Positions 1 to 42,927 of a stretch of DNA of 42,927 bases are shown piece after piece. The position numbers and the translations under genes were made by a program. Origin of the DNA: Oscillospiraceae bacterium (lineage in GTDB: Bacteria > Bacillota > Clostridia > Oscillospirales > Ruminococcaceae); assembly GCA_018110825.1 (NCBI GenBank), contig JAGBCL010000028.1, positions 1 through 42,927 of the forward strand, in the 5' to 3' direction. Each line of letters opens with the position of its first letter. Within the stretch, counting starts at the first letter, position 1. Below the pieces are notes generated by a model. It was not told the origin of the DNA. It saw only the letters and a list, made by a program, of their open reading frames with translations, and searched no databases.

Positions 1-2
1 CA

Positions 3-1511
3 AGACGTGTTTTTGAATTACTTGCGTGTAACACAGTTGTTGTAAGTAACTACAGCCGTGGATTGGAGCTGTTTTTCGGTGACCTCATCATTGAAACAAA
101 TGATAGAGAGCATATGAAAGATCAGCTGGACAAATTCTGCGGGACAGAGCTTGGTTACAGAAAGTATCGTCTGGCGGGACTTCGTCATGTACTGTCATCA
201 CATCTATATGAGGACAGACTGGATAGAATAGCTCAGAAGGCACTAGGACGTTCAATCAAGAAGCCGCTCCCTAAGATTTTAGTGGTTTGCTGTAAAGAAA
301 ATGAGAAAATTCGTAATATGTTTGATAGTCAGACTTATGAAAGTAAACAGTTAGTTGTTGCAGATAATGTAACAAAACTTTCTGATTATCAGTTTGACTA
401 TGTTACAATTTTCTCTGAAAATGACTACTATGGAAAGAATTATCTTACAGATTTTGCGCTTGCAACAAGATTTGCTTCAGATGATGTAATCGGTAAGTGT
501 GCATATTATTCTGATGGCAAGGTTGTAAACATTGAAAAAGCTTACATGAGAGTAACAGAAGAAATCAAGCTTAATCGTCAGATGGTTGCAAAGGCAATGT
601 TTGAGGATACAACTACACTGGCTGATTTGTTTGCATTTAATAAGGCTGCTGAAATTCTTTCACTTGATGAATTCAACTACTGTGAGAATGCAGATAGCTA
701 CGATGATGCAGATGACATTGAAATTTATACGGGAATTCCGATTGAAGAAATATATGAGTATACTGACAGAATACCACCTGTTGAATTGAAGAAAAACAAG
801 GAAATTTCCGTTAAAGAACTTTACGATGAACTTATCATTAAGGATAGTGACCTTGTAACTAAGAGTTTTGAAAATGGTAATATGAAGCTTGTGCGAGAAG
901 CTGATGATGATAAGGTTGTTTGGCTTTATACAAATAAGACATACAATGTAGATGACTATGCAGTAAATGACCATATTGGTTTTTATCCAGAAAGCGTCGA
1001 TAAAACAGGTATTGTACGTTGTCAGATTGAATATTATGATGAAAATGAAATAAAGCTTGGTTTTCTTAACTTTGTAATTGATGGATTTACTTTGCTGTAC
1101 ATCACTAATCGTGCTAAATCTTTTAAGCTCATTTTCAGAATGAGAGGCAAGTCTAGTCTTACATTGAAAAAAATGTATTCGGCATCGTCAGATCACATTT
1201 TCGCTGCACCGTTGCCTGTAAGAAAAAATTTGCTTATTACAGAGATTTATCCTGATTATGATGACAGGGAAAATGGCAGAAAGCTTCACGAATTTGCCAA
1301 GGAAAACAATCTTGAAGTGTTCAAAGTGGGTGAAACATTAAACTATCTTCCATACTCGGAATATGAGGGAGTACAGATTACCTCTTCACGTTACAGCGCA
1401 ATAAAGGAATACATAAATGCTCGTGATTTTGACTGTATTTATGTTTCTTCAGATTCTCAGAAAGTAAAAGAATACCTTGCAGATTACAAGGGAAGGATTG
1501 TTACAATATGA
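3..1511 (+). CDS. CgeB-like glycosyltransferase, C-terminal part (5' partial)
   Basis: The frame is open from the first bases, so the gene starts outside the window; a TTG at 63 is internal, because the codons before it encode RVFELLACNTVVVSNYSRG, the conserved end of the CgeB/Glyco_trans_1_2 glycosyltransferase domain. Downstream comes a helical stretch, then a beta-rich region (about 1000-1200) that looks like a carbohydrate-binding or jelly-roll fold. The last ~100 residues (from KNLLITEIYPDYDD) resemble the N-terminal Rossmann half of a second GT-B glycosyltransferase that stops before its nucleotide-sugar-binding half. The stop codon overlaps the wecB start by 4 bp, so the two are translationally coupled. 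It probably transfers a sugar in surface-glycan assembly in the cytoplasm; donor and acceptor are unknown. The family call is fairly firm and the truncated second domain is inference. Confidence 0.7.
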   Translation, partial: RRVFELLACNTVVVSNYSRGLELFFGDLIIETNDREHMKDQLDKFCGTELGYRKYRLAGLRHVLSSHLYEDRLDRIAQKALGRSIKKPLPKILVVCCKENEKIRNMFDSQTYESKQLVVADNVTKLSDYQFDYVTIFSENDYYGKNYLTDFALATRFASDDVIGKCAYYSDGKVVNIEKAYMRVTEEIKLNRQMVAKAMFEDTTTLADLFAFNKAAEILSLDEFNYCENADSYDDADDIEIYTGIPIEEIYEYTDRIPPVELKKNKEISVKELYDELIIKDSDLVTKSFENGNMKLVREADDDKVVWLYTNKTYNVDDYAVNDHIGFYPESVDKTGIVRCQIEYYDENEIKLGFLNFVIDGFTLLYITNRAKSFKLIFRMRGKSSLTLKKMYSASSDHIFAAPLPVRKNLLITEIYPDYDDRENGRKLHEFAKENNLEVFKVGETLNYLPYSEYEGVQITSSRYSAIKEYINARDFDCIYVSSDSQKVKEYLADYKGRIVTI

Positions 1512-2602
1512 AAAAAATTATGATTGTTTTCGGTACACGTCCCGAAGCAATAAAAATGTGCCCTGTTGTTCTTGAAATGAAAAGCAGGAGCGAATTTGAT
1601 GTAAAGGTTTGTGTTACAGGGCAGCACCGTGAAATGCTTGAACAGGTGCTTGAGGCATTTAACGTAAAGCCTGACTATGACCTTGCAATAATGAAAAAAT
1701 CACAAACTTTGTTTGATGTAACTGCAAATATTCTTCGCTCCATTCAGGAGGTTTTTGAAAAGGAAAAGCCTGATATTGTGCTTGTGCACGGTGATACAAC
1801 TACCGCATTTGTTGCAGGTCTTGCAGCATTCTATTTGAAAATTCCTGTAGGACACGTTGAAGCGGGTCTTCGTACACACAATCTTTATTCTCCTTTCCCT
1901 GAGGAATTTAACAGACAGGCTATCGGTTTGTTTGCGGCATATAATTTCTCTCCAACGGAAGCTGCAAAGACAAATCTTCTTAGCGAGGGAAAAAATCCTG
2001 ATAGAATCTGGGTAACCGGTAATACTTCAATTGATGCGCTCAAAACAACTGTAAGAGATGATTATTCAAATCCTCTTATTGACTGGGTAGGAGACAGACA
2101 TCTTGTTGTGCTTACAGCTCATCGCCGTGAAAACTGCGGAGAGCCTTTGAAGCAGATGCTCCGTGCAATCAGACGTGTTGCTGACGAATATTCAGATATC
2201 GCAATTATTTTCCCAGCACATCCTAATCCGGTTGTTCAGGAAACTGCGAAGGATATTCTGTCTGACGCAGAAAATGTCAAAATTATTCAGCCTCTTGATG
2301 TTATTGATTTCCATAATATTGTGGCACATTCCTATATGGTGCTTACCGATTCTGGCGGAATTCAGGAGGAAGCTCCTGCTCTCGGAAAGCCTGTTCTTGT
2401 TATGCGTGATACAACAGAGCGTCCTGAGGGCGTTGCGGCAGGAACACTTCGTCTTGTGGGAACAGAAGAAGAAAATATCTACAATGCGTTTGTGGAACTA
2501 CTTAACAACGAGGCAGTTTATTCTGAAATGAGTCACGCTTCCAATCCTTACGGAGATGGCTTTGCAAGCAGACGAATTGCTGATGCTCTTGCGGTTGAAT
2601 AA
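1508..2602 (+). CDS. wecB: UDP-N-acetylglucosamine 2-epimerase (non-hydrolysing)
   Basis: The 364-aa product has full family length and all hallmark motifs: FGTRPEAIKM (residues 8-17), HGDTTTA (94-100), GHVEAGLRT (115-123), a later HRREN, and SGGIQEEA in the UDP-binding C-terminal half. It interconverts UDP-GlcNAc and UDP-ManNAc in the cytoplasm, giving ManNAc-type donors for surface polysaccharide or wall-linkage units. The ATG lies within the stop of the upstream glycosyltransferase (ATGA overlap), and an acyltransferase follows 24 bp later, so it is part of the polysaccharide operon. No dehydrogenase of the WecC type is visible in the window, so the ManNAc is either used directly or processed by a gene elsewhere. 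mnaA is an equivalent name. Confidence 0.93.
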   Translation: MKKIMIVFGTRPEAIKMCPVVLEMKSRSEFDVKVCVTGQHREMLEQVLEAFNVKPDYDLAIMKKSQTLFDVTANILRSIQEVFEKEKPDIVLVHGDTTTAFVAGLAAFYLKIPVGHVEAGLRTHNLYSPFPEEFNRQAIGLFAAYNFSPTEAAKTNLLSEGKNPDRIWVTGNTSIDALKTTVRDDYSNPLIDWVGDRHLVVLTAHRRENCGEPLKQMLRAIRRVADEYSDIAIIFPAHPNPVVQETAKDILSDAENVKIIQPLDVIDFHNIVAHSYMVLTDSGGIQEEAPALGKPVLVMRDTTERPEGVAAGTLRLVGTEEENIYNAFVELLNNEAVYSEMSHASNPYGDGFASRRIADALAVE

Positions 2603-2626
2603 TAAAAAGTAGGAGGCTTACCACTT

Positions 2627-3739
2627 ATGCTTCACAATGAAGAAATCCTGATCGAGAATATTAAGAAAAAGGAAAACAAGGTTCTGATTTGGGGAGCTTG
2701 TGAAAGAAACAATGATATTCTTGATTTTTTCAAGCAGAATGATGTAAATGTTGTTGGCTATATAGATCAAAATTCAGATAAACAGAATACATACAATGAT
2801 TTTCCTGTATTTAGTAAAGATATAATTAAAGATAATAATTATTTTGTTTATGTTGGTTTGCTGAAAACTTATAACGAAGTAATATCTCATCTTGAAAATA
2901 ATAATTATACCGAATTTACTGATTATTGGTATCCTTGCAGAGAAATTAAATTAGACGGAAGTTGCAGTTATAGTGATTTATATGGTAATGAATATGTTGG
3001 TAATAATTACAAGCTTGATATACAGCTAAAAAATTGTAATAAATTATATATAGGAAATTCATGTAGATTTAGTGATGCTCAAATTATTGTTTCAGCAATG
3101 TCAAAAGTTATAATACGTGACAATGTTGAAATACATGGAAAATCTAAAATTTGGTGTAGTTTTGAAAGCGATATATACATAGGTGAAAATTGTATATTTG
3201 AGAATTTAGTAAACTATATTTATTCTATAAACTATAGTAGATGTACTATAGATGAAAATTTTAGAGTTCATACTTCTTTTAGTGTATATGATTATTTTAT
3301 TCTGAATGTATATGAACATTCAAATTTGTTTTTAGCTAAAAATATTACTGCTTGTAAGAATATATATATCACTTCGGTACAGAATAGTGATGTGAACATT
3401 GGTAATGATTGTATGTTATCAGCAGATATTGTAATAAGAGCAGGGAATAGTCACAACATATTTAATCTTGAAACAGGAGAAAATCTAACTTCAATAGGAA
3501 GAAATATCGTAATTGGCGACCACGTTTGGATAGGACAGCGTGCAACATTATTTAACGGCTGTGACATAGGTTGCGGAAGTATTGTAGGAATAAATGCATT
3601 TGTCAACAAAAAGTTTCCAGCAAATTGCAGTATCGCAGGAAATCCTGCAAGGATAATAAAAGAGAATGTGGCGTGGCGCAGAGAAAGCTATCCGTATTTC
3701 GATAGTTACGATGATTTTGCAGAATTTGATTTCAGGTAA
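2627..3739 (+). CDS. Rossmann-like domain + hexapeptide-repeat acyltransferase
   Basis: The N-terminus (about residues 1-110) has a dinucleotide-binding-like start (KVLIWGACERNNDIL, then GYIDQN), a domain common in polysaccharide loci. The rest is a left-handed beta-helix of isoleucine/valine-spaced hexapeptides ending in the typical xenobiotic-acetyltransferase-like block GDHVWIGQRATLFNGCDIG and AGNPARIIKE. It probably O- or N-acetylates a sugar or lipid-linked intermediate using acetyl-CoA. An AGGAGG-like site (taggaggc) precedes the ATG by about 8 nt. The middle of the gene is much more A/T-rich than wecB, as are several later genes of this locus, which suggests the locus was assembled by transfer. 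The acceptor cannot be told from sequence. Confidence 0.75.
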   Translation: MLHNEEILIENIKKKENKVLIWGACERNNDILDFFKQNDVNVVGYIDQNSDKQNTYNDFPVFSKDIIKDNNYFVYVGLLKTYNEVISHLENNNYTEFTDYWYPCREIKLDGSCSYSDLYGNEYVGNNYKLDIQLKNCNKLYIGNSCRFSDAQIIVSAMSKVIIRDNVEIHGKSKIWCSFESDIYIGENCIFENLVNYIYSINYSRCTIDENFRVHTSFSVYDYFILNVYEHSNLFLAKNITACKNIYITSVQNSDVNIGNDCMLSADIVIRAGNSHNIFNLETGENLTSIGRNIVIGDHVWIGQRATLFNGCDIGCGSIVGINAFVNKKFPANCSIAGNPARIIKENVAWRRESYPYFDSYDDFAEFDFR

Positions 3740-3779
3740 AATTTGTAGTTAACGCATAAACAAGAGGTGAAGTAACAAG

Positions 3780-5123
3780 GTGAAAAAAGTAATAACATAC
3801 GGAACCTTCGATTTGTTTCACGAAGGGCACCGCAGATTGCTCCAACGTGCAAAGGAGCTTGGAGATTATCTTATAGTTGGTGTCACCTCAGAGGAATTTG
3901 ACCGTTCCAGAGGTAAGCTCAACGTGGTTGACTCGTTGGTGAAACGAATTGAAAATGTGAAAAATTCAGGCTTTGCGGATGAAATAATTGTTGAAGAAGT
4001 GCAGGGCCAGAAATTCCGTGATATCAAGAAGTACGGAGTTGACGTGTTTACTGTAGGCTCAGACTGGACAGGCAAGTTCGATTATCTCAGCGAATACTGT
4101 GAGGTAGTTTATCTCGAACGTACAAAGGATATCTCCAGCACGGAGCTTCGCAACCACTCTAATCCTGTACTGCGTATGGGTATCATCGGCACAGGAAGAA
4201 TTGCTTCACGCTTTATTCCCGAAACTCATCTCGTAAGTGGTATAAACGTTACAAGTGTGTACAACCCCAACAAGTCCAGTGCAGATAAATTTGCTGAAAA
4301 GTGGGACTTGAACTCATATGGCGGACAGGAAACTTTTGCTGATTTCCTGAACCACGTTGATTGTGTGTACATAGCAACCCCTCATCAGTTCCATTACGAT
4401 TATGCAATGAAAGCAATGGAAGCAGGAAAGCACGTTCTCTGTGAAAAGCCTATTACACTTACCAAAAAGGAAACAGAAGAGTTGTATGATTATGCCGCTG
4501 CACATAATCTCGTTATTATGGAGGGCATAAAAACGGCGTTTTGTCCTGGCTTTAATAAACTCATCAGCATTGCGTGCAGCGGAAAAATCGGTACTGTACG
4601 AAATATCGAAGCCTGCTTTACAAAGCTTGAAAATCCGAATAGCCGAGAGCTTACTGATACAGAGTATGGTGGCAGCTTTACAGAGCTTGCGAACTATACA
4701 CTTTTGCCGATTGTAAAGTTATTTGGAACGAACTACGATGAGGTTCGTTTTGATTCAATAAAGGACGAAAAGGGTATAGACTTGTTTACAAAAGCACATT
4801 TCAGATATCCTAACGGAATGGCAACAGCAACTTGCGGACTCGGTGTAAAATCTGAAGGACAGCTTATCATTTCGGGTACAAAGGGATACATACTTGCTGA
4901 GTCGCCTTGGTGGAAAACTTCGTATTTTGAAGTGCGTTATGAGGACCCGAATAATATTGAAAAGTATTCTGAGGTATTCCTTAATTATGGCTTGAGGTAT
5001 GAGGTCAGCGATTTTGTTTCTACAATAAACGGAAATAAAGTTAATGATTTTAAACTCAGCAGAGACGAATCTGTTGCAATAGCGGGAATTATTGAAGAGT
5101 TCTTGAAAAGAAACAGAAAATAA
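3780..5123 (+). CDS. Fused cytidylyltransferase / Gfo-Idh-MocA oxidoreductase
   Basis: Residues 1-128 are a TagD-like nucleotidyltransferase: YGTFDLFHEGH with the HxGH motif at 14-17, and RTKDISSTELR (114-124), the CTP-transferase signature. Residues 132-447 are a Gfo/Idh/MocA NAD(P)-dependent oxidoreductase, with GIIGTGR at 134-140 and the EKP motif at 222-224. The start is a GTG preceded by an AGAGGTGA ribosome site. The cytidylyltransferase half should join CTP to a small phosphorylated alcohol such as glycerol phosphate; the other half should oxidise or reduce a polyol or sugar. In one chain they probably carry out consecutive steps, as in reductase-cytidylyltransferase fusions that make CDP-ribitol. 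The LicD gene downstream could use the CDP product. The domain calls are firm; the substrate is unknown. Confidence 0.85.
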   Translation: MKKVITYGTFDLFHEGHRRLLQRAKELGDYLIVGVTSEEFDRSRGKLNVVDSLVKRIENVKNSGFADEIIVEEVQGQKFRDIKKYGVDVFTVGSDWTGKFDYLSEYCEVVYLERTKDISSTELRNHSNPVLRMGIIGTGRIASRFIPETHLVSGINVTSVYNPNKSSADKFAEKWDLNSYGGQETFADFLNHVDCVYIATPHQFHYDYAMKAMEAGKHVLCEKPITLTKKETEELYDYAAAHNLVIMEGIKTAFCPGFNKLISIACSGKIGTVRNIEACFTKLENPNSRELTDTEYGGSFTELANYTLLPIVKLFGTNYDEVRFDSIKDEKGIDLFTKAHFRYPNGMATATCGLGVKSEGQLIISGTKGYILAESPWWKTSYFEVRYEDPNNIEKYSEVFLNYGLRYEVSDFVSTINGNKVNDFKLSRDESVAIAGIIEEFLKRNRK

Positions 5124-5157
5124 TATGCTGATAATAATTTAATGTGAGGAATAAGTA

Positions 5158-5976
5158 ATGATAAGGTTAGTTAATTCAGACAATGATTTATTGCAAATTG
5201 CTCATATTCATACAGATAACAGAAGAAGAGAATACAAAAATGTATTACCGGATTGGTATTTGGATAAAATTGATTATGACTATACATTTTCAAAGTGGAA
5301 ATCATACAGTAAATATGAAGATGAAAAAATAATTGTGTATGAGGAAGAAAATGTAATATGTGGTTTTGCTGCAGTGCGATTGTTTTATGATAAAGTTGAT
5401 TGTGGTTTATTAAGTAATTTGCATGTAAAGTCAAATATGCAATCAAAGGGAATCGGAAAAAAGTTAATCCAAGCATCAGGTAAGTTGCTTAATGATGTTG
5501 GAATACATAGTATGGAGATTTTTGTTGTTGATGGCAATCAACGTGCAGCTGATATTTATAGCCATTTAGGTGCTGAATTTGTAACTGACTTTGTTGATAA
5601 ATTTGAAAATATTGATGTGAAATCAAAAAAATTTGTTTTTCGTGATTTGACAAAATTATACATTGATGAGTTTCAGCCCACTGTTAATTATGATTACAAC
5701 ATATGTCATTACTTGGAAAATAATGATTTTTATTTATTTGCCGATGATAAATATTGTAATGCTTTCTTCGGACAGTTTGAGGGACGTTACAAACCGTTGA
5801 AAATACTACAACTTAACAGTGAAAAAAAGTTTTATAAATCTATAGAGATTTCGGAACCTTTTGAAACAGTAAACAATATTATTATTGCAAGCAGAACATA
5901 CAGCGAATGTGAAAAATATTTAGAAAATATTAAGTGTAAGAATTATTTCAATTTTTACCCATGGCATCTATATTGA
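5158..5976 (+). CDS. GNAT-family N-acetyltransferase with C-terminal extension
   Basis: The N-terminal ~150 residues have the GNAT fold pattern: a beta strand with GFAAVRLFY, then LSNLHV, followed by the acetyl-CoA pyrophosphate loop QSKGIG (residues 95-100) and a later IFVVDGNQRAADIY segment, as in YitI/RimI-type proteins. The final ~110 residues contain no domain I recognise (aromatic, Asn- and Lys-rich). It probably acetylates an amino group on a locus metabolite; the class V aminotransferase two genes downstream could supply such an amine. A gaggaataag site precedes the ATG. The gene is very A/T-rich and lies 34 bp after the previous one in the same operon. Confidence 0.7.
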   Translation: MIRLVNSDNDLLQIAHIHTDNRRREYKNVLPDWYLDKIDYDYTFSKWKSYSKYEDEKIIVYEEENVICGFAAVRLFYDKVDCGLLSNLHVKSNMQSKGIGKKLIQASGKLLNDVGIHSMEIFVVDGNQRAADIYSHLGAEFVTDFVDKFENIDVKSKKFVFRDLTKLYIDEFQPTVNYDYNICHYLENNDFYLFADDKYCNAFFGQFEGRYKPLKILQLNSEKKFYKSIEISEPFETVNNIIIASRTYSECEKYLENIKCKNYFNFYPWHLY

Positions 5977-5985
5977 GGTGATTTT

Positions 5986-6801
5986 TTGAAGACATTTACA
6001 TATACAAAAGAAAATCTGCGCAAGCTTCAATTGACAGAGCTTGAAATGTTAGTTGAATTGGATAGAATATGTCGTGAAAATAATATTAATTATATCATTG
6101 ACGCAGGAACTTTGCTTGGAGCAGTTCGTCACGGTGGATTTATTCCGTGGGATGATGATATAGATGTCAGAATGCTCCGCAAGGACTATGATAAATTCTG
6201 TAAAATATGCCGTAGTAAGCTTGATAAGAAATATTTCCTTCAGACATATAAAACAGATAGGGGATATCGTTGGGGATATGCCCGCATATTAAAAAATGGC
6301 ACAGAATTTGTCAGAAAAGACCATGAAGAACTAAAATCCAGAACAGGAATTTTTATTGACATATTTCCATGTGATAATCTTCCTGAGGATTATTTAGGAG
6401 ACAAGTTATGTACTTGTGTATCATGGATATGCAGAAAAATGTTATATTCAGAAGTTGGACAGCATCACGCTAAAGGAACATGGAACAGAGTAGGTTTTGC
6501 GTTTCTTGACCTTTTACCTAAACGATGGGCGCACAAGGGAATAGAGTATCTTATAGAAAAATATGAAAATTCAAATACAAGAAAAGTAAGATGTTTCGGC
6601 TGGGGTTCCTTGGAGGAAACACTTGGATTTCAAAAGGAATGGCTTGAGGAAACATGTGATATTGAGTTCGAAGGGATAACGGTGCGTGCTCCTGTGAAGA
6701 CGCATGAGTTCCTTGTTCATTCTTTTGGAGAGGATTATATGACGCCTCCTCCTGAAAATGAACGTGAACCAAGGCATACAGCAAAATATATTAAGTTTTA
6801 G
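5986..6801 (+). CDS. LicD-family phosphotransferase
   Basis: This 271-aa protein carries the LicD signature: DAGTLLGAVRHGGF (residues 39-52) followed by WDDDID (55-60), the nucleotidyltransferase-fold metal-binding centre. LicD proteins transfer phosphocholine or other phospho-alcohols from a CDP-activated donor to a sugar hydroxyl. The start is TTG at 5986 with gaggtg upstream and only 9 bp after the previous stop. It follows the cytidylyltransferase fusion, so its donor is probably the CDP compound made there. No LicA kinase or choline transporter is visible, so choline is not indicated. The family is confident; the transferred group is unknown. Confidence 0.88.
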   Translation: MKTFTYTKENLRKLQLTELEMLVELDRICRENNINYIIDAGTLLGAVRHGGFIPWDDDIDVRMLRKDYDKFCKICRSKLDKKYFLQTYKTDRGYRWGYARILKNGTEFVRKDHEELKSRTGIFIDIFPCDNLPEDYLGDKLCTCVSWICRKMLYSEVGQHHAKGTWNRVGFAFLDLLPKRWAHKGIEYLIEKYENSNTRKVRCFGWGSLEETLGFQKEWLEETCDIEFEGITVRAPVKTHEFLVHSFGEDYMTPPPENEREPRHTAKYIKF

Positions 6802-6814
6802 GGAGAGAAATTCA

Positions 6815-7882
6815 ATGAAGCTTTTTACGGTTGGCCCTGTAGAAATGTATGATGATTTGTTATCAGGTGGCAATGAACAGATACCATATTTCAGAAACGA
6901 GTGGTTTTCAAACATAATGTTTGAACTTGATGCAAATATAAAAGCAGTTACCAATATGTCTGAAAATGATAAAAATATTGTACTTACATGTTCAGGGACA
7001 GGTGCTATGGAAGCTGTAGTAATGAATTGTCTTTCTGAAAATGATAAAGTTCTTATAATTGTAGGGGGAACATTTGGACAACGCTTTGAAGAGTTGTGTA
7101 AAATACATAACATAGCTCATGATACAATAAAAGTGGAAAATGGTCAGGTTTTTGACGTTGACTGTCTGAAAATGTATGATTCAAAGGGATATACTGCTTT
7201 GTTGGTTAACATTGATGAAACATCAACAGGTCAGCTTTATCCGATTGATGTTTTGTCTGATTTCTGTGTGCGTAATAATATGTTGTTTATTGTTGATGCA
7301 ATAAGCTCTCTTTTTGCAGATGAAATTGATTTTACTGCAAATAAAATAGATGCACTTATTTTCAGTTCACAAAAAGCTCTTGCTCTGGCACCTGGTGTTG
7401 CTGTTGTATCTTTGAGTGAGCGTATGTGTAAAGAGCATATTGTCGGGAATACAAAAACAATGTATTTTGATTTTTCATCTTATCTTGCAAATGGATTAAG
7501 AGGACAAACTCCATTTACTCCTGCTGTAGGTATCATAGTTCAGATGAATGAAATGATTGGAAGAATCAAAGATATGGGTATTGAACAAAAAATTGCTGCA
7601 ACCAGAAATCTGGCAGAAGATTTCAGAAAAAAAGCTGTTACTGCCGGCTTTAAAATTCCGCAGTATCCTTTGTCCAATGCGCTTACACCGTTGATATTCG
7701 AAAAAGATGCAAAGGTTTATTATCAAAAACTGATTGAGGATTATGATATAACAGTAAATCCATGTGGCGGAGACAATGCAGACAGAATGTTGAGAATAGG
7801 TCATATGGGTAATTTGACAGTTGAAGATAATGATATGTTAATAAAGGCTTTATGTGAAATAAGAGAGCGTATTGAGAAGTAA
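6815..7882 (+). CDS. Class V (PLP-dependent) aminotransferase
   Basis: Translation probably starts at the ATG giving MKLFTVGPVE, preceded by gggagag; an in-frame ATG 57 bp upstream lies inside licD and would add residues unlike the family. The 355-aa product has SGTGAME (60-66) for PLP phosphate binding, Asp161 in FIVDAISSLFADE, and Lys187 in SSQKALALAPG as the Schiff-base lysine. The family includes serine-pyruvate, alanine-glyoxylate and 2-aminoethylphosphonate transaminases. No phosphonate synthesis genes (PEP mutase, phosphonopyruvate decarboxylase) are visible, so an aminoethylphosphonate role is unproven. By context it may place an amino group on the small molecule activated by the cytidylyltransferase and attached by LicD. 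Confidence 0.82.
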   Translation: MKLFTVGPVEMYDDLLSGGNEQIPYFRNEWFSNIMFELDANIKAVTNMSENDKNIVLTCSGTGAMEAVVMNCLSENDKVLIIVGGTFGQRFEELCKIHNIAHDTIKVENGQVFDVDCLKMYDSKGYTALLVNIDETSTGQLYPIDVLSDFCVRNNMLFIVDAISSLFADEIDFTANKIDALIFSSQKALALAPGVAVVSLSERMCKEHIVGNTKTMYFDFSSYLANGLRGQTPFTPAVGIIVQMNEMIGRIKDMGIEQKIAATRNLAEDFRKKAVTAGFKIPQYPLSNALTPLIFEKDAKVYYQKLIEDYDITVNPCGGDNADRMLRIGHMGNLTVEDNDMLIKALCEIRERIEK

Positions 7883-7919
7883 TTACTTGAAAAGTATAGT
7901 ATCTGAAAGAGAAGTTGTT

Positions 7920-8741
7920 ATGGAAAAGCAATATACGACAGATGAATTTGTAAAGATATTACAAGCCAGTAAGTTTGTAATATATGGTGCAGGATTTTGG
8001 GCACAGCGTTTTTACAATTGCTTGAAAAAGTTGGGTTGTGAAAATAATGTTATAGCTTTCGCTGTAACCGAACAAAACAATAATGGTGATAAAACACTTT
8101 TTGATAGGAAAATAAAACTTATTGAAAATGTTGATTGCAATCAAAAAATTATTATTGCAGCACATAATAATTCAGCTGATCAGATGAAAAAAATACTTGA
8201 TGACTTGAATTTCTGTGATTATATTATGTTGTATCCATATTTGGTTCAGATGGAACTTGGTACGCCGATAAAAACTAATCAGGAAATCAATGTGTGTGAA
8301 TTCATCAGCCAAATGCCTGATATTTATTATATGGCCATAATTTATATGGCAATAGAAAATTATTTTCATAAAAATGACAATGGAAATGAACTTTACATAA
8401 AAATGCAGAGTGAATATACAGATAGAAATACAGCAGTCAGAAGATTAAAAGCATTACATAATAAAATCAGCAAATATTCTGAAGATATAGCATTAAATGA
8501 TGTTAATGTAAAACTTAATCTGGAGAATAATGTCATTATTGATGGTAATCATCGTATGGTACTTGCAAAATATTTTAATATAGAAAGAATTTTTGCTGAT
8601 ATATATGATGTAACTATGGATGAATATTTATATGTTTACAACAAGGCGATTTTTTCTCTTGAAAGAATAAAAAGTATATTTACTTACGATGAAGTAAATC
8701 AGATTATTAAAGCTGATGAAAGAATGAGAAAATGCTATTAA
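7920..8741 (+). CDS. Rossmann-like domain + ParB/sulfiredoxin-like domain protein
   Basis: I use the ATG at 7920 (gaaagagaag upstream); an in-frame start 48 bp earlier overlaps the aminotransferase. Residues ~15-110 begin SKFVIYGAGFWAQRFY, the same kind of N-terminal nucleotide-binding-like domain as in two other genes of this locus. Residues ~185-225 contain IIDGNHRMVLAKYF (DGNHR at 208-212) followed by IFADIYDV, matching the core of the ParB/Srx fold. Related stand-alone ParB/Srx enzymes such as SbnI and SerK are ADP/ATP-dependent kinases of free serine, so a small-molecule kinase role is possible. A chromosome-partition role is unlikely given the context. The ParB/Srx call rests on one motif block and the function is unknown. 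Confidence 0.55.
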   Translation: MEKQYTTDEFVKILQASKFVIYGAGFWAQRFYNCLKKLGCENNVIAFAVTEQNNNGDKTLFDRKIKLIENVDCNQKIIIAAHNNSADQMKKILDDLNFCDYIMLYPYLVQMELGTPIKTNQEINVCEFISQMPDIYYMAIIYMAIENYFHKNDNGNELYIKMQSEYTDRNTAVRRLKALHNKISKYSEDIALNDVNVKLNLENNVIIDGNHRMVLAKYFNIERIFADIYDVTMDEYLYVYNKAIFSLERIKSIFTYDEVNQIIKADERMRKCY

Positions 8742-8753
8742 AAGGAGATTAAT

Positions 8754-9842
8754 ATGCTTAATTTGAAAAACCTGAGTCCCAAAGCTTTTATAGATTATAT
8801 TCAAAATAAAGATTTATATATTTTTGGGTCTGGTGAATTGGCTGAAAATTGTGTGGATATTTATTGTGAAAATAAACATGTATGTGCTTTAGTTGATAAC
8901 AATTCAAAATTGTGGGGAACAACAAAAAAAATGTCAAATCATTCTATTGATATAATTAGTATTGATGTGTTTAAAAAAATTGTTTCAGAGAAGAAAAGTG
9001 ATATTGTTTTACTTATTACACCAACATTTTACGCTATAGAAATTTTAGAGCAGCTTGATGCTATTAGTGAATTTGATGGACTTGAATGTTTTTTACATGT
9101 AATTATGCGTAATACAAAATCTGAAGTTTCTAATTTCGAATTTACAAAAGGCGTTCAGCTAATTCCAAAAAAGATACATTATTTTTGGATAGGAAGCAAT
9201 CCGTTGCCGAAACAATTTCAGGAGTATGTAGATGGATGGAAAAAAATTAATCCGGAATATGAAGTAATCAGATGGGACGAAAGTAATTACGATTTCAGTA
9301 AGATAGCATATATGAAAGAGGCATATGACAATAAGGCATGGGCATTTGCAACAGATTACGCTAGGTTAGATATAATATATCAGCATGGTGGTATTTATTT
9401 TGATACTGATGTAGAAGTTGTTAAAAGTTTAGATTGTATGCTTAATGATAATGCATTTTTTGGCTTTGGATGTGGAGACAGAATTGCTATTGGTGTTGGT
9501 TTTGGTGCTGTTCCCAAGCACCCAATTATTAAAGAAATGATGACAATATACAATGACCATCACTTTGTTAATTCTGATGGTTCATTTAACAAGTCTGCAT
9601 GTTATTATTATCAACATCCTATAATGAAAAAATATGGGTTTAAAGTTAATAATCAATATCAGAAAATAAACAATATTGCATTGTATCCGGCAGAAGTAAT
9701 GAGTCCTAATGGCACTGGCAATATGGGCGATTTTTATTCAGATATGACATTATCAATTCATCATAGTTCTAATCTTTGGCTAACTAACGAGCAAAAACAA
9801 TCGATTATGAAAATGATGAATAAAGCAAATGAACGGATATAA
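8754..9842 (+). CDS. Rossmann-like domain + GT32/OCH1-like glycosyltransferase
   Basis: Residues 20-115 form an N-terminal alpha/beta domain starting DLYIFGSGELAENC, then CALVDNN. Residues 137-362 are a DXD-sugar-binding glycosyltransferase: IPKKIHYFWIG (137-147), AFATDYARLDIIYQHGGIY, and DTD at 217-219, the metal and nucleotide-sugar site typical of capsular GT32 proteins. It is probably a cytoplasmic transferase adding galactose, mannose or GlcNAc to a growing repeat unit. A clear aaaaggag site precedes the ATG 13 bp after the previous stop. It is the last polysaccharide gene; about 400 bp of non-coding remnant DNA follows. Confidence 0.8.
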   Translation: MLNLKNLSPKAFIDYIQNKDLYIFGSGELAENCVDIYCENKHVCALVDNNSKLWGTTKKMSNHSIDIISIDVFKKIVSEKKSDIVLLITPTFYAIEILEQLDAISEFDGLECFLHVIMRNTKSEVSNFEFTKGVQLIPKKIHYFWIGSNPLPKQFQEYVDGWKKINPEYEVIRWDESNYDFSKIAYMKEAYDNKAWAFATDYARLDIIYQHGGIYFDTDVEVVKSLDCMLNDNAFFGFGCGDRIAIGVGFGAVPKHPIIKEMMTIYNDHHFVNSDGSFNKSACYYYQHPIMKKYGFKVNNQYQKINNIALYPAEVMSPNGTGNMGDFYSDMTLSIHHSSNLWLTNEQKQSIMKMMNKANERI

Positions 9843-10150
9843 AGTAATGAATAATGAAAAAAATAGTATTCATAATTATGCACCATCCCCAATTGTGCGG
9901 ATAGCAAAAAACTCTGGCAGGAATAAAAATCAAAATTTAAGTAAAATACTGACTTCATTTTTCAGACAGAGGCGTTATGTTTTAAGTTGAATAGTATCCG
10001 TCAAAACCATCCAGTTTGGTATCCGTCAAACATTTTCCCATCTGTGCCAAATTTGAGTAAATATTAAAATTGTCTAACGTATCTAATCAACTTCAAAGGA
10101 GTAAATGAGATACGAAAAAGTTCAAAGGACAAAATGCTTTTTTCACATAG
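9843..10150. other. Non-coding stretch after the polysaccharide operon
   Basis: No open reading frame with a convincing start or domain is visible. The only structure seen is a near-direct repeat: gtatccgtcaaa occurs at 9994-10005 and again at 10020-10031, 26 bp apart. Together with the adjacent IS66-like fragment, this looks like decayed insertion-sequence DNA at the end of the polysaccharide locus. Confidence 0.4.
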
Positions 10151-10250
10151 CAGGAAATCATTAATGTTTCATTGGAAACAAAGCTGTCCAAAGCGGTAAA
10201 CTATGTGATTAACTAAAAGAAGTATCTATCAGTGTCTTTGGCTTATATAA
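10151..10250 (+). pseudogene. IS66-family transposase remnant
   Basis: A short frame reads ...LETKLSKAVNYVIN, stop, KKYLSVFGL. It matches the conserved IS66 transposase segment of the form SKLGKAxxYxxNQxxxLxxFL, with TAA where a CAA (Gln) codon would be expected. It is preceded by an in-frame TAG and followed directly by a terminator hairpin, so only about 30 codons survive. This is decayed insertion-sequence debris. The call rests on one short motif. Confidence 0.5.
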
Positions 10251-10280
10251 AAAACGTCAGGAATAATCCTGACGTTTTTT
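10251..10280. terminator. Bidirectional rho-independent terminator
   Basis: A 12-bp perfect stem (aaaacgtcagga / tcctgacgtttt) with an ATAA loop is flanked by A and T runs, so it can end transcription from both sides. It separates the + strand polysaccharide locus from the - strand SASP gene. Confidence 0.9.
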
Positions 10281-10281
10281 G

Positions 10282-10530
10282 CTATATCCCACTCTGCACC
10301 AAAAAAGAAACCTCCTGCAAATGCCCGATTTTACGCACATTTTTCCGTGTAAAACACCATTGTTGTTCGGGAGTCATCATATTAACCATCTGACCGCCAA
10401 TAGAACCAGCTTCTCTTGAAGTGAGGTCACCATTGTAACCGTTCTTGAGGTTCACGCCTACTTCGCTTGCAGCTTCCATCTTAAATCTTTCCATAGTTTC
10501 TTTACCCTGCTGGGAATTTACATTTTTCAT
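10282..10530 (-). CDS. Alpha/beta-type small acid-soluble spore protein with unusual tail
   Basis: The product has both SASP signatures: MERFKMEAASEVGVNL, including the region cut by the germination protease, and the DNA-binding block SREAGSIGGQMV. Such proteins coat and protect spore DNA. An aaggag site lies 8 nt before the ATG. Normal members end a few residues after GGxMV with a short helix; this one continues with ~33 residues (TPEQQWCFTRKNVRK...) that I do not recognise and that run into the terminator. The tail may come from a frameshift or an acquired sequence. The protein implies a sporulating host, and expression is presumably forespore-specific (no sigma-G promoter was confidently seen). 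Confidence 0.85.
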   Translation of the reverse strand: MKNVNSQQGKETMERFKMEAASEVGVNLKNGYNGDLTSREAGSIGGQMVNMMTPEQQWCFTRKNVRKIGHLQEVSFLVQSGI

Positions 10531-10609
10531 AATGTGTTCTCCTTACATAAATCAATTTGTAAACCTTGTTTTGTGGTTTGCTTTAGTATTATAAACTTTA
10601 TCAAATCGT

Positions 10610-11740
10610 TTATGTCAGGTAATTTTTTATATTTTTTACAAGACTTTCAACCTCGGAAGATTTATTGAAAACAGAAGGCGAAAAACGCACCGTTCCATCA
10701 GGGACAGTTCCTATTGATGTGTGTGCAAGTCCCGAACAATGAAGTCCACCACGCAGCGCAAAACCGTGATTACTCAATATTTCAGCTGCTTCGTTTGCAG
10801 TGTAACCATTAACATTGAACGATACAACGGGTAAATAGTTTTCGCAGCGTTCATTACGGTAGACAGTAACATTTTTCAGCTTTTTAATTTCATAAATAAA
10901 TTTTCTGCAAAGCATATTTTCATGTTCATAAATTTTGTTAATGCCAATTTTTTTTACAAATTCAATTCCAGCGCCAAGTCCGATAATTCCTGCAGTGTTA
11001 ACAGTACCCGACTCAAGAGCATCAGGAAAAAAATCAGGCTGTACAGCTTCAAGTGAAGTGCTTCCTGTGCCACCCTCTATAATAGGTTTAATAGTGTATT
11101 TCCCGTCAGTAACAAGTAATCCTGTTCCGCTTGGACCGTACAGTGACTTGTGCCCAGCCGTGCAGAGAATATTTATACCGTCTGAAAGCTTAATCGGAAT
11201 AACTCCGCAAACTTGTGCACCATCAGCAATAAAACAAATACCATGTTTTTTGCATAGGTCAGCAATCTGTCTGTACGGCGTAATCTGTCCCGTAACATTG
11301 CTGCCAAGCGTGCATACAATAATTTTCGTTTTTGGTGTAATAAGCTTGCGGAAATTTTCAACAGTCGTAAATTCATCGTGACTAATTTCCGCAATGCTAT
11401 AGTTGCATTCGTTATTGAGCGAAAGCGAGTGAACAGGGCGAAGTACGGAATTGTGCTCTAAATTGGATATAATAATGTGACAGCCTTTTTCCGCAACACC
11501 CTTGATAGCCGTGTTCAGTGCGTGAGTGCAGTTCTGTGTAAAAATAACATTGTCAACCTCTGCACCGAAAAAATCAGCTGCAAGAGAACGTGCCGCATAA
11601 ACCGCCTCCGCAGTTTTCAGCGAAAGAGAGTGACCGCTTCTTCCCGGATTGCCGCCGTAATGTGAAAGGGCAGTTAATACGGCTTTTTTTACAGCGGCAG
11701 GCTTGGGGAAGGAAGTGGCTGAATTGTCAAAATTTATCAT
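10610..11740 (-). CDS. Cysteine desulfurase-like class V aminotransferase
   Basis: This 376-aa PLP enzyme begins with the family hallmark FDNSATSFPKP. It has PLP-contacting Asp173 in FIADGAQ, the Schiff-base Lys198 in CTAGHKSLYGPSG, and a candidate catalytic cysteine in RGGLHCSGLAH. It belongs to the NifS/SufS-like subgroup found next to DUF3343 genes and would release sulfur (or selenium) from cysteine (or selenocysteine) as a persulfide. The DUF3343 gene ends 17 bp upstream of its start, so the two are co-transcribed and the small protein may accept the sulfur. It is the last gene of the operon that begins at pheA. Confidence 0.85.
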   Translation of the reverse strand: MINFDNSATSFPKPAAVKKAVLTALSHYGGNPGRSGHSLSLKTAEAVYAARSLAADFFGAEVDNVIFTQNCTHALNTAIKGVAEKGCHIIISNLEHNSVLRPVHSLSLNNECNYSIAEISHDEFTTVENFRKLITPKTKIIVCTLGSNVTGQITPYRQIADLCKKHGICFIADGAQVCGVIPIKLSDGINILCTAGHKSLYGPSGTGLLVTDGKYTIKPIIEGGTGSTSLEAVQPDFFPDALESGTVNTAGIIGLGAGIEFVKKIGINKIYEHENMLCRKFIYEIKKLKNVTVYRNERCENYLPVVSFNVNGYTANEAAEILSNHGFALRGGLHCSGLAHTSIGTVPDGTVRFSPSVFNKSSEVESLVKNIKNYLT

Positions 11741-11757
11741 TAACTTAACCTCTTAGT

Positions 11758-11979
11758 TTAAAGTTTATTTTGCATAACTGCCTTGTGTCTTATACCTGAT
11801 TTTTCAAGGTAATCTATTGCTTCCTCAATGTTTCCGTTCAGAACAACGCTGTAACCACAGCCCGAAGCAAGATTTTTCGGTGTACGGATAACCTCCGTGA
11901 AGAAACCCTTTGAACGGAGAACATTCTGAGCTTTCATCGCAATAGTAATTGACGTAAATGCGATAGTGTATCTTTTCAT
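11758..11979 (-). CDS. DUF3343 protein (putative Se/S carrier-like)
   Basis: A 73-aa protein starting MKRYTIAFTSITIAMKAQNV, with agggac upstream; a longer in-frame reading adds 17 residues not seen in the family. The rest (AxxVLRSKGFFTEVIRTPK, CGYSVVL) matches DUF3343, a family with a conserved cysteine after a Gly/Ala-Ser-Gly stretch (here LASGCGYSV). It is often encoded next to cysteine desulfurases or selenium-metabolism genes, as here. A role as sulfur or selenium acceptor is a known proposal, not shown. Confidence 0.8.
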   Translation of the reverse strand: MKRYTIAFTSITIAMKAQNVLRSKGFFTEVIRTPKNLASGCGYSVVLNGNIEEAIDYLEKSGIRHKAVMQNKL

Positions 11980-12040
11980 ATTGTCAGTCCCTAAAAGGAA
12001 AATGCAGGTGAACGTAAAGTCCGCCTGCATTATAATATGC

Positions 12041-12442
12041 TTATAAGGTTTGTAAAGTTACCGCTATTTTCTCAGCAACCTTTTTGGAATATTCAGCTTC
12101 TTTTTTATTAACAGTCCAATCAAAGCCATCATCTGAATATCTTGGAAAAATATGCAGATGAAAATGACCGATATCGTTGAAAATACCGCCATTCTGCATA
12201 ATTGAGTAACCATCAGGACGATATATGTTTTTAAGTGCTGTTACAATTTTTTTAGCAATGAATGTAATGTGTGAAGTTATTTCTTCAGGAATTTCATCAA
12301 TATCAAGATAATGTTCTTTCGGAACAATCAGAATATGTCCTTCATTAATCGGATTACTGTCAAGAAAAGCAGTAATCAAATCATCTTCATATACAATATT
12401 TGCATCAAGTGTATGCTTTGCAATATCACAGAAAATACACAT
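12041..12442 (-). CDS. HIT family hydrolase
   Basis: This 133-aa protein has the histidine triad HFHLHIFPR near residue 95 and an N-terminal CIFCDIAKH segment with the zinc-binding cysteines common in bacterial Hint-type proteins. HIT proteins hydrolyse nucleoside phosphoramidates or AMP-linked adducts in the cytoplasm. It starts 6 bp after the ispF stop and so belongs to the pheA-ispD-ispF operon; a 61-bp gap follows before DUF3343. Its exact substrate is unknown. Confidence 0.92.
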   Translation of the reverse strand: MCIFCDIAKHTLDANIVYEDDLITAFLDSNPINEGHILIVPKEHYLDIDEIPEEITSHITFIAKKIVTALKNIYRPDGYSIMQNGGIFNDIGHFHLHIFPRYSDDGFDWTVNKKEAEYSKKVAEKIAVTLQTL

Positions 12443-12448
12443 AAAACA

Positions 12449-12928
12449 TTACTTCTTTCTTAACAGCACACAAACAGCGTGTGCCGAAATTCCTTCCTTT
12501 GCACCCGTAAAACCAAGCTTTTCCTCAGTAGTAGCCTTAACGCTTACTTGCGAGATATCACACCCGATAGCCTCAGCAATATTTCTTCTCATCGTGTCAA
12601 TATGAGGAGCAAGCTTAGGTGCCTGACAGATAATCGTGCTGTCAATGTTTCCAATGGAGTAACCCTGTTCACCAATAATTTCCGTAACCCTTTTTAACAG
12701 CTTAATGCTGTCTGCACCGCTGTAAACAGGGTCAGTGTCAGGAAAGTGCTTGCCGATGTCGCCAAGTGCCAACGCACCAAGCATAGCGTCCATAACAGCG
12801 TGAACAACAACATCAGCGTCAGAGTGCCCAAGCAAGCCCGTTTCGTGAGGAATATCCACACCGCCGAGAATAAGCTTACGCCCCTCAACAAGCTTGTGTA
12901 CGTCATATCCGTGACCTATTCTAATCAT
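12449..12928 (-). CDS. ispF: 2-C-methyl-D-erythritol 2,4-cyclodiphosphate synthase
   Basis: The product begins [13 protein letters not shown], with the zinc-binding DxH (DVH), and later has [18 protein letters not shown] and the conserved [12 protein letters not shown]. It converts CDP-ME 2-phosphate to MEcPP and CMP in the non-mevalonate isoprenoid pathway. I chose the ATG whose last bases overlap the ispD stop (ATGA); an in-frame ATG 9 bp upstream is possible. The ~159-aa length is normal. The upstream overlap with ispD and close spacing to the HIT gene indicate translational coupling. Confidence 0.95.
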
Positions 12929-13620
12929 TCTGCACACTCCGTTTCAAGAAAAACTTTGGCAATCGCCAAATCCTCAGGCGTAGTAATCTTAATATTCCTA
13001 TAATCCGAAATCGTCATATTAACCTTGACACCAACAGCTTCCACAAGCTGACAATCATCGGTAAAATCAAGCTCGTGGTCGTTTGCAAAGTTAATGCCCT
13101 TTACATATACATCCTTGCGGAAAATCTGCGGAGTCTGGGTAATGTAAAGCTGTCTGCGGTTAGGCGTGTCAATAATCAGCCCGCCATCAACAACTTTCAG
13201 CGTGTCCTTGACGGGTACACCAAGAGTTGCACCGCCGAAAATTGAAGCGTCCTTGATACACTGACGAATGTGTTCAGCCTTTACAAAAGGACGTGCCCCA
13301 TCGTGAATTGCAACAAATCTTGTCGCCTTGTCAACTTTCGCAAACGCTTTCAGCACTGACTGCTGACGTGTTTCGCCACCTGCAACCGCACACTTGAACT
13401 TTGTAACACCGTGCTTTTCGGCAAGCCGCTCAATTTCGGGAATGTCGCTTTCTCTTGCGGAAACGATGATTTCAGTAACCTCGTCAAGTCCCTCAAAAGC
13501 AAGCATTGAACGTACCGCAACAGGAATACCGCCCAACTCAACAAGCTGTTTGTTTACACCTTCCATACGAGTGGAGCTGCCTGCACATGCTACTATAACA
13601 GAAACAGTAATTTCAGCCAT
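12925..13620 (-). CDS. ispD: 2-C-methyl-D-erythritol 4-phosphate cytidylyltransferase
   Basis: The 231-aa product has the family motifs: the nucleotide-binding loop [12 protein letters not shown] near the N-terminus, [10 protein letters not shown], and [11 protein letters not shown] near the C-terminus. It transfers CMP from CTP to MEP, the third step of the non-mevalonate pathway. It overlaps ispF by 4 bp and starts 11 bp after pheA, so the isoprenoid genes share the pheA promoter. Length and motifs are normal. Confidence 0.95.
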
Positions 13621-13631
13621 AAGTCACCTCA

Positions 13632-14750
13632 TTACAGAACTTCCTTGAATGTGCCAAGGAAACGGAAGAAGGACATTTCATTTTCCAAATCGTGAAGCAG
13701 AGAAACAACCTTCTGGTCGTTGATGCTTCCCTTGAAATCAAGATAGAACAGTACCTCAAAATCACTTCCTGCAATGTTCTTACTCTCAATTTTGGTAAGG
13801 TTCAGACCAGCAACTGAAAACTTGGTCAGCATACGATACAGCGAACCTGGTGTATTCGGAATTGAAAGACAAACGCTTATAGTATCCGAGTCAACAGGGG
13901 ATATGTAGTTCTTAGTGAAGCAGATAAAACGTGTGTAATTTGGATATGCGTCAGCAATTCTGTCATTGACAATTTCAAGTCCGTAAAGCTCCGCACAGCC
14001 TTTAGAGCAAATGCAGGCAATAGTCGGGTCATTGCGCTCCTTGATAAGTTCAGCAGAAAGCGCTGTGTTTGCATATTCACGGCGTACAAGTCCATTGTTC
14101 TTGATAAATTCAGAGCACTGTGAAAGTGCCTCAGCCTTGGAATAAACATATTTGATGCTGTCGAGTGTTGCACCTTTGCACGCCGCAAGACAATGAGTAA
14201 TCTCAACTCTTACAATTGAGCAGATGTTGCAGCCGTGTTTTGCCATTAAATCGTATGTTTCAGAAATCGTTCCGATAGTTGAGTTTTCAAGGGGAAGAAT
14301 ACCATAGTCAGCTTCTCCGCTTTCAACAGCGTTGAACACGTCCTCAAATGCGTGATAGAAAACAGCAGGTTTGTCACCGAAAAGCTTTTTGCAGGCTGCT
14401 TCGGAGTAGGCACCCATAGTGCCCTGACAAGCTATTTTTTTTGCATTTTCGGGAATGAACGGAATAGGTGAGGAAAGATGAGAGTCACGCTGTAATTCCA
14501 TATTCTGGATGCATTTGCTGATGTCCATAATGCTTTGGAACAGCATTACAGCACCGTCTTTTAAGTCGTCGGGGGACTTGTCACGGATACGGTCAAGCAC
14601 CTGCTTTTCACGTCCGCCCTGCATAACAGGGAGATTATTCACACGCTTGTATTCTGCAACACTACGGCAAACTTCCATACGTCTTGCAAAAAGCTCGAGT
14701 ATCTCTCCGTCAATTTCATCTATCTGATTTCTGAGTTCTTGTAAATCCAT
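13632..14750 (-). CDS. pheA: Bifunctional chorismate mutase / prephenate dehydratase
   Basis: Residues 1-~85 are an AroQ-type chorismate mutase (MDLQELRNQIDEIDGEIL..., with FARRMEVCRSVAEYK). Residues ~100-280 are prephenate dehydratase (GTMGAYSEAACKKLFG, ENSTIGTISETYDLM, YTRFICF). The remainder is an ACT regulatory domain (TPGSLYRMLTKF, ESKNIAGSDFEVLFYLDF) that normally senses phenylalanine. The enzyme makes phenylpyruvate from chorismate. I start at the ATG with GGAGG 7 nt upstream; two earlier in-frame starts add up to 12 residues. First gene of the - strand operon. Confidence 0.93.
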   Translation of the reverse strand: MDLQELRNQIDEIDGEILELFARRMEVCRSVAEYKRVNNLPVMQGGREKQVLDRIRDKSPDDLKDGAVMLFQSIMDISKCIQNMELQRDSHLSSPIPFIPENAKKIACQGTMGAYSEAACKKLFGDKPAVFYHAFEDVFNAVESGEADYGILPLENSTIGTISETYDLMAKHGCNICSIVRVEITHCLAACKGATLDSIKYVYSKAEALSQCSEFIKNNGLVRREYANTALSAELIKERNDPTIACICSKGCAELYGLEIVNDRIADAYPNYTRFICFTKNYISPVDSDTISVCLSIPNTPGSLYRMLTKFSVAGLNLTKIESKNIAGSDFEVLFYLDFKGSINDQKVVSLLHDLENEMSFFRFLGTFKEVL

Positions 14751-14790
14751 TTTATGTGCCTCCGCCATAACAAAATAAAATATCAAAATA

Positions 14791-14819
14791 ATTATACAAT
14801 ATTAAAAGGAAAATTACAA
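14791..14819 (-). promoter_or_regulatory. Promoter for pheA operon
   Basis: On the minus strand TTGTAA and TATAAT are separated by 17 bp, with an expected start about 35 nt before the pheA ATG. It lies back to back with the ruvC promoter, with 17 bp between them. Confidence 0.75.
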
Positions 14820-14836
14820 TAACTTTAAAAAAAATA

Positions 14837-14865
14837 TTGCAGAACTTGCAATTATGTGGTATAAT
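14837..14865 (+). promoter_or_regulatory. Promoter for ruvC operon
   Basis: TTGCAG at 14837-14842 and TATAAT at 14860-14865 are spaced by 17 bp. Transcription would begin around 14872 and give a short leader with a GGGGGAAG ribosome site before the GTG start of ruvC. Confidence 0.8.
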
Positions 14866-14896
14866 TAATTGTTATTATGATGGGGGAAGTGTGTTC

Positions 14897-15391
14897 GTGA
14901 GAATTTTAGGTATAGACCCAGGCTATGCAATAGTCGGCTTCGGAGTTGTTGAGTACGATGGGTACAAGTTTACACCAATTCATTTTGGTGCAATTACAAC
15001 CGAAGCAGGAACAGATTTTACCATTCGTCTGAAAACAATTTTTGATGATATGAACACGGTTATCACTACCTTTAAACCCGACGTAATGGCAATTGAAAAG
15101 CTTTTTTTCAACACTAACCAAAAGACGGGTATCGATGTTGCTCAGGCAAGAGGAGTAACCTTGCTAGCCGCAACTAACGCAGGTATTCCAATTTATGAAT
15201 ATACACCGCTTCAGGTTAAGCAATCCGTTGTAGGTTATGGACGTGCAGAAAAGCCGCAGGTTATGGAGATGACAAGAAAAATTCTCGGGCTTGCTACTGT
15301 GCCGAAGCCTGACGATACCGCCGATGCACTTGCAATCGCAATCTGCCACGGCCATTCAAGCGGAACATTGAAGCTTAAACAGGGAATATGA
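14897..15391 (+). CDS. ruvC: Holliday junction endonuclease RuvC
   Basis: From the GTG start (ribosome site GGGGGAAG 7 nt upstream) the 164-aa product begins VRILGIDPGYAIVGFG, with catalytic Asp7. It has AIEKLFFNTNQKTGIDVAQARG in the middle and ends with the acidic catalytic block PDDTADALAIAICH. A longer in-frame reading from 14837 covers the promoter and is not the real start. RuvC resolves Holliday junctions with the RuvAB motor. ruvA follows after 12 bp. Confidence 0.95.
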   Translation: MRILGIDPGYAIVGFGVVEYDGYKFTPIHFGAITTEAGTDFTIRLKTIFDDMNTVITTFKPDVMAIEKLFFNTNQKTGIDVAQARGVTLLAATNAGIPIYEYTPLQVKQSVVGYGRAEKPQVMEMTRKILGLATVPKPDDTADALAIAICHGHSSGTLKLKQGI

Positions 15392-15403
15392 GGAGATTAA
15401 ATT

Positions 15404-16009
15404 ATGATATACAGCGTGAAAGGAAAAATTATACATAAGGGTACAGATGTTGCGGTAATCGAATGCGGCGGAGTGGGCTATGCTTGCCGTACAACACTTG
15501 CAACCCTTTCTCAGATTGGCAGAACAGGTGAGGAGGCTATGCTTCTTACATATCTCCACGTTCGTGAGGATAGCGTTGAACTGTTCGGGTTTTCAACCGA
15601 GCAGGAGCTTAATTGCTTTAAAATGCTTCTCTCCGTTTCGGGTGTAGGTCCAAAAGCAGGTCTTGCTATCCTTTCCGATACAAATCCTGAACGCTTTGCT
15701 TTAACCGTTGCAACAGGCGATTATAAGGCGTTTACTAAAACAAAGGGCGTAGGACCAAAACTCGCGCAGAGAGTTGTACTTGAACTCAAGGACAAGATTG
15801 CCAAGGAGCAGCTTACTGTTTCGGGCGGTACAGAAGTAAATTATGAAGCGGCAGTAAGCGGAGGAAATACTTCCGAAGCTATTTCCGCACTTGTTGTACT
15901 TGGTTATAGTCAGACAGAGGCGGCTTCTGTTGTTGCCAAACTTGACCCGTCACTATCTGTTGAGGAGTTGATTCGTCAGTCTTTGAAAAAAATGGCTGCA
16001 AATCTGTAA
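15404..16009 (+). CDS. ruvA: Holliday junction DNA helicase subunit RuvA
   Basis: The 201-aa product has the RuvA three-domain layout: an N-terminal OB domain (MIYSVKGKIIHKG, LHVREDSVELFGF), two helix-hairpin-helix motifs (SGVGPKAGLAIL, KGVGPKLAQRVVLELK), and a C-terminal UBA-like domain contacting RuvB (EAISALVVLGYSQTEA). It binds four-way junctions and loads RuvB. Its start lies 12 bp after ruvC. Confidence 0.96.
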   Translation: MIYSVKGKIIHKGTDVAVIECGGVGYACRTTLATLSQIGRTGEEAMLLTYLHVREDSVELFGFSTEQELNCFKMLLSVSGVGPKAGLAILSDTNPERFALTVATGDYKAFTKTKGVGPKLAQRVVLELKDKIAKEQLTVSGGTEVNYEAAVSGGNTSEAISALVVLGYSQTEAASVVAKLDPSLSVEELIRQSLKKMAANL

Positions 16010-16053
16010 AGGTACAAGCCTTTTCGGCATATTATTGGAAAGGAGCGCTGTAA

Positions 16054-17235
16054 ATGCTGTCATATCCTGATTATACAAGATGTCCTGTTAATATTATTTC
16101 GTCAATTCTGAAATATTACCGTGCACGTTATGAGTATCCGACTTTGCCGAAGCTCGACGCTTATCTTGATAGGTTTTATAAAAACGTAGTGCTTATTGTC
16201 CTTGACGGTATGGGTACGGATATGATGAAGCGCAACCTTCCCGATACAGCTTTTCTCCGCAGTAAACATATAGACAATCTTACTTCGGTTTTTCCGTCCA
16301 CAACAACAGCTGCAATGACAAGCTACTATACGGGTGTTTCTCCAAATGAGCACGCTTGGCTTGGTTGGTCGCTGTTTTTCAAGGAATTCTGCCGAACAAT
16401 TGACGTTTACACAAACCTTGACTCATACACCAAAATGCCTGTTACCAAAACCAGTGCAGCAGAATTTGTTATGCCTTATGAAACAATTTATAAGGATATT
16501 GCTAAATCGATTGTAGGTGAAGTTCAGCCATTTACAATTTCTCAGACTGGTGTAAATATTGCTGAGCGTGGTAATATTCATAAAACGGCGGATAAGTTTG
16601 AACGTGTGTGCGAATTGGTGAAAATGATTTGTGCAACACCACAGAATACTTTTACTTATGTTCAGTGGAACAGCCCAGACGATACAGCACATCGAGAAGG
16701 CTGCTACAGCGAAGCAGTTGCGGAAAAGTTGAAATTCCTCAATAATCAGATTGAAGACCTTGCTTCGTCGCTTACAGATACGCTGATTATTGTTTCAGCT
16801 GACCACGGTTTAACTGATATTACTGAAGAAATAAAAATCAATCACATTCCCGAAATTGCAGATTGCCTTGTGGTGCCGCCTTTTGTGGAAAGCCGTGCAG
16901 CAGCCTGCTATGTAAAATATGACCGTAAAACAGACTTTGAGCGGGCTGTGCATAACTACCTCGGCAACGATTTTCTGTTGCTGTCAAGAAGTGACGTGAT
17001 TAATAAGGGAATTCTCGGTGGAGGAAAACCACACCCTAAAACTATAGATTTTATCGGCGATTATATGATTTGTGCAATTGCCGACAAGGGGATACGTTAT
17101 CAGACCCTCAATATGAAGCCGAAGCAGATGAACAAGGCAAATCACGGCGGACTTACCGACAAGGAAATGATTATACCGCTTATTGTAATTCCTACTAAAC
17201 AGACCAAAGCATACAAACAGAAAAAATTAATATAG
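16054..17235 (+). CDS. Alkaline phosphatase-superfamily phosphodiesterase
   Basis: This 393-aa protein has the type I phosphodiesterase/nucleotide pyrophosphatase pattern: metal-binding Asp in VLIVLDGMG, the Thr-rich nucleophile segment VFPSTTTAAMTSYYTG, SADHGLTDI and KANHGGLTDKEM for the two-metal site. No signal peptide is apparent, so it is probably cytoplasmic. It hydrolyses a phosphodiester or pyrophosphate bond in an unknown substrate. It lies between ruvA and ruvB (44 bp and 17 bp gaps), an unusual interruption of the ruv operon. A co-transcribed but unrelated role is the simplest reading. Confidence 0.85.
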   Translation: MLSYPDYTRCPVNIISSILKYYRARYEYPTLPKLDAYLDRFYKNVVLIVLDGMGTDMMKRNLPDTAFLRSKHIDNLTSVFPSTTTAAMTSYYTGVSPNEHAWLGWSLFFKEFCRTIDVYTNLDSYTKMPVTKTSAAEFVMPYETIYKDIAKSIVGEVQPFTISQTGVNIAERGNIHKTADKFERVCELVKMICATPQNTFTYVQWNSPDDTAHREGCYSEAVAEKLKFLNNQIEDLASSLTDTLIIVSADHGLTDITEEIKINHIPEIADCLVVPPFVESRAAACYVKYDRKTDFERAVHNYLGNDFLLLSRSDVINKGILGGGKPHPKTIDFIGDYMICAIADKGIRYQTLNMKPKQMNKANHGGLTDKEMIIPLIVIPTKQTKAYKQKKLI

Positions 17236-17252
17236 CTTGAAAGGAAGATAAA

Positions 17253-18323
17253 ATGCTGGAATCAAGCGAAATGAATTTTGAGCGTCCCGAGGGCAGAATG
17301 GTTTCTCCTCAGGTGACTGAAAGAGATACAGAGGATATAGAGGTCAACCTCCGCCCGAAAACCCTTTCTGAGTATATCGGTCAGGATAAGGTAAAGGAAA
17401 ATATGTCAGTCTATATCGAAGCTGCAAAGAAAAGAGGAGACCCTCTCGACCACGTCCTTCTCTATGGACCTCCCGGTCTTGGTAAAACAACCCTTTCTGC
17501 AATTATTGCTCACGAAATGGGTGTAAATATCCGTATTACTTCGGGACCTGCAATCGAAAAGCCCGGTGACCTTGCAGCACTGCTTACAAACCTTTCGGAG
17601 AATGACGTGCTGTTTATCGACGAAATACACCGTCTTTCCCGTGCAATTGAAGAAGTTCTTTATCCAGCACTTGAGGACTATGCACTTGATATCATCATCG
17701 GCAAAGGTCCTTCTGCGCGTTCACTTCGTATAGACTTGCCTAAGTTTACACTTATCGGTGCAACAACTCGAGCAGGTCAGCTTACTTCACCGCTTCGTGA
17801 TAGATTTGGTGTGCTGCAGCGCCTTGAACTTTATACGCACGACCAGCTTTGCGATATTATTATGCGTTCAGCTGTAATCCTCGGAATTGCCTGCGACAAG
17901 GCAGGTGCAATGGAGCTTGCAAAACGTGCACGAGGTACACCTCGTATCGCAAACCGCTTATTGAAGCGTGTTCGTGATTTTGCGGAAGTAATCGGCAACG
18001 GCAGGATTACAGAGGACATTGCAAAAATCGCTCTTGACAGAATGGAAATTGACAGTCTCGGTCTTGATAACCTCGACAAGCGTATGCTTGATATGCTTAT
18101 CAGAGGCTATAACGGAGGCCCTGTTGGACTTGAAACTCTTGCTTCTGCAATCGGTGAGGAAGCTGTTACCCTTGAAGATGTTTGCGAGCCTTATCTTATG
18201 CAGCTCGGATTTGTGGCACGTACACCGAGAGGAAGATGTGCAACAGCACTTGCATATAAGCATATGGGTTACGAATATAAGGGTGGTCCTACTGATAATA
18301 TGCAGCAGACTTTTTTTGAATAA
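17253..18323 (+). CDS. ruvB: Holliday junction branch migration ATPase RuvB
   Basis: The 356-aa AAA+ protein has Walker [10 protein letters not shown], Walker [10 protein letters not shown], sensor [17 protein letters not shown], and the C-terminal winged helix including GPVGLETLA and [10 protein letters not shown]. It forms the hexameric motor driving branch migration with RuvA. A gaaaggaag site precedes the ATG. The N-terminus carries ~30 residues ([15 protein letters not shown]...) before the conserved [11 protein letters not shown]. Confidence 0.97.
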
Positions 18324-18358
18324 AGATAGATATTTCAAACTGAATAGGAGAATTTGAT

Positions 18359-19720
18359 ATGGGCAGATTATTCGGAACAGACGGTGCAAGAGGTGTTGCT
18401 CTTACTGAGCTTACCTGTGAAACAGCTATGCAGATAGGCAGGGCAGCGGCAATGGTGCTTACAAAAAAAGCAAACCATAAACCTAAAATCCTCATCGGTA
18501 AGGATACAAGAATTTCTTCCGACGTGCTTGAAGCAGCACTTATTGCTGGTATTTGTTCAATGGGTGCAGATGCAGTAACACTCGGCGTAGTACCTACTCC
18601 CGCTGTTGCTTTTCTTGTCAAGAAGCGTGAAGCTGACGCAGGTGTAATGATTTCAGCATCACATAACAGCATGGAATTCAACGGCATTAAGCTTTTTGCA
18701 GGAACAGGCTACAAGCTTTCTGACGATATCGAAGAAGAAATAGAAAGACTTGTTCTTGATAATCCCGAAGAAATCAAAGCTGCAATGACAGGCGGTGCAA
18801 ATGTCGGTACAATCAGCACCGATAAGAATGCTGAATGGGATTACATAAGATATATTATGAAAACTATTGACCACGATTTGTCAGGCGTAAGAGTTGCAAT
18901 TGACTGTGCAAACGGTTCAGCAAGCGCAACAGCTGAAAGACTTTTCGGTGGACTTGGTGCAACTGTATACCTGTTCAATTCTTCTCCGAATGGCACAAAT
19001 ATAAACGACAAGTGCGGTTCAACATATATGGAAGCAATCTCACGCTACGTTGTTGAAAAGAAGTGCCATCTTGGTGTAGCATTCGACGGCGACGCAGACC
19101 GTTGTCTTGCAGTTGACGAAACAGGTGCCATTCTCGACGGCGATAAGCTTATCTCCATTTTTGCAAGAGATATGCGTGACAAGGGTACTCTGAAAAAGAA
19201 TACAGCAGTTGTAACAGTGCTGACAAACCTCGGTTTTACGCACTTTGCGAAGAATAACAATATCAATATGATTACCACAAAGGTCGGCGACCGCTACATT
19301 ATGGAGCAGATGCTTGCAGGCGGTTACAATCTCGGCGGTGAGCAGTCAGGACATATTATTTTCCACGATTACGCAACAACAGGTGACGGACAGCTTACAG
19401 CAGTTCAGCTTATGAGCGTTGTAAAGCGTCAGGGCAGAAAGGTTTCCGAGCTTGGCTCAATGATGGAGCGTTACCCACAGGTAATGATTAACGTTAAGAT
19501 TACACAGAAGTGGAAGGAAGCCTGGAAGAACGATGTTGAAATCGAAAAGGTAATTAACGAGAATCAGAAGAAGCTTGGTTCAAGCGGCAGAATTCTTGTC
19601 CGTGAAAGCGGTACAGAGCCTCTTATCCGTGTAATGATTGAGGGCAAGCGTTTCGACCTTATCAACGATATGGCGATTGAAATTGCAGACAAAATTAAGG
19701 AACGTTGTGCAGAAGATTAA
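18359..19720 (+). CDS. glmM: Phosphoglucosamine mutase
   Basis: This 453-aa alpha-D-phosphohexomutase starts GRLFGTDGARGVA. It has the phosphorylated active-site serine in MISASHNSMEFNG (Ser101), the metal loop DGDADR, the sugar-binding GGEQSGH and the C-terminal phosphate site RESGTEPLIRVM. These are GlmM-specific variants, so it converts glucosamine-6-P to glucosamine-1-P for UDP-GlcNAc, the substrate of WecB and of peptidoglycan synthesis. It lies 35 bp after ruvB. Confidence 0.95.
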   Translation: MGRLFGTDGARGVALTELTCETAMQIGRAAAMVLTKKANHKPKILIGKDTRISSDVLEAALIAGICSMGADAVTLGVVPTPAVAFLVKKREADAGVMISASHNSMEFNGIKLFAGTGYKLSDDIEEEIERLVLDNPEEIKAAMTGGANVGTISTDKNAEWDYIRYIMKTIDHDLSGVRVAIDCANGSASATAERLFGGLGATVYLFNSSPNGTNINDKCGSTYMEAISRYVVEKKCHLGVAFDGDADRCLAVDETGAILDGDKLISIFARDMRDKGTLKKNTAVVTVLTNLGFTHFAKNNNINMITTKVGDRYIMEQMLAGGYNLGGEQSGHIIFHDYATTGDGQLTAVQLMSVVKRQGRKVSELGSMMERYPQVMINVKITQKWKEAWKNDVEIEKVINENQKKLGSSGRILVRESGTEPLIRVMIEGKRFDLINDMAIEIADKIKERCAED

Positions 19721-19741
19721 TCCCGAAAGGAATTGAAATAA

Positions 19742-20605
19742 ATGAGAACAGCAGACAACTGGAAGGACTACCGTCTTATCGACTGTACCTCCTCCGAAAA
19801 GCTGGAGCTTTGGGGCGATATTTCCCTTATCCGTCCCGACCCGCAGATTATCTGGAAAACCGACAGAAAGACAAATTTATGGAATACAGCATACGGTCAC
19901 TACCACCGCTCTGATAAGGGCGGCGGACAGTGGAGCTTCAAAAAGAAAATTCCTGATAGCTGGCTTATCAGCTACGGCGATTTGAAATTCAATATCCGTC
20001 CAACAGGCTTTAAGCATACGGGACTTTTCCCTGAACAGGCTGTAAACTGGGACTATATGGATAACCTTATCCGCAACGCAGGCAGACCAATCAACGTGCT
20101 TAACCTCTTTGCATACACAGGCGGAGCAACTCTCGCCTGTGCAAATGCAGGTGCAAGTGTGTGTCACGTTGACGCTTCAAAGGGTATGGTGCAGTGGGCA
20201 CGCGATAACGCCGCTTCTTCGGGACTTTCCGACAGGCCAATCCGTTGGATTGTTGATGACTGCGAGAAGTTTGTTGCCCGTGAAATCAAGCGTGGAAGAA
20301 AATACGATGCCGTAATTATGGACCCTCCATCTTATGGCAGAGGACCAAATCAGGAAGTGTGGAAGCTGGAGGATTGTATTTATGACCTCGTTAAGCTTTG
20401 TTCAAACGTGCTCAGTGACGACCCGCTTTTCTTCCTTCTCAACAGCTATACAACAGGACTTTCTCCGTCCGTAATGTCTTATATTTTAAGTGAAACAATC
20501 GGTGAAAAGTATGGCGGAGGAGTAAAAGCTGACGAAATCGGACTTCCTGTTGAAGCAAGCGGCTGTGTGCTGCCCTGCGGTTCAACAGCTATCTGGACAA
20601 AGTGA
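19742..20605 (+). CDS. SAM-dependent methyltransferase, RlmI/RlmK-like
   Basis: The 287-aa product has the class I methyltransferase core: LNLFAYTGGATLACANAGA (SAM-binding motif I), CHVDASKGMVQWARDNA, and the catalytic DPPSYGRGP. The N-terminal region WGDISLIRPDPQIIWKT is typical of the group annotated as 23S rRNA cytosine-C5 methyltransferase-like. It probably modifies RNA; the exact base is unknown. No PUA domain is present, which separates it from full-length RlmI. It starts 21 bp after glmM. Confidence 0.82.
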   Translation: MRTADNWKDYRLIDCTSSEKLELWGDISLIRPDPQIIWKTDRKTNLWNTAYGHYHRSDKGGGQWSFKKKIPDSWLISYGDLKFNIRPTGFKHTGLFPEQAVNWDYMDNLIRNAGRPINVLNLFAYTGGATLACANAGASVCHVDASKGMVQWARDNAASSGLSDRPIRWIVDDCEKFVAREIKRGRKYDAVIMDPPSYGRGPNQEVWKLEDCIYDLVKLCSNVLSDDPLFFLLNSYTTGLSPSVMSYILSETIGEKYGGGVKADEIGLPVEASGCVLPCGSTAIWTK

Positions 20606-20616
20606 GGAGAAGAAAA

Positions 20617-20817
20617 ATGCCGTTGTTAGCATTGCTCGGAGGAATATATTTTCTCTTTGTCGGAATAACAAAAAAGGGGAGTGCCTACAAATCCAAAATG
20701 GGTACGCCACTTTCACCCAAGGAAGTAAAAACCGTCAGCATAACCTACATCACAGTAGGTGCAATTCTGCTTGTTGTCGCAATAGTAAGCGGAATAGATT
20801 TGATTATGGAATTATAA
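20617..20817 (+). CDS. Small two-TM membrane protein
   Basis: A 66-aa protein with two hydrophobic segments (residues ~2-19, PLLALLGGIYFLFVGI, and ~43-62, ITVGAILLVVAIVSGIDLI) separated by a basic loop with KKGSAYKSKMG. GAGGAG precedes the ATG by 7 nt; an in-frame GTG 15 bp earlier overlaps the upstream stop. I do not recognise it. It lies between the methyltransferase and the ECF transporter genes in the same operon. Confidence 0.6.
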   Translation: MPLLALLGGIYFLFVGITKKGSAYKSKMGTPLSPKEVKTVSITYITVGAILLVVAIVSGIDLIMEL

Positions 20818-20838
20818 TTTCATAGAAAAGAGATAATT

Positions 20839-21693
20839 ATGCAGGAAAAAATTATTACAGCACAGAATGTTGAATTCCATTACGATAACGAATACGAAGA
20901 AAATGCACCCGTAAAGCAGGTGCTTAAAGGTGTAAGCCTTGATATCGAAAAGGGAAGCTTTACAGCAATTCTCGGTCATAACGGAAGCGGTAAATCCACA
21001 ATTGCCAAGCACTTCAATGCAATTCTTCTTCCATGCGGAGGTAAAGTTTACGTTGAGGGGATTGATACAGCTGACGAGGAAAAGCTTTTCGATATCCGTC
21101 AGCACGTGGGAATGGTTTTCCAAAACCCTGACAATCAGATTGTTGCAACAATTGTTGAGGAGGACGTTGCCTTTGCGCTTGAAAATCTCGGAGTTAATCC
21201 CGATGAAATGAGAGAGCGTGTTGATGATGCACTTAAATCTGTAGGAATGTATGAATACCGTGAACATTCTCCCCATCAGCTTTCAGGCGGTCAGAAACAG
21301 CGTGTCGCTATCGCAGGAATAATCGCAATGCGTCCCGATTGTATCGTGCTGGACGAGCCTACCGCTATGCTTGACCCGAAGGGCAGACGTGAGGTGCTGA
21401 AAACAATCCGCAGACTCAATCGTGACTATGGAATAACAATTGTACTGATTACCCATTATATGGACGAAGCTGCACAGGCCGACAGAATTGTTGTAATGGA
21501 TGGCGGTACAATAATTATGGATGACGTGCCGAAAGAAGTTTTCTCAAACGTTGAAACAATGAAAAAAATCGGACTCGACGTGCCGCAGGTTACAGAACTT
21601 ATGTACCTTATGGGCGAAGCAGGTTTGCCGTCTGATACACATATAATAGATGAGAATGAGTGCGTTGAGGCGCTCTTGAAACTTTTGAAATAA
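20839..21693 (+). CDS. ecfA1: Energy-coupling factor transporter ATPase EcfA1
   Basis: This 284-aa ABC ATPase has Walker [11 protein letters not shown]-loop [12 protein letters not shown] (the DNQ variant typical of EcfA), signature [13 protein letters not shown], Walker [14 protein letters not shown] and switch His in [10 protein letters not shown]. With EcfA2 and EcfT it powers uptake of vitamins or metals through exchangeable S-components. It is followed 54 bp later by ecfA2. Confidence 0.94.
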
Positions 21694-21747
21694 TTAAGAA
21701 AACATTATTGTAAATTACAAAATGTATTTCGTTTCGGAGGAATAAAA

Positions 21748-22617
21748 ATGTCAGTAATTAAAACTGAAAATCTGACTTACACATACAGTATTGGCACGCC
21801 CTTTGAAAAAACGGCTGTTGATAATGTAAACCTTGAAATTGAAGAGGGTGCGCTTGTAGGTATTATCGGGCATACAGGCTCGGGCAAGTCTACCCTTATC
21901 CAGCATTTCAACGGTCTTGTAAAGCCTACATCAGGTAAAATTTACGTTGAAGGTCAGGATATCTGGGCAAAGGAAACAAAGCTCCGTGATATCCGCTTCA
22001 AGGTAGGACTTGTTTTCCAGTATCCTGAGTATCAGATTTTTGAGGAAACTGTGTACAAGGATATTGCTTTCGGACCTAAAAATATGGGTTTGCCCGATGA
22101 AGAAATCGACCGACGTATCAAGGAAACCGCTGAGCTTGTGGGACTGCACAAGGAAAATTTGTACAAGTCACCATTTGAGCTTTCGGGTGGTCAGAAACGT
22201 CGTGTTGCAATTGCAGGTGTAATGGCTATGGAACCAAAGGTGCTTATCCTTGATGAACCAACTGCAGGCCTTGACCCAAAGGGAAGGGATAAAATTCTCG
22301 GCCAGATTAAGGAATACCATCAGCAGAAAAAGACCACCGTACTTCTTGTTTCACATAGCATGGAGGACGTTGCTAAGTTTGCTGATAAAATACTTGTTAT
22401 GAATAAGGCGAAGCTTTTCTGTTACGATGATACACCAACTGTATTTAAGCGTGCAGATGAACTTGCAAATATGGGACTTGCCGTTCCACAGATTACAAGA
22501 GTTTTTAACCGACTTAAGCAGAGCGGAATTGATATCCGTACCGACGTATATACCACTGAGTTTGCACGGAAAACAATCCTCGAATATCTGGAGAAAAGAG
22601 GTGGCGAGCGTGCTTAA
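21748..22617 (+). CDS. ecfA2: Energy-coupling factor transporter ATPase EcfA2
   Basis: The 289-aa paralogue of the preceding protein has Walker A GHTGSGKST, Q-loop VFQYPEYQIFEETVYKDIAFGPKN, signature LSGGQKRRVAIAG and Walker B VLILDEPTAGLDP. Its C-terminal domain (DIRTDVYTT...) is typical of EcfA2. It forms the ATPase heterodimer with EcfA1 in the cytoplasm. Its end overlaps the ecfT start by 8 bp, so the two are coupled. A cggaggaat site precedes the ATG. Confidence 0.94.
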   Translation: MSVIKTENLTYTYSIGTPFEKTAVDNVNLEIEEGALVGIIGHTGSGKSTLIQHFNGLVKPTSGKIYVEGQDIWAKETKLRDIRFKVGLVFQYPEYQIFEETVYKDIAFGPKNMGLPDEEIDRRIKETAELVGLHKENLYKSPFELSGGQKRRVAIAGVMAMEPKVLILDEPTAGLDPKGRDKILGQIKEYHQQKKTTVLLVSHSMEDVAKFADKILVMNKAKLFCYDDTPTVFKRADELANMGLAVPQITRVFNRLKQSGIDIRTDVYTTEFARKTILEYLEKRGGERA

Positions 22618-23413
22618 AGATATCACCATCGGTCAGTATTTCCCGGGAAATTCCGTAATCCACAGGCTTGACCCACGCTTCAAAATTATCATCACAGGCG
22701 TATTTATAGCAATGCTTTTCACCGCCGATAATTTTATGGGACTGGGCATTGGAATGATATTTCTGCTTGTAAGCTTTCTGCTTTCACAGATACCCTTCAA
22801 ACTTATGCTGAAAAGCCTGAAACCGATTATCCCGATTATTATTTTCACGTCAATCCTCAACCTGTTTTTTCTTGACGGAGTTGTGCTTTTCAAGCTTGGC
22901 TTCATTAAAGTAACCTATGAGGGACTCCGCACCAGTGCATTTATGATTATTCGTATCGTTGCGCTTATTATGGGAAGTTCACTGCTTACCTATACAACCT
23001 CTCCGATTACCCTTACAGATGCAATAGAAAGACTGCTTTCACCGCTGAAAAAACTGAAATTCCCGGTGCACGAGCTTGCAATGATGATGACGATTGCTTT
23101 GCGTTTTATCCCTACCCTTATCGAGGAAACTGATAAAATTATGTCAGCACAGAAAGCAAGAGGTGCTGATATGGAAAGTGGAAGTCTTTTACAACGTGCA
23201 AAGGCCCTCACACCAATTTTAATTCCGCTTTTTGTTTCTGCATTCAGGCGTGCTGAGGAGCTTGCACTCGCAATGGAGTGCCGCTGTTATCAGGGCGGCG
23301 ACGGCAGAACACGCCTTCGTCAGCTCCATTCTACAGGTGCGGATTTCTTTGCCCTCGGAATTTCAATCGTGTTCTTCGATATCGTAATTCTGCTGAATTG
23401 CTTGCTGGGGTAA
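22610..23413 (+). CDS. ecfT: Energy-coupling factor transmembrane protein EcfT
   Basis: From a GTG start (agaggtgg upstream) the product reads VLKDITIGQYFPGNSVIHRLDPRFK, the conserved EcfT N-terminus. It has several hydrophobic segments and the two coupling motifs facing the ATPases (AQKARGADM and ECRCYQGGDGRTRL). A longer in-frame reading lies inside ecfA2 and is not supported. At ~267 aa it is of normal length. It couples EcfA1/EcfA2 to S-components, none of which is visible here, so this is a group II (shared) module. Confidence 0.93.
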   Translation: MLKDITIGQYFPGNSVIHRLDPRFKIIITGVFIAMLFTADNFMGLGIGMIFLLVSFLLSQIPFKLMLKSLKPIIPIIIFTSILNLFFLDGVVLFKLGFIKVTYEGLRTSAFMIIRIVALIMGSSLLTYTTSPITLTDAIERLLSPLKKLKFPVHELAMMMTIALRFIPTLIEETDKIMSAQKARGADMESGSLLQRAKALTPILIPLFVSAFRRAEELALAMECRCYQGGDGRTRLRQLHSTGADFFALGISIVFFDIVILLNCLLG

Positions 23414-23422
23414 GGTGACATA

Positions 23423-24157
23423 ATGCGTAATTTAAAAGTAACAATGGCTTACCGCGGTACAGCATATCACGGTTTTCAGCGGCAGGAAAACGCCGTGGGA
23501 ATTCAGAATGTGCTTGAGGAAAAGCTTTCCTCAATTACAAATGCACCCGTGAAAATCAATGGTTGTTCAAGAACGGACACGGGCGTCCACGCAAATGAAT
23601 ATTGTTTTTCTTTTGAAACGGAGCACCGAATTCCCTGCAACAATATCATCAGAGGAATGAACTCAATTCTTCCCGACGATTTGGCAATTCTGAACTGTGA
23701 GGAAGTACCCGAGGATTTCCATGCACGGTATTCCTGCAAAGCAAAGGAATATCAATACCTTATCCTCAACCGAATGAGCAAAGACCCGTTTTTAGCGGAT
23801 TTGGCTCTGCATTATCCCTATGCAATGGATACTGAGCTTATGGCAAAGTCTGCTCAGGATTTTGTCGGTACGCATGATTTTACGTCTTTCTGCGGTACTG
23901 CAAACCAAAAGGAAAACAGCGTACGTACCATTGAATATTTCAAGGTCGAAAAAGATGAAAATCTTGTGAAACTCATTGTAAAAGGCGACGGATTTTTGTA
24001 TAATATGGTTAGGATAATGGTTGGTACACTCATTTTTATTAACGAAAAAAAGCTTGCACCCGACTCAATTCCGCAGATTTTAGCCGCAAAAGACAGAAAT
24101 CTCGCAGGAAAAACAGCTGAAGCGCACGGTTTGTATCTCAACAAGATTTTTTATTGA
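23423..24157 (+). CDS. truA: tRNA pseudouridine(38-40) synthase
   Basis: The 244-aa product begins NLKVTMAYRGTAYHGFQRQ and has the catalytic Asp52 in GCSRTDTGVHA. It also has FHARYSCKAKEYQYLI, the conserved H-DF-F block, and GDGFLYNMVRIMVGTL. It makes pseudouridine at positions 38-40 of tRNA anticodon arms. It follows ecfT by 9 bp, the frequent ecfA-ecfA-ecfT-truA order of Firmicutes. Confidence 0.96.
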   Translation: MRNLKVTMAYRGTAYHGFQRQENAVGIQNVLEEKLSSITNAPVKINGCSRTDTGVHANEYCFSFETEHRIPCNNIIRGMNSILPDDLAILNCEEVPEDFHARYSCKAKEYQYLILNRMSKDPFLADLALHYPYAMDTELMAKSAQDFVGTHDFTSFCGTANQKENSVRTIEYFKVEKDENLVKLIVKGDGFLYNMVRIMVGTLIFINEKKLAPDSIPQILAAKDRNLAGKTAEAHGLYLNKIFY

Positions 24158-24169
24158 GGAGGATTATCT

Positions 24170-24529
24170 ATGGGAACAGGCGCAATCATTACAGCAGTAA
24201 TCACATTACTTGTAGGCATTCTCGTTATTTTTCTCGGAGTATCTTTCATTAATGGTAAAAATCTAAATCTTATGGCAGGCTACAATTCAATGTCCGAAAC
24301 AGAAAAAGCAAATACTGATATAGATAAGATCGGAAAAATAACAGGTAAAACGCTTATAATATGTTCTGTTCTTATGTTTATTTTTTCAGCAATTTCATTT
24401 ATGTGTGCCTTTGAATTTGTATCTAAATCCGTGTTTCTGATTTCACTGGTTATATTTATTATATCAGTGGTAGCTGTTACCATAGCGAGTGTTATAAAAA
24501 CAATGAAATTAACTATGCAATTAAAATAA
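24170..24529 (+). CDS. DUF3784-like small membrane protein
   Basis: A 119-aa protein with three hydrophobic segments (N-terminal ITAVITLLVGILVIFLGVSF, a middle helix after KITGKTL, and a C-terminal helix before KTMKLTMQ). Between the first two lies NLMAGYNSMSETEKANTD, the conserved cytoplasmic motif of DUF3784. Function is unknown. A gaggagg site precedes the ATG, 12 bp after truA. Confidence 0.7.
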   Translation: MGTGAIITAVITLLVGILVIFLGVSFINGKNLNLMAGYNSMSETEKANTDIDKIGKITGKTLIICSVLMFIFSAISFMCAFEFVSKSVFLISLVIFIISVVAVTIASVIKTMKLTMQLK

Positions 24530-24546
24530 AATAAGGAGGAATAAGC

Positions 24547-25737
24547 TTGGCGGTAACGGATATTTCCATGCTTCGTGAGCGCAGAAACAAGAAAAAGCGT
24601 GATAAACTTATCAAGAAGCTGATAATTGTTGCCATAGCGGCGGCTGTTATACTTATAATTGTCTTTACCAAGGATATGTGGTATCCCAAGCTTGACGGAA
24701 TACTCACCAAAATTCCTACTCCTGGAAATACCGCAGAGCTTGCAGAGGGAAACTTTCCTTTATCTATAGAGGGTGGAGCGGATTACCAAATAAAATCTCT
24801 TGGTGATAATATTGCTATCGTTGATGATTCACATCTCTTTATTTACAACAGTAACGGAAAGCTTATTAATTCAGCACAGCACACATTGTCAAAACCAATT
24901 ATAGCTACAGGCAATAAAAAGACTTTACTTTATGATTTGGGCGGAAACAGCTTTTCGCTCTATAGTAAATATAAGAATATATATAAGAAGACTACCGATA
25001 ATCCGATTCTGTATGCATGCCTTGGAAGTAATGATGCAGCTGCTGTTGTTGTTAAAAGTGATAAGTATCCGTCAGAACTAATGATATATGATGAAAATGG
25101 TAAGAATATTTTTAACTATCGTTCTATTTCACGAATTATTGATGTAACATTTAATGCAGATAATTCAGGCTGCTATATAACAACAATCGGTGCTTCTGGC
25201 GGACTTATTGTTTCAAAAATAATTTATTATCGTTTTGATCATATTGATTACGATGATTCAGGAAGTCCTATGCCTGTGTGGGAAAGCGAAAATCTTGAAA
25301 CGCTTGCTTTGTCAGTCAAGGTGTTCGGAGATGACAACATAATTATGTTTGGAGATACGTTATGTGCGTATTTTGACCTGAAGGGAAAATTAATTAAAAC
25401 CTATGAATATGAGCGTGAACTTGTTGATTATAGCTACAGTTCATCAATAGGTGCAATGATTTTCCGTAACGAGGAGCGCCGTACAGCAGAGTTGGTGACA
25501 ATAAACAGTGAGAGCGGTGCAATAAACGAAAAATCCCTTGACCATGAGGTGCTTAATCTTCAGGTAAGCGGAGATACTGTATACATGCAGACTAGGAACG
25601 GAATAGAATCATATACTGCAACAGGTGAAATTGTTTCTTCGGTTGAGCTTGATACTGAGTATGATGATTTTTTGCGTTTTGACAATTATATCTATCTTCT
25701 CGGATATGATGAAATAAACAGAATAACATATAATTGA
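24547..25737 (+). CDS. DUF5711-like anchored beta-propeller protein
   Basis: The TTG start has AAGGAGG upstream. The product has a basic N-terminal cytoplasmic stretch (RERRNKKKRDK), one transmembrane helix (residues ~22-40, LIIVAIAAAVILIIVF) and a ~350-aa outside part made of repeated short beta strands in a propeller-like pattern (FIYNSNGKLINS, MIYDENGKNIFN, CAYFDLKGKLIK). This layout fits DUF5711. Function is unknown; a cell-envelope sensor or scaffold is inference. Its stop overlaps the next start. Confidence 0.65.
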   Translation: MAVTDISMLRERRNKKKRDKLIKKLIIVAIAAAVILIIVFTKDMWYPKLDGILTKIPTPGNTAELAEGNFPLSIEGGADYQIKSLGDNIAIVDDSHLFIYNSNGKLINSAQHTLSKPIIATGNKKTLLYDLGGNSFSLYSKYKNIYKKTTDNPILYACLGSNDAAAVVVKSDKYPSELMIYDENGKNIFNYRSISRIIDVTFNADNSGCYITTIGASGGLIVSKIIYYRFDHIDYDDSGSPMPVWESENLETLALSVKVFGDDNIIMFGDTLCAYFDLKGKLIKTYEYERELVDYSYSSSIGAMIFRNEERRTAELVTINSESGAINEKSLDHEVLNLQVSGDTVYMQTRNGIESYTATGEIVSSVELDTEYDDFLRFDNYIYLLGYDEINRITYN

Positions 25738-26636
25738 ACATAGCCGAAAGGATTGGTAATTTGAATTATGCTTTGGACCTTGTGATAGTTGTTCTTATCA
25801 TAGGCTGTGCTGTTGCCGGCTCACGCAAGGGAGCGGTGAGAATGTTGATAACTATTGCAGGGTATATCGTTGCTGTTGCAGCAGCAATATTTGTAAGCAA
25901 TGTTGCTTCAGAATATGTTTATGAGGAATATATAAAATCTGCAGTAATATCTGCTTTGGAATCTAAGTCAGACAGCCTTAAAGAAGAATATCTTTCTTCG
26001 GATAAACTTAATGAAATCCTGAAAGAAAATGGGATAGTTCTTACAGATGAGCAGCTATCAGCAATTACTGAGGATAATAGTCAGGAAATTGAATTACCTG
26101 ATAATGATGTGATTCGCGAAAGTCTGAATAAAATGTTCACGGATTATTGTGAGGCACTAACCGATACGCTGTCTGGGATTGTTCCTGAAGAGATACTTGA
26201 AGAAGCTGAAAATTATCTTGAAAAAAACAATCTTGAAACAGATAATATGATTACACTGATTACTCAGAAGAAAGAATCTGTGATATCATTAATAGAAAAA
26301 GAGATAATTAAACCAGTTATGCTGAAGACAGTACATTTTGTATTATTTTCAGTAACATTTGCGGTAATAATGATTATCGTTTCGATAATTTCTTATGCGG
26401 CAAAAATAGTTCGTAAAATTCCAGTTGTGAATTCCGCAGACAGTTTTCTTGGAACAATGCTTGGATTAGTTCAGGGCTTGCTATATACGGGAGTTTTAAA
26501 TGTTGGAGTAAGTATGTTTATCAAATTTACTTCTGACGCAAACAAGTACCTTAATACAGCTGAGATAGCAGAGAGCTATGTATTTAGATTTTTATATAAT
26601 GTAACTTTCTATGTGGTTGCATTGATACTGAAATAG
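25734..26636 (+). CDS. CvpA family membrane protein
   Basis: A 300-aa protein with an N-terminal hydrophobic block matching CvpA (LDLVIVVLIIGCAVAGSRKGAVRMLI, then a second helix IAGYIVAVAAAIFV), a long soluble, acidic, helical loop, and two or three C-terminal membrane helices including SFLGTMLGLVQGLLY. CvpA-like proteins are inner-membrane proteins of poorly defined role. The TTG start overlaps the upstream stop (TTGA), indicating coupling with the anchored DUF5711-like gene. Confidence 0.75.
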   Translation: MNIAERIGNLNYALDLVIVVLIIGCAVAGSRKGAVRMLITIAGYIVAVAAAIFVSNVASEYVYEEYIKSAVISALESKSDSLKEEYLSSDKLNEILKENGIVLTDEQLSAITEDNSQEIELPDNDVIRESLNKMFTDYCEALTDTLSGIVPEEILEEAENYLEKNNLETDNMITLITQKKESVISLIEKEIIKPVMLKTVHFVLFSVTFAVIMIIVSIISYAAKIVRKIPVVNSADSFLGTMLGLVQGLLYTGVLNVGVSMFIKFTSDANKYLNTAEIAESYVFRFLYNVTFYVVALILK

Positions 26637-26659
26637 AATAATGGAGGACAATTTTAATT

Positions 26660-28963
26660 ATGCTTTGTACACGATGCAAAAAAAGAACCGCAGTTGTATT
26701 TATAACAGCAATGCAGGGTGAAGAAAAACGTAATGAGGGACTTTGCCTTGTTTGTGCCAAAGAATTGGGTATTCCTCAGGTTCGTGAATATATGGACCAG
26801 ATGGGGATTGATGATGACGAGGTTGAAGAGTTTGCTGACCAGATGACTGATATTTCCGAGGCTCTTGACGGGGATGCATTTCAGCACGGTGGAACAAACT
26901 CACTCCCTAACTTTATCCAGAACCTTTTTGGTGGTTCAATAAAAGGACTTAGTGATATTGTTGGCAAAAATACAAATCCCGAAAATATGGGTGCTGATTT
27001 TGCACATCAGGAAAGCGAGCCTGTGAAAAAGGAGCATAAAAACAGCAAGAAAAAAAGCAAATTCCTTGACAGCTATTGTACCAATCTTACCGAGCGTGCT
27101 GAGAAGGGTGAGCTTGACAATATTATTGGCAGAGATAAGGAAATTGCAAGAACAATTCAGATTTTATCTCGCCGACAGAAGAACAACCCCTGCCTTATCG
27201 GTGAACCTGGTGTAGGTAAAACAGCAATCGCAGAGGGAATCGCACAGAAAATTGTAGCAGGTGATGTACCGTTTAATCTTATTGGCAAAAAGGTGTATCT
27301 CCTTGACCTTACTGCACTTGTTGCAGGAACCCAGTTCCGTGGTCAGTTTGAGAGCCGTGTAAAGGGACTTATCGACGAGGTGAAGGCAGAAGGTAATGTT
27401 ATCCTGTTTATTGACGAGGTTCATAACCTTGTCGGAACAGGTGACAGCGAGGGTTCAATGAATGCCGCAAATATCTTAAAGCCGGCCCTTTCAAGAGGAG
27501 AGGTTCAGGTTATCGGTGCAACAACCTTTAAAGAGTATCGTAAATATATCGAAAAGGATAGTGCTCTTGAACGCCGTTTTCAGCCTGTAACAGTTGCCGA
27601 GCCGAGCCTTACTGAAACAGAAGAAGTTCTTTTTGGTATCCGTAAATATTACGAAAAACACCATCGTGTTAAAATTACAGATGAGCTGTTGAAACGTTGC
27701 GCAGTTCTCTCTGAAAGATATATCAATGACCGTTTTCTCCCTGATAAGGCAATTGACCTTCTTGATGAAGCTTGCGCTTGTACAAGTATCCGCAGCAAGG
27801 AAATAGGGGAGTATGATACACTTTGTTCCAAGCTTGAAGAAGCAGAAGCAAGTGTCGCTGAAATGGAAGAGTCAACCGAACCTGATTTTGCAAAAATCGC
27901 AGAAACAAGAGCTGAAATTCTCCGACTCGAAAGTGAGAAAGCGGCTCTTGCTGAAAAGGTTGAAAATATCTATGTAACCGAAACTGACCTCTCTAAAGTT
28001 ATCGAGCTTTGGACAGGAATTCCCGCAAGCAAGGTTGTGGAAAGCGAATATAAGAAAATTGCTAACCTTGATGAAGCACTTAAAAAGAAAATCATTGGTC
28101 AGGATGAAGCTGTTGAGCTTGTCAGCAAGGCAATCAAACGTACCCGTGTCCAGCTTTCCAAGCGTCGCAGACCTGCTTCATTCATCTTTGTTGGACCAAC
28201 AGGCGTCGGTAAAACAGAACTTGTCAAAGTTCTTGCTTCCGAACTTTTTGACGGAACAGAACCCCTTATTCGTCTTGATATGACCGAATATATGGAGAAG
28301 CACAGCGTTTCACGTCTTATCGGCTCACCTCCGGGTTACGTTGGATATGACGAAGCAGGACAGCTTACAGAAAAAGTTCGCAGAAAGCCATATAGCGTGG
28401 TGCTGTTCGATGAAATTGAAAAGGCACATCCTGACGTAATGAATATTCTTTTGCAAATTCTCGATGAGGGCAAGGTGAACGATGCACAGGGACGTTCAGT
28501 AAGTTTTGAGAATACCATTATTGCTATGACTTCAAACGCAGGTTCAACCGATAAGGGAACAGGTGTGGGTTTCAATAAGTCTGATAAGGAAATTTCTAAG
28601 GAAAAGGCAATGAAAGCACTTCCCGATTTTCTCCGTCCCGAGTTCCTTAGCCGTATCGATGAGGTAATTGTGTTCAATCCGCTTACTGTTGAAGATTTTG
28701 AGCAGATTGCAGCGCTTATGCTTGACGAAATGAAAGAGCCACTTGCTGAAAAGGGCATCACCCTTAAATATACCAAGAAGTCCCTTACTGCAATTGCCAA
28801 TAAAGCGTTTGGTAAAAAGTTTGGTGCACGAGATATCCGAAAAATTATCCGTACTGATATTGAGGATAAGATTGCCGAATTGATTATTGAAAGTGCGGAA
28901 AATCCGTTTGCAGTAATCAAAATCGGTGAGAAAAAGGGCGAACTTGAAATTACTACAATGTGA
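26660..28963 (+). CDS. clpE: ClpE-type AAA+ unfoldase of the Clp protease
   Basis: A 767-aa protein with a four-cysteine zinc finger at the N-terminus (Cys3, Cys6, Cys29, Cys32: CTRC and CLVC), the ClpE hallmark, in place of the double Clp-N domain of ClpC. Two AAA+ modules follow: Walker [10 protein letters not shown] near residue 181 and [10 protein letters not shown] near 512, separated by a helical region with a coiled-coil-like middle domain ([17 protein letters not shown]). It unfolds proteins for ClpP. A ggaggac site precedes the ATG, 23 bp after cvpA. No CtsR operator was recognised, and the gene appears to be expressed with its upstream neighbours. Confidence 0.85.
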
Positions 28964-28965
28964 TA

Positions 28966-29001
28966 AAATTGCGGGGAAGAAAAATTCCCCGCAAATTTTT
29001 T
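28966..29001 (+). terminator. Rho-independent terminator after clpE
   Basis: A GC-rich stem (gcggggaa / ttccccgc) with a GAAAAA loop extends into A/T pairs and is followed by a T run. It ends the long clpE operon just ahead of the tRNA promoter. Confidence 0.9.
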
Positions 29002-29021
29002 AGAAAATTTCAGAAAAAGGC

Positions 29022-29050
29022 TTGACAAAAGATAGGTGTTGTGATATAAT
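29022..29050 (+). promoter_or_regulatory. Consensus promoter for the tRNA operon
   Basis: TTGACA (29022-29027) and TATAAT (29045-29050) are both perfect matches at 17-bp spacing, so this is a very strong sigma-A promoter, as expected for tRNA genes. Confidence 0.93.
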
Positions 29051-29072
29051 TAATTTCGTTGTTGAGAGCAAC

Positions 29073-29146
29073 GCGGGTGTAGTTCAATGGTAGAACTCCA
29101 GCCTTCCAAGCTGGTCGCGTGGGTTCGATTCCCATCACCCGCTCCA
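29073..29146 (+). tRNA. tRNA-Gly (TCC anticodon)
   Basis: The 7-bp acceptor stem GCGGGTG/CACCCGC, D-arm TTCAATGGTAGAA, anticodon loop CTTCCAA (TCC) and T-loop TTCGATT form a complete cloverleaf. The CCA end is encoded. First gene of a three-tRNA operon. Confidence 0.97.
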
Positions 29147-29151
29147 GATAC

Positions 29152-29228
29152 GCGCCTTTAACTCAGCTGGATAGAGTAACTGCCTTCTAAGCAGTAAGCC
29201 ACTGGTTCGAGTCCAGTAAGGCGCGCCA
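29152..29228 (+). tRNA. tRNA-Arg (TCT anticodon)
   Basis: The acceptor stem GCGCCTT/AAGGCGC, anticodon loop CTTCTAA (TCT), T-loop TTCGAGT, discriminator G and encoded CCA all fit. It reads AGA/AGG codons, frequent in A/T-rich genomes. It lies 5 bp after tRNA-Gly. Confidence 0.97.
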
Positions 29229-29232
29229 ATAT

Positions 29233-29310
29233 GGTGGGTGTAGCTCAGTTGGTTAGAGCGTCGGATTGTGGTCCCGAAGGTCGTGGGTTCGATTCCCATC
29301 TCCCACCCCA
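29233..29310 (+). tRNA. tRNA-His (GTG anticodon)
   Basis: Anticodon loop ATTGTGG (GTG) and the histidine-specific extra G at position -1 (29233) facing C73 (29307) identify it. CCA is encoded. The acceptor stem has one apparent U-U mismatch (29239 opposite 29301); the rest pairs. It is 4 bp after tRNA-Arg and followed by a terminator. Confidence 0.95.
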
Positions 29311-29316
29311 CAAAAG

Positions 29317-29345
29317 AAACCGTCTTTCGTTTGAAAGACGGTTTT
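29317..29345 (+). terminator. Terminator of the tRNA operon
   Basis: A perfect 12-bp stem (aaaccgtctttc / gaaagacggttt) with a GTTT loop is followed by a T-rich tail, ending the tRNA transcript 6 bp after the CCA of tRNA-His. Confidence 0.92.
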
Positions 29346-29401
29346 GTCTTTTATAAAACTATTCTTTCGTTAAAAAAATCACATTAATTCATAAAATCCT
29401 C

Positions 29402-29430
29402 TTGCTTTATCTGTCGAAATGTTGTATAAT
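29402..29430 (+). promoter_or_regulatory. Promoter for NifU-like/GGGtGRT operon
   Basis: TTGCTT (29402-29407) and TATAAT (29425-29430) lie 17 bp apart. Transcription would start near 29437 and give a ~60-nt leader containing a stem-loop. Confidence 0.8.
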
Positions 29431-29437
29431 ATAAGCG

Positions 29438-29478
29438 TATGCGAAAGTCCCTTGAAGTCAGCTTCGGGACATAGCAAA
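29438..29478 (+). ncRNA. Structured 5' leader of the NifU-like/GGGtGRT mRNA
   Basis: The leader folds into a hairpin: gtccc pairs with gggac, GAAG with CTTC around a TCAG loop with a 2-nt bulge, and an outer TATG/CATA pairing can extend it. It ends just before the aaaggag ribosome site. There is no T run, so it is not a terminator. It may stabilise a strongly expressed mRNA or bind a regulator. No known riboswitch class was recognised. Confidence 0.45.
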
Positions 29479-29499
29479 TTCTGAAAGGAGTATGTACAT

Positions 29500-30192
29500 A
29501 TGATTTATTCTCATGAGGTTGAAAAAATGTGCCCTGTAGCTCAAGGCGTAGCTCACGGTGCAGCACCAATCCCGGAAGAAGCAAAATGGGTAAAGGCAAA
29601 GGAGATTAAGGATATTTCCGGTTTCACACACGGTATTGGCTGGTGTGCTCCACAGCAGGGTACCTGTAAGCTTTCCCTCAACGTTAAGGACGGCGTTATT
29701 CAGGAGGCTCTCGTTGAAACAATCGGATGTTCCGGTATGACACATTCAGCAGCTATGGCTTCTGAAATCCTCCCAGGCAGAACACTTCTCGAGGCTCTCA
29801 ATACTGACCTCGTTTGTGACGCTATCAACACAGCTATGAGAGAGCTGTTCCTCCAGATTGTTTACGGTCGTACACAGAGTGCTTTCTCTGAAGACGGTCT
29901 TCCAATCGGCGCAGGTCTTGAAGACCTTGGTAAGGGTCTCCGTTCCCAGGTTGGTACAATGTACGGTACACTCGCTAAGGGCCCTCGTTACCTTGAAATG
30001 GCTGAAGGCTATGTAACAGGTATCGCTCTTAACGAAGATGATGAAATCATCGGTTATAAGTTTGTAAGCTTCGGCAAGATGATGGACTTCATCAAGGCTG
30101 GCGATGACGCTAACACAGCTTTTGAAAAGGCTCAGGGTCAGTACGGTCGTGTAGCAGATGCTGCTAAGATTATCGACCCAAGAAAGGAATAA
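29500..30192 (+). CDS. Iron-sulfur scaffold (NifU-like) protein, GGGtGRT partner
   Basis: A 230-aa protein related to the N-terminal NifU/IscU fold, with Cys-containing segments at GIGWCAPQQGTCKL and ETIGCSGMTHSAAMASEI in positions suited to a cluster or metal, and the conserved LGKGLRSQVGTMYGT later. It is annotated in the family as an iron-sulfur assembly scaffold but is longer than IscU. The gene is strongly codon-biased (mostly CTC, CGT, AAG, GGT), unlike its neighbours, suggesting very high expression. It is 14 bp upstream of the GGGtGRT gene, its usual partner. The true role is not established. Confidence 0.78.
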   Translation: MIYSHEVEKMCPVAQGVAHGAAPIPEEAKWVKAKEIKDISGFTHGIGWCAPQQGTCKLSLNVKDGVIQEALVETIGCSGMTHSAAMASEILPGRTLLEALNTDLVCDAINTAMRELFLQIVYGRTQSAFSEDGLPIGAGLEDLGKGLRSQVGTMYGTLAKGPRYLEMAEGYVTGIALNEDDEIIGYKFVSFGKMMDFIKAGDDANTAFEKAQGQYGRVADAAKIIDPRKE

Positions 30193-30206
30193 GGAGGTAC
30201 ACTACA

Positions 30207-31208
30207 ATGGCTTTATTTGAATCTTATGAGAGAAGAGAAAAGCAGATTCTTGCAGTTCTCGCTCAGTACGGCATTAACTCCATCGAAGAGTGTGCTGAAA
30301 TTTGTAAGGCAAAGGGCTTTGACCCATATAAGATTACAGAAGGCATTCAGCCAATCTGTTTCGAAAACGCTAAGTGGGCTTATACAGTAGGTTGTGCAAT
30401 CGCTATCAAGAAGAACTGCACAAGAGCTGCTGACGCTGCTGCTGCAATCGGTGAAGGTCTCCAGGCTTTCTGTATCCCTGGTTCTGTTGCTGACCAGAGA
30501 AAGGTTGGTCTTGGTCACGGTAACCTTGGTAAGATGCTCCTCGAAGACGAAACAGAATGTTTCGCATTCCTCGCAGGTCACGAATCCTTCGCAGCTGCAG
30601 AAGGTGCTATCGGTATCGCTGAAAAGGCTAATAAGGTTCGTAAGAATCCTCTCCGTGTTATCCTCAATGGTCTCGGTAAGGATGCTGCTCAGATTATCGC
30701 TCGTATCAACGGCTTCACATACGTTGAAACAGAGATGGATTACTATACAGGCGAAGTTAAGGAAGTATTCCGTAAGGCTTACTCCACAGGTCTTCGTTCC
30801 AAGGTTAACTGCTACGGCGCTAACGACGTAACAGAAGGCGTTGCTATTATGTGGAAGGAAGGCGTTGACGTTTCCATCACAGGTAACTCCACAAATCCAA
30901 CACGTTTCCAGCACCCAGTTGCAGGTACATATAAGAAGGAATGTAACGAAAAGGGTAAGAAGTACTTCTCCGTTGCTTCCGGCGGTGGTACAGGCCGTAC
31001 ACTCCACCCAGATAACATGGCTGCAGGTCCTGCTTCCTATGGTATGACAGATACAATGGGACGTATGCACTCTGACGCTCAGTTTGCAGGTTCTTCTTCC
31101 GTTCCTGCTCACGTTGAAATGATGGGCCTTATCGGTATGGGTAACAACCCAATGGTTGGTGCTACTGTTGCTTGTGCTGTTGCGGTTGAGGAAGCTATGA
31201 AGGCTTAA
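30207..31208 (+). CDS. GGGtGRT family protein
   Basis: The 333-aa protein contains the family-naming motif GGGTGRTLHPDN near residue 262 and the conserved tail MGRMHSDAQFAGSSSVPAHVEM. It begins MALFESYERREKQILAVLAQYGI. Several conserved cysteines (e.g. in EECAEICKAKG and YTVGCAIAIKKNC) could bind metal. Its function is unknown; its fixed pairing with the NifU-like gene upstream and very biased codon use point to an abundant metabolic enzyme or cofactor-linked protein. It has aaggagg before the ATG. Confidence 0.88.
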   Translation: MALFESYERREKQILAVLAQYGINSIEECAEICKAKGFDPYKITEGIQPICFENAKWAYTVGCAIAIKKNCTRAADAAAAIGEGLQAFCIPGSVADQRKVGLGHGNLGKMLLEDETECFAFLAGHESFAAAEGAIGIAEKANKVRKNPLRVILNGLGKDAAQIIARINGFTYVETEMDYYTGEVKEVFRKAYSTGLRSKVNCYGANDVTEGVAIMWKEGVDVSITGNSTNPTRFQHPVAGTYKKECNEKGKKYFSVASGGGTGRTLHPDNMAAGPASYGMTDTMGRMHSDAQFAGSSSVPAHVEMMGLIGMGNNPMVGATVACAVAVEEAMKA

Positions 31209-31273
31209 TCAAACGTAAATATAACGGTTTTACGGCATTTAACGGCTGTTGAAACCACCCCGATTTTACCTTG

Positions 31274-31317
31274 TAATACACAAGTAGTACACAGGTAATA
31301 CACAGTCACAATACACA
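31274..31317. repeat. Four ~11-bp phased repeats beside the integrase
   Basis: Units starting at 31274, 31285, 31296 and 31307 read TAATACACAAG, TAGTACACAGG, TAATACACAGT and CACAATACACA. The one-helical-turn spacing next to the 3' end of a tyrosine integrase suggests arm-type integrase or excisionase binding sites at the element end. Confidence 0.5.
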
Positions 31318-31367
31318 AATGCAAGTCTGTGCAGAGAGTAAAACCTCTGTAAGACTTGCATTTTTTG
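31317..31367. terminator. Hairpin between GGGtGRT and integrase genes
   Basis: A 12-bp outer stem (aaatgcaagtct / agacttgcattt) encloses an inner AGAG..CTCT pairing and is followed on the + strand by a T run, so it should terminate the GGGtGRT transcript and, with its A-rich left side, also the convergent integrase. Confidence 0.8.
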
Positions 31368-32414
31368 TTATTTGATCTTCTCAATTTCAGTGCGGAGATT
31401 TTCAAGGGTTCTGTGAGTGTAAACACGTTCTGTTACGTCACCGATTTCGTGACCGACAATAAGCTTTAAACAGTATTCGTTCATCTCAGCTTCTTTTGCA
31501 AGCGTTATAAAAGTGTGACGTGCTTCGTGAGGTGTATGCTTCATTTTAAGACGAGCCATAATCTCCTTAAAACGTGTGTAGTACATACCGTAATCAAGTT
31601 CGGAGCCGTTCTTGCCGTTATCATCATAGAAAAGCTGTGTTCTTGACGGATCGTACCACTTTTCAACAAGGTGACGCACCTTTGAATGAATAGGAACGCA
31701 CCTGTTCTTGCCTGCTGCCGTTTTCATACCGCCTGTCATTGTACCGTTTTCAAGGTCAATATTCGCAGTTTTAAGAGTAGCAAGCTCCTGAGGACGCCAG
31801 CCTGAATAGATACCAATAAGAATAATATCCACAAAAGGAATGTCAATGTTATCCCAGAGCAGCTGTATTTCTTCTTCGGAAAATGGTTTACGCTGACGTG
31901 TTGATTCTTCCTTTTTGACTCTGTTGCAGAGTGCAGCATAATCCTTGTCCACAATTTCGTGCTTGAGTGAATAGCGGAACATAAGATTATACAGCGACTT
32001 CATACGGTTCTTGGTGTCAGCACCGACATTTGCATCCCTTATAGTGCCTTCAAGATGTGAAGCACGGATATCCTTCATTCTCATATCCCACAGCGGTTTA
32101 CTGTGATTGTAAGCTGACTTCCAGGTTCTCTGTGCAGACGGTACGATTGTTTCAAAATGCTCAACAGACCATCTTGCGTAAACTTCGCTGAAAGTTATCG
32201 TGTTAGTATGTATATCATAAGGATTTTCGTTGTAATTTGCAAGAGCGATCAACGCTTCCTGTTTTGTAGCGTAATAGCCGATTGTAATGTACTGCTGTTT
32301 GACTTTTCCATTCTGCTCATCAAGAAGCCAGCCGGAAGTTTTACGCACTCTCCAAGGGTGACGTCTTTTTCCGGGAAGCTTATGAACAGAGCCGTAACTG
32401 TTTGGCTGTTTCAA
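31368..32414 (-). CDS. int: Tyrosine recombinase (integrase)
   Basis: The 348-aa phage-type integrase has an N-terminal AP2-like arm-binding domain (GSVHKLPGKRRHPWRVRKTSG), a core-binding helical domain (about 70-170) and a complete catalytic set: Arg207 in SGWRPQEL, Lys231, His296 and Arg299 in HEARHTF, His322 in VGHEIG, and Tyr332 in RVYTHRT. It should insert and excise the mobile element by site-specific recombination. It sits at the left end of the element with its 3' end towards phased repeats, the standard place next to an attachment site. The relaxase stop is 17 bp upstream, so int is likely transcribed with mob. Confidence 0.94.
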   Translation of the reverse strand: MKQPNSYGSVHKLPGKRRHPWRVRKTSGWLLDEQNGKVKQQYITIGYYATKQEALIALANYNENPYDIHTNTITFSEVYARWSVEHFETIVPSAQRTWKSAYNHSKPLWDMRMKDIRASHLEGTIRDANVGADTKNRMKSLYNLMFRYSLKHEIVDKDYAALCNRVKKEESTRQRKPFSEEEIQLLWDNIDIPFVDIILIGIYSGWRPQELATLKTANIDLENGTMTGGMKTAAGKNRCVPIHSKVRHLVEKWYDPSRTQLFYDDNGKNGSELDYGMYYTRFKEIMARLKMKHTPHEARHTFITLAKEAEMNEYCLKLIVGHEIGDVTERVYTHRTLENLRTEIEKIK

Positions 32415-32431
32415 TTTTATCTACCTCCTGA

Positions 32432-34117
32432 TCAACGTACATATCTGCTTTGTTCAGACTTCTGCTGTTCTTTGAAATGGATCGCTCTCTGGCTGATTTC
32501 AGCATCAAGTTCTGTACCATTATAAAGATCATCATACTCCCCTCGTTTATCTAAACAGTTGATGGCAAAAAGAGAAATGCTTTCTGCCAGAGCCTTTGCC
32601 CAGCCGCTTAAACCAGCTTTATATTTACTTGAATAAACAAGCTCATTTACAGCATAAGCAACTTTCTTGAATTCTTCTTTAACTGTGGAAAGCTGTTCAC
32701 GCAGAGAAGCAATAACCGATTTATCTTCTTCCTGTTCTTTAAGCTTATCCTTGAAATTATCAATAAGCATTTTCAGCATATCGGGGAGTTTAATACTGGT
32801 TTTCTGCTTGTAACTAAGATGAAGCTCTTTTGCGATACAATTCTTGATCTGATAGTTTTCATCAACAATTTCACGGCAGCGGTCAAGGGTATCTATTTCA
32901 TCGTCAGAATAAGCAATGCCAACTGCCTGTCGTATTTCAGAAAGTGTATGTGAACATTCAGCGTATTCACGGTCAAGCTTTCTGAACTTATCATTTAATT
33001 CAGAGTACCGATGGTTAAGTTCAACCTGCTCATTGTAGCGTGCAGTTGCCAAACGCATTTGATTTTCAGCTTTATTCATAAGAAACACTGATTGTCTGTT
33101 GGTTTTTTCAATCTCACTCTCACGTCTGTCCAGGCTTGCACTGCGTTCAATAGAGAGCTGTGTGCTTTCAGCTTCTTTAGCAGCAATTTCCGCTTCACGT
33201 TCATCAAGAGCATTTTCACGATCAGAAATATCTTTTAGCTTATTCTGATTATCAAGCGTCTGAACAGCAACAGCTTTTTTCTGTGTTTCAAGCTGTTGAA
33301 GTTCTTCGGGGGTAACGGTGATATTATGAGAAAGAAGCTGCTTCTTACCGACAACTGTATTTTCATCTGCTGCAAGTTCCATTTCACGCAAAGGCTTTAA
33401 TTCTTCTGTAAGCCGTTTCTTTTCTTCCTGAATATCCTTGTATTCATCAACGGTAAAATTGTAGCCTCTTGATTTCAGCGGTGCGGCAATTTCAAGACTG
33501 TGTGATTTACATATCTCAGTAAAAACGGCTCGCTCGTGTTCACGCCATTTGGTAGCAGCATTAACTCCTGTGTATCCCATTTCTTCAAGAGCCTTTGCCA
33601 TAGCATTTCTTGTATCAAGACCTTTTGAATAATGTCCGACAGGAATGTAATTGATGTGCAGGTGCGGAGTAGCTTCATCCATATGAATGACAGCATTGAA
33701 AACGTAAAAGTTTGAATTGTTCTTAATGTAATGTTCCGCATATTCGATAAGGCACTGTTTTGCGATTTCTGCGTCAGGAGTGCCACAGCCTGTATCGTGC
33801 ATATCACCGACCTGAACTAAATCTTCATAAAAACTTTTCTGCTTATTGTTAGCAACGAGGGTATAATCGCAAACCTTATGATTAAACAGGTGAAAGAAAT
33901 AGTCAGTATCAATACGACGGCATTTTCTTGTCTGCTTGTCATTGTAACGTTCAACGGATTTACTGAACAGATCATCATAGGCTTTCGCCAAAGGGATACG
34001 GACAATCTCAACATTTTGCGGAGTGCGTGAGATGTCAACATTTTTAGCAAAGAAGCATCTGTTGTTATGTGACAAACTGCCTTTACCGACAACGTGGGAA
34101 ATTCTTTTTTCTTTCAA
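32432..34117 (-). CDS. mob: MobV-family relaxase
   Basis: The 561-aa Mob/Pre protein has the MobV motifs: HNNR (residues 17-20) and HMDEATPHLH (145-154) with the metal-binding histidines, in a ~200-aa N-terminal nickase domain. The rest is a long charged coiled coil (LEEMGYTG..., many EAEIAAKEAE-type heptads). It would nick the element at oriT and pilot the DNA strand during mobilization by a helper conjugative element; no type IV secretion genes are visible, so the element is mobilizable rather than self-transmissible. Tn4451 TnpZ is a known MobV homologue. Confidence 0.93.
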   Translation of the reverse strand: MKEKRISHVVGKGSLSHNNRCFFAKNVDISRTPQNVEIVRIPLAKAYDDLFSKSVERYNDKQTRKCRRIDTDYFFHLFNHKVCDYTLVANNKQKSFYEDLVQVGDMHDTGCGTPDAEIAKQCLIEYAEHYIKNNSNFYVFNAVIHMDEATPHLHINYIPVGHYSKGLDTRNAMAKALEEMGYTGVNAATKWREHERAVFTEICKSHSLEIAAPLKSRGYNFTVDEYKDIQEEKKRLTEELKPLREMELAADENTVVGKKQLLSHNITVTPEELQQLETQKKAVAVQTLDNQNKLKDISDRENALDEREAEIAAKEAESTQLSIERSASLDRRESEIEKTNRQSVFLMNKAENQMRLATARYNEQVELNHRYSELNDKFRKLDREYAECSHTLSEIRQAVGIAYSDDEIDTLDRCREIVDENYQIKNCIAKELHLSYKQKTSIKLPDMLKMLIDNFKDKLKEQEEDKSVIASLREQLSTVKEEFKKVAYAVNELVYSSKYKAGLSGWAKALAESISLFAINCLDKRGEYDDLYNGTELDAEISQRAIHFKEQQKSEQSRYVR

Positions 34118-34140
34118 GGTGTAAACCTCCTTTCATTTTG

Positions 34141-34335
34141 ATAAGCAAGGGATAGCTTGCATAGCTTTGTTACTTTCTCCGAAAGTAACCCCGAGGTACT
34201 ATTGGACACTCCGCAAGCTACATATCCAATAGTCCGGGGCTCTCCGAGGGGGATTTCGCTTTCTGCGGAAAGCGATAAGCTTCGCTGAAACTATACATCT
34301 ATTTCTGAAAACAAAATATACAGCGTATCCCTTGC
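34141..34335. other. Candidate oriT with nested inverted repeats
   Basis: Directly upstream of mob this 195-bp stretch is bounded by GCAAGGGATA (34145-34154) and its exact complement TATCCCTTGC (34326-34335). Inside lie three perfect inverted repeats: GTTACTTTC/GAAAGTAAC (34169-34189, 3-nt loop), ACTATTGGA/TCCAATAGT (34198-34233, extended by CCCCG/CGGGG) and TCGCTTTC/GAAAGCGA (34256-34275). MobV origins of transfer lie just upstream of their relaxase gene and carry such repeats. The nick site cannot be named. Confidence 0.6.
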
Positions 34336-34387
34336 CTGTACTTCCAGTATATCAAGCAAAAGCTTCTGAAAAAACTTCGATACGTTT

Positions 34388-34423
34388 AAACGCAAAAATA
34401 AACGCTGTAATTTTGCGTTTTTT
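34388..34423. terminator. Terminator-like hairpin between mob and the next gene
   Basis: AAACGCAAAA (34388-34397) pairs with TTTTGCGTTT (34411-34420) and is followed by further T bases on the + strand. It sits between the oriT candidate and the promoter of the next gene, insulating the divergent units. Confidence 0.6.
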
Positions 34424-34530
34424 CATCATACTATCACATTTGTTAGTGGAAATTAGCGTAACTTTATGGTATAATCAAAGACAGAATAAGTTATGCGTTT
34501 GTATAAGCGTTTGAAAAAGGACGGATAAAT

Positions 34531-35610
34531 ATGAAAAATTACACCCTTTACAGAGTGAATAGCCACATCAAAACCGTAGATTTTATAATCAACATTGCCG
34601 ATGAAGAACTGAACAGCGCAGAAGTATTTGCAAAATACATATCAACGCCTGTAACCTTTAGCTTTGACGAAATTTTGTTGCAACTGGAACAGTTTCGAAT
34701 CAGGTATGAGCGTTTGAAAGATTTCGCAGGAAAAACTATTGAATACATAACCAAGGGACAGGACGTTAATGTTGTGCTTACAAATGAGTATACGATGTTA
34801 TCAGAAAAGGAAAACAATTTCTTTGCGAAATATTACCTTGAAAAGCTATGGGAAATTTATACCGTAGGCAGAAAAAATCTTAATAAGATAACAGGATTTA
34901 TTACTAACGCTATGACTAACAGCGGTGAAGAAAAAGCCTACCGCAATCAGCTTAATAATATTGCCGCTGAAATGGAACAGCTGATTATTACGGATTGGTT
35001 TTACAATCATATTCCTGATACAAGTAATAGGGTTATACAAGAGAACATAGGATATGTTGTTTTACGTGGCAATGGTGTCAATGAGATGTACAGGGTAACA
35101 GAACTGTCGCTGCTGCCGTTTTTGTATGAGTACAGCTTTTGTATCAGCAGCATCGGTATGCAGGTTTATGAATGCAGTTATTGTCACAAACATTATTTGA
35201 GTGTCGGGAATAATGTCTGCTGCGGCGATGAAAAGTGCCTGTCACAGAAGAAAAAGGATATACGCAAGGGTAAGAAGGACGAGTTTTCAAACATAAAAAA
35301 AGGCTATTGCGGTTATGTTCGAGGATTGAAACATAAGCTCACAGAAGCCAAGAAAAGTAAATATGCTATTGATTTATTTACCGACGCACAGAACAAAGCT
35401 GAAAAGTACGTTTCCAATGCCATTGAGGAATACCGTGACAGCGGCAAACGTCCCGACGCTGATTTTGATGATGTAATCACTTCTGCCAAAAACGCTATGC
35501 GTAAGCTGACAAACAGGTTATACAAGATGTCCGATTCAGCAACAGAAGAAATTTACTGCAAGATGGTTGAGGGGGATGTTTTATTTGAGGTGGAGAGATT
35601 AATGATATAA
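34531..35610 (+). CDS. Zinc-ribbon-like mobile-element protein (DUF6076-like)
   Basis: This 359-aa protein is mostly helical with a cysteine cluster, Cys215-x2-Cys218 (YECSYCHKHYLSVGNN), Cys230-Cys231 and Cys236, followed by a very basic stretch (QKKKDIRKGKKDEFSNIKK). This arrangement suggests a zinc-ribbon DNA- or RNA-binding unit. The layout reminds me of DUF6076 proteins of Firmicute mobile elements, but that match is from memory and uncertain. A weak promoter (TATAAT at 34470-34475) lies ~55 bp upstream and an aaggacgg site precedes the ATG. Divergent from mob, it could be an element regulator or accessory protein. Function unknown. Confidence 0.5.
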   Translation: MKNYTLYRVNSHIKTVDFIINIADEELNSAEVFAKYISTPVTFSFDEILLQLEQFRIRYERLKDFAGKTIEYITKGQDVNVVLTNEYTMLSEKENNFFAKYYLEKLWEIYTVGRKNLNKITGFITNAMTNSGEEKAYRNQLNNIAAEMEQLIITDWFYNHIPDTSNRVIQENIGYVVLRGNGVNEMYRVTELSLLPFLYEYSFCISSIGMQVYECSYCHKHYLSVGNNVCCGDEKCLSQKKKDIRKGKKDEFSNIKKGYCGYVRGLKHKLTEAKKSKYAIDLFTDAQNKAEKYVSNAIEEYRDSGKRPDADFDDVITSAKNAMRKLTNRLYKMSDSATEEIYCKMVEGDVLFEVERLMI

Positions 35611-35636
35611 TATCATTATTTTGATGACGCAAATGC

Positions 35637-35659
35637 CAATTATTTGCTTTAAATAATTG
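35637..35659. promoter_or_regulatory. Inverted repeat overlapping the -35 box of the DUF2971 promoter
   Basis: CAATTATTT (35637-35645) and its exact complement AAATAATTG (35651-35659), 5 nt apart, overlap the -35 hexamer at 35657-35662. This is where a repressor would bind, so it is a candidate operator for the accessory cassette. Confidence 0.5.
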
Positions 35660-35685
35660 ATTTATTTGTCGAATTATGCTATAAT
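35657..35685 (+). promoter_or_regulatory. Promoter for the DUF2971/Mrr cassette
   Basis: TTGATT (35657-35662) and TATAAT (35680-35685) are spaced 17 bp, giving a start near 35692 and a ~60-nt leader before the DUF2971 ATG with its aaggaag site. Confidence 0.75.
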
Positions 35686-35750
35686 AGCAATAGGTGTTCT
35701 AAGTAAGCAAAATAAATAGTGAATATATAATACATTAAGGAAGTGCTTAT

Positions 35751-36719
35751 ATGGGTTCAAATATAGTTTATCATTATTGTAGTTTAGATACTTTCAATTT
35801 GATTATAAGCAACAAAACATTACGTGTTTCTGATATCAGAAAATCAAATGATTCAGAAGAACTTAAATGGATTTCTAATGGCATCATTGATAGTGTTATA
35901 AAATATGTGTTAAGTAATAATACTTTCTGTGAAAAATATCATATTGATAATAATAAAATTTCTTTTATTGAATCTCAATTACAGCGTGCCATCAATGCGG
36001 TTTTTGTTAATAATTCAAGAACTATGATTTCATTAGCTTGTTGTTTTTCAGAAGTCGGAGACTTATTAAGCCAGTGGCGTGGTTATGCTGATGATGGTAA
36101 TGGTATATCAATTGGTATTAACAAAAAAATATTAGAACAGCTTAATACGTACAAATTTGCCTATCAATTCTATAAAATTGAATATAGCAATAAAAAGCAA
36201 CAGCAATTTTTAAATAAGCATATTTCTGATATTGTAACTGCATATGCTCAAGCTAACTCAGATGAGATAACTGATAAAACATTTTCAGATTTTATAATGG
36301 ATTTAATATTAAGAATGAGCACTTTATTAAATGATGCTCCTGCTTTCAAAAACAAATGCTTTAGCGAAGAAAAAGAATGGAGAATATGCATAAAAACGTT
36401 TTTGTATAATATAATTAATGGCAGCAATTTCATGGAAAACACAAAAGAAGATATCGGTTATCCAGAAGAAGATTTTAATTATTCTGCACAACTTTCAAAT
36501 GGATTAATAAGATATCCAATATCTTTTTCCACAAGATGTAATAAACTGGTTCCGTATGTTGATTTGAATTTTGAAAATATAAAAAACAACTTCATCAAAA
36601 AAATAGTAATCGGACCTAAATGTGATGTTAGTGTTCTTGATATACAAATGCTTTTAGCATCCAAAGGATATGACTTTGATAAAATACCAATTATACATTC
36701 ATCTTGTACATACAGATAA
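35751..36719 (+). CDS. DUF2971 family protein
   Basis: The 322-aa protein has the DUF2971 pattern: an N-terminal VYHYCSLDTFNLIISNKTLRVS, NDSEELK, then MISLACCFSE--DLLSQWRGYADDGNGISIGI, and EEKEWRICI near the C-terminal third. The family occurs in mobile elements and defence islands; its biochemical activity is not established to my knowledge. First gene of the cassette; an Mrr-like endonuclease gene begins 30 bp after it. Codon use is very A/T-rich and unlike the flanking host genes. Confidence 0.78.
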   Translation: MGSNIVYHYCSLDTFNLIISNKTLRVSDIRKSNDSEELKWISNGIIDSVIKYVLSNNTFCEKYHIDNNKISFIESQLQRAINAVFVNNSRTMISLACCFSEVGDLLSQWRGYADDGNGISIGINKKILEQLNTYKFAYQFYKIEYSNKKQQQFLNKHISDIVTAYAQANSDEITDKTFSDFIMDLILRMSTLLNDAPAFKNKCFSEEKEWRICIKTFLYNIINGSNFMENTKEDIGYPEEDFNYSAQLSNGLIRYPISFSTRCNKLVPYVDLNFENIKNNFIKKIVIGPKCDVSVLDIQMLLASKGYDFDKIPIIHSSCTYR

Positions 36720-36749
36720 ATTTGTGTATATTTAAAGGAGAGTAAAACC

Positions 36750-37970
36750 ATGCTTGAAAATTACGATGATATCAATTCTATGAGTGGCGTAGAATTTGAA
36801 TTCCTTTGCAAAGAATTACTAGAAAAAATGGGATTTGAAACCGAAACAACCAAAGCAAGTGGTGATGGTGGAATCGACTTAATTGCTTATAATTATCAAC
36901 CAATATTATCAGGTAAATACATTATTCAGTGTAAGCGATATGTTGGCAGCGTAGGAGAGCCTGTTATTCGTGATTTATATGGTGTAATTACTTCTGAACG
37001 TGCAAACAAAGGAATACTTATGACAACTGGACACTTCACCAAAAGTGCTATTGAATTTGCAATGGGAAAGCCTATAGAATTGATTGATGGAAGTAAGCTA
37101 AATGAACTGTTATCACTCTATGAACTTGATAATATTAACACACTTGAATCTGATGAAGAAACATCAGATATAGAAAAAAGTCATTGTTGGATTATTAACT
37201 CACAACAATATATAAATTTAAAAGAAGCCATAAAAAAAGATCCTCTTGATTGGAATTGTTTACAGGAAATTATACATATATTAATGCAGGCTCTAACATC
37301 AAGTATCATTTTAAATAATTACATTCCAACCAAAAGTGAATATAATGAGATTATTGATGAATGTATGTTTTATTTATCAAGAATATCTATGTATGAATCA
37401 CCGTTATGTAAATATACTGTAACTTATTGTAAAAGTTTGCTTTGCTTATTGAAAGGTGATTTACAAGAATCATATAATTACGGCAAACAAACCATAGATA
37501 TACTATCACAATATCCTAAAAAAATATATAATGATGATGAAATTGTTACTATAACAGCTATTATTTACAATCAACTTCAATTATCGGTCATTTTAGATTA
37601 TAAATTAGAAGCACAAACTTTGTTGAAAAAGTGGCAATATATTTTTGATCTTAGAATAGCTGGATTAAAAAATAAAATAGAGGATGATTCACTAGATTGG
37701 GCAGACCCAGATGAAGATATAAATGACATTTTGGAATTTATGGAAGAAGAAAATTCTGAGGCAATTAAGGAATTAGATTTTTTGTCAAACCCATTAAATA
37801 TTTCAAATATATATATTGCTGAAAATAATTTGATTTTCTTCCACAAAGATTTACCTAAGCATTATATGTGTATAAATTTACTTGATGATATGAATATAAG
37901 TAAAGTTCCGTTTGAAATAGATAATAATAAGGTAGTGGGAATTAAAGGTTTTCCAAAATGGATGTTATAA
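36750..37970 (+). CDS. Mrr-like restriction endonuclease with helical C-terminus
   Basis: Residues 1-125 are an Mrr_cat PD-(D/E)xK nuclease domain: MSGVEFEFLCKELLEKMGFE, then SGDGGIDLIAY (Asp43) and QCKRY (Gln60-x-Lys62), the Mrr-type variant active site, with GILMTTGHFTKSAIEFA after it. The remaining ~280 residues are helical, with possible TPR-like pairs, and a short beta-rich end; I recognise no family. It probably cuts foreign or modified DNA. Unlike typical Mrr there is no obvious winged-helix modified-base reader at the N-terminus, so the C-terminal region may provide recognition or regulation. Confidence 0.8.
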   Translation: MLENYDDINSMSGVEFEFLCKELLEKMGFETETTKASGDGGIDLIAYNYQPILSGKYIIQCKRYVGSVGEPVIRDLYGVITSERANKGILMTTGHFTKSAIEFAMGKPIELIDGSKLNELLSLYELDNINTLESDEETSDIEKSHCWIINSQQYINLKEAIKKDPLDWNCLQEIIHILMQALTSSIILNNYIPTKSEYNEIIDECMFYLSRISMYESPLCKYTVTYCKSLLCLLKGDLQESYNYGKQTIDILSQYPKKIYNDDEIVTITAIIYNQLQLSVILDYKLEAQTLLKKWQYIFDLRIAGLKNKIEDDSLDWADPDEDINDILEFMEEENSEAIKELDFLSNPLNISNIYIAENNLIFFHKDLPKHYMCINLLDDMNISKVPFEIDNNKVVGIKGFPKWML

Positions 37971-38058
37971 ATGTTGATACTTAGGGAATATTGCATATAC
38001 TAAGTATAACAACAATTATTTATTGATTGTTGAAATCTTAACATTGTGAGGAATATAA

Positions 38059-38430
38059 ATGAGCAAAGAACAAGTTATGAAATCACAAGGATATGCTGTA
38101 GAGATTGAAATGATTTTACGCAACATATTTAAGTGTGACAGATTTGGCTTTGGTGGTCAGATAAACTCTGACACAATACGAAAGCACCCTTATTTATCAA
38201 TGACACAGGGATTGGCTTTTCTTTATGCTACCGCTGAAGAAAGTAAACGCAAACAGATAGATGAATTTATTGACAAATTCAGCTTTTATTCTGATATGAG
38301 CTTGGATGAACTACTTTCTTTCGATACAAATGAAAAAGTAATCGGATCTATTACCGTTGTACTTATAAAGAACAACGGTTTAGAGGAAGTGAACTATATT
38401 ATTTCTGCTTTTAGAGAGGTTATAAAATGA
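38059..38430 (+). CDS. Uncharacterised 123-aa cassette protein
   Basis: A soluble, mostly helical protein (MSKEQVMKSQGYAVEIEMIL...), with no domain I recognise. It has FGFGGQINSDTIRKHPYLS near the middle and a final amphipathic helix. gtgaggaat precedes the ATG. It sits 88 bp after the Mrr-like gene (with a CAACAAT/ATTGTTG inverted repeat in the gap) and ahead of the HEPN-like gene, so it may be a regulator, inhibitor or antitoxin of one of them; that is inference. Confidence 0.55.
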   Translation: MSKEQVMKSQGYAVEIEMILRNIFKCDRFGFGGQINSDTIRKHPYLSMTQGLAFLYATAEESKRKQIDEFIDKFSFYSDMSLDELLSFDTNEKVIGSITVVLIKNNGLEEVNYIISAFREVIK

Positions 38431-38435
38431 TTGTC

Positions 38436-38466
38436 ATCCCCTAATGCATACTATGCTTTAGGGGAT
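38436..38466 (+). terminator. Long hairpin between the 123-aa and HEPN-like genes
   Basis: ATCCCCTAA (38436-38444) pairs with TTAGGGGAT (38458-38466), with an inner GCATA/TATGC pairing. The T run expected of a strong terminator is weak (tatc), so it may attenuate or process the transcript rather than end it. Confidence 0.5.
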
Positions 38467-38497
38467 TATCAGAATTTAAAACAAAGGATTTAGACAT

Positions 38498-39736
38498 ATG
38501 TTTAATTTTTTATGGCCATCGGCTGATATGGAATTTAAAGAAATCAAAAACGAAGAAAATAAGGTAACTATTAAATGGACTCACAATTACTTTGAAGATT
38601 ATAAAAAACTATCATATGATTATTATGATTGCGGATATAACATTTTTAATGAAGTTATAAGTAGTGGTCACGATAATATTAAATCAGATATGTGGTTTTT
38701 AACGGGTATATTCCTTTTGCGGCAAAGTATAGAATTAGGATTAAAGGCATTAATTTGTAGAATATGTAAAAGAAATATAGATATACAAATTATATTTGAA
38801 TTATGTTGTCACGATTTATCTTTACTTTTTACGAAATATTTAGAATTTTCCGATGAATCTTTTTTAACAATACCAGAAAAAGATTGGCTTGAAAAATATT
38901 TGATTTCGCTTGAAATCGTTGATAAAAACTCTGATATGTTTAGATTTCCGTTTGAAGATGATTTTCTTGCTCAATATAGAGATAAGTTTTTAAATAATAT
39001 TGAGGTTGCAAATAATATATTACAAGCATTTGCATTAGTAAAGAAAAGCATTGAACTAGGAAACATTACAAAGGAAGATGAATTTGATGAAAGTCTAAAA
39101 CCACATTTCTTTGTTTTTACTACACATGGAATAGGAAATTGCTACCTTTGGCAAAGTATAACAGATGATGGTTTTCATGTAAAAGTAAAAGGGTATATAG
39201 ATGTTATTGATTATATTCACAAGAATACTAACATTAGTATTGAAACAAAACTTTATCCATTGTTATTTATGTTTAGAAACACAATAGAATTGTGTTTGAA
39301 GAGGTTGTTTTACAGTAAAGTAGATAATGGAGTTCCTTTAAATGTTTTTAGAGCTAAACGAAGAAGTCATCTTATAAAAAAAGACCTATGGAAAAATGTA
39401 AAACCCATAATAACGAACTACGCAAATCAGCAAGGAAATGATATGGATGTTATAAACATTATAGACCATCAGCTTGATGTTATCAGTTCACTTGACAAAA
39501 ATGGTGATAATTTCCGATATCCTACATCGTATAGTTTAGAATATCGAATAGATAATGTTGAATTGGATATAGAAAATATATATGAATATTTAAAAGCTAT
39601 TGTAAATTTTCTGGATTGTTGTGATGATATGCTAAAATCTATTTATGAATATCAAGCTGAAATGAGAGCCGAGTATGAAGCTGAAATGAGAGCTGAGTAT
39701 GAAGCGGAAATGCGTGCAGATATGGACTGGTATTAA
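38498..39736 (+). CDS. Tandem HEPN-like domain protein
   Basis: The 412-aa protein has two similar halves. The first (about 60-200) has FLLRQSIELGLKALICR, then CCHDLSLLF and FRFPF; the second (about 245-400) has LLFMFRNTIELCLKRLF, then RSHLIKKDLW and NFRYPTSYS. The xxxIELxLKxL helix followed by an HDL-type motif is typical of HEPN domains, which often act as RNases or toxin-like effectors. The canonical Rx4-6H motif is not clear, so catalytic activity is uncertain. The C-terminus ends in repeats of AEMRAEYE from a 24-bp DNA repeat. Last gene of the cassette. Confidence 0.55.
   Translation: MFNFLWPSADMEFKEIKNEENKVTIKWTHNYFEDYKKLSYDYYDCGYNIFNEVISSGHDNIKSDMWFLTGIFLLRQSIELGLKALICRICKRNIDIQIIFELCCHDLSLLFTKYLEFSDESFLTIPEKDWLEKYLISLEIVDKNSDMFRFPFEDDFLAQYRDKFLNNIEVANNILQAFALVKKSIELGNITKEDEFDESLKPHFFVFTTHGIGNCYLWQSITDDGFHVKVKGYIDVIDYIHKNTNISIETKLYPLLFMFRNTIELCLKRLFYSKVDNGVPLNVFRAKRRSHLIKKDLWKNVKPIITNYANQQGNDMDVINIIDHQLDVISSLDKNGDNFRYPTSYSLEYRIDNVELDIENIYEYLKAIVNFLDCCDDMLKSIYEYQAEMRAEYEAEMRAEYEAEMRADMDWY
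39656..39721 (+). repeat. 24-bp in-frame tandem repeat at the 3' end of the HEPN-like gene
   Basis: Two near-identical 24-bp units (39656-39679, 39680-39703) and a partial diverged third (39704-39721) encode repeats of AEMRAEYE. Such repeats can change copy number by slippage, altering the tail length. Confidence 0.8.
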
Positions 39737-39792
39737 AAAAGCAACTGCTTCGTCAGAAACAGCTGCCCTAATCATACAGGAGTATATCAAAT

Positions 39793-39846
39793 TTTGTCCG
39801 TTATTTGTCCGTTAAAGCTGCTAAAAAACACATAATAACGGACAAA
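39793..39846. repeat. 11-bp tandem and inverted repeats at the element's right side
   Basis: TTTGTCCGTTA occurs twice head to tail (39793-39803, 39804-39814) and once inverted (TAACGGACAAA, 39836-39846). The one-turn spacing is like the repeat group by the integrase at the left end, so these may be binding sites for the integrase. No T run follows, so it is not a terminator. Confidence 0.55.
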
Positions 39847-39899
39847 TACTCATTTGTGTAAGTTGCTGTAAAACGGCGTAACTACGGGCTTTGAGCCAG

Positions 39900-39925
39900 T
39901 TTGCAATAAGACGTGACATTGCAAA
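39900..39925. repeat. 8-bp inverted repeat beside the tRNA fragment
   Basis: TTTGCAAT (39900-39907) and ATTGCAAA (39918-39925) flank a 10-nt spacer, immediately left of the tRNA-Leu-like fragment. The symmetry and position suggest a recombinase core site (attachment site), but no second copy was found in the window. Confidence 0.4.
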
Positions 39926-39932
39926 AATAGAA

Positions 39933-39955
39933 TTCAAGTCCGGTTAGCGGCACCA
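39933..39955 (+). pseudogene. 3' fragment of a tRNA-Leu-like gene (probable att site)
   Basis: The 23 bp read TTCAAGTCCGG then TTAGCGGCACCA: a T-loop, the 3' half of the T-stem, acceptor strand, and CCA end of a Firmicute tRNA-Leu. The 5' half of the T-stem is absent, so the tRNA is not functional. Such a 3' fragment followed by a terminator is the usual scar at the far end of an element integrated in a tRNA gene. No intact tRNA-Leu is present in the window. Confidence 0.7.
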
Positions 39956-39962
39956 ATATCAA

Positions 39963-40006
39963 CCTCGCAAACCTCGTAGAATGGGCGTTTGCGAGGCTTG
40001 TTTTTT
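39963..40006 (+). terminator. Terminator after the tRNA-like fragment
   Basis: CCTCGCAAAC (39963-39972) pairs perfectly with GTTTGCGAGG (39987-39996), followed by CTTG and TTTTTT. It is probably the original terminator of the tRNA-Leu gene. Confidence 0.85.
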
Positions 40007-40109
40007 ATTTAAAAACAGTTTTGGTCATTATCTGGTCTATGCAAAACTGCCGTTTCAAGTACCATTGAAAAGTTAATTTTGTTTGTGTGGTTTTATGTAA
40101 CTTGCGCTG
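40007..40109. other. Non-coding stretch between tRNA terminator and integrase remnant
   Basis: No gene, promoter or hairpin that I could support. It is A/T-rich DNA between the tRNA-Leu-like scar and the decayed integrase. Confidence 0.4.
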
Positions 40110-40235
40110 TTATGCGGTTTCTCCTCTGTCACAGCAATTCAGAGGAAGTGCTTCGGCTACTGCGTTCATTGCAGCTGCCTGTGCTGACTGGAAGGTATGG
40201 GAATAAATCTGTAAAGTATTCAACATCTCAAAAGG
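40110..40235 (-). pseudogene. C-terminal remnant of a second tyrosine integrase
   Basis: The minus strand reads MLNTLQIYSHTFQSAQAAAM and NAVAEALPLN before a stop. This is the C-terminal end of a tyrosine recombinase, including the catalytic Tyr in LQIYSH. An in-frame TGA lies just upstream and the rest of the gene is missing. It lies near the tRNA-Leu-like fragment, the expected position for the integrase of an element inserted there. It is only ~40 codons, but the motif is distinctive. Confidence 0.65.
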
Positions 40236-40258
40236 TCACACAATACTAATATCTCTTC

Positions 40259-40280
40259 AAACCGCTTAATCAAGCGGTTT
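40259..40280. terminator. Terminator for the serine recombinase
   Basis: AAACCGCTT (40259-40267) and AAGCGGTTT (40272-40280) form a 9-bp stem with a short loop overlapping the last codons and stop of the recombinase. A T-rich tail on the + side and A-rich sequence on the other suggest action in both directions. Confidence 0.7.
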
Positions 40281-41939
40281 TTCAATTTTTGCCGTATCAA
40301 GCCTAAGCTTATTTAAAAGCGGCTTGTCTAACAGCTTGTAGTAAATATGAATATCTCTCGATCTGTCAGCGGAATATTCGTCAATCGTAACATACTCGAT
40401 TAATTCCAGAGCCATTTCTCTTGTAAGCTCCTGAACATCTGTATATTTCTTCAAGCGTCGGATAAATTCCTCAACATCATCCTTATCCTGTTTAACAGCA
40501 GACAGCTTTGCTTCAAGTTCCGATACTTCCTCGGACAATTCTTTCTGCTCCGCCTGATACTTTTCCAAAAGATTAACGCATACAGTCTCAGGTATCTTTC
40601 CAAGCACCTTATCCTCATAAATTGACGGTATCAGTTTGCGTAATTCTTCAAGACGATACATTCCATCCCTTAACCGCTTCTGTTCCATTTCTATCTGATG
40701 AGAATTTATTTGCTCCTTCTGTGCTAAAAACTGCTGACGTGCCTTTTCTTCATCTTCAACAACAAGTGTTGCAATCATACGAATATCTGTAAGAACAATA
40801 GCATTGATGTCCTTCATTTTAATATGATGGCTTGTGCAGTAAAATTTTCCGTATCTGCTGTATGCACCGCATTGATAATTGTGACGAAGATATTTTCTCG
40901 GCTTTTTCTTACTTCCTGTTGTGGTATTATTCCAGCCAAGCCGCATTTTCTCACCGCAGTCAGCACAGTACATTAAACCGCTTAACGGCATAATCTCGCC
41001 GTGCTTATCACGCTTGCCCTGACTTACTGAATTATCCATCTCTCTGCATTTGTCCCACATCTCCTGCGAAACAAGCGGCTCGTGGGTATTCTTTATCACA
41101 ACCATATCTTCCTCGTTTCGTTTAATCAGCTTGTGATTTTTGTGCGAAACCGTTGTGGTACGCATTTGCACAAGATGACCGAGATAGGTTGGATTCTGAA
41201 GCATTTTTCTTACTCTTTCCGCACACCACAGATGTGTAGTCTTGCGAGGATTTGGTTTCCCTTGCTTTGCGTAGAGATAATCCGACGGGGTAAGGATTTT
41301 TTCTTCATTGAGCATATCGGCAATATGTCTTGGACTGATTCCCTGCGAACGCATTTCAAACATTCTCCGTACAACACTTGCCGCAGGTTCATCGGGAACA
41401 GGCAGTCTGTTTTCATCGTTTCCTTTTACATAACCGTAAGGAGCGTTTGTTGCACGATATTTTCCTGCCTTGCAGTTTGCCTCGATAACCGCCTTTATTT
41501 TCTTAGAGGTGTTAGCGGCGTGCCATTCGTTAAAAACATTCATTATCGGCATCATATCCATAGCGGTGCTGTTGGCATTAAGCGTGTCAACATTATCGTT
41601 AAGAGCAATGAAACGAATGTTGTAAGTCGGAAAAATGTAATCTATGTATTGTCCGACCTGAATGTAGTTTCTGCCGAAACGGCTCAGGTCTTTAACAATG
41701 ATAAGGTTGATTTTTCCCATTTTGGCGTCATCAAGTAATCTTATAACAGCAGGTCTGTTAAAATCAGTTCCCGAATATCCGTCATCAACATAGGTGTCAA
41801 TAATGTTCCAACCCTGTTCGGCAACGTATTTTGTAAGGATAAGCTTCTGATTTTCGATTGAAAGGGATTCTCCCGCACGCATATCCTCCTGAGATAAACG
41901 AACATAAATCCCTGCATTATATGTGGTCTGCTTTGACAT
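40266..41939 (-). CDS. Large serine recombinase (Tn4451 TnpX-like)
   Basis: From the ATG with aaggag upstream, the 557-aa product begins MSKQTTYNAGIYVRLSQED, with catalytic Ser16. It contains the resolvase core (VKDLSRFGRNYIQVGQYIDYIFP), the recombinase domain (GKYRATNAPYGYVKG, RRMFEMRSQGISPRHIADMLN), a zinc ribbon (MYCADCGEKM, CGAYSRYGKFYC) and a coiled coil near 430-490. Such recombinases excise and insert Clostridia transposons through circular intermediates. An earlier in-frame ATG adds 12 residues without a ribosome site. With TnpW just upstream this is a second, Tn4451-like element distinct from the tyrosine-integrase element on its left. Confidence 0.93.
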   Translation of the reverse strand: MSKQTTYNAGIYVRLSQEDMRAGESLSIENQKLILTKYVAEQGWNIIDTYVDDGYSGTDFNRPAVIRLLDDAKMGKINLIIVKDLSRFGRNYIQVGQYIDYIFPTYNIRFIALNDNVDTLNANSTAMDMMPIMNVFNEWHAANTSKKIKAVIEANCKAGKYRATNAPYGYVKGNDENRLPVPDEPAASVVRRMFEMRSQGISPRHIADMLNEEKILTPSDYLYAKQGKPNPRKTTHLWCAERVRKMLQNPTYLGHLVQMRTTTVSHKNHKLIKRNEEDMVVIKNTHEPLVSQEMWDKCREMDNSVSQGKRDKHGEIMPLSGLMYCADCGEKMRLGWNNTTTGSKKKPRKYLRHNYQCGAYSRYGKFYCTSHHIKMKDINAIVLTDIRMIATLVVEDEEKARQQFLAQKEQINSHQIEMEQKRLRDGMYRLEELRKLIPSIYEDKVLGKIPETVCVNLLEKYQAEQKELSEEVSELEAKLSAVKQDKDDVEEFIRRLKKYTDVQELTREMALELIEYVTIDEYSADRSRDIHIYYKLLDKPLLNKLRLDTAKIEKPLD

Positions 41940-42035
41940 TTTAAAATAACTCCTTCCTGTTTTCAAAGCAGCCAAATTCGACAGTTACAGTATAACATAA
42001 TCTGCCAAATTTAGCAAGACTTTAAAGCGATAAAA

Positions 42036-42281
42036 TTACGCTGCTTTCTCAAGGATTTCATTCATAGCTTTGTGGAAAGCGATATTTCTGATAACCGTAT
42101 CAATATCCTTATTTCCTACAAAATGACTATGGACAATATATTTCTTTCCGTTAATCAGATACTCATTTACACTGACGGGACAATCCTTGTACTTTTCGTT
42201 AAGTTCGAACATTGTGGATTTTTTGTTTTTTGTTTCAGTCGTATCAGCTACGGCGGTATTCCTGCATACATTTCTAATCAT
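42036..42281 (-). CDS. TnpW-family transposon protein
   Basis: An 81-aa protein whose second half SVNEYLINGKKYIVHSHFVG and DIDTVIRNIAFHKAM matches the TnpW-type small proteins encoded with Clostridia serine-recombinase transposons. The ATG has aaggag 6 nt upstream; a later internal Met (MFELNEKYK) is an alternative start. Its role is unknown; co-transcription with the recombinase (96 bp gap) suggests a role in excision or regulation. Confidence 0.78.
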   Translation of the reverse strand: MIRNVCRNTAVADTTETKNKKSTMFELNEKYKDCPVSVNEYLINGKKYIVHSHFVGNKDIDTVIRNIAFHKAMNEILEKAA

Positions 42282-42306
42282 TTAACTCCTTTCTGCCTTG
42301 CGGCGG

Positions 42307-42335
42307 TTGACTTAATTTTTGTGTTTTGATATAAT
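42307..42335 (+). promoter_or_regulatory. Promoter for the histidine phosphatase gene
   Basis: TTGACT (42307-42312) and TATAAT (42330-42335) lie exactly 17 bp apart, ~30 bp before the ATG. It is divergent from tnpW. Confidence 0.85.
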
Positions 42336-42364
42336 AGAATAAAAATTATAAAGCGGAGGCAAGT

Positions 42365-42927
42365 ATGAAAACCATTATAACAATTCAACATACACAATCG
42401 GTTCATCACACTAATGGAATGATCGGCTCTTGGACGGATTGGGAATTATCCGAAGTAGGCGTTGAACAAGCCAGAAGAATTGGCGAAAAGCTAAAAAGCG
42501 AATTAGAAGACAGAAAATTTGTGATGTACTCTTCCGACTTATTGCGTGCAAAGCAAACCGCAGAAAATGTCGGTGAATATTTAGGCATTACCCCCGTATT
42601 AAGAAATGAACTCCGAGAAAGAAATTTGGGAAAGTGCTGTGGAAAATCTGTTCAATGGCTTCGTGAAAATCTCGAACAGCAGGAAAAGACAATAGATGAC
42701 AGATTATTTTCCGACGCTGAAAGCCGCAGAGATGAATGGAACAGACTAAAACCATTTTTTGATGAGATAATGTCCAACGATGAAGAAAATATAATCATTG
42801 TTTCTCACGGAGATTTATTGAGTGTATTCAACACTATGTTTTTAAATCTCGGAGTTGAGTCCATTAACAATTGTGAAATGTTCGGACTTTCAGGCGGAGT
42901 GTCCTATATGTTTGAAAACAATGAGGG
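42365..42927 (+). CDS. Histidine phosphatase family protein (3' partial)
   Basis: The frame is open to the window edge (187 codons seen). It starts MKTIITIQHTQSVHHTNGMI with gcggaggc upstream. Histidine phosphatase features are visible: the first catalytic His (His9, in IQHTQS in place of the usual RHG), SSDLLRAKQTAE, RERNLG and the second catalytic IVSHGD. The RHG Arg is replaced by Gln, which in this branch may change phosphate handling. It could be a phosphoglycerate mutase-like phosphatase. It lies at the right edge of the serine-recombinase region, so it may be host flank or cargo. Confidence 0.82.
   Translation, partial: MKTIITIQHTQSVHHTNGMIGSWTDWELSEVGVEQARRIGEKLKSELEDRKFVMYSSDLLRAKQTAENVGEYLGITPVLRNELRERNLGKCCGKSVQWLRENLEQQEKTIDDRLFSDAESRRDEWNRLKPFFDEIMSNDEENIIIVSHGDLLSVFNTMFLNLGVESINNCEMFGLSGGVSYMFENNE

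Follow-up and report, generated by a model that had tools for sequence, protein, structure and literature searches.

Gene content and neighbourhoods of a four-gene cargo in a probable integrative mobilizable element of an Oscillospiraceae bacterium

Described relatives and the setting of the cargo

Integrative and mobilizable elements carry variable cargo, defence islands among it. Several described protein families resemble products of the cargo analyzed here. The Mrr-type modification-dependent endonucleases of E. coli (type IV restriction; PADLOC mREase_IV, PDC-S02) have an Mrr_cat domain with D-QxK residues, and in EcoKMrr an N-terminal winged helix is followed by the nuclease (PMC12707154). 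Tha, encoded by S. aureus prophages, is a tail-activated RNase of the HEPN type that acts against phages by an abortive route; Tha-1 is a protein of 301 aa with one C-terminal HEPN domain bearing an Rx4H motif (PMC11087260). HEPN proteins of the AbiV/HEPN-T kind have an alternative pattern, Ex3[KR] and a His before an Arg segment (PMC3710099).

In the window, that is, the whole 42,927-nucleotide stretch of DNA that was analyzed, four genes lie between a tyrosine integrase (31368..32414, minus strand; Phage_integrase, PF00589, E=6.6e-15) and a MobV-type relaxase (32432..34117, minus strand; Mob_Pre, PF01076, E=1.5e-07, which passes the cut-off; NCBIfam MobV, E=7.1e-08, under the cut-off) on the left, and a large serine recombinase on the right (40266..41975, minus strand; matches to Resolvase, Recombinase, zinc ribbon and DUF4368 domains). 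The integrase and relaxase beside them fit the original description of the four genes as lying in the cargo position of a mobilizable element. The element resembles integrative and mobilizable elements in having an integrase, a MobV-type relaxase and A/T-rich cargo genes, and differs from known ones in that it is seen without clear ends: its left end can probably be placed within 31208-31368, and the contig stops at 42927. No clear attachment repeats were found among direct repeats over 31100-42927 or in comparison with four genomes of the same genus. The cargo is preceded by an ORF for a 359-aa protein (34531..35610, plus strand, GC 0.379) with no above-cut-off family in Pfam or NCBIfam and none in PADLOC.

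All four predicted co-oriented ORFs are present on the plus strand. Ahead of them are a promoter-like TTGATT-17-TATAAT, with TG ahead of the second hexamer (35657..35685, plus strand), and an inverted repeat with perfect 9-bp arms, CAATTATTT-GCTTT-AAATAATTG (35637..35659), which overlaps the first hexamer. The promoter-like site and overlapping repeat are both present, but each is weaker than first stated. The promoter scan of both strands of 34400-40300 gave 43 promoter-like matches against 36.2 (sd 6.8) in shuffles, with no clear excess, and when the gap holding the repeat was shuffled 1000 times, equally long arms occurred 37 times. The same scan placed a second promoter-like site, TTGATA-16-TATACT (37974..38001, plus strand), ahead of the third gene, and folding revealed a strong RNA hairpin (38436..38466, plus strand) in the gap between the third and fourth genes. 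The hairpin resembles a terminator or a processing site, lacks a clear run of T and was absent from the terminator scan output; the fold of 38425-38497 (-20.2 kcal/mol, z -4.06) was equalled in none of 200 shuffles. Judged from these signals, the second promoter-like site and the hairpin would speak against one transcript for all four genes.

The first gene ends 30 bp ahead of the second, and a purine-rich stretch resembling a ribosome-binding site precedes the start of the latter. Base composition, which had been predicted to be shared, is close in three of the genes (first, second and fourth: GC 0.271-0.282, GC3 0.194-0.196) but differs in the third (GC 0.333, GC3 0.298). The distinct composition of the third gene, the occurrence of its relatives elsewhere, and the hairpin behind it would each fit a cargo of mixed origin, whereas the close GC and GC3 of the other three would fit joint arrival.

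The four proteins

The first gene (35751..36719, plus strand) encodes a DUF2971 protein of 322 aa, as predicted (PF11185, E=7.7e-14; 53.2 bits against a curated cut-off of 22). Its relatives are full-length, and H8-Y9, N33-D34, L106, Q108-W109-R110, Y112 and E207-x-E209 are invariant or nearly so, as in the PF11185/PDC-S31 kind of protein, although the match to PADLOC PDC-S31 itself is weak (E=0.0013). The alignment used for modelling kept 37 of 48 viral loci. Those left out either lacked a full ORF of normal length (L121, L130, L135, L159) or were at least 95% identical to a kept row or its group (L123, L131, L158, L162, L164, L166); L167 was left out as a supposed copy, which the 95% identity check did not bear out. 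The AlphaFold2 model was of fair confidence (pLDDT 84.3). We considered an ADP-ribosyltransferase reading, suggested by the H-Y and E-x-E residues, and did not adopt it for want of a supporting structure match.

The second gene (36750..37970, plus strand) encodes a protein with an Mrr_cat domain at residues 8-121 (PF04471, E=1.1e-34) and a C-terminal region of ~276 aa. The predicted catalytic residues D43 and Q60-x-K62 are present, as is E15, so that the D-QxK arrangement of E. coli Mrr-type endonucleases is retained. The order of parts differs from that of EcoKMrr (PMC12707154): no sensing domain was found ahead of the nuclease, and no above-cut-off Pfam family follows it. The 276 C-terminal residues matched only their own genome among 391 genomes, and no full-length relative of the protein was found in the genomes searched. 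It is probable that the protein cleaves DNA and that its C-terminal part serves to sense or bind its trigger.

The product of the third gene (38059..38430, plus strand) is 123 aa long and belongs to a small, uncharacterised family, in which an alignment of three shows common residues CDR-x-G...G...P. Relatives were found in three other genomes among 297, one as a fragment, and they sit at other places. The protein had no match at E up to 1 in Pfam, PADLOC or NCBIfam, none among plasmids, and a single PHROG match (E=0.045).

The fourth gene (38498..39736, plus strand) encodes a protein of 412 aa with two related helical halves, which hhalign matched to each other with probability 97.7 and E=1.8e-12. 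The internal duplication in the predicted double HEPN-like protein is therefore clear, but its HEPN membership is weakly supported. Against 11 PF05168 members, the N-terminal half gave E=0.002 (probability 13.9) where controls with unrelated alignments gave 0.033-0.52, and the C-terminal half (E=0.037, probability 1.4) did no better than those controls. The family had no match in four libraries, Pfam among them; a search with PF18728 (AbiV) gave none for the protein, but its controls were silent too. The Rx4-6H motif expected at the end of HEPN helix 3 is not conserved in 12 aligned proteins (the sole match in the window's protein is R285-x5-H291, and R285 is not conserved). The alignment took 11 of 18 genome loci, leaving out broken (L069, L072, L073, L074) and partial (L071, L075, L078) copies.

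In those 12 sequences, E79/K83/H105/R149 and E264/K268/H291/R340 are invariant, a pattern in both halves that appears to follow the AbiV/HEPN-T alternative. As in HEPN-T (PF05168) and AbiV-type proteins, each helical half has Ex3K (79-83; 264-268) followed by a conserved His (105; 291) and then an Arg, in the N-terminal half R149 in an F-R-(F/Y)-P run; the motif residues of that half fall in the same register as those of PF05168 members. The protein is unlike them in having two copies per chain, no conserved Rx4-6H and no Pfam match, and its two halves likewise set it apart from Tha-1, with its single HEPN domain and Rx4H (PMC11087260).

Structure prediction, which had been proposed for the DUF2971 and HEPN-like proteins, yielded models of both. 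Foldseek searches of the PDB gave no match at E<=0.001 for either, nor did BFVD for the HEPN-like model, where a HEPN-domain protein appeared only at rank 44 (TM 0.56 by target length, E 5.3). Because rmsd was near 20 in most rows, and so uninformative, we make no fold claim. Sequence searches of solved structures with the Mrr protein and the DUF2971 and HEPN-like alignments gave E=0.015 at best.

The company of the HEPN-like family

We looked for the genes elsewhere with profile searches over 176 loci, five of which were the window's own stretches and scored as they should. Sampling, which was incomplete, covered 297 genomes of the family, 394 of the order and 391 of the class (not every gene in each), together with pattern-limited collection scans. 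Across the 176 loci, three or four of the genes occurred in one place outside the window in none of 21 HEPN-like and none of 79 DUF2971 places, and the four-gene order was thus found nowhere else. Three loose two-gene coincidences were seen (L077, L106, L133). At L077, an Mrr-like gene lacking a PADLOC match lies ~0.94 kb before a HEPN-like gene, so that a nuclease-HEPN neighbourhood is seen again at one of the 21 places.

The HEPN-like relatives in these 21 distinct places have unlike partners. One lies 91 bp after GajB (1052.2 bits over 2-649 of 649), with a GajA-like gene also there, its own copy being frameshifted. Others are preceded by a UG24-type DRT at ~1 kb (1269.7 bits) or by an ATPase resembling PDC-M01A/PtuA at ~3 kb (613.6 bits), and the broken copy at L073 by PDC-S56 at ~0.4 kb (791.7 bits). 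Nearby genes elsewhere include type I RM (L004) and TIR (L005) genes as annotated, caspase and Vsr/Dcm genes (L067), and DNA methylase and RlmD-like genes. As a control, the best PADLOC match of 10 chromosomal proteins of the window reached 172.1 bits. Nothing above 25 bits was found in 8 of the 17 places scanned; since the scanned neighbours were chosen by eye, the share with defence matches is a biased rate. The gene is patchy (1 of 296 other family genomes), and broken copies, seen at 4 or more of the 18 genome loci, would fit the turnover of defence genes. This undescribed family often lies beside known defence systems of bacteria.

Readings of the cargo

Overall, our data make it likely that the cargo bay of this element is a small defence island of two to four independent modules rather than one system, the modules most likely being directed at phages or rival mobile elements. 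The HEPN-like gene probably acts alone, and its product is probably a mainly helical protein whose halves pack as an internal dimer. It would be idle until infection and would then bind or cleave RNA and stop growth (abortive infection). Tha, likewise a HEPN-type defence gene on mobile DNA, is the model for the abortive RNase action proposed here (PMC11087260). DUF2971 probably takes part in defence, as an accessory or as a solo effector, and, sitting 30 bp ahead of the Mrr gene, may be made together with it.

That last point bears on a second reading, in which DUF2971 and its co-made N-terminal Mrr_cat nuclease form a two-gene system with the other two genes as separate passengers. We regard this as unlikely. 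The 30-bp spacing, the purine-rich stretch and the equal GC3 favour it, as does L052, where DUF2971 sits within a type III RM set, ~4 and ~8 bp from the methylase and nuclease genes that flank it, which indicates that DUF2971 can share an operon with nucleases. However, no Mrr_cat gene adjoins DUF2971 in any of 79 distinct places (98 positive loci in 76 groups at 99.5% identity, with three near-identical viral contig pairs counted apart; L044, L045 and L103, weak first-search matches, failed the profile test). The other two coincidences are loose: at L106 an Mrr_cat gene lies 3.2 kb from DUF2971 on the opposite strand, and at L133 the Mrr_cat match is borderline (E=0.0098). The pair could still hold, as no full-length Mrr relative was found to check against. 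The 30-bp gap and L077 also sit less easily with a mixed cargo.

More doubtful is that these are not defence genes and serve element maintenance or regulation, or are neutral. Many DUF2971 relatives adjoin housekeeping genes, no reported phage phenotype was found for any of the four genes, none aligns with a PADLOC system model over its full length, and HEPN-like membership is weak; the first two of these points also weigh on a mixed cargo as defence. Against this stand the catalytic residues of Mrr_cat, the patchiness of the HEPN-like gene, and the recurrent defence-gene company of its family and of some DUF2971 genes, one adjoining a CAP12/Pycsar-type TIR protein (L106) and another a PD-Lambda-3_A-like protein (L107, 36.7 bits).

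The original proposal of one four-gene anti-phage system, in which DUF2971 and the small protein would sense or regulate, Mrr would cut DNA and the HEPN-like protein would cut RNA, has order, strand, a leading promoter-like site with its repeat and the similar composition of three genes in its favour, but is very improbable and was rejected given its absence from every other locus fetched (in incomplete sampling), the varied partners of DUF2971 and HEPN-like relatives, the promoter-like site before gene 3, the hairpin before gene 4 and the odd composition of gene 3. The unlike partners of these two families would equally suit a mixed cargo.

With the four-gene system, a possible misdirection of bench work, off the table, two single-gene leads remain: the tandem HEPN-like family and an Mrr nuclease that, unlike EcoKMrr, carries its catalytic domain first. 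We can only speculate that the former is a novel abortive-infection family, widespread in Bacillota and acting on its own, whose halves form a built-in dimer with two RNA-cleaving sites of the alternative (Glu/Lys-His-Arg) type. It would then serve as a backup to restriction, Gabija, DRT or Septu, and in this element would back a new DUF2971-Mrr two-gene DNA-cutting module. DUF2971, a mobile gene seen in a restriction gene set and on 48 viral contigs, offers a lead on a family for which little literature was found.

Single-protein queries, run for all four proteins against viral contigs, found no relative, and the HEPN-like protein had no match among phage records at E up to 1e-5. The DNA of 34100-40200 had no match among plasmids and a single 68-base match among phages, to an unannotated record.

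The cargo genes and their family matches

The best account of the four genes is that they are a small defence island carried as the cargo of an integrative mobilizable element. The window is an entire contig of 42,927 bases, from a genome of 3,116,958 bases in 124 contigs. An ORF listing placed the four co-oriented genes, all on the forward strand, where the original prediction had them: a DUF2971 gene (35751–36719), an Mrr_cat nuclease gene (36750–37970), the gene for a 123-aa protein (38059–38430) and that for a 412-aa tandem HEPN-like protein (38498–39736). Pfam agreed with the first two domain calls, at 53.2 bits against a cut-off of 22 for DUF2971 and 119.4 bits for Mrr_cat (residues 8–121), and the nuclease residues that had been proposed, Asp43 and Gln60-x-Lys62, were found together with E15. 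For the 123-aa and 412-aa proteins Pfam listed no family at E up to 1, PADLOC had no model and the best PHROGs match had E=0.045; none of the four cargo proteins had an NCBIfam match over the cut-off. In PHROGs, DUF2971 matched a family of unknown function (E=4.9e-23), and the Mrr protein matched families of unknown function, restriction endonuclease families and one family named cold shock protein. In PADLOC, the catalytic domain of the Mrr protein was covered by PDC-S02, type IV nuclease and ZorD models, and DUF2971 had a weak match to PDC-S31. Among the matches listed, no literature on PDC-S31 was found, nor did titles and abstract beginnings in the DUF2971, PDC-S02, Mrr type IV and HEPN literature describe the four-gene set.

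In the Mrr protein the nuclease domain lies at the N terminus, a position that in EcoKMrr is taken by a winged helix, with the nuclease domain after it (PMC12707154). The window protein is a non-canonical Mrr, and may be an effector that carries a sensor in its C-terminal part.

A double HEPN-like protein had been predicted, and the doubling itself stood: the halves proved related to each other (hhalign probability 97.7, E=1.8e-12), and the predicted model is mostly helical (pLDDT 86.3, pTM 0.87). The similarity to HEPN is weak, however. Against 11 PF05168 proteins from related genomes, the N half aligned weakly, in the correct register (E=0.002), and the C half reached E=0.037, a level that control alignments also gave (0.033 to 0.52). 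Because the similarity to PF05168 is weak, we named the protein HEPN-like and did not file it as a HEPN member. The canonical Rx4-6H motif was not conserved in 12 aligned proteins; the residues invariant among them are E79, K83, H105 and R149 in the first half and E264, K268, H291 and R340 in the second. The protein probably works in the manner of an alternative-site HEPN effector.

Occurrence of the four genes in other genomes

Searches for the HEPN-like protein gave hits in two of the 297 family genomes, one being that of the window, in three plasmid records and at 18 loci in a collection of 84,980 species (pattern-limited scan). The other family genome duplicates one of the collection loci, and the distinct places number 21; in 18 of these the upstream sequence exceeds 3 kb, enough for the order seen in the window, and it is shorter in L063, L064 and L075. 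DUF2971 turned up in nine of the 297 family genomes and 25 of the 394 order genomes (both counts include the window's genome), in four plasmid records, two of them from one strain, and in 48 viral contigs. The 98 DUF2971-positive loci include some places twice and represent 79 distinct places, many with flanks of only 1.5 kb, which would show an adjoining gene and not a whole island. Of the 297 family genomes 51, including that of the window, encode Mrr_cat-like proteins; among the matches listed, only the window's own extends past residue 200 of 406. The C-terminal 276 residues matched in the own genome only, among 391 class genomes, and none of the 207 plasmid records matching the Mrr protein did so across 80% of its length. 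The 123-aa protein has relatives in three other genomes among the 297, one of them a fragment.

Co-occurrence was assessed with profile searches of 176 loci, five of which were the window's own stretches and scored as expected. Outside the window, no place in these loci had DUF2971 together with the HEPN-like protein, or the 123-aa protein together with any of the other three. A broader Mrr profile yielded three two-gene coincidences: at L077 an Mrr-like gene lies ~0.94 kb ahead of the HEPN-like gene, at L106 an Mrr-like stretch lies 3.2 kb from DUF2971 on the opposite strand, and at L133 the coincidence rests on an Mrr match of E=0.0098. In the loci covered, the search for the same set in other genomes came out against the single four-gene system originally proposed, and that claim is not supported by the genomic test.

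The 123-aa relative at L050:1554-1706 (G238, a same-genus genome) is a remnant, 76% identical, and those at L059:10246-10554 and L060:482-832 are full-length small proteins. One of the latter two contigs has a Mob_Pre relaxase and a resolvase-like gene, and in the other the relative adjoins a GMP-synthase-like gene (resolvase-like and GMP-synthase-like were named by eye).

Neighbours of the HEPN-like and DUF2971 genes

PADLOC scans of neighbours chosen by eye covered 17 of the 21 HEPN-like places (all but L004, L063, L070 and L078). Matches above 200 bits were obtained in seven, whose neighbours include a GajA-like protein (AAA_15 with OLD-like TOPRIM) with GajB at L069, where the HEPN-like gene is frameshifted and begins 91 bp past GajB; a DRT of the UG24 kind with HD-CE (L068); a PDC-M01A/PtuA-like ATPase (L006); a C5 methylase (L065); caspase and Vsr-Dcm genes (L067); an HD, dGTPase-like gene (L066); and PDC-S56 (L073). 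Ten chromosomal window proteins, used as background, gave nothing above 172.1 bits. At L064 an AbiH-like gene (55.4 bits) lies immediately 3' of the HEPN-like gene, and existing annotation places type I RM genes at L004 and TIR genes at L005. Eight scanned places (L062, L071, L072, L074, L075, L076, L077 and L079) had no match above 25 bits.

An RlmD-like RNA methyltransferase gene lies upstream of the HEPN-like gene in five genomes (L065, L066, L067, L071 and L072; Pfam check on two), and its vicinity looks like an integration hotspot. At least four of the 18 genome loci (L069, L072, L073 and L074) have a HEPN-like copy disrupted by a frameshift, a split or an insertion. A related gene directly 3' of the HEPN-like gene is common to L062:9197-10564, L072:9195-9656 and L073:8918-10171; for its L062 and L073 members Pfam gave nothing at E up to 1e-4.

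At L052:6317-16520 (G137), a type III RM set preceded by a DrmD-like SNF2 helicase has DUF2971 packed closely between its methylase and nuclease genes, and DUF2971 may belong to a restriction operon. The DUF2971 relative with the highest score (40% identity; L106:6218-8104, G573) is followed after ~57 bp by a CAP12/Pycsar-type TIR-domain protein that also has a weak receiver-domain match, and at L107 DUF2971 is followed by a PD-Lambda-3_A-like protein. Other relatives are solitary, several adjoining housekeeping genes. A defence role of the cargo genes is plausible, though unproven.

Transcription signals and the surrounding element

Shared base composition, part of the original argument for one unit, held for the DUF2971, Mrr and HEPN-like genes (GC 0.271, 0.282 and 0.277; GC3 0.195, 0.194 and 0.196) but not for the 123-aa gene (0.333 and 0.298). 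The proposed promoter and overlapping inverted repeat are both present, the leading promoter-like site overlapping a perfect 9-bp repeat at 35637–35659, but promoter-like sites across the region number 43 against 36.2 (sd 6.8) in shuffles, not a clear excess, and arms of equal length arose in 37 of 1000 shuffles of the gap before the first gene. A further promoter-like site precedes the third gene, and a hairpin (38436–38466) lies in the gap between the third and fourth; the fold of 38425–38497 has -20.2 kcal/mol (z -4.06), equalled in none of 200 shuffles. The DUF2971 and Mrr genes are 30 bp apart and may be a pair.

The mobilizable-element setting was borne out by a tyrosine integrase (Pfam) and a MobV-type relaxase (Pfam, and NCBIfam below its cut-off) to the left of the cargo, where a 359-aa protein with no family assigned is also encoded. 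A large serine recombinase (40266–41975) follows the cargo on the right, although the element has a tyrosine integrase too; since both occur in one stretch, two elements may be nested here. Repeated TACACA-type words were observed at 31270–31330, in the gap that separates the integrase gene from the chromosome gene, and a same-genus genome has similar words downstream of that chromosome gene (L175:410-460).
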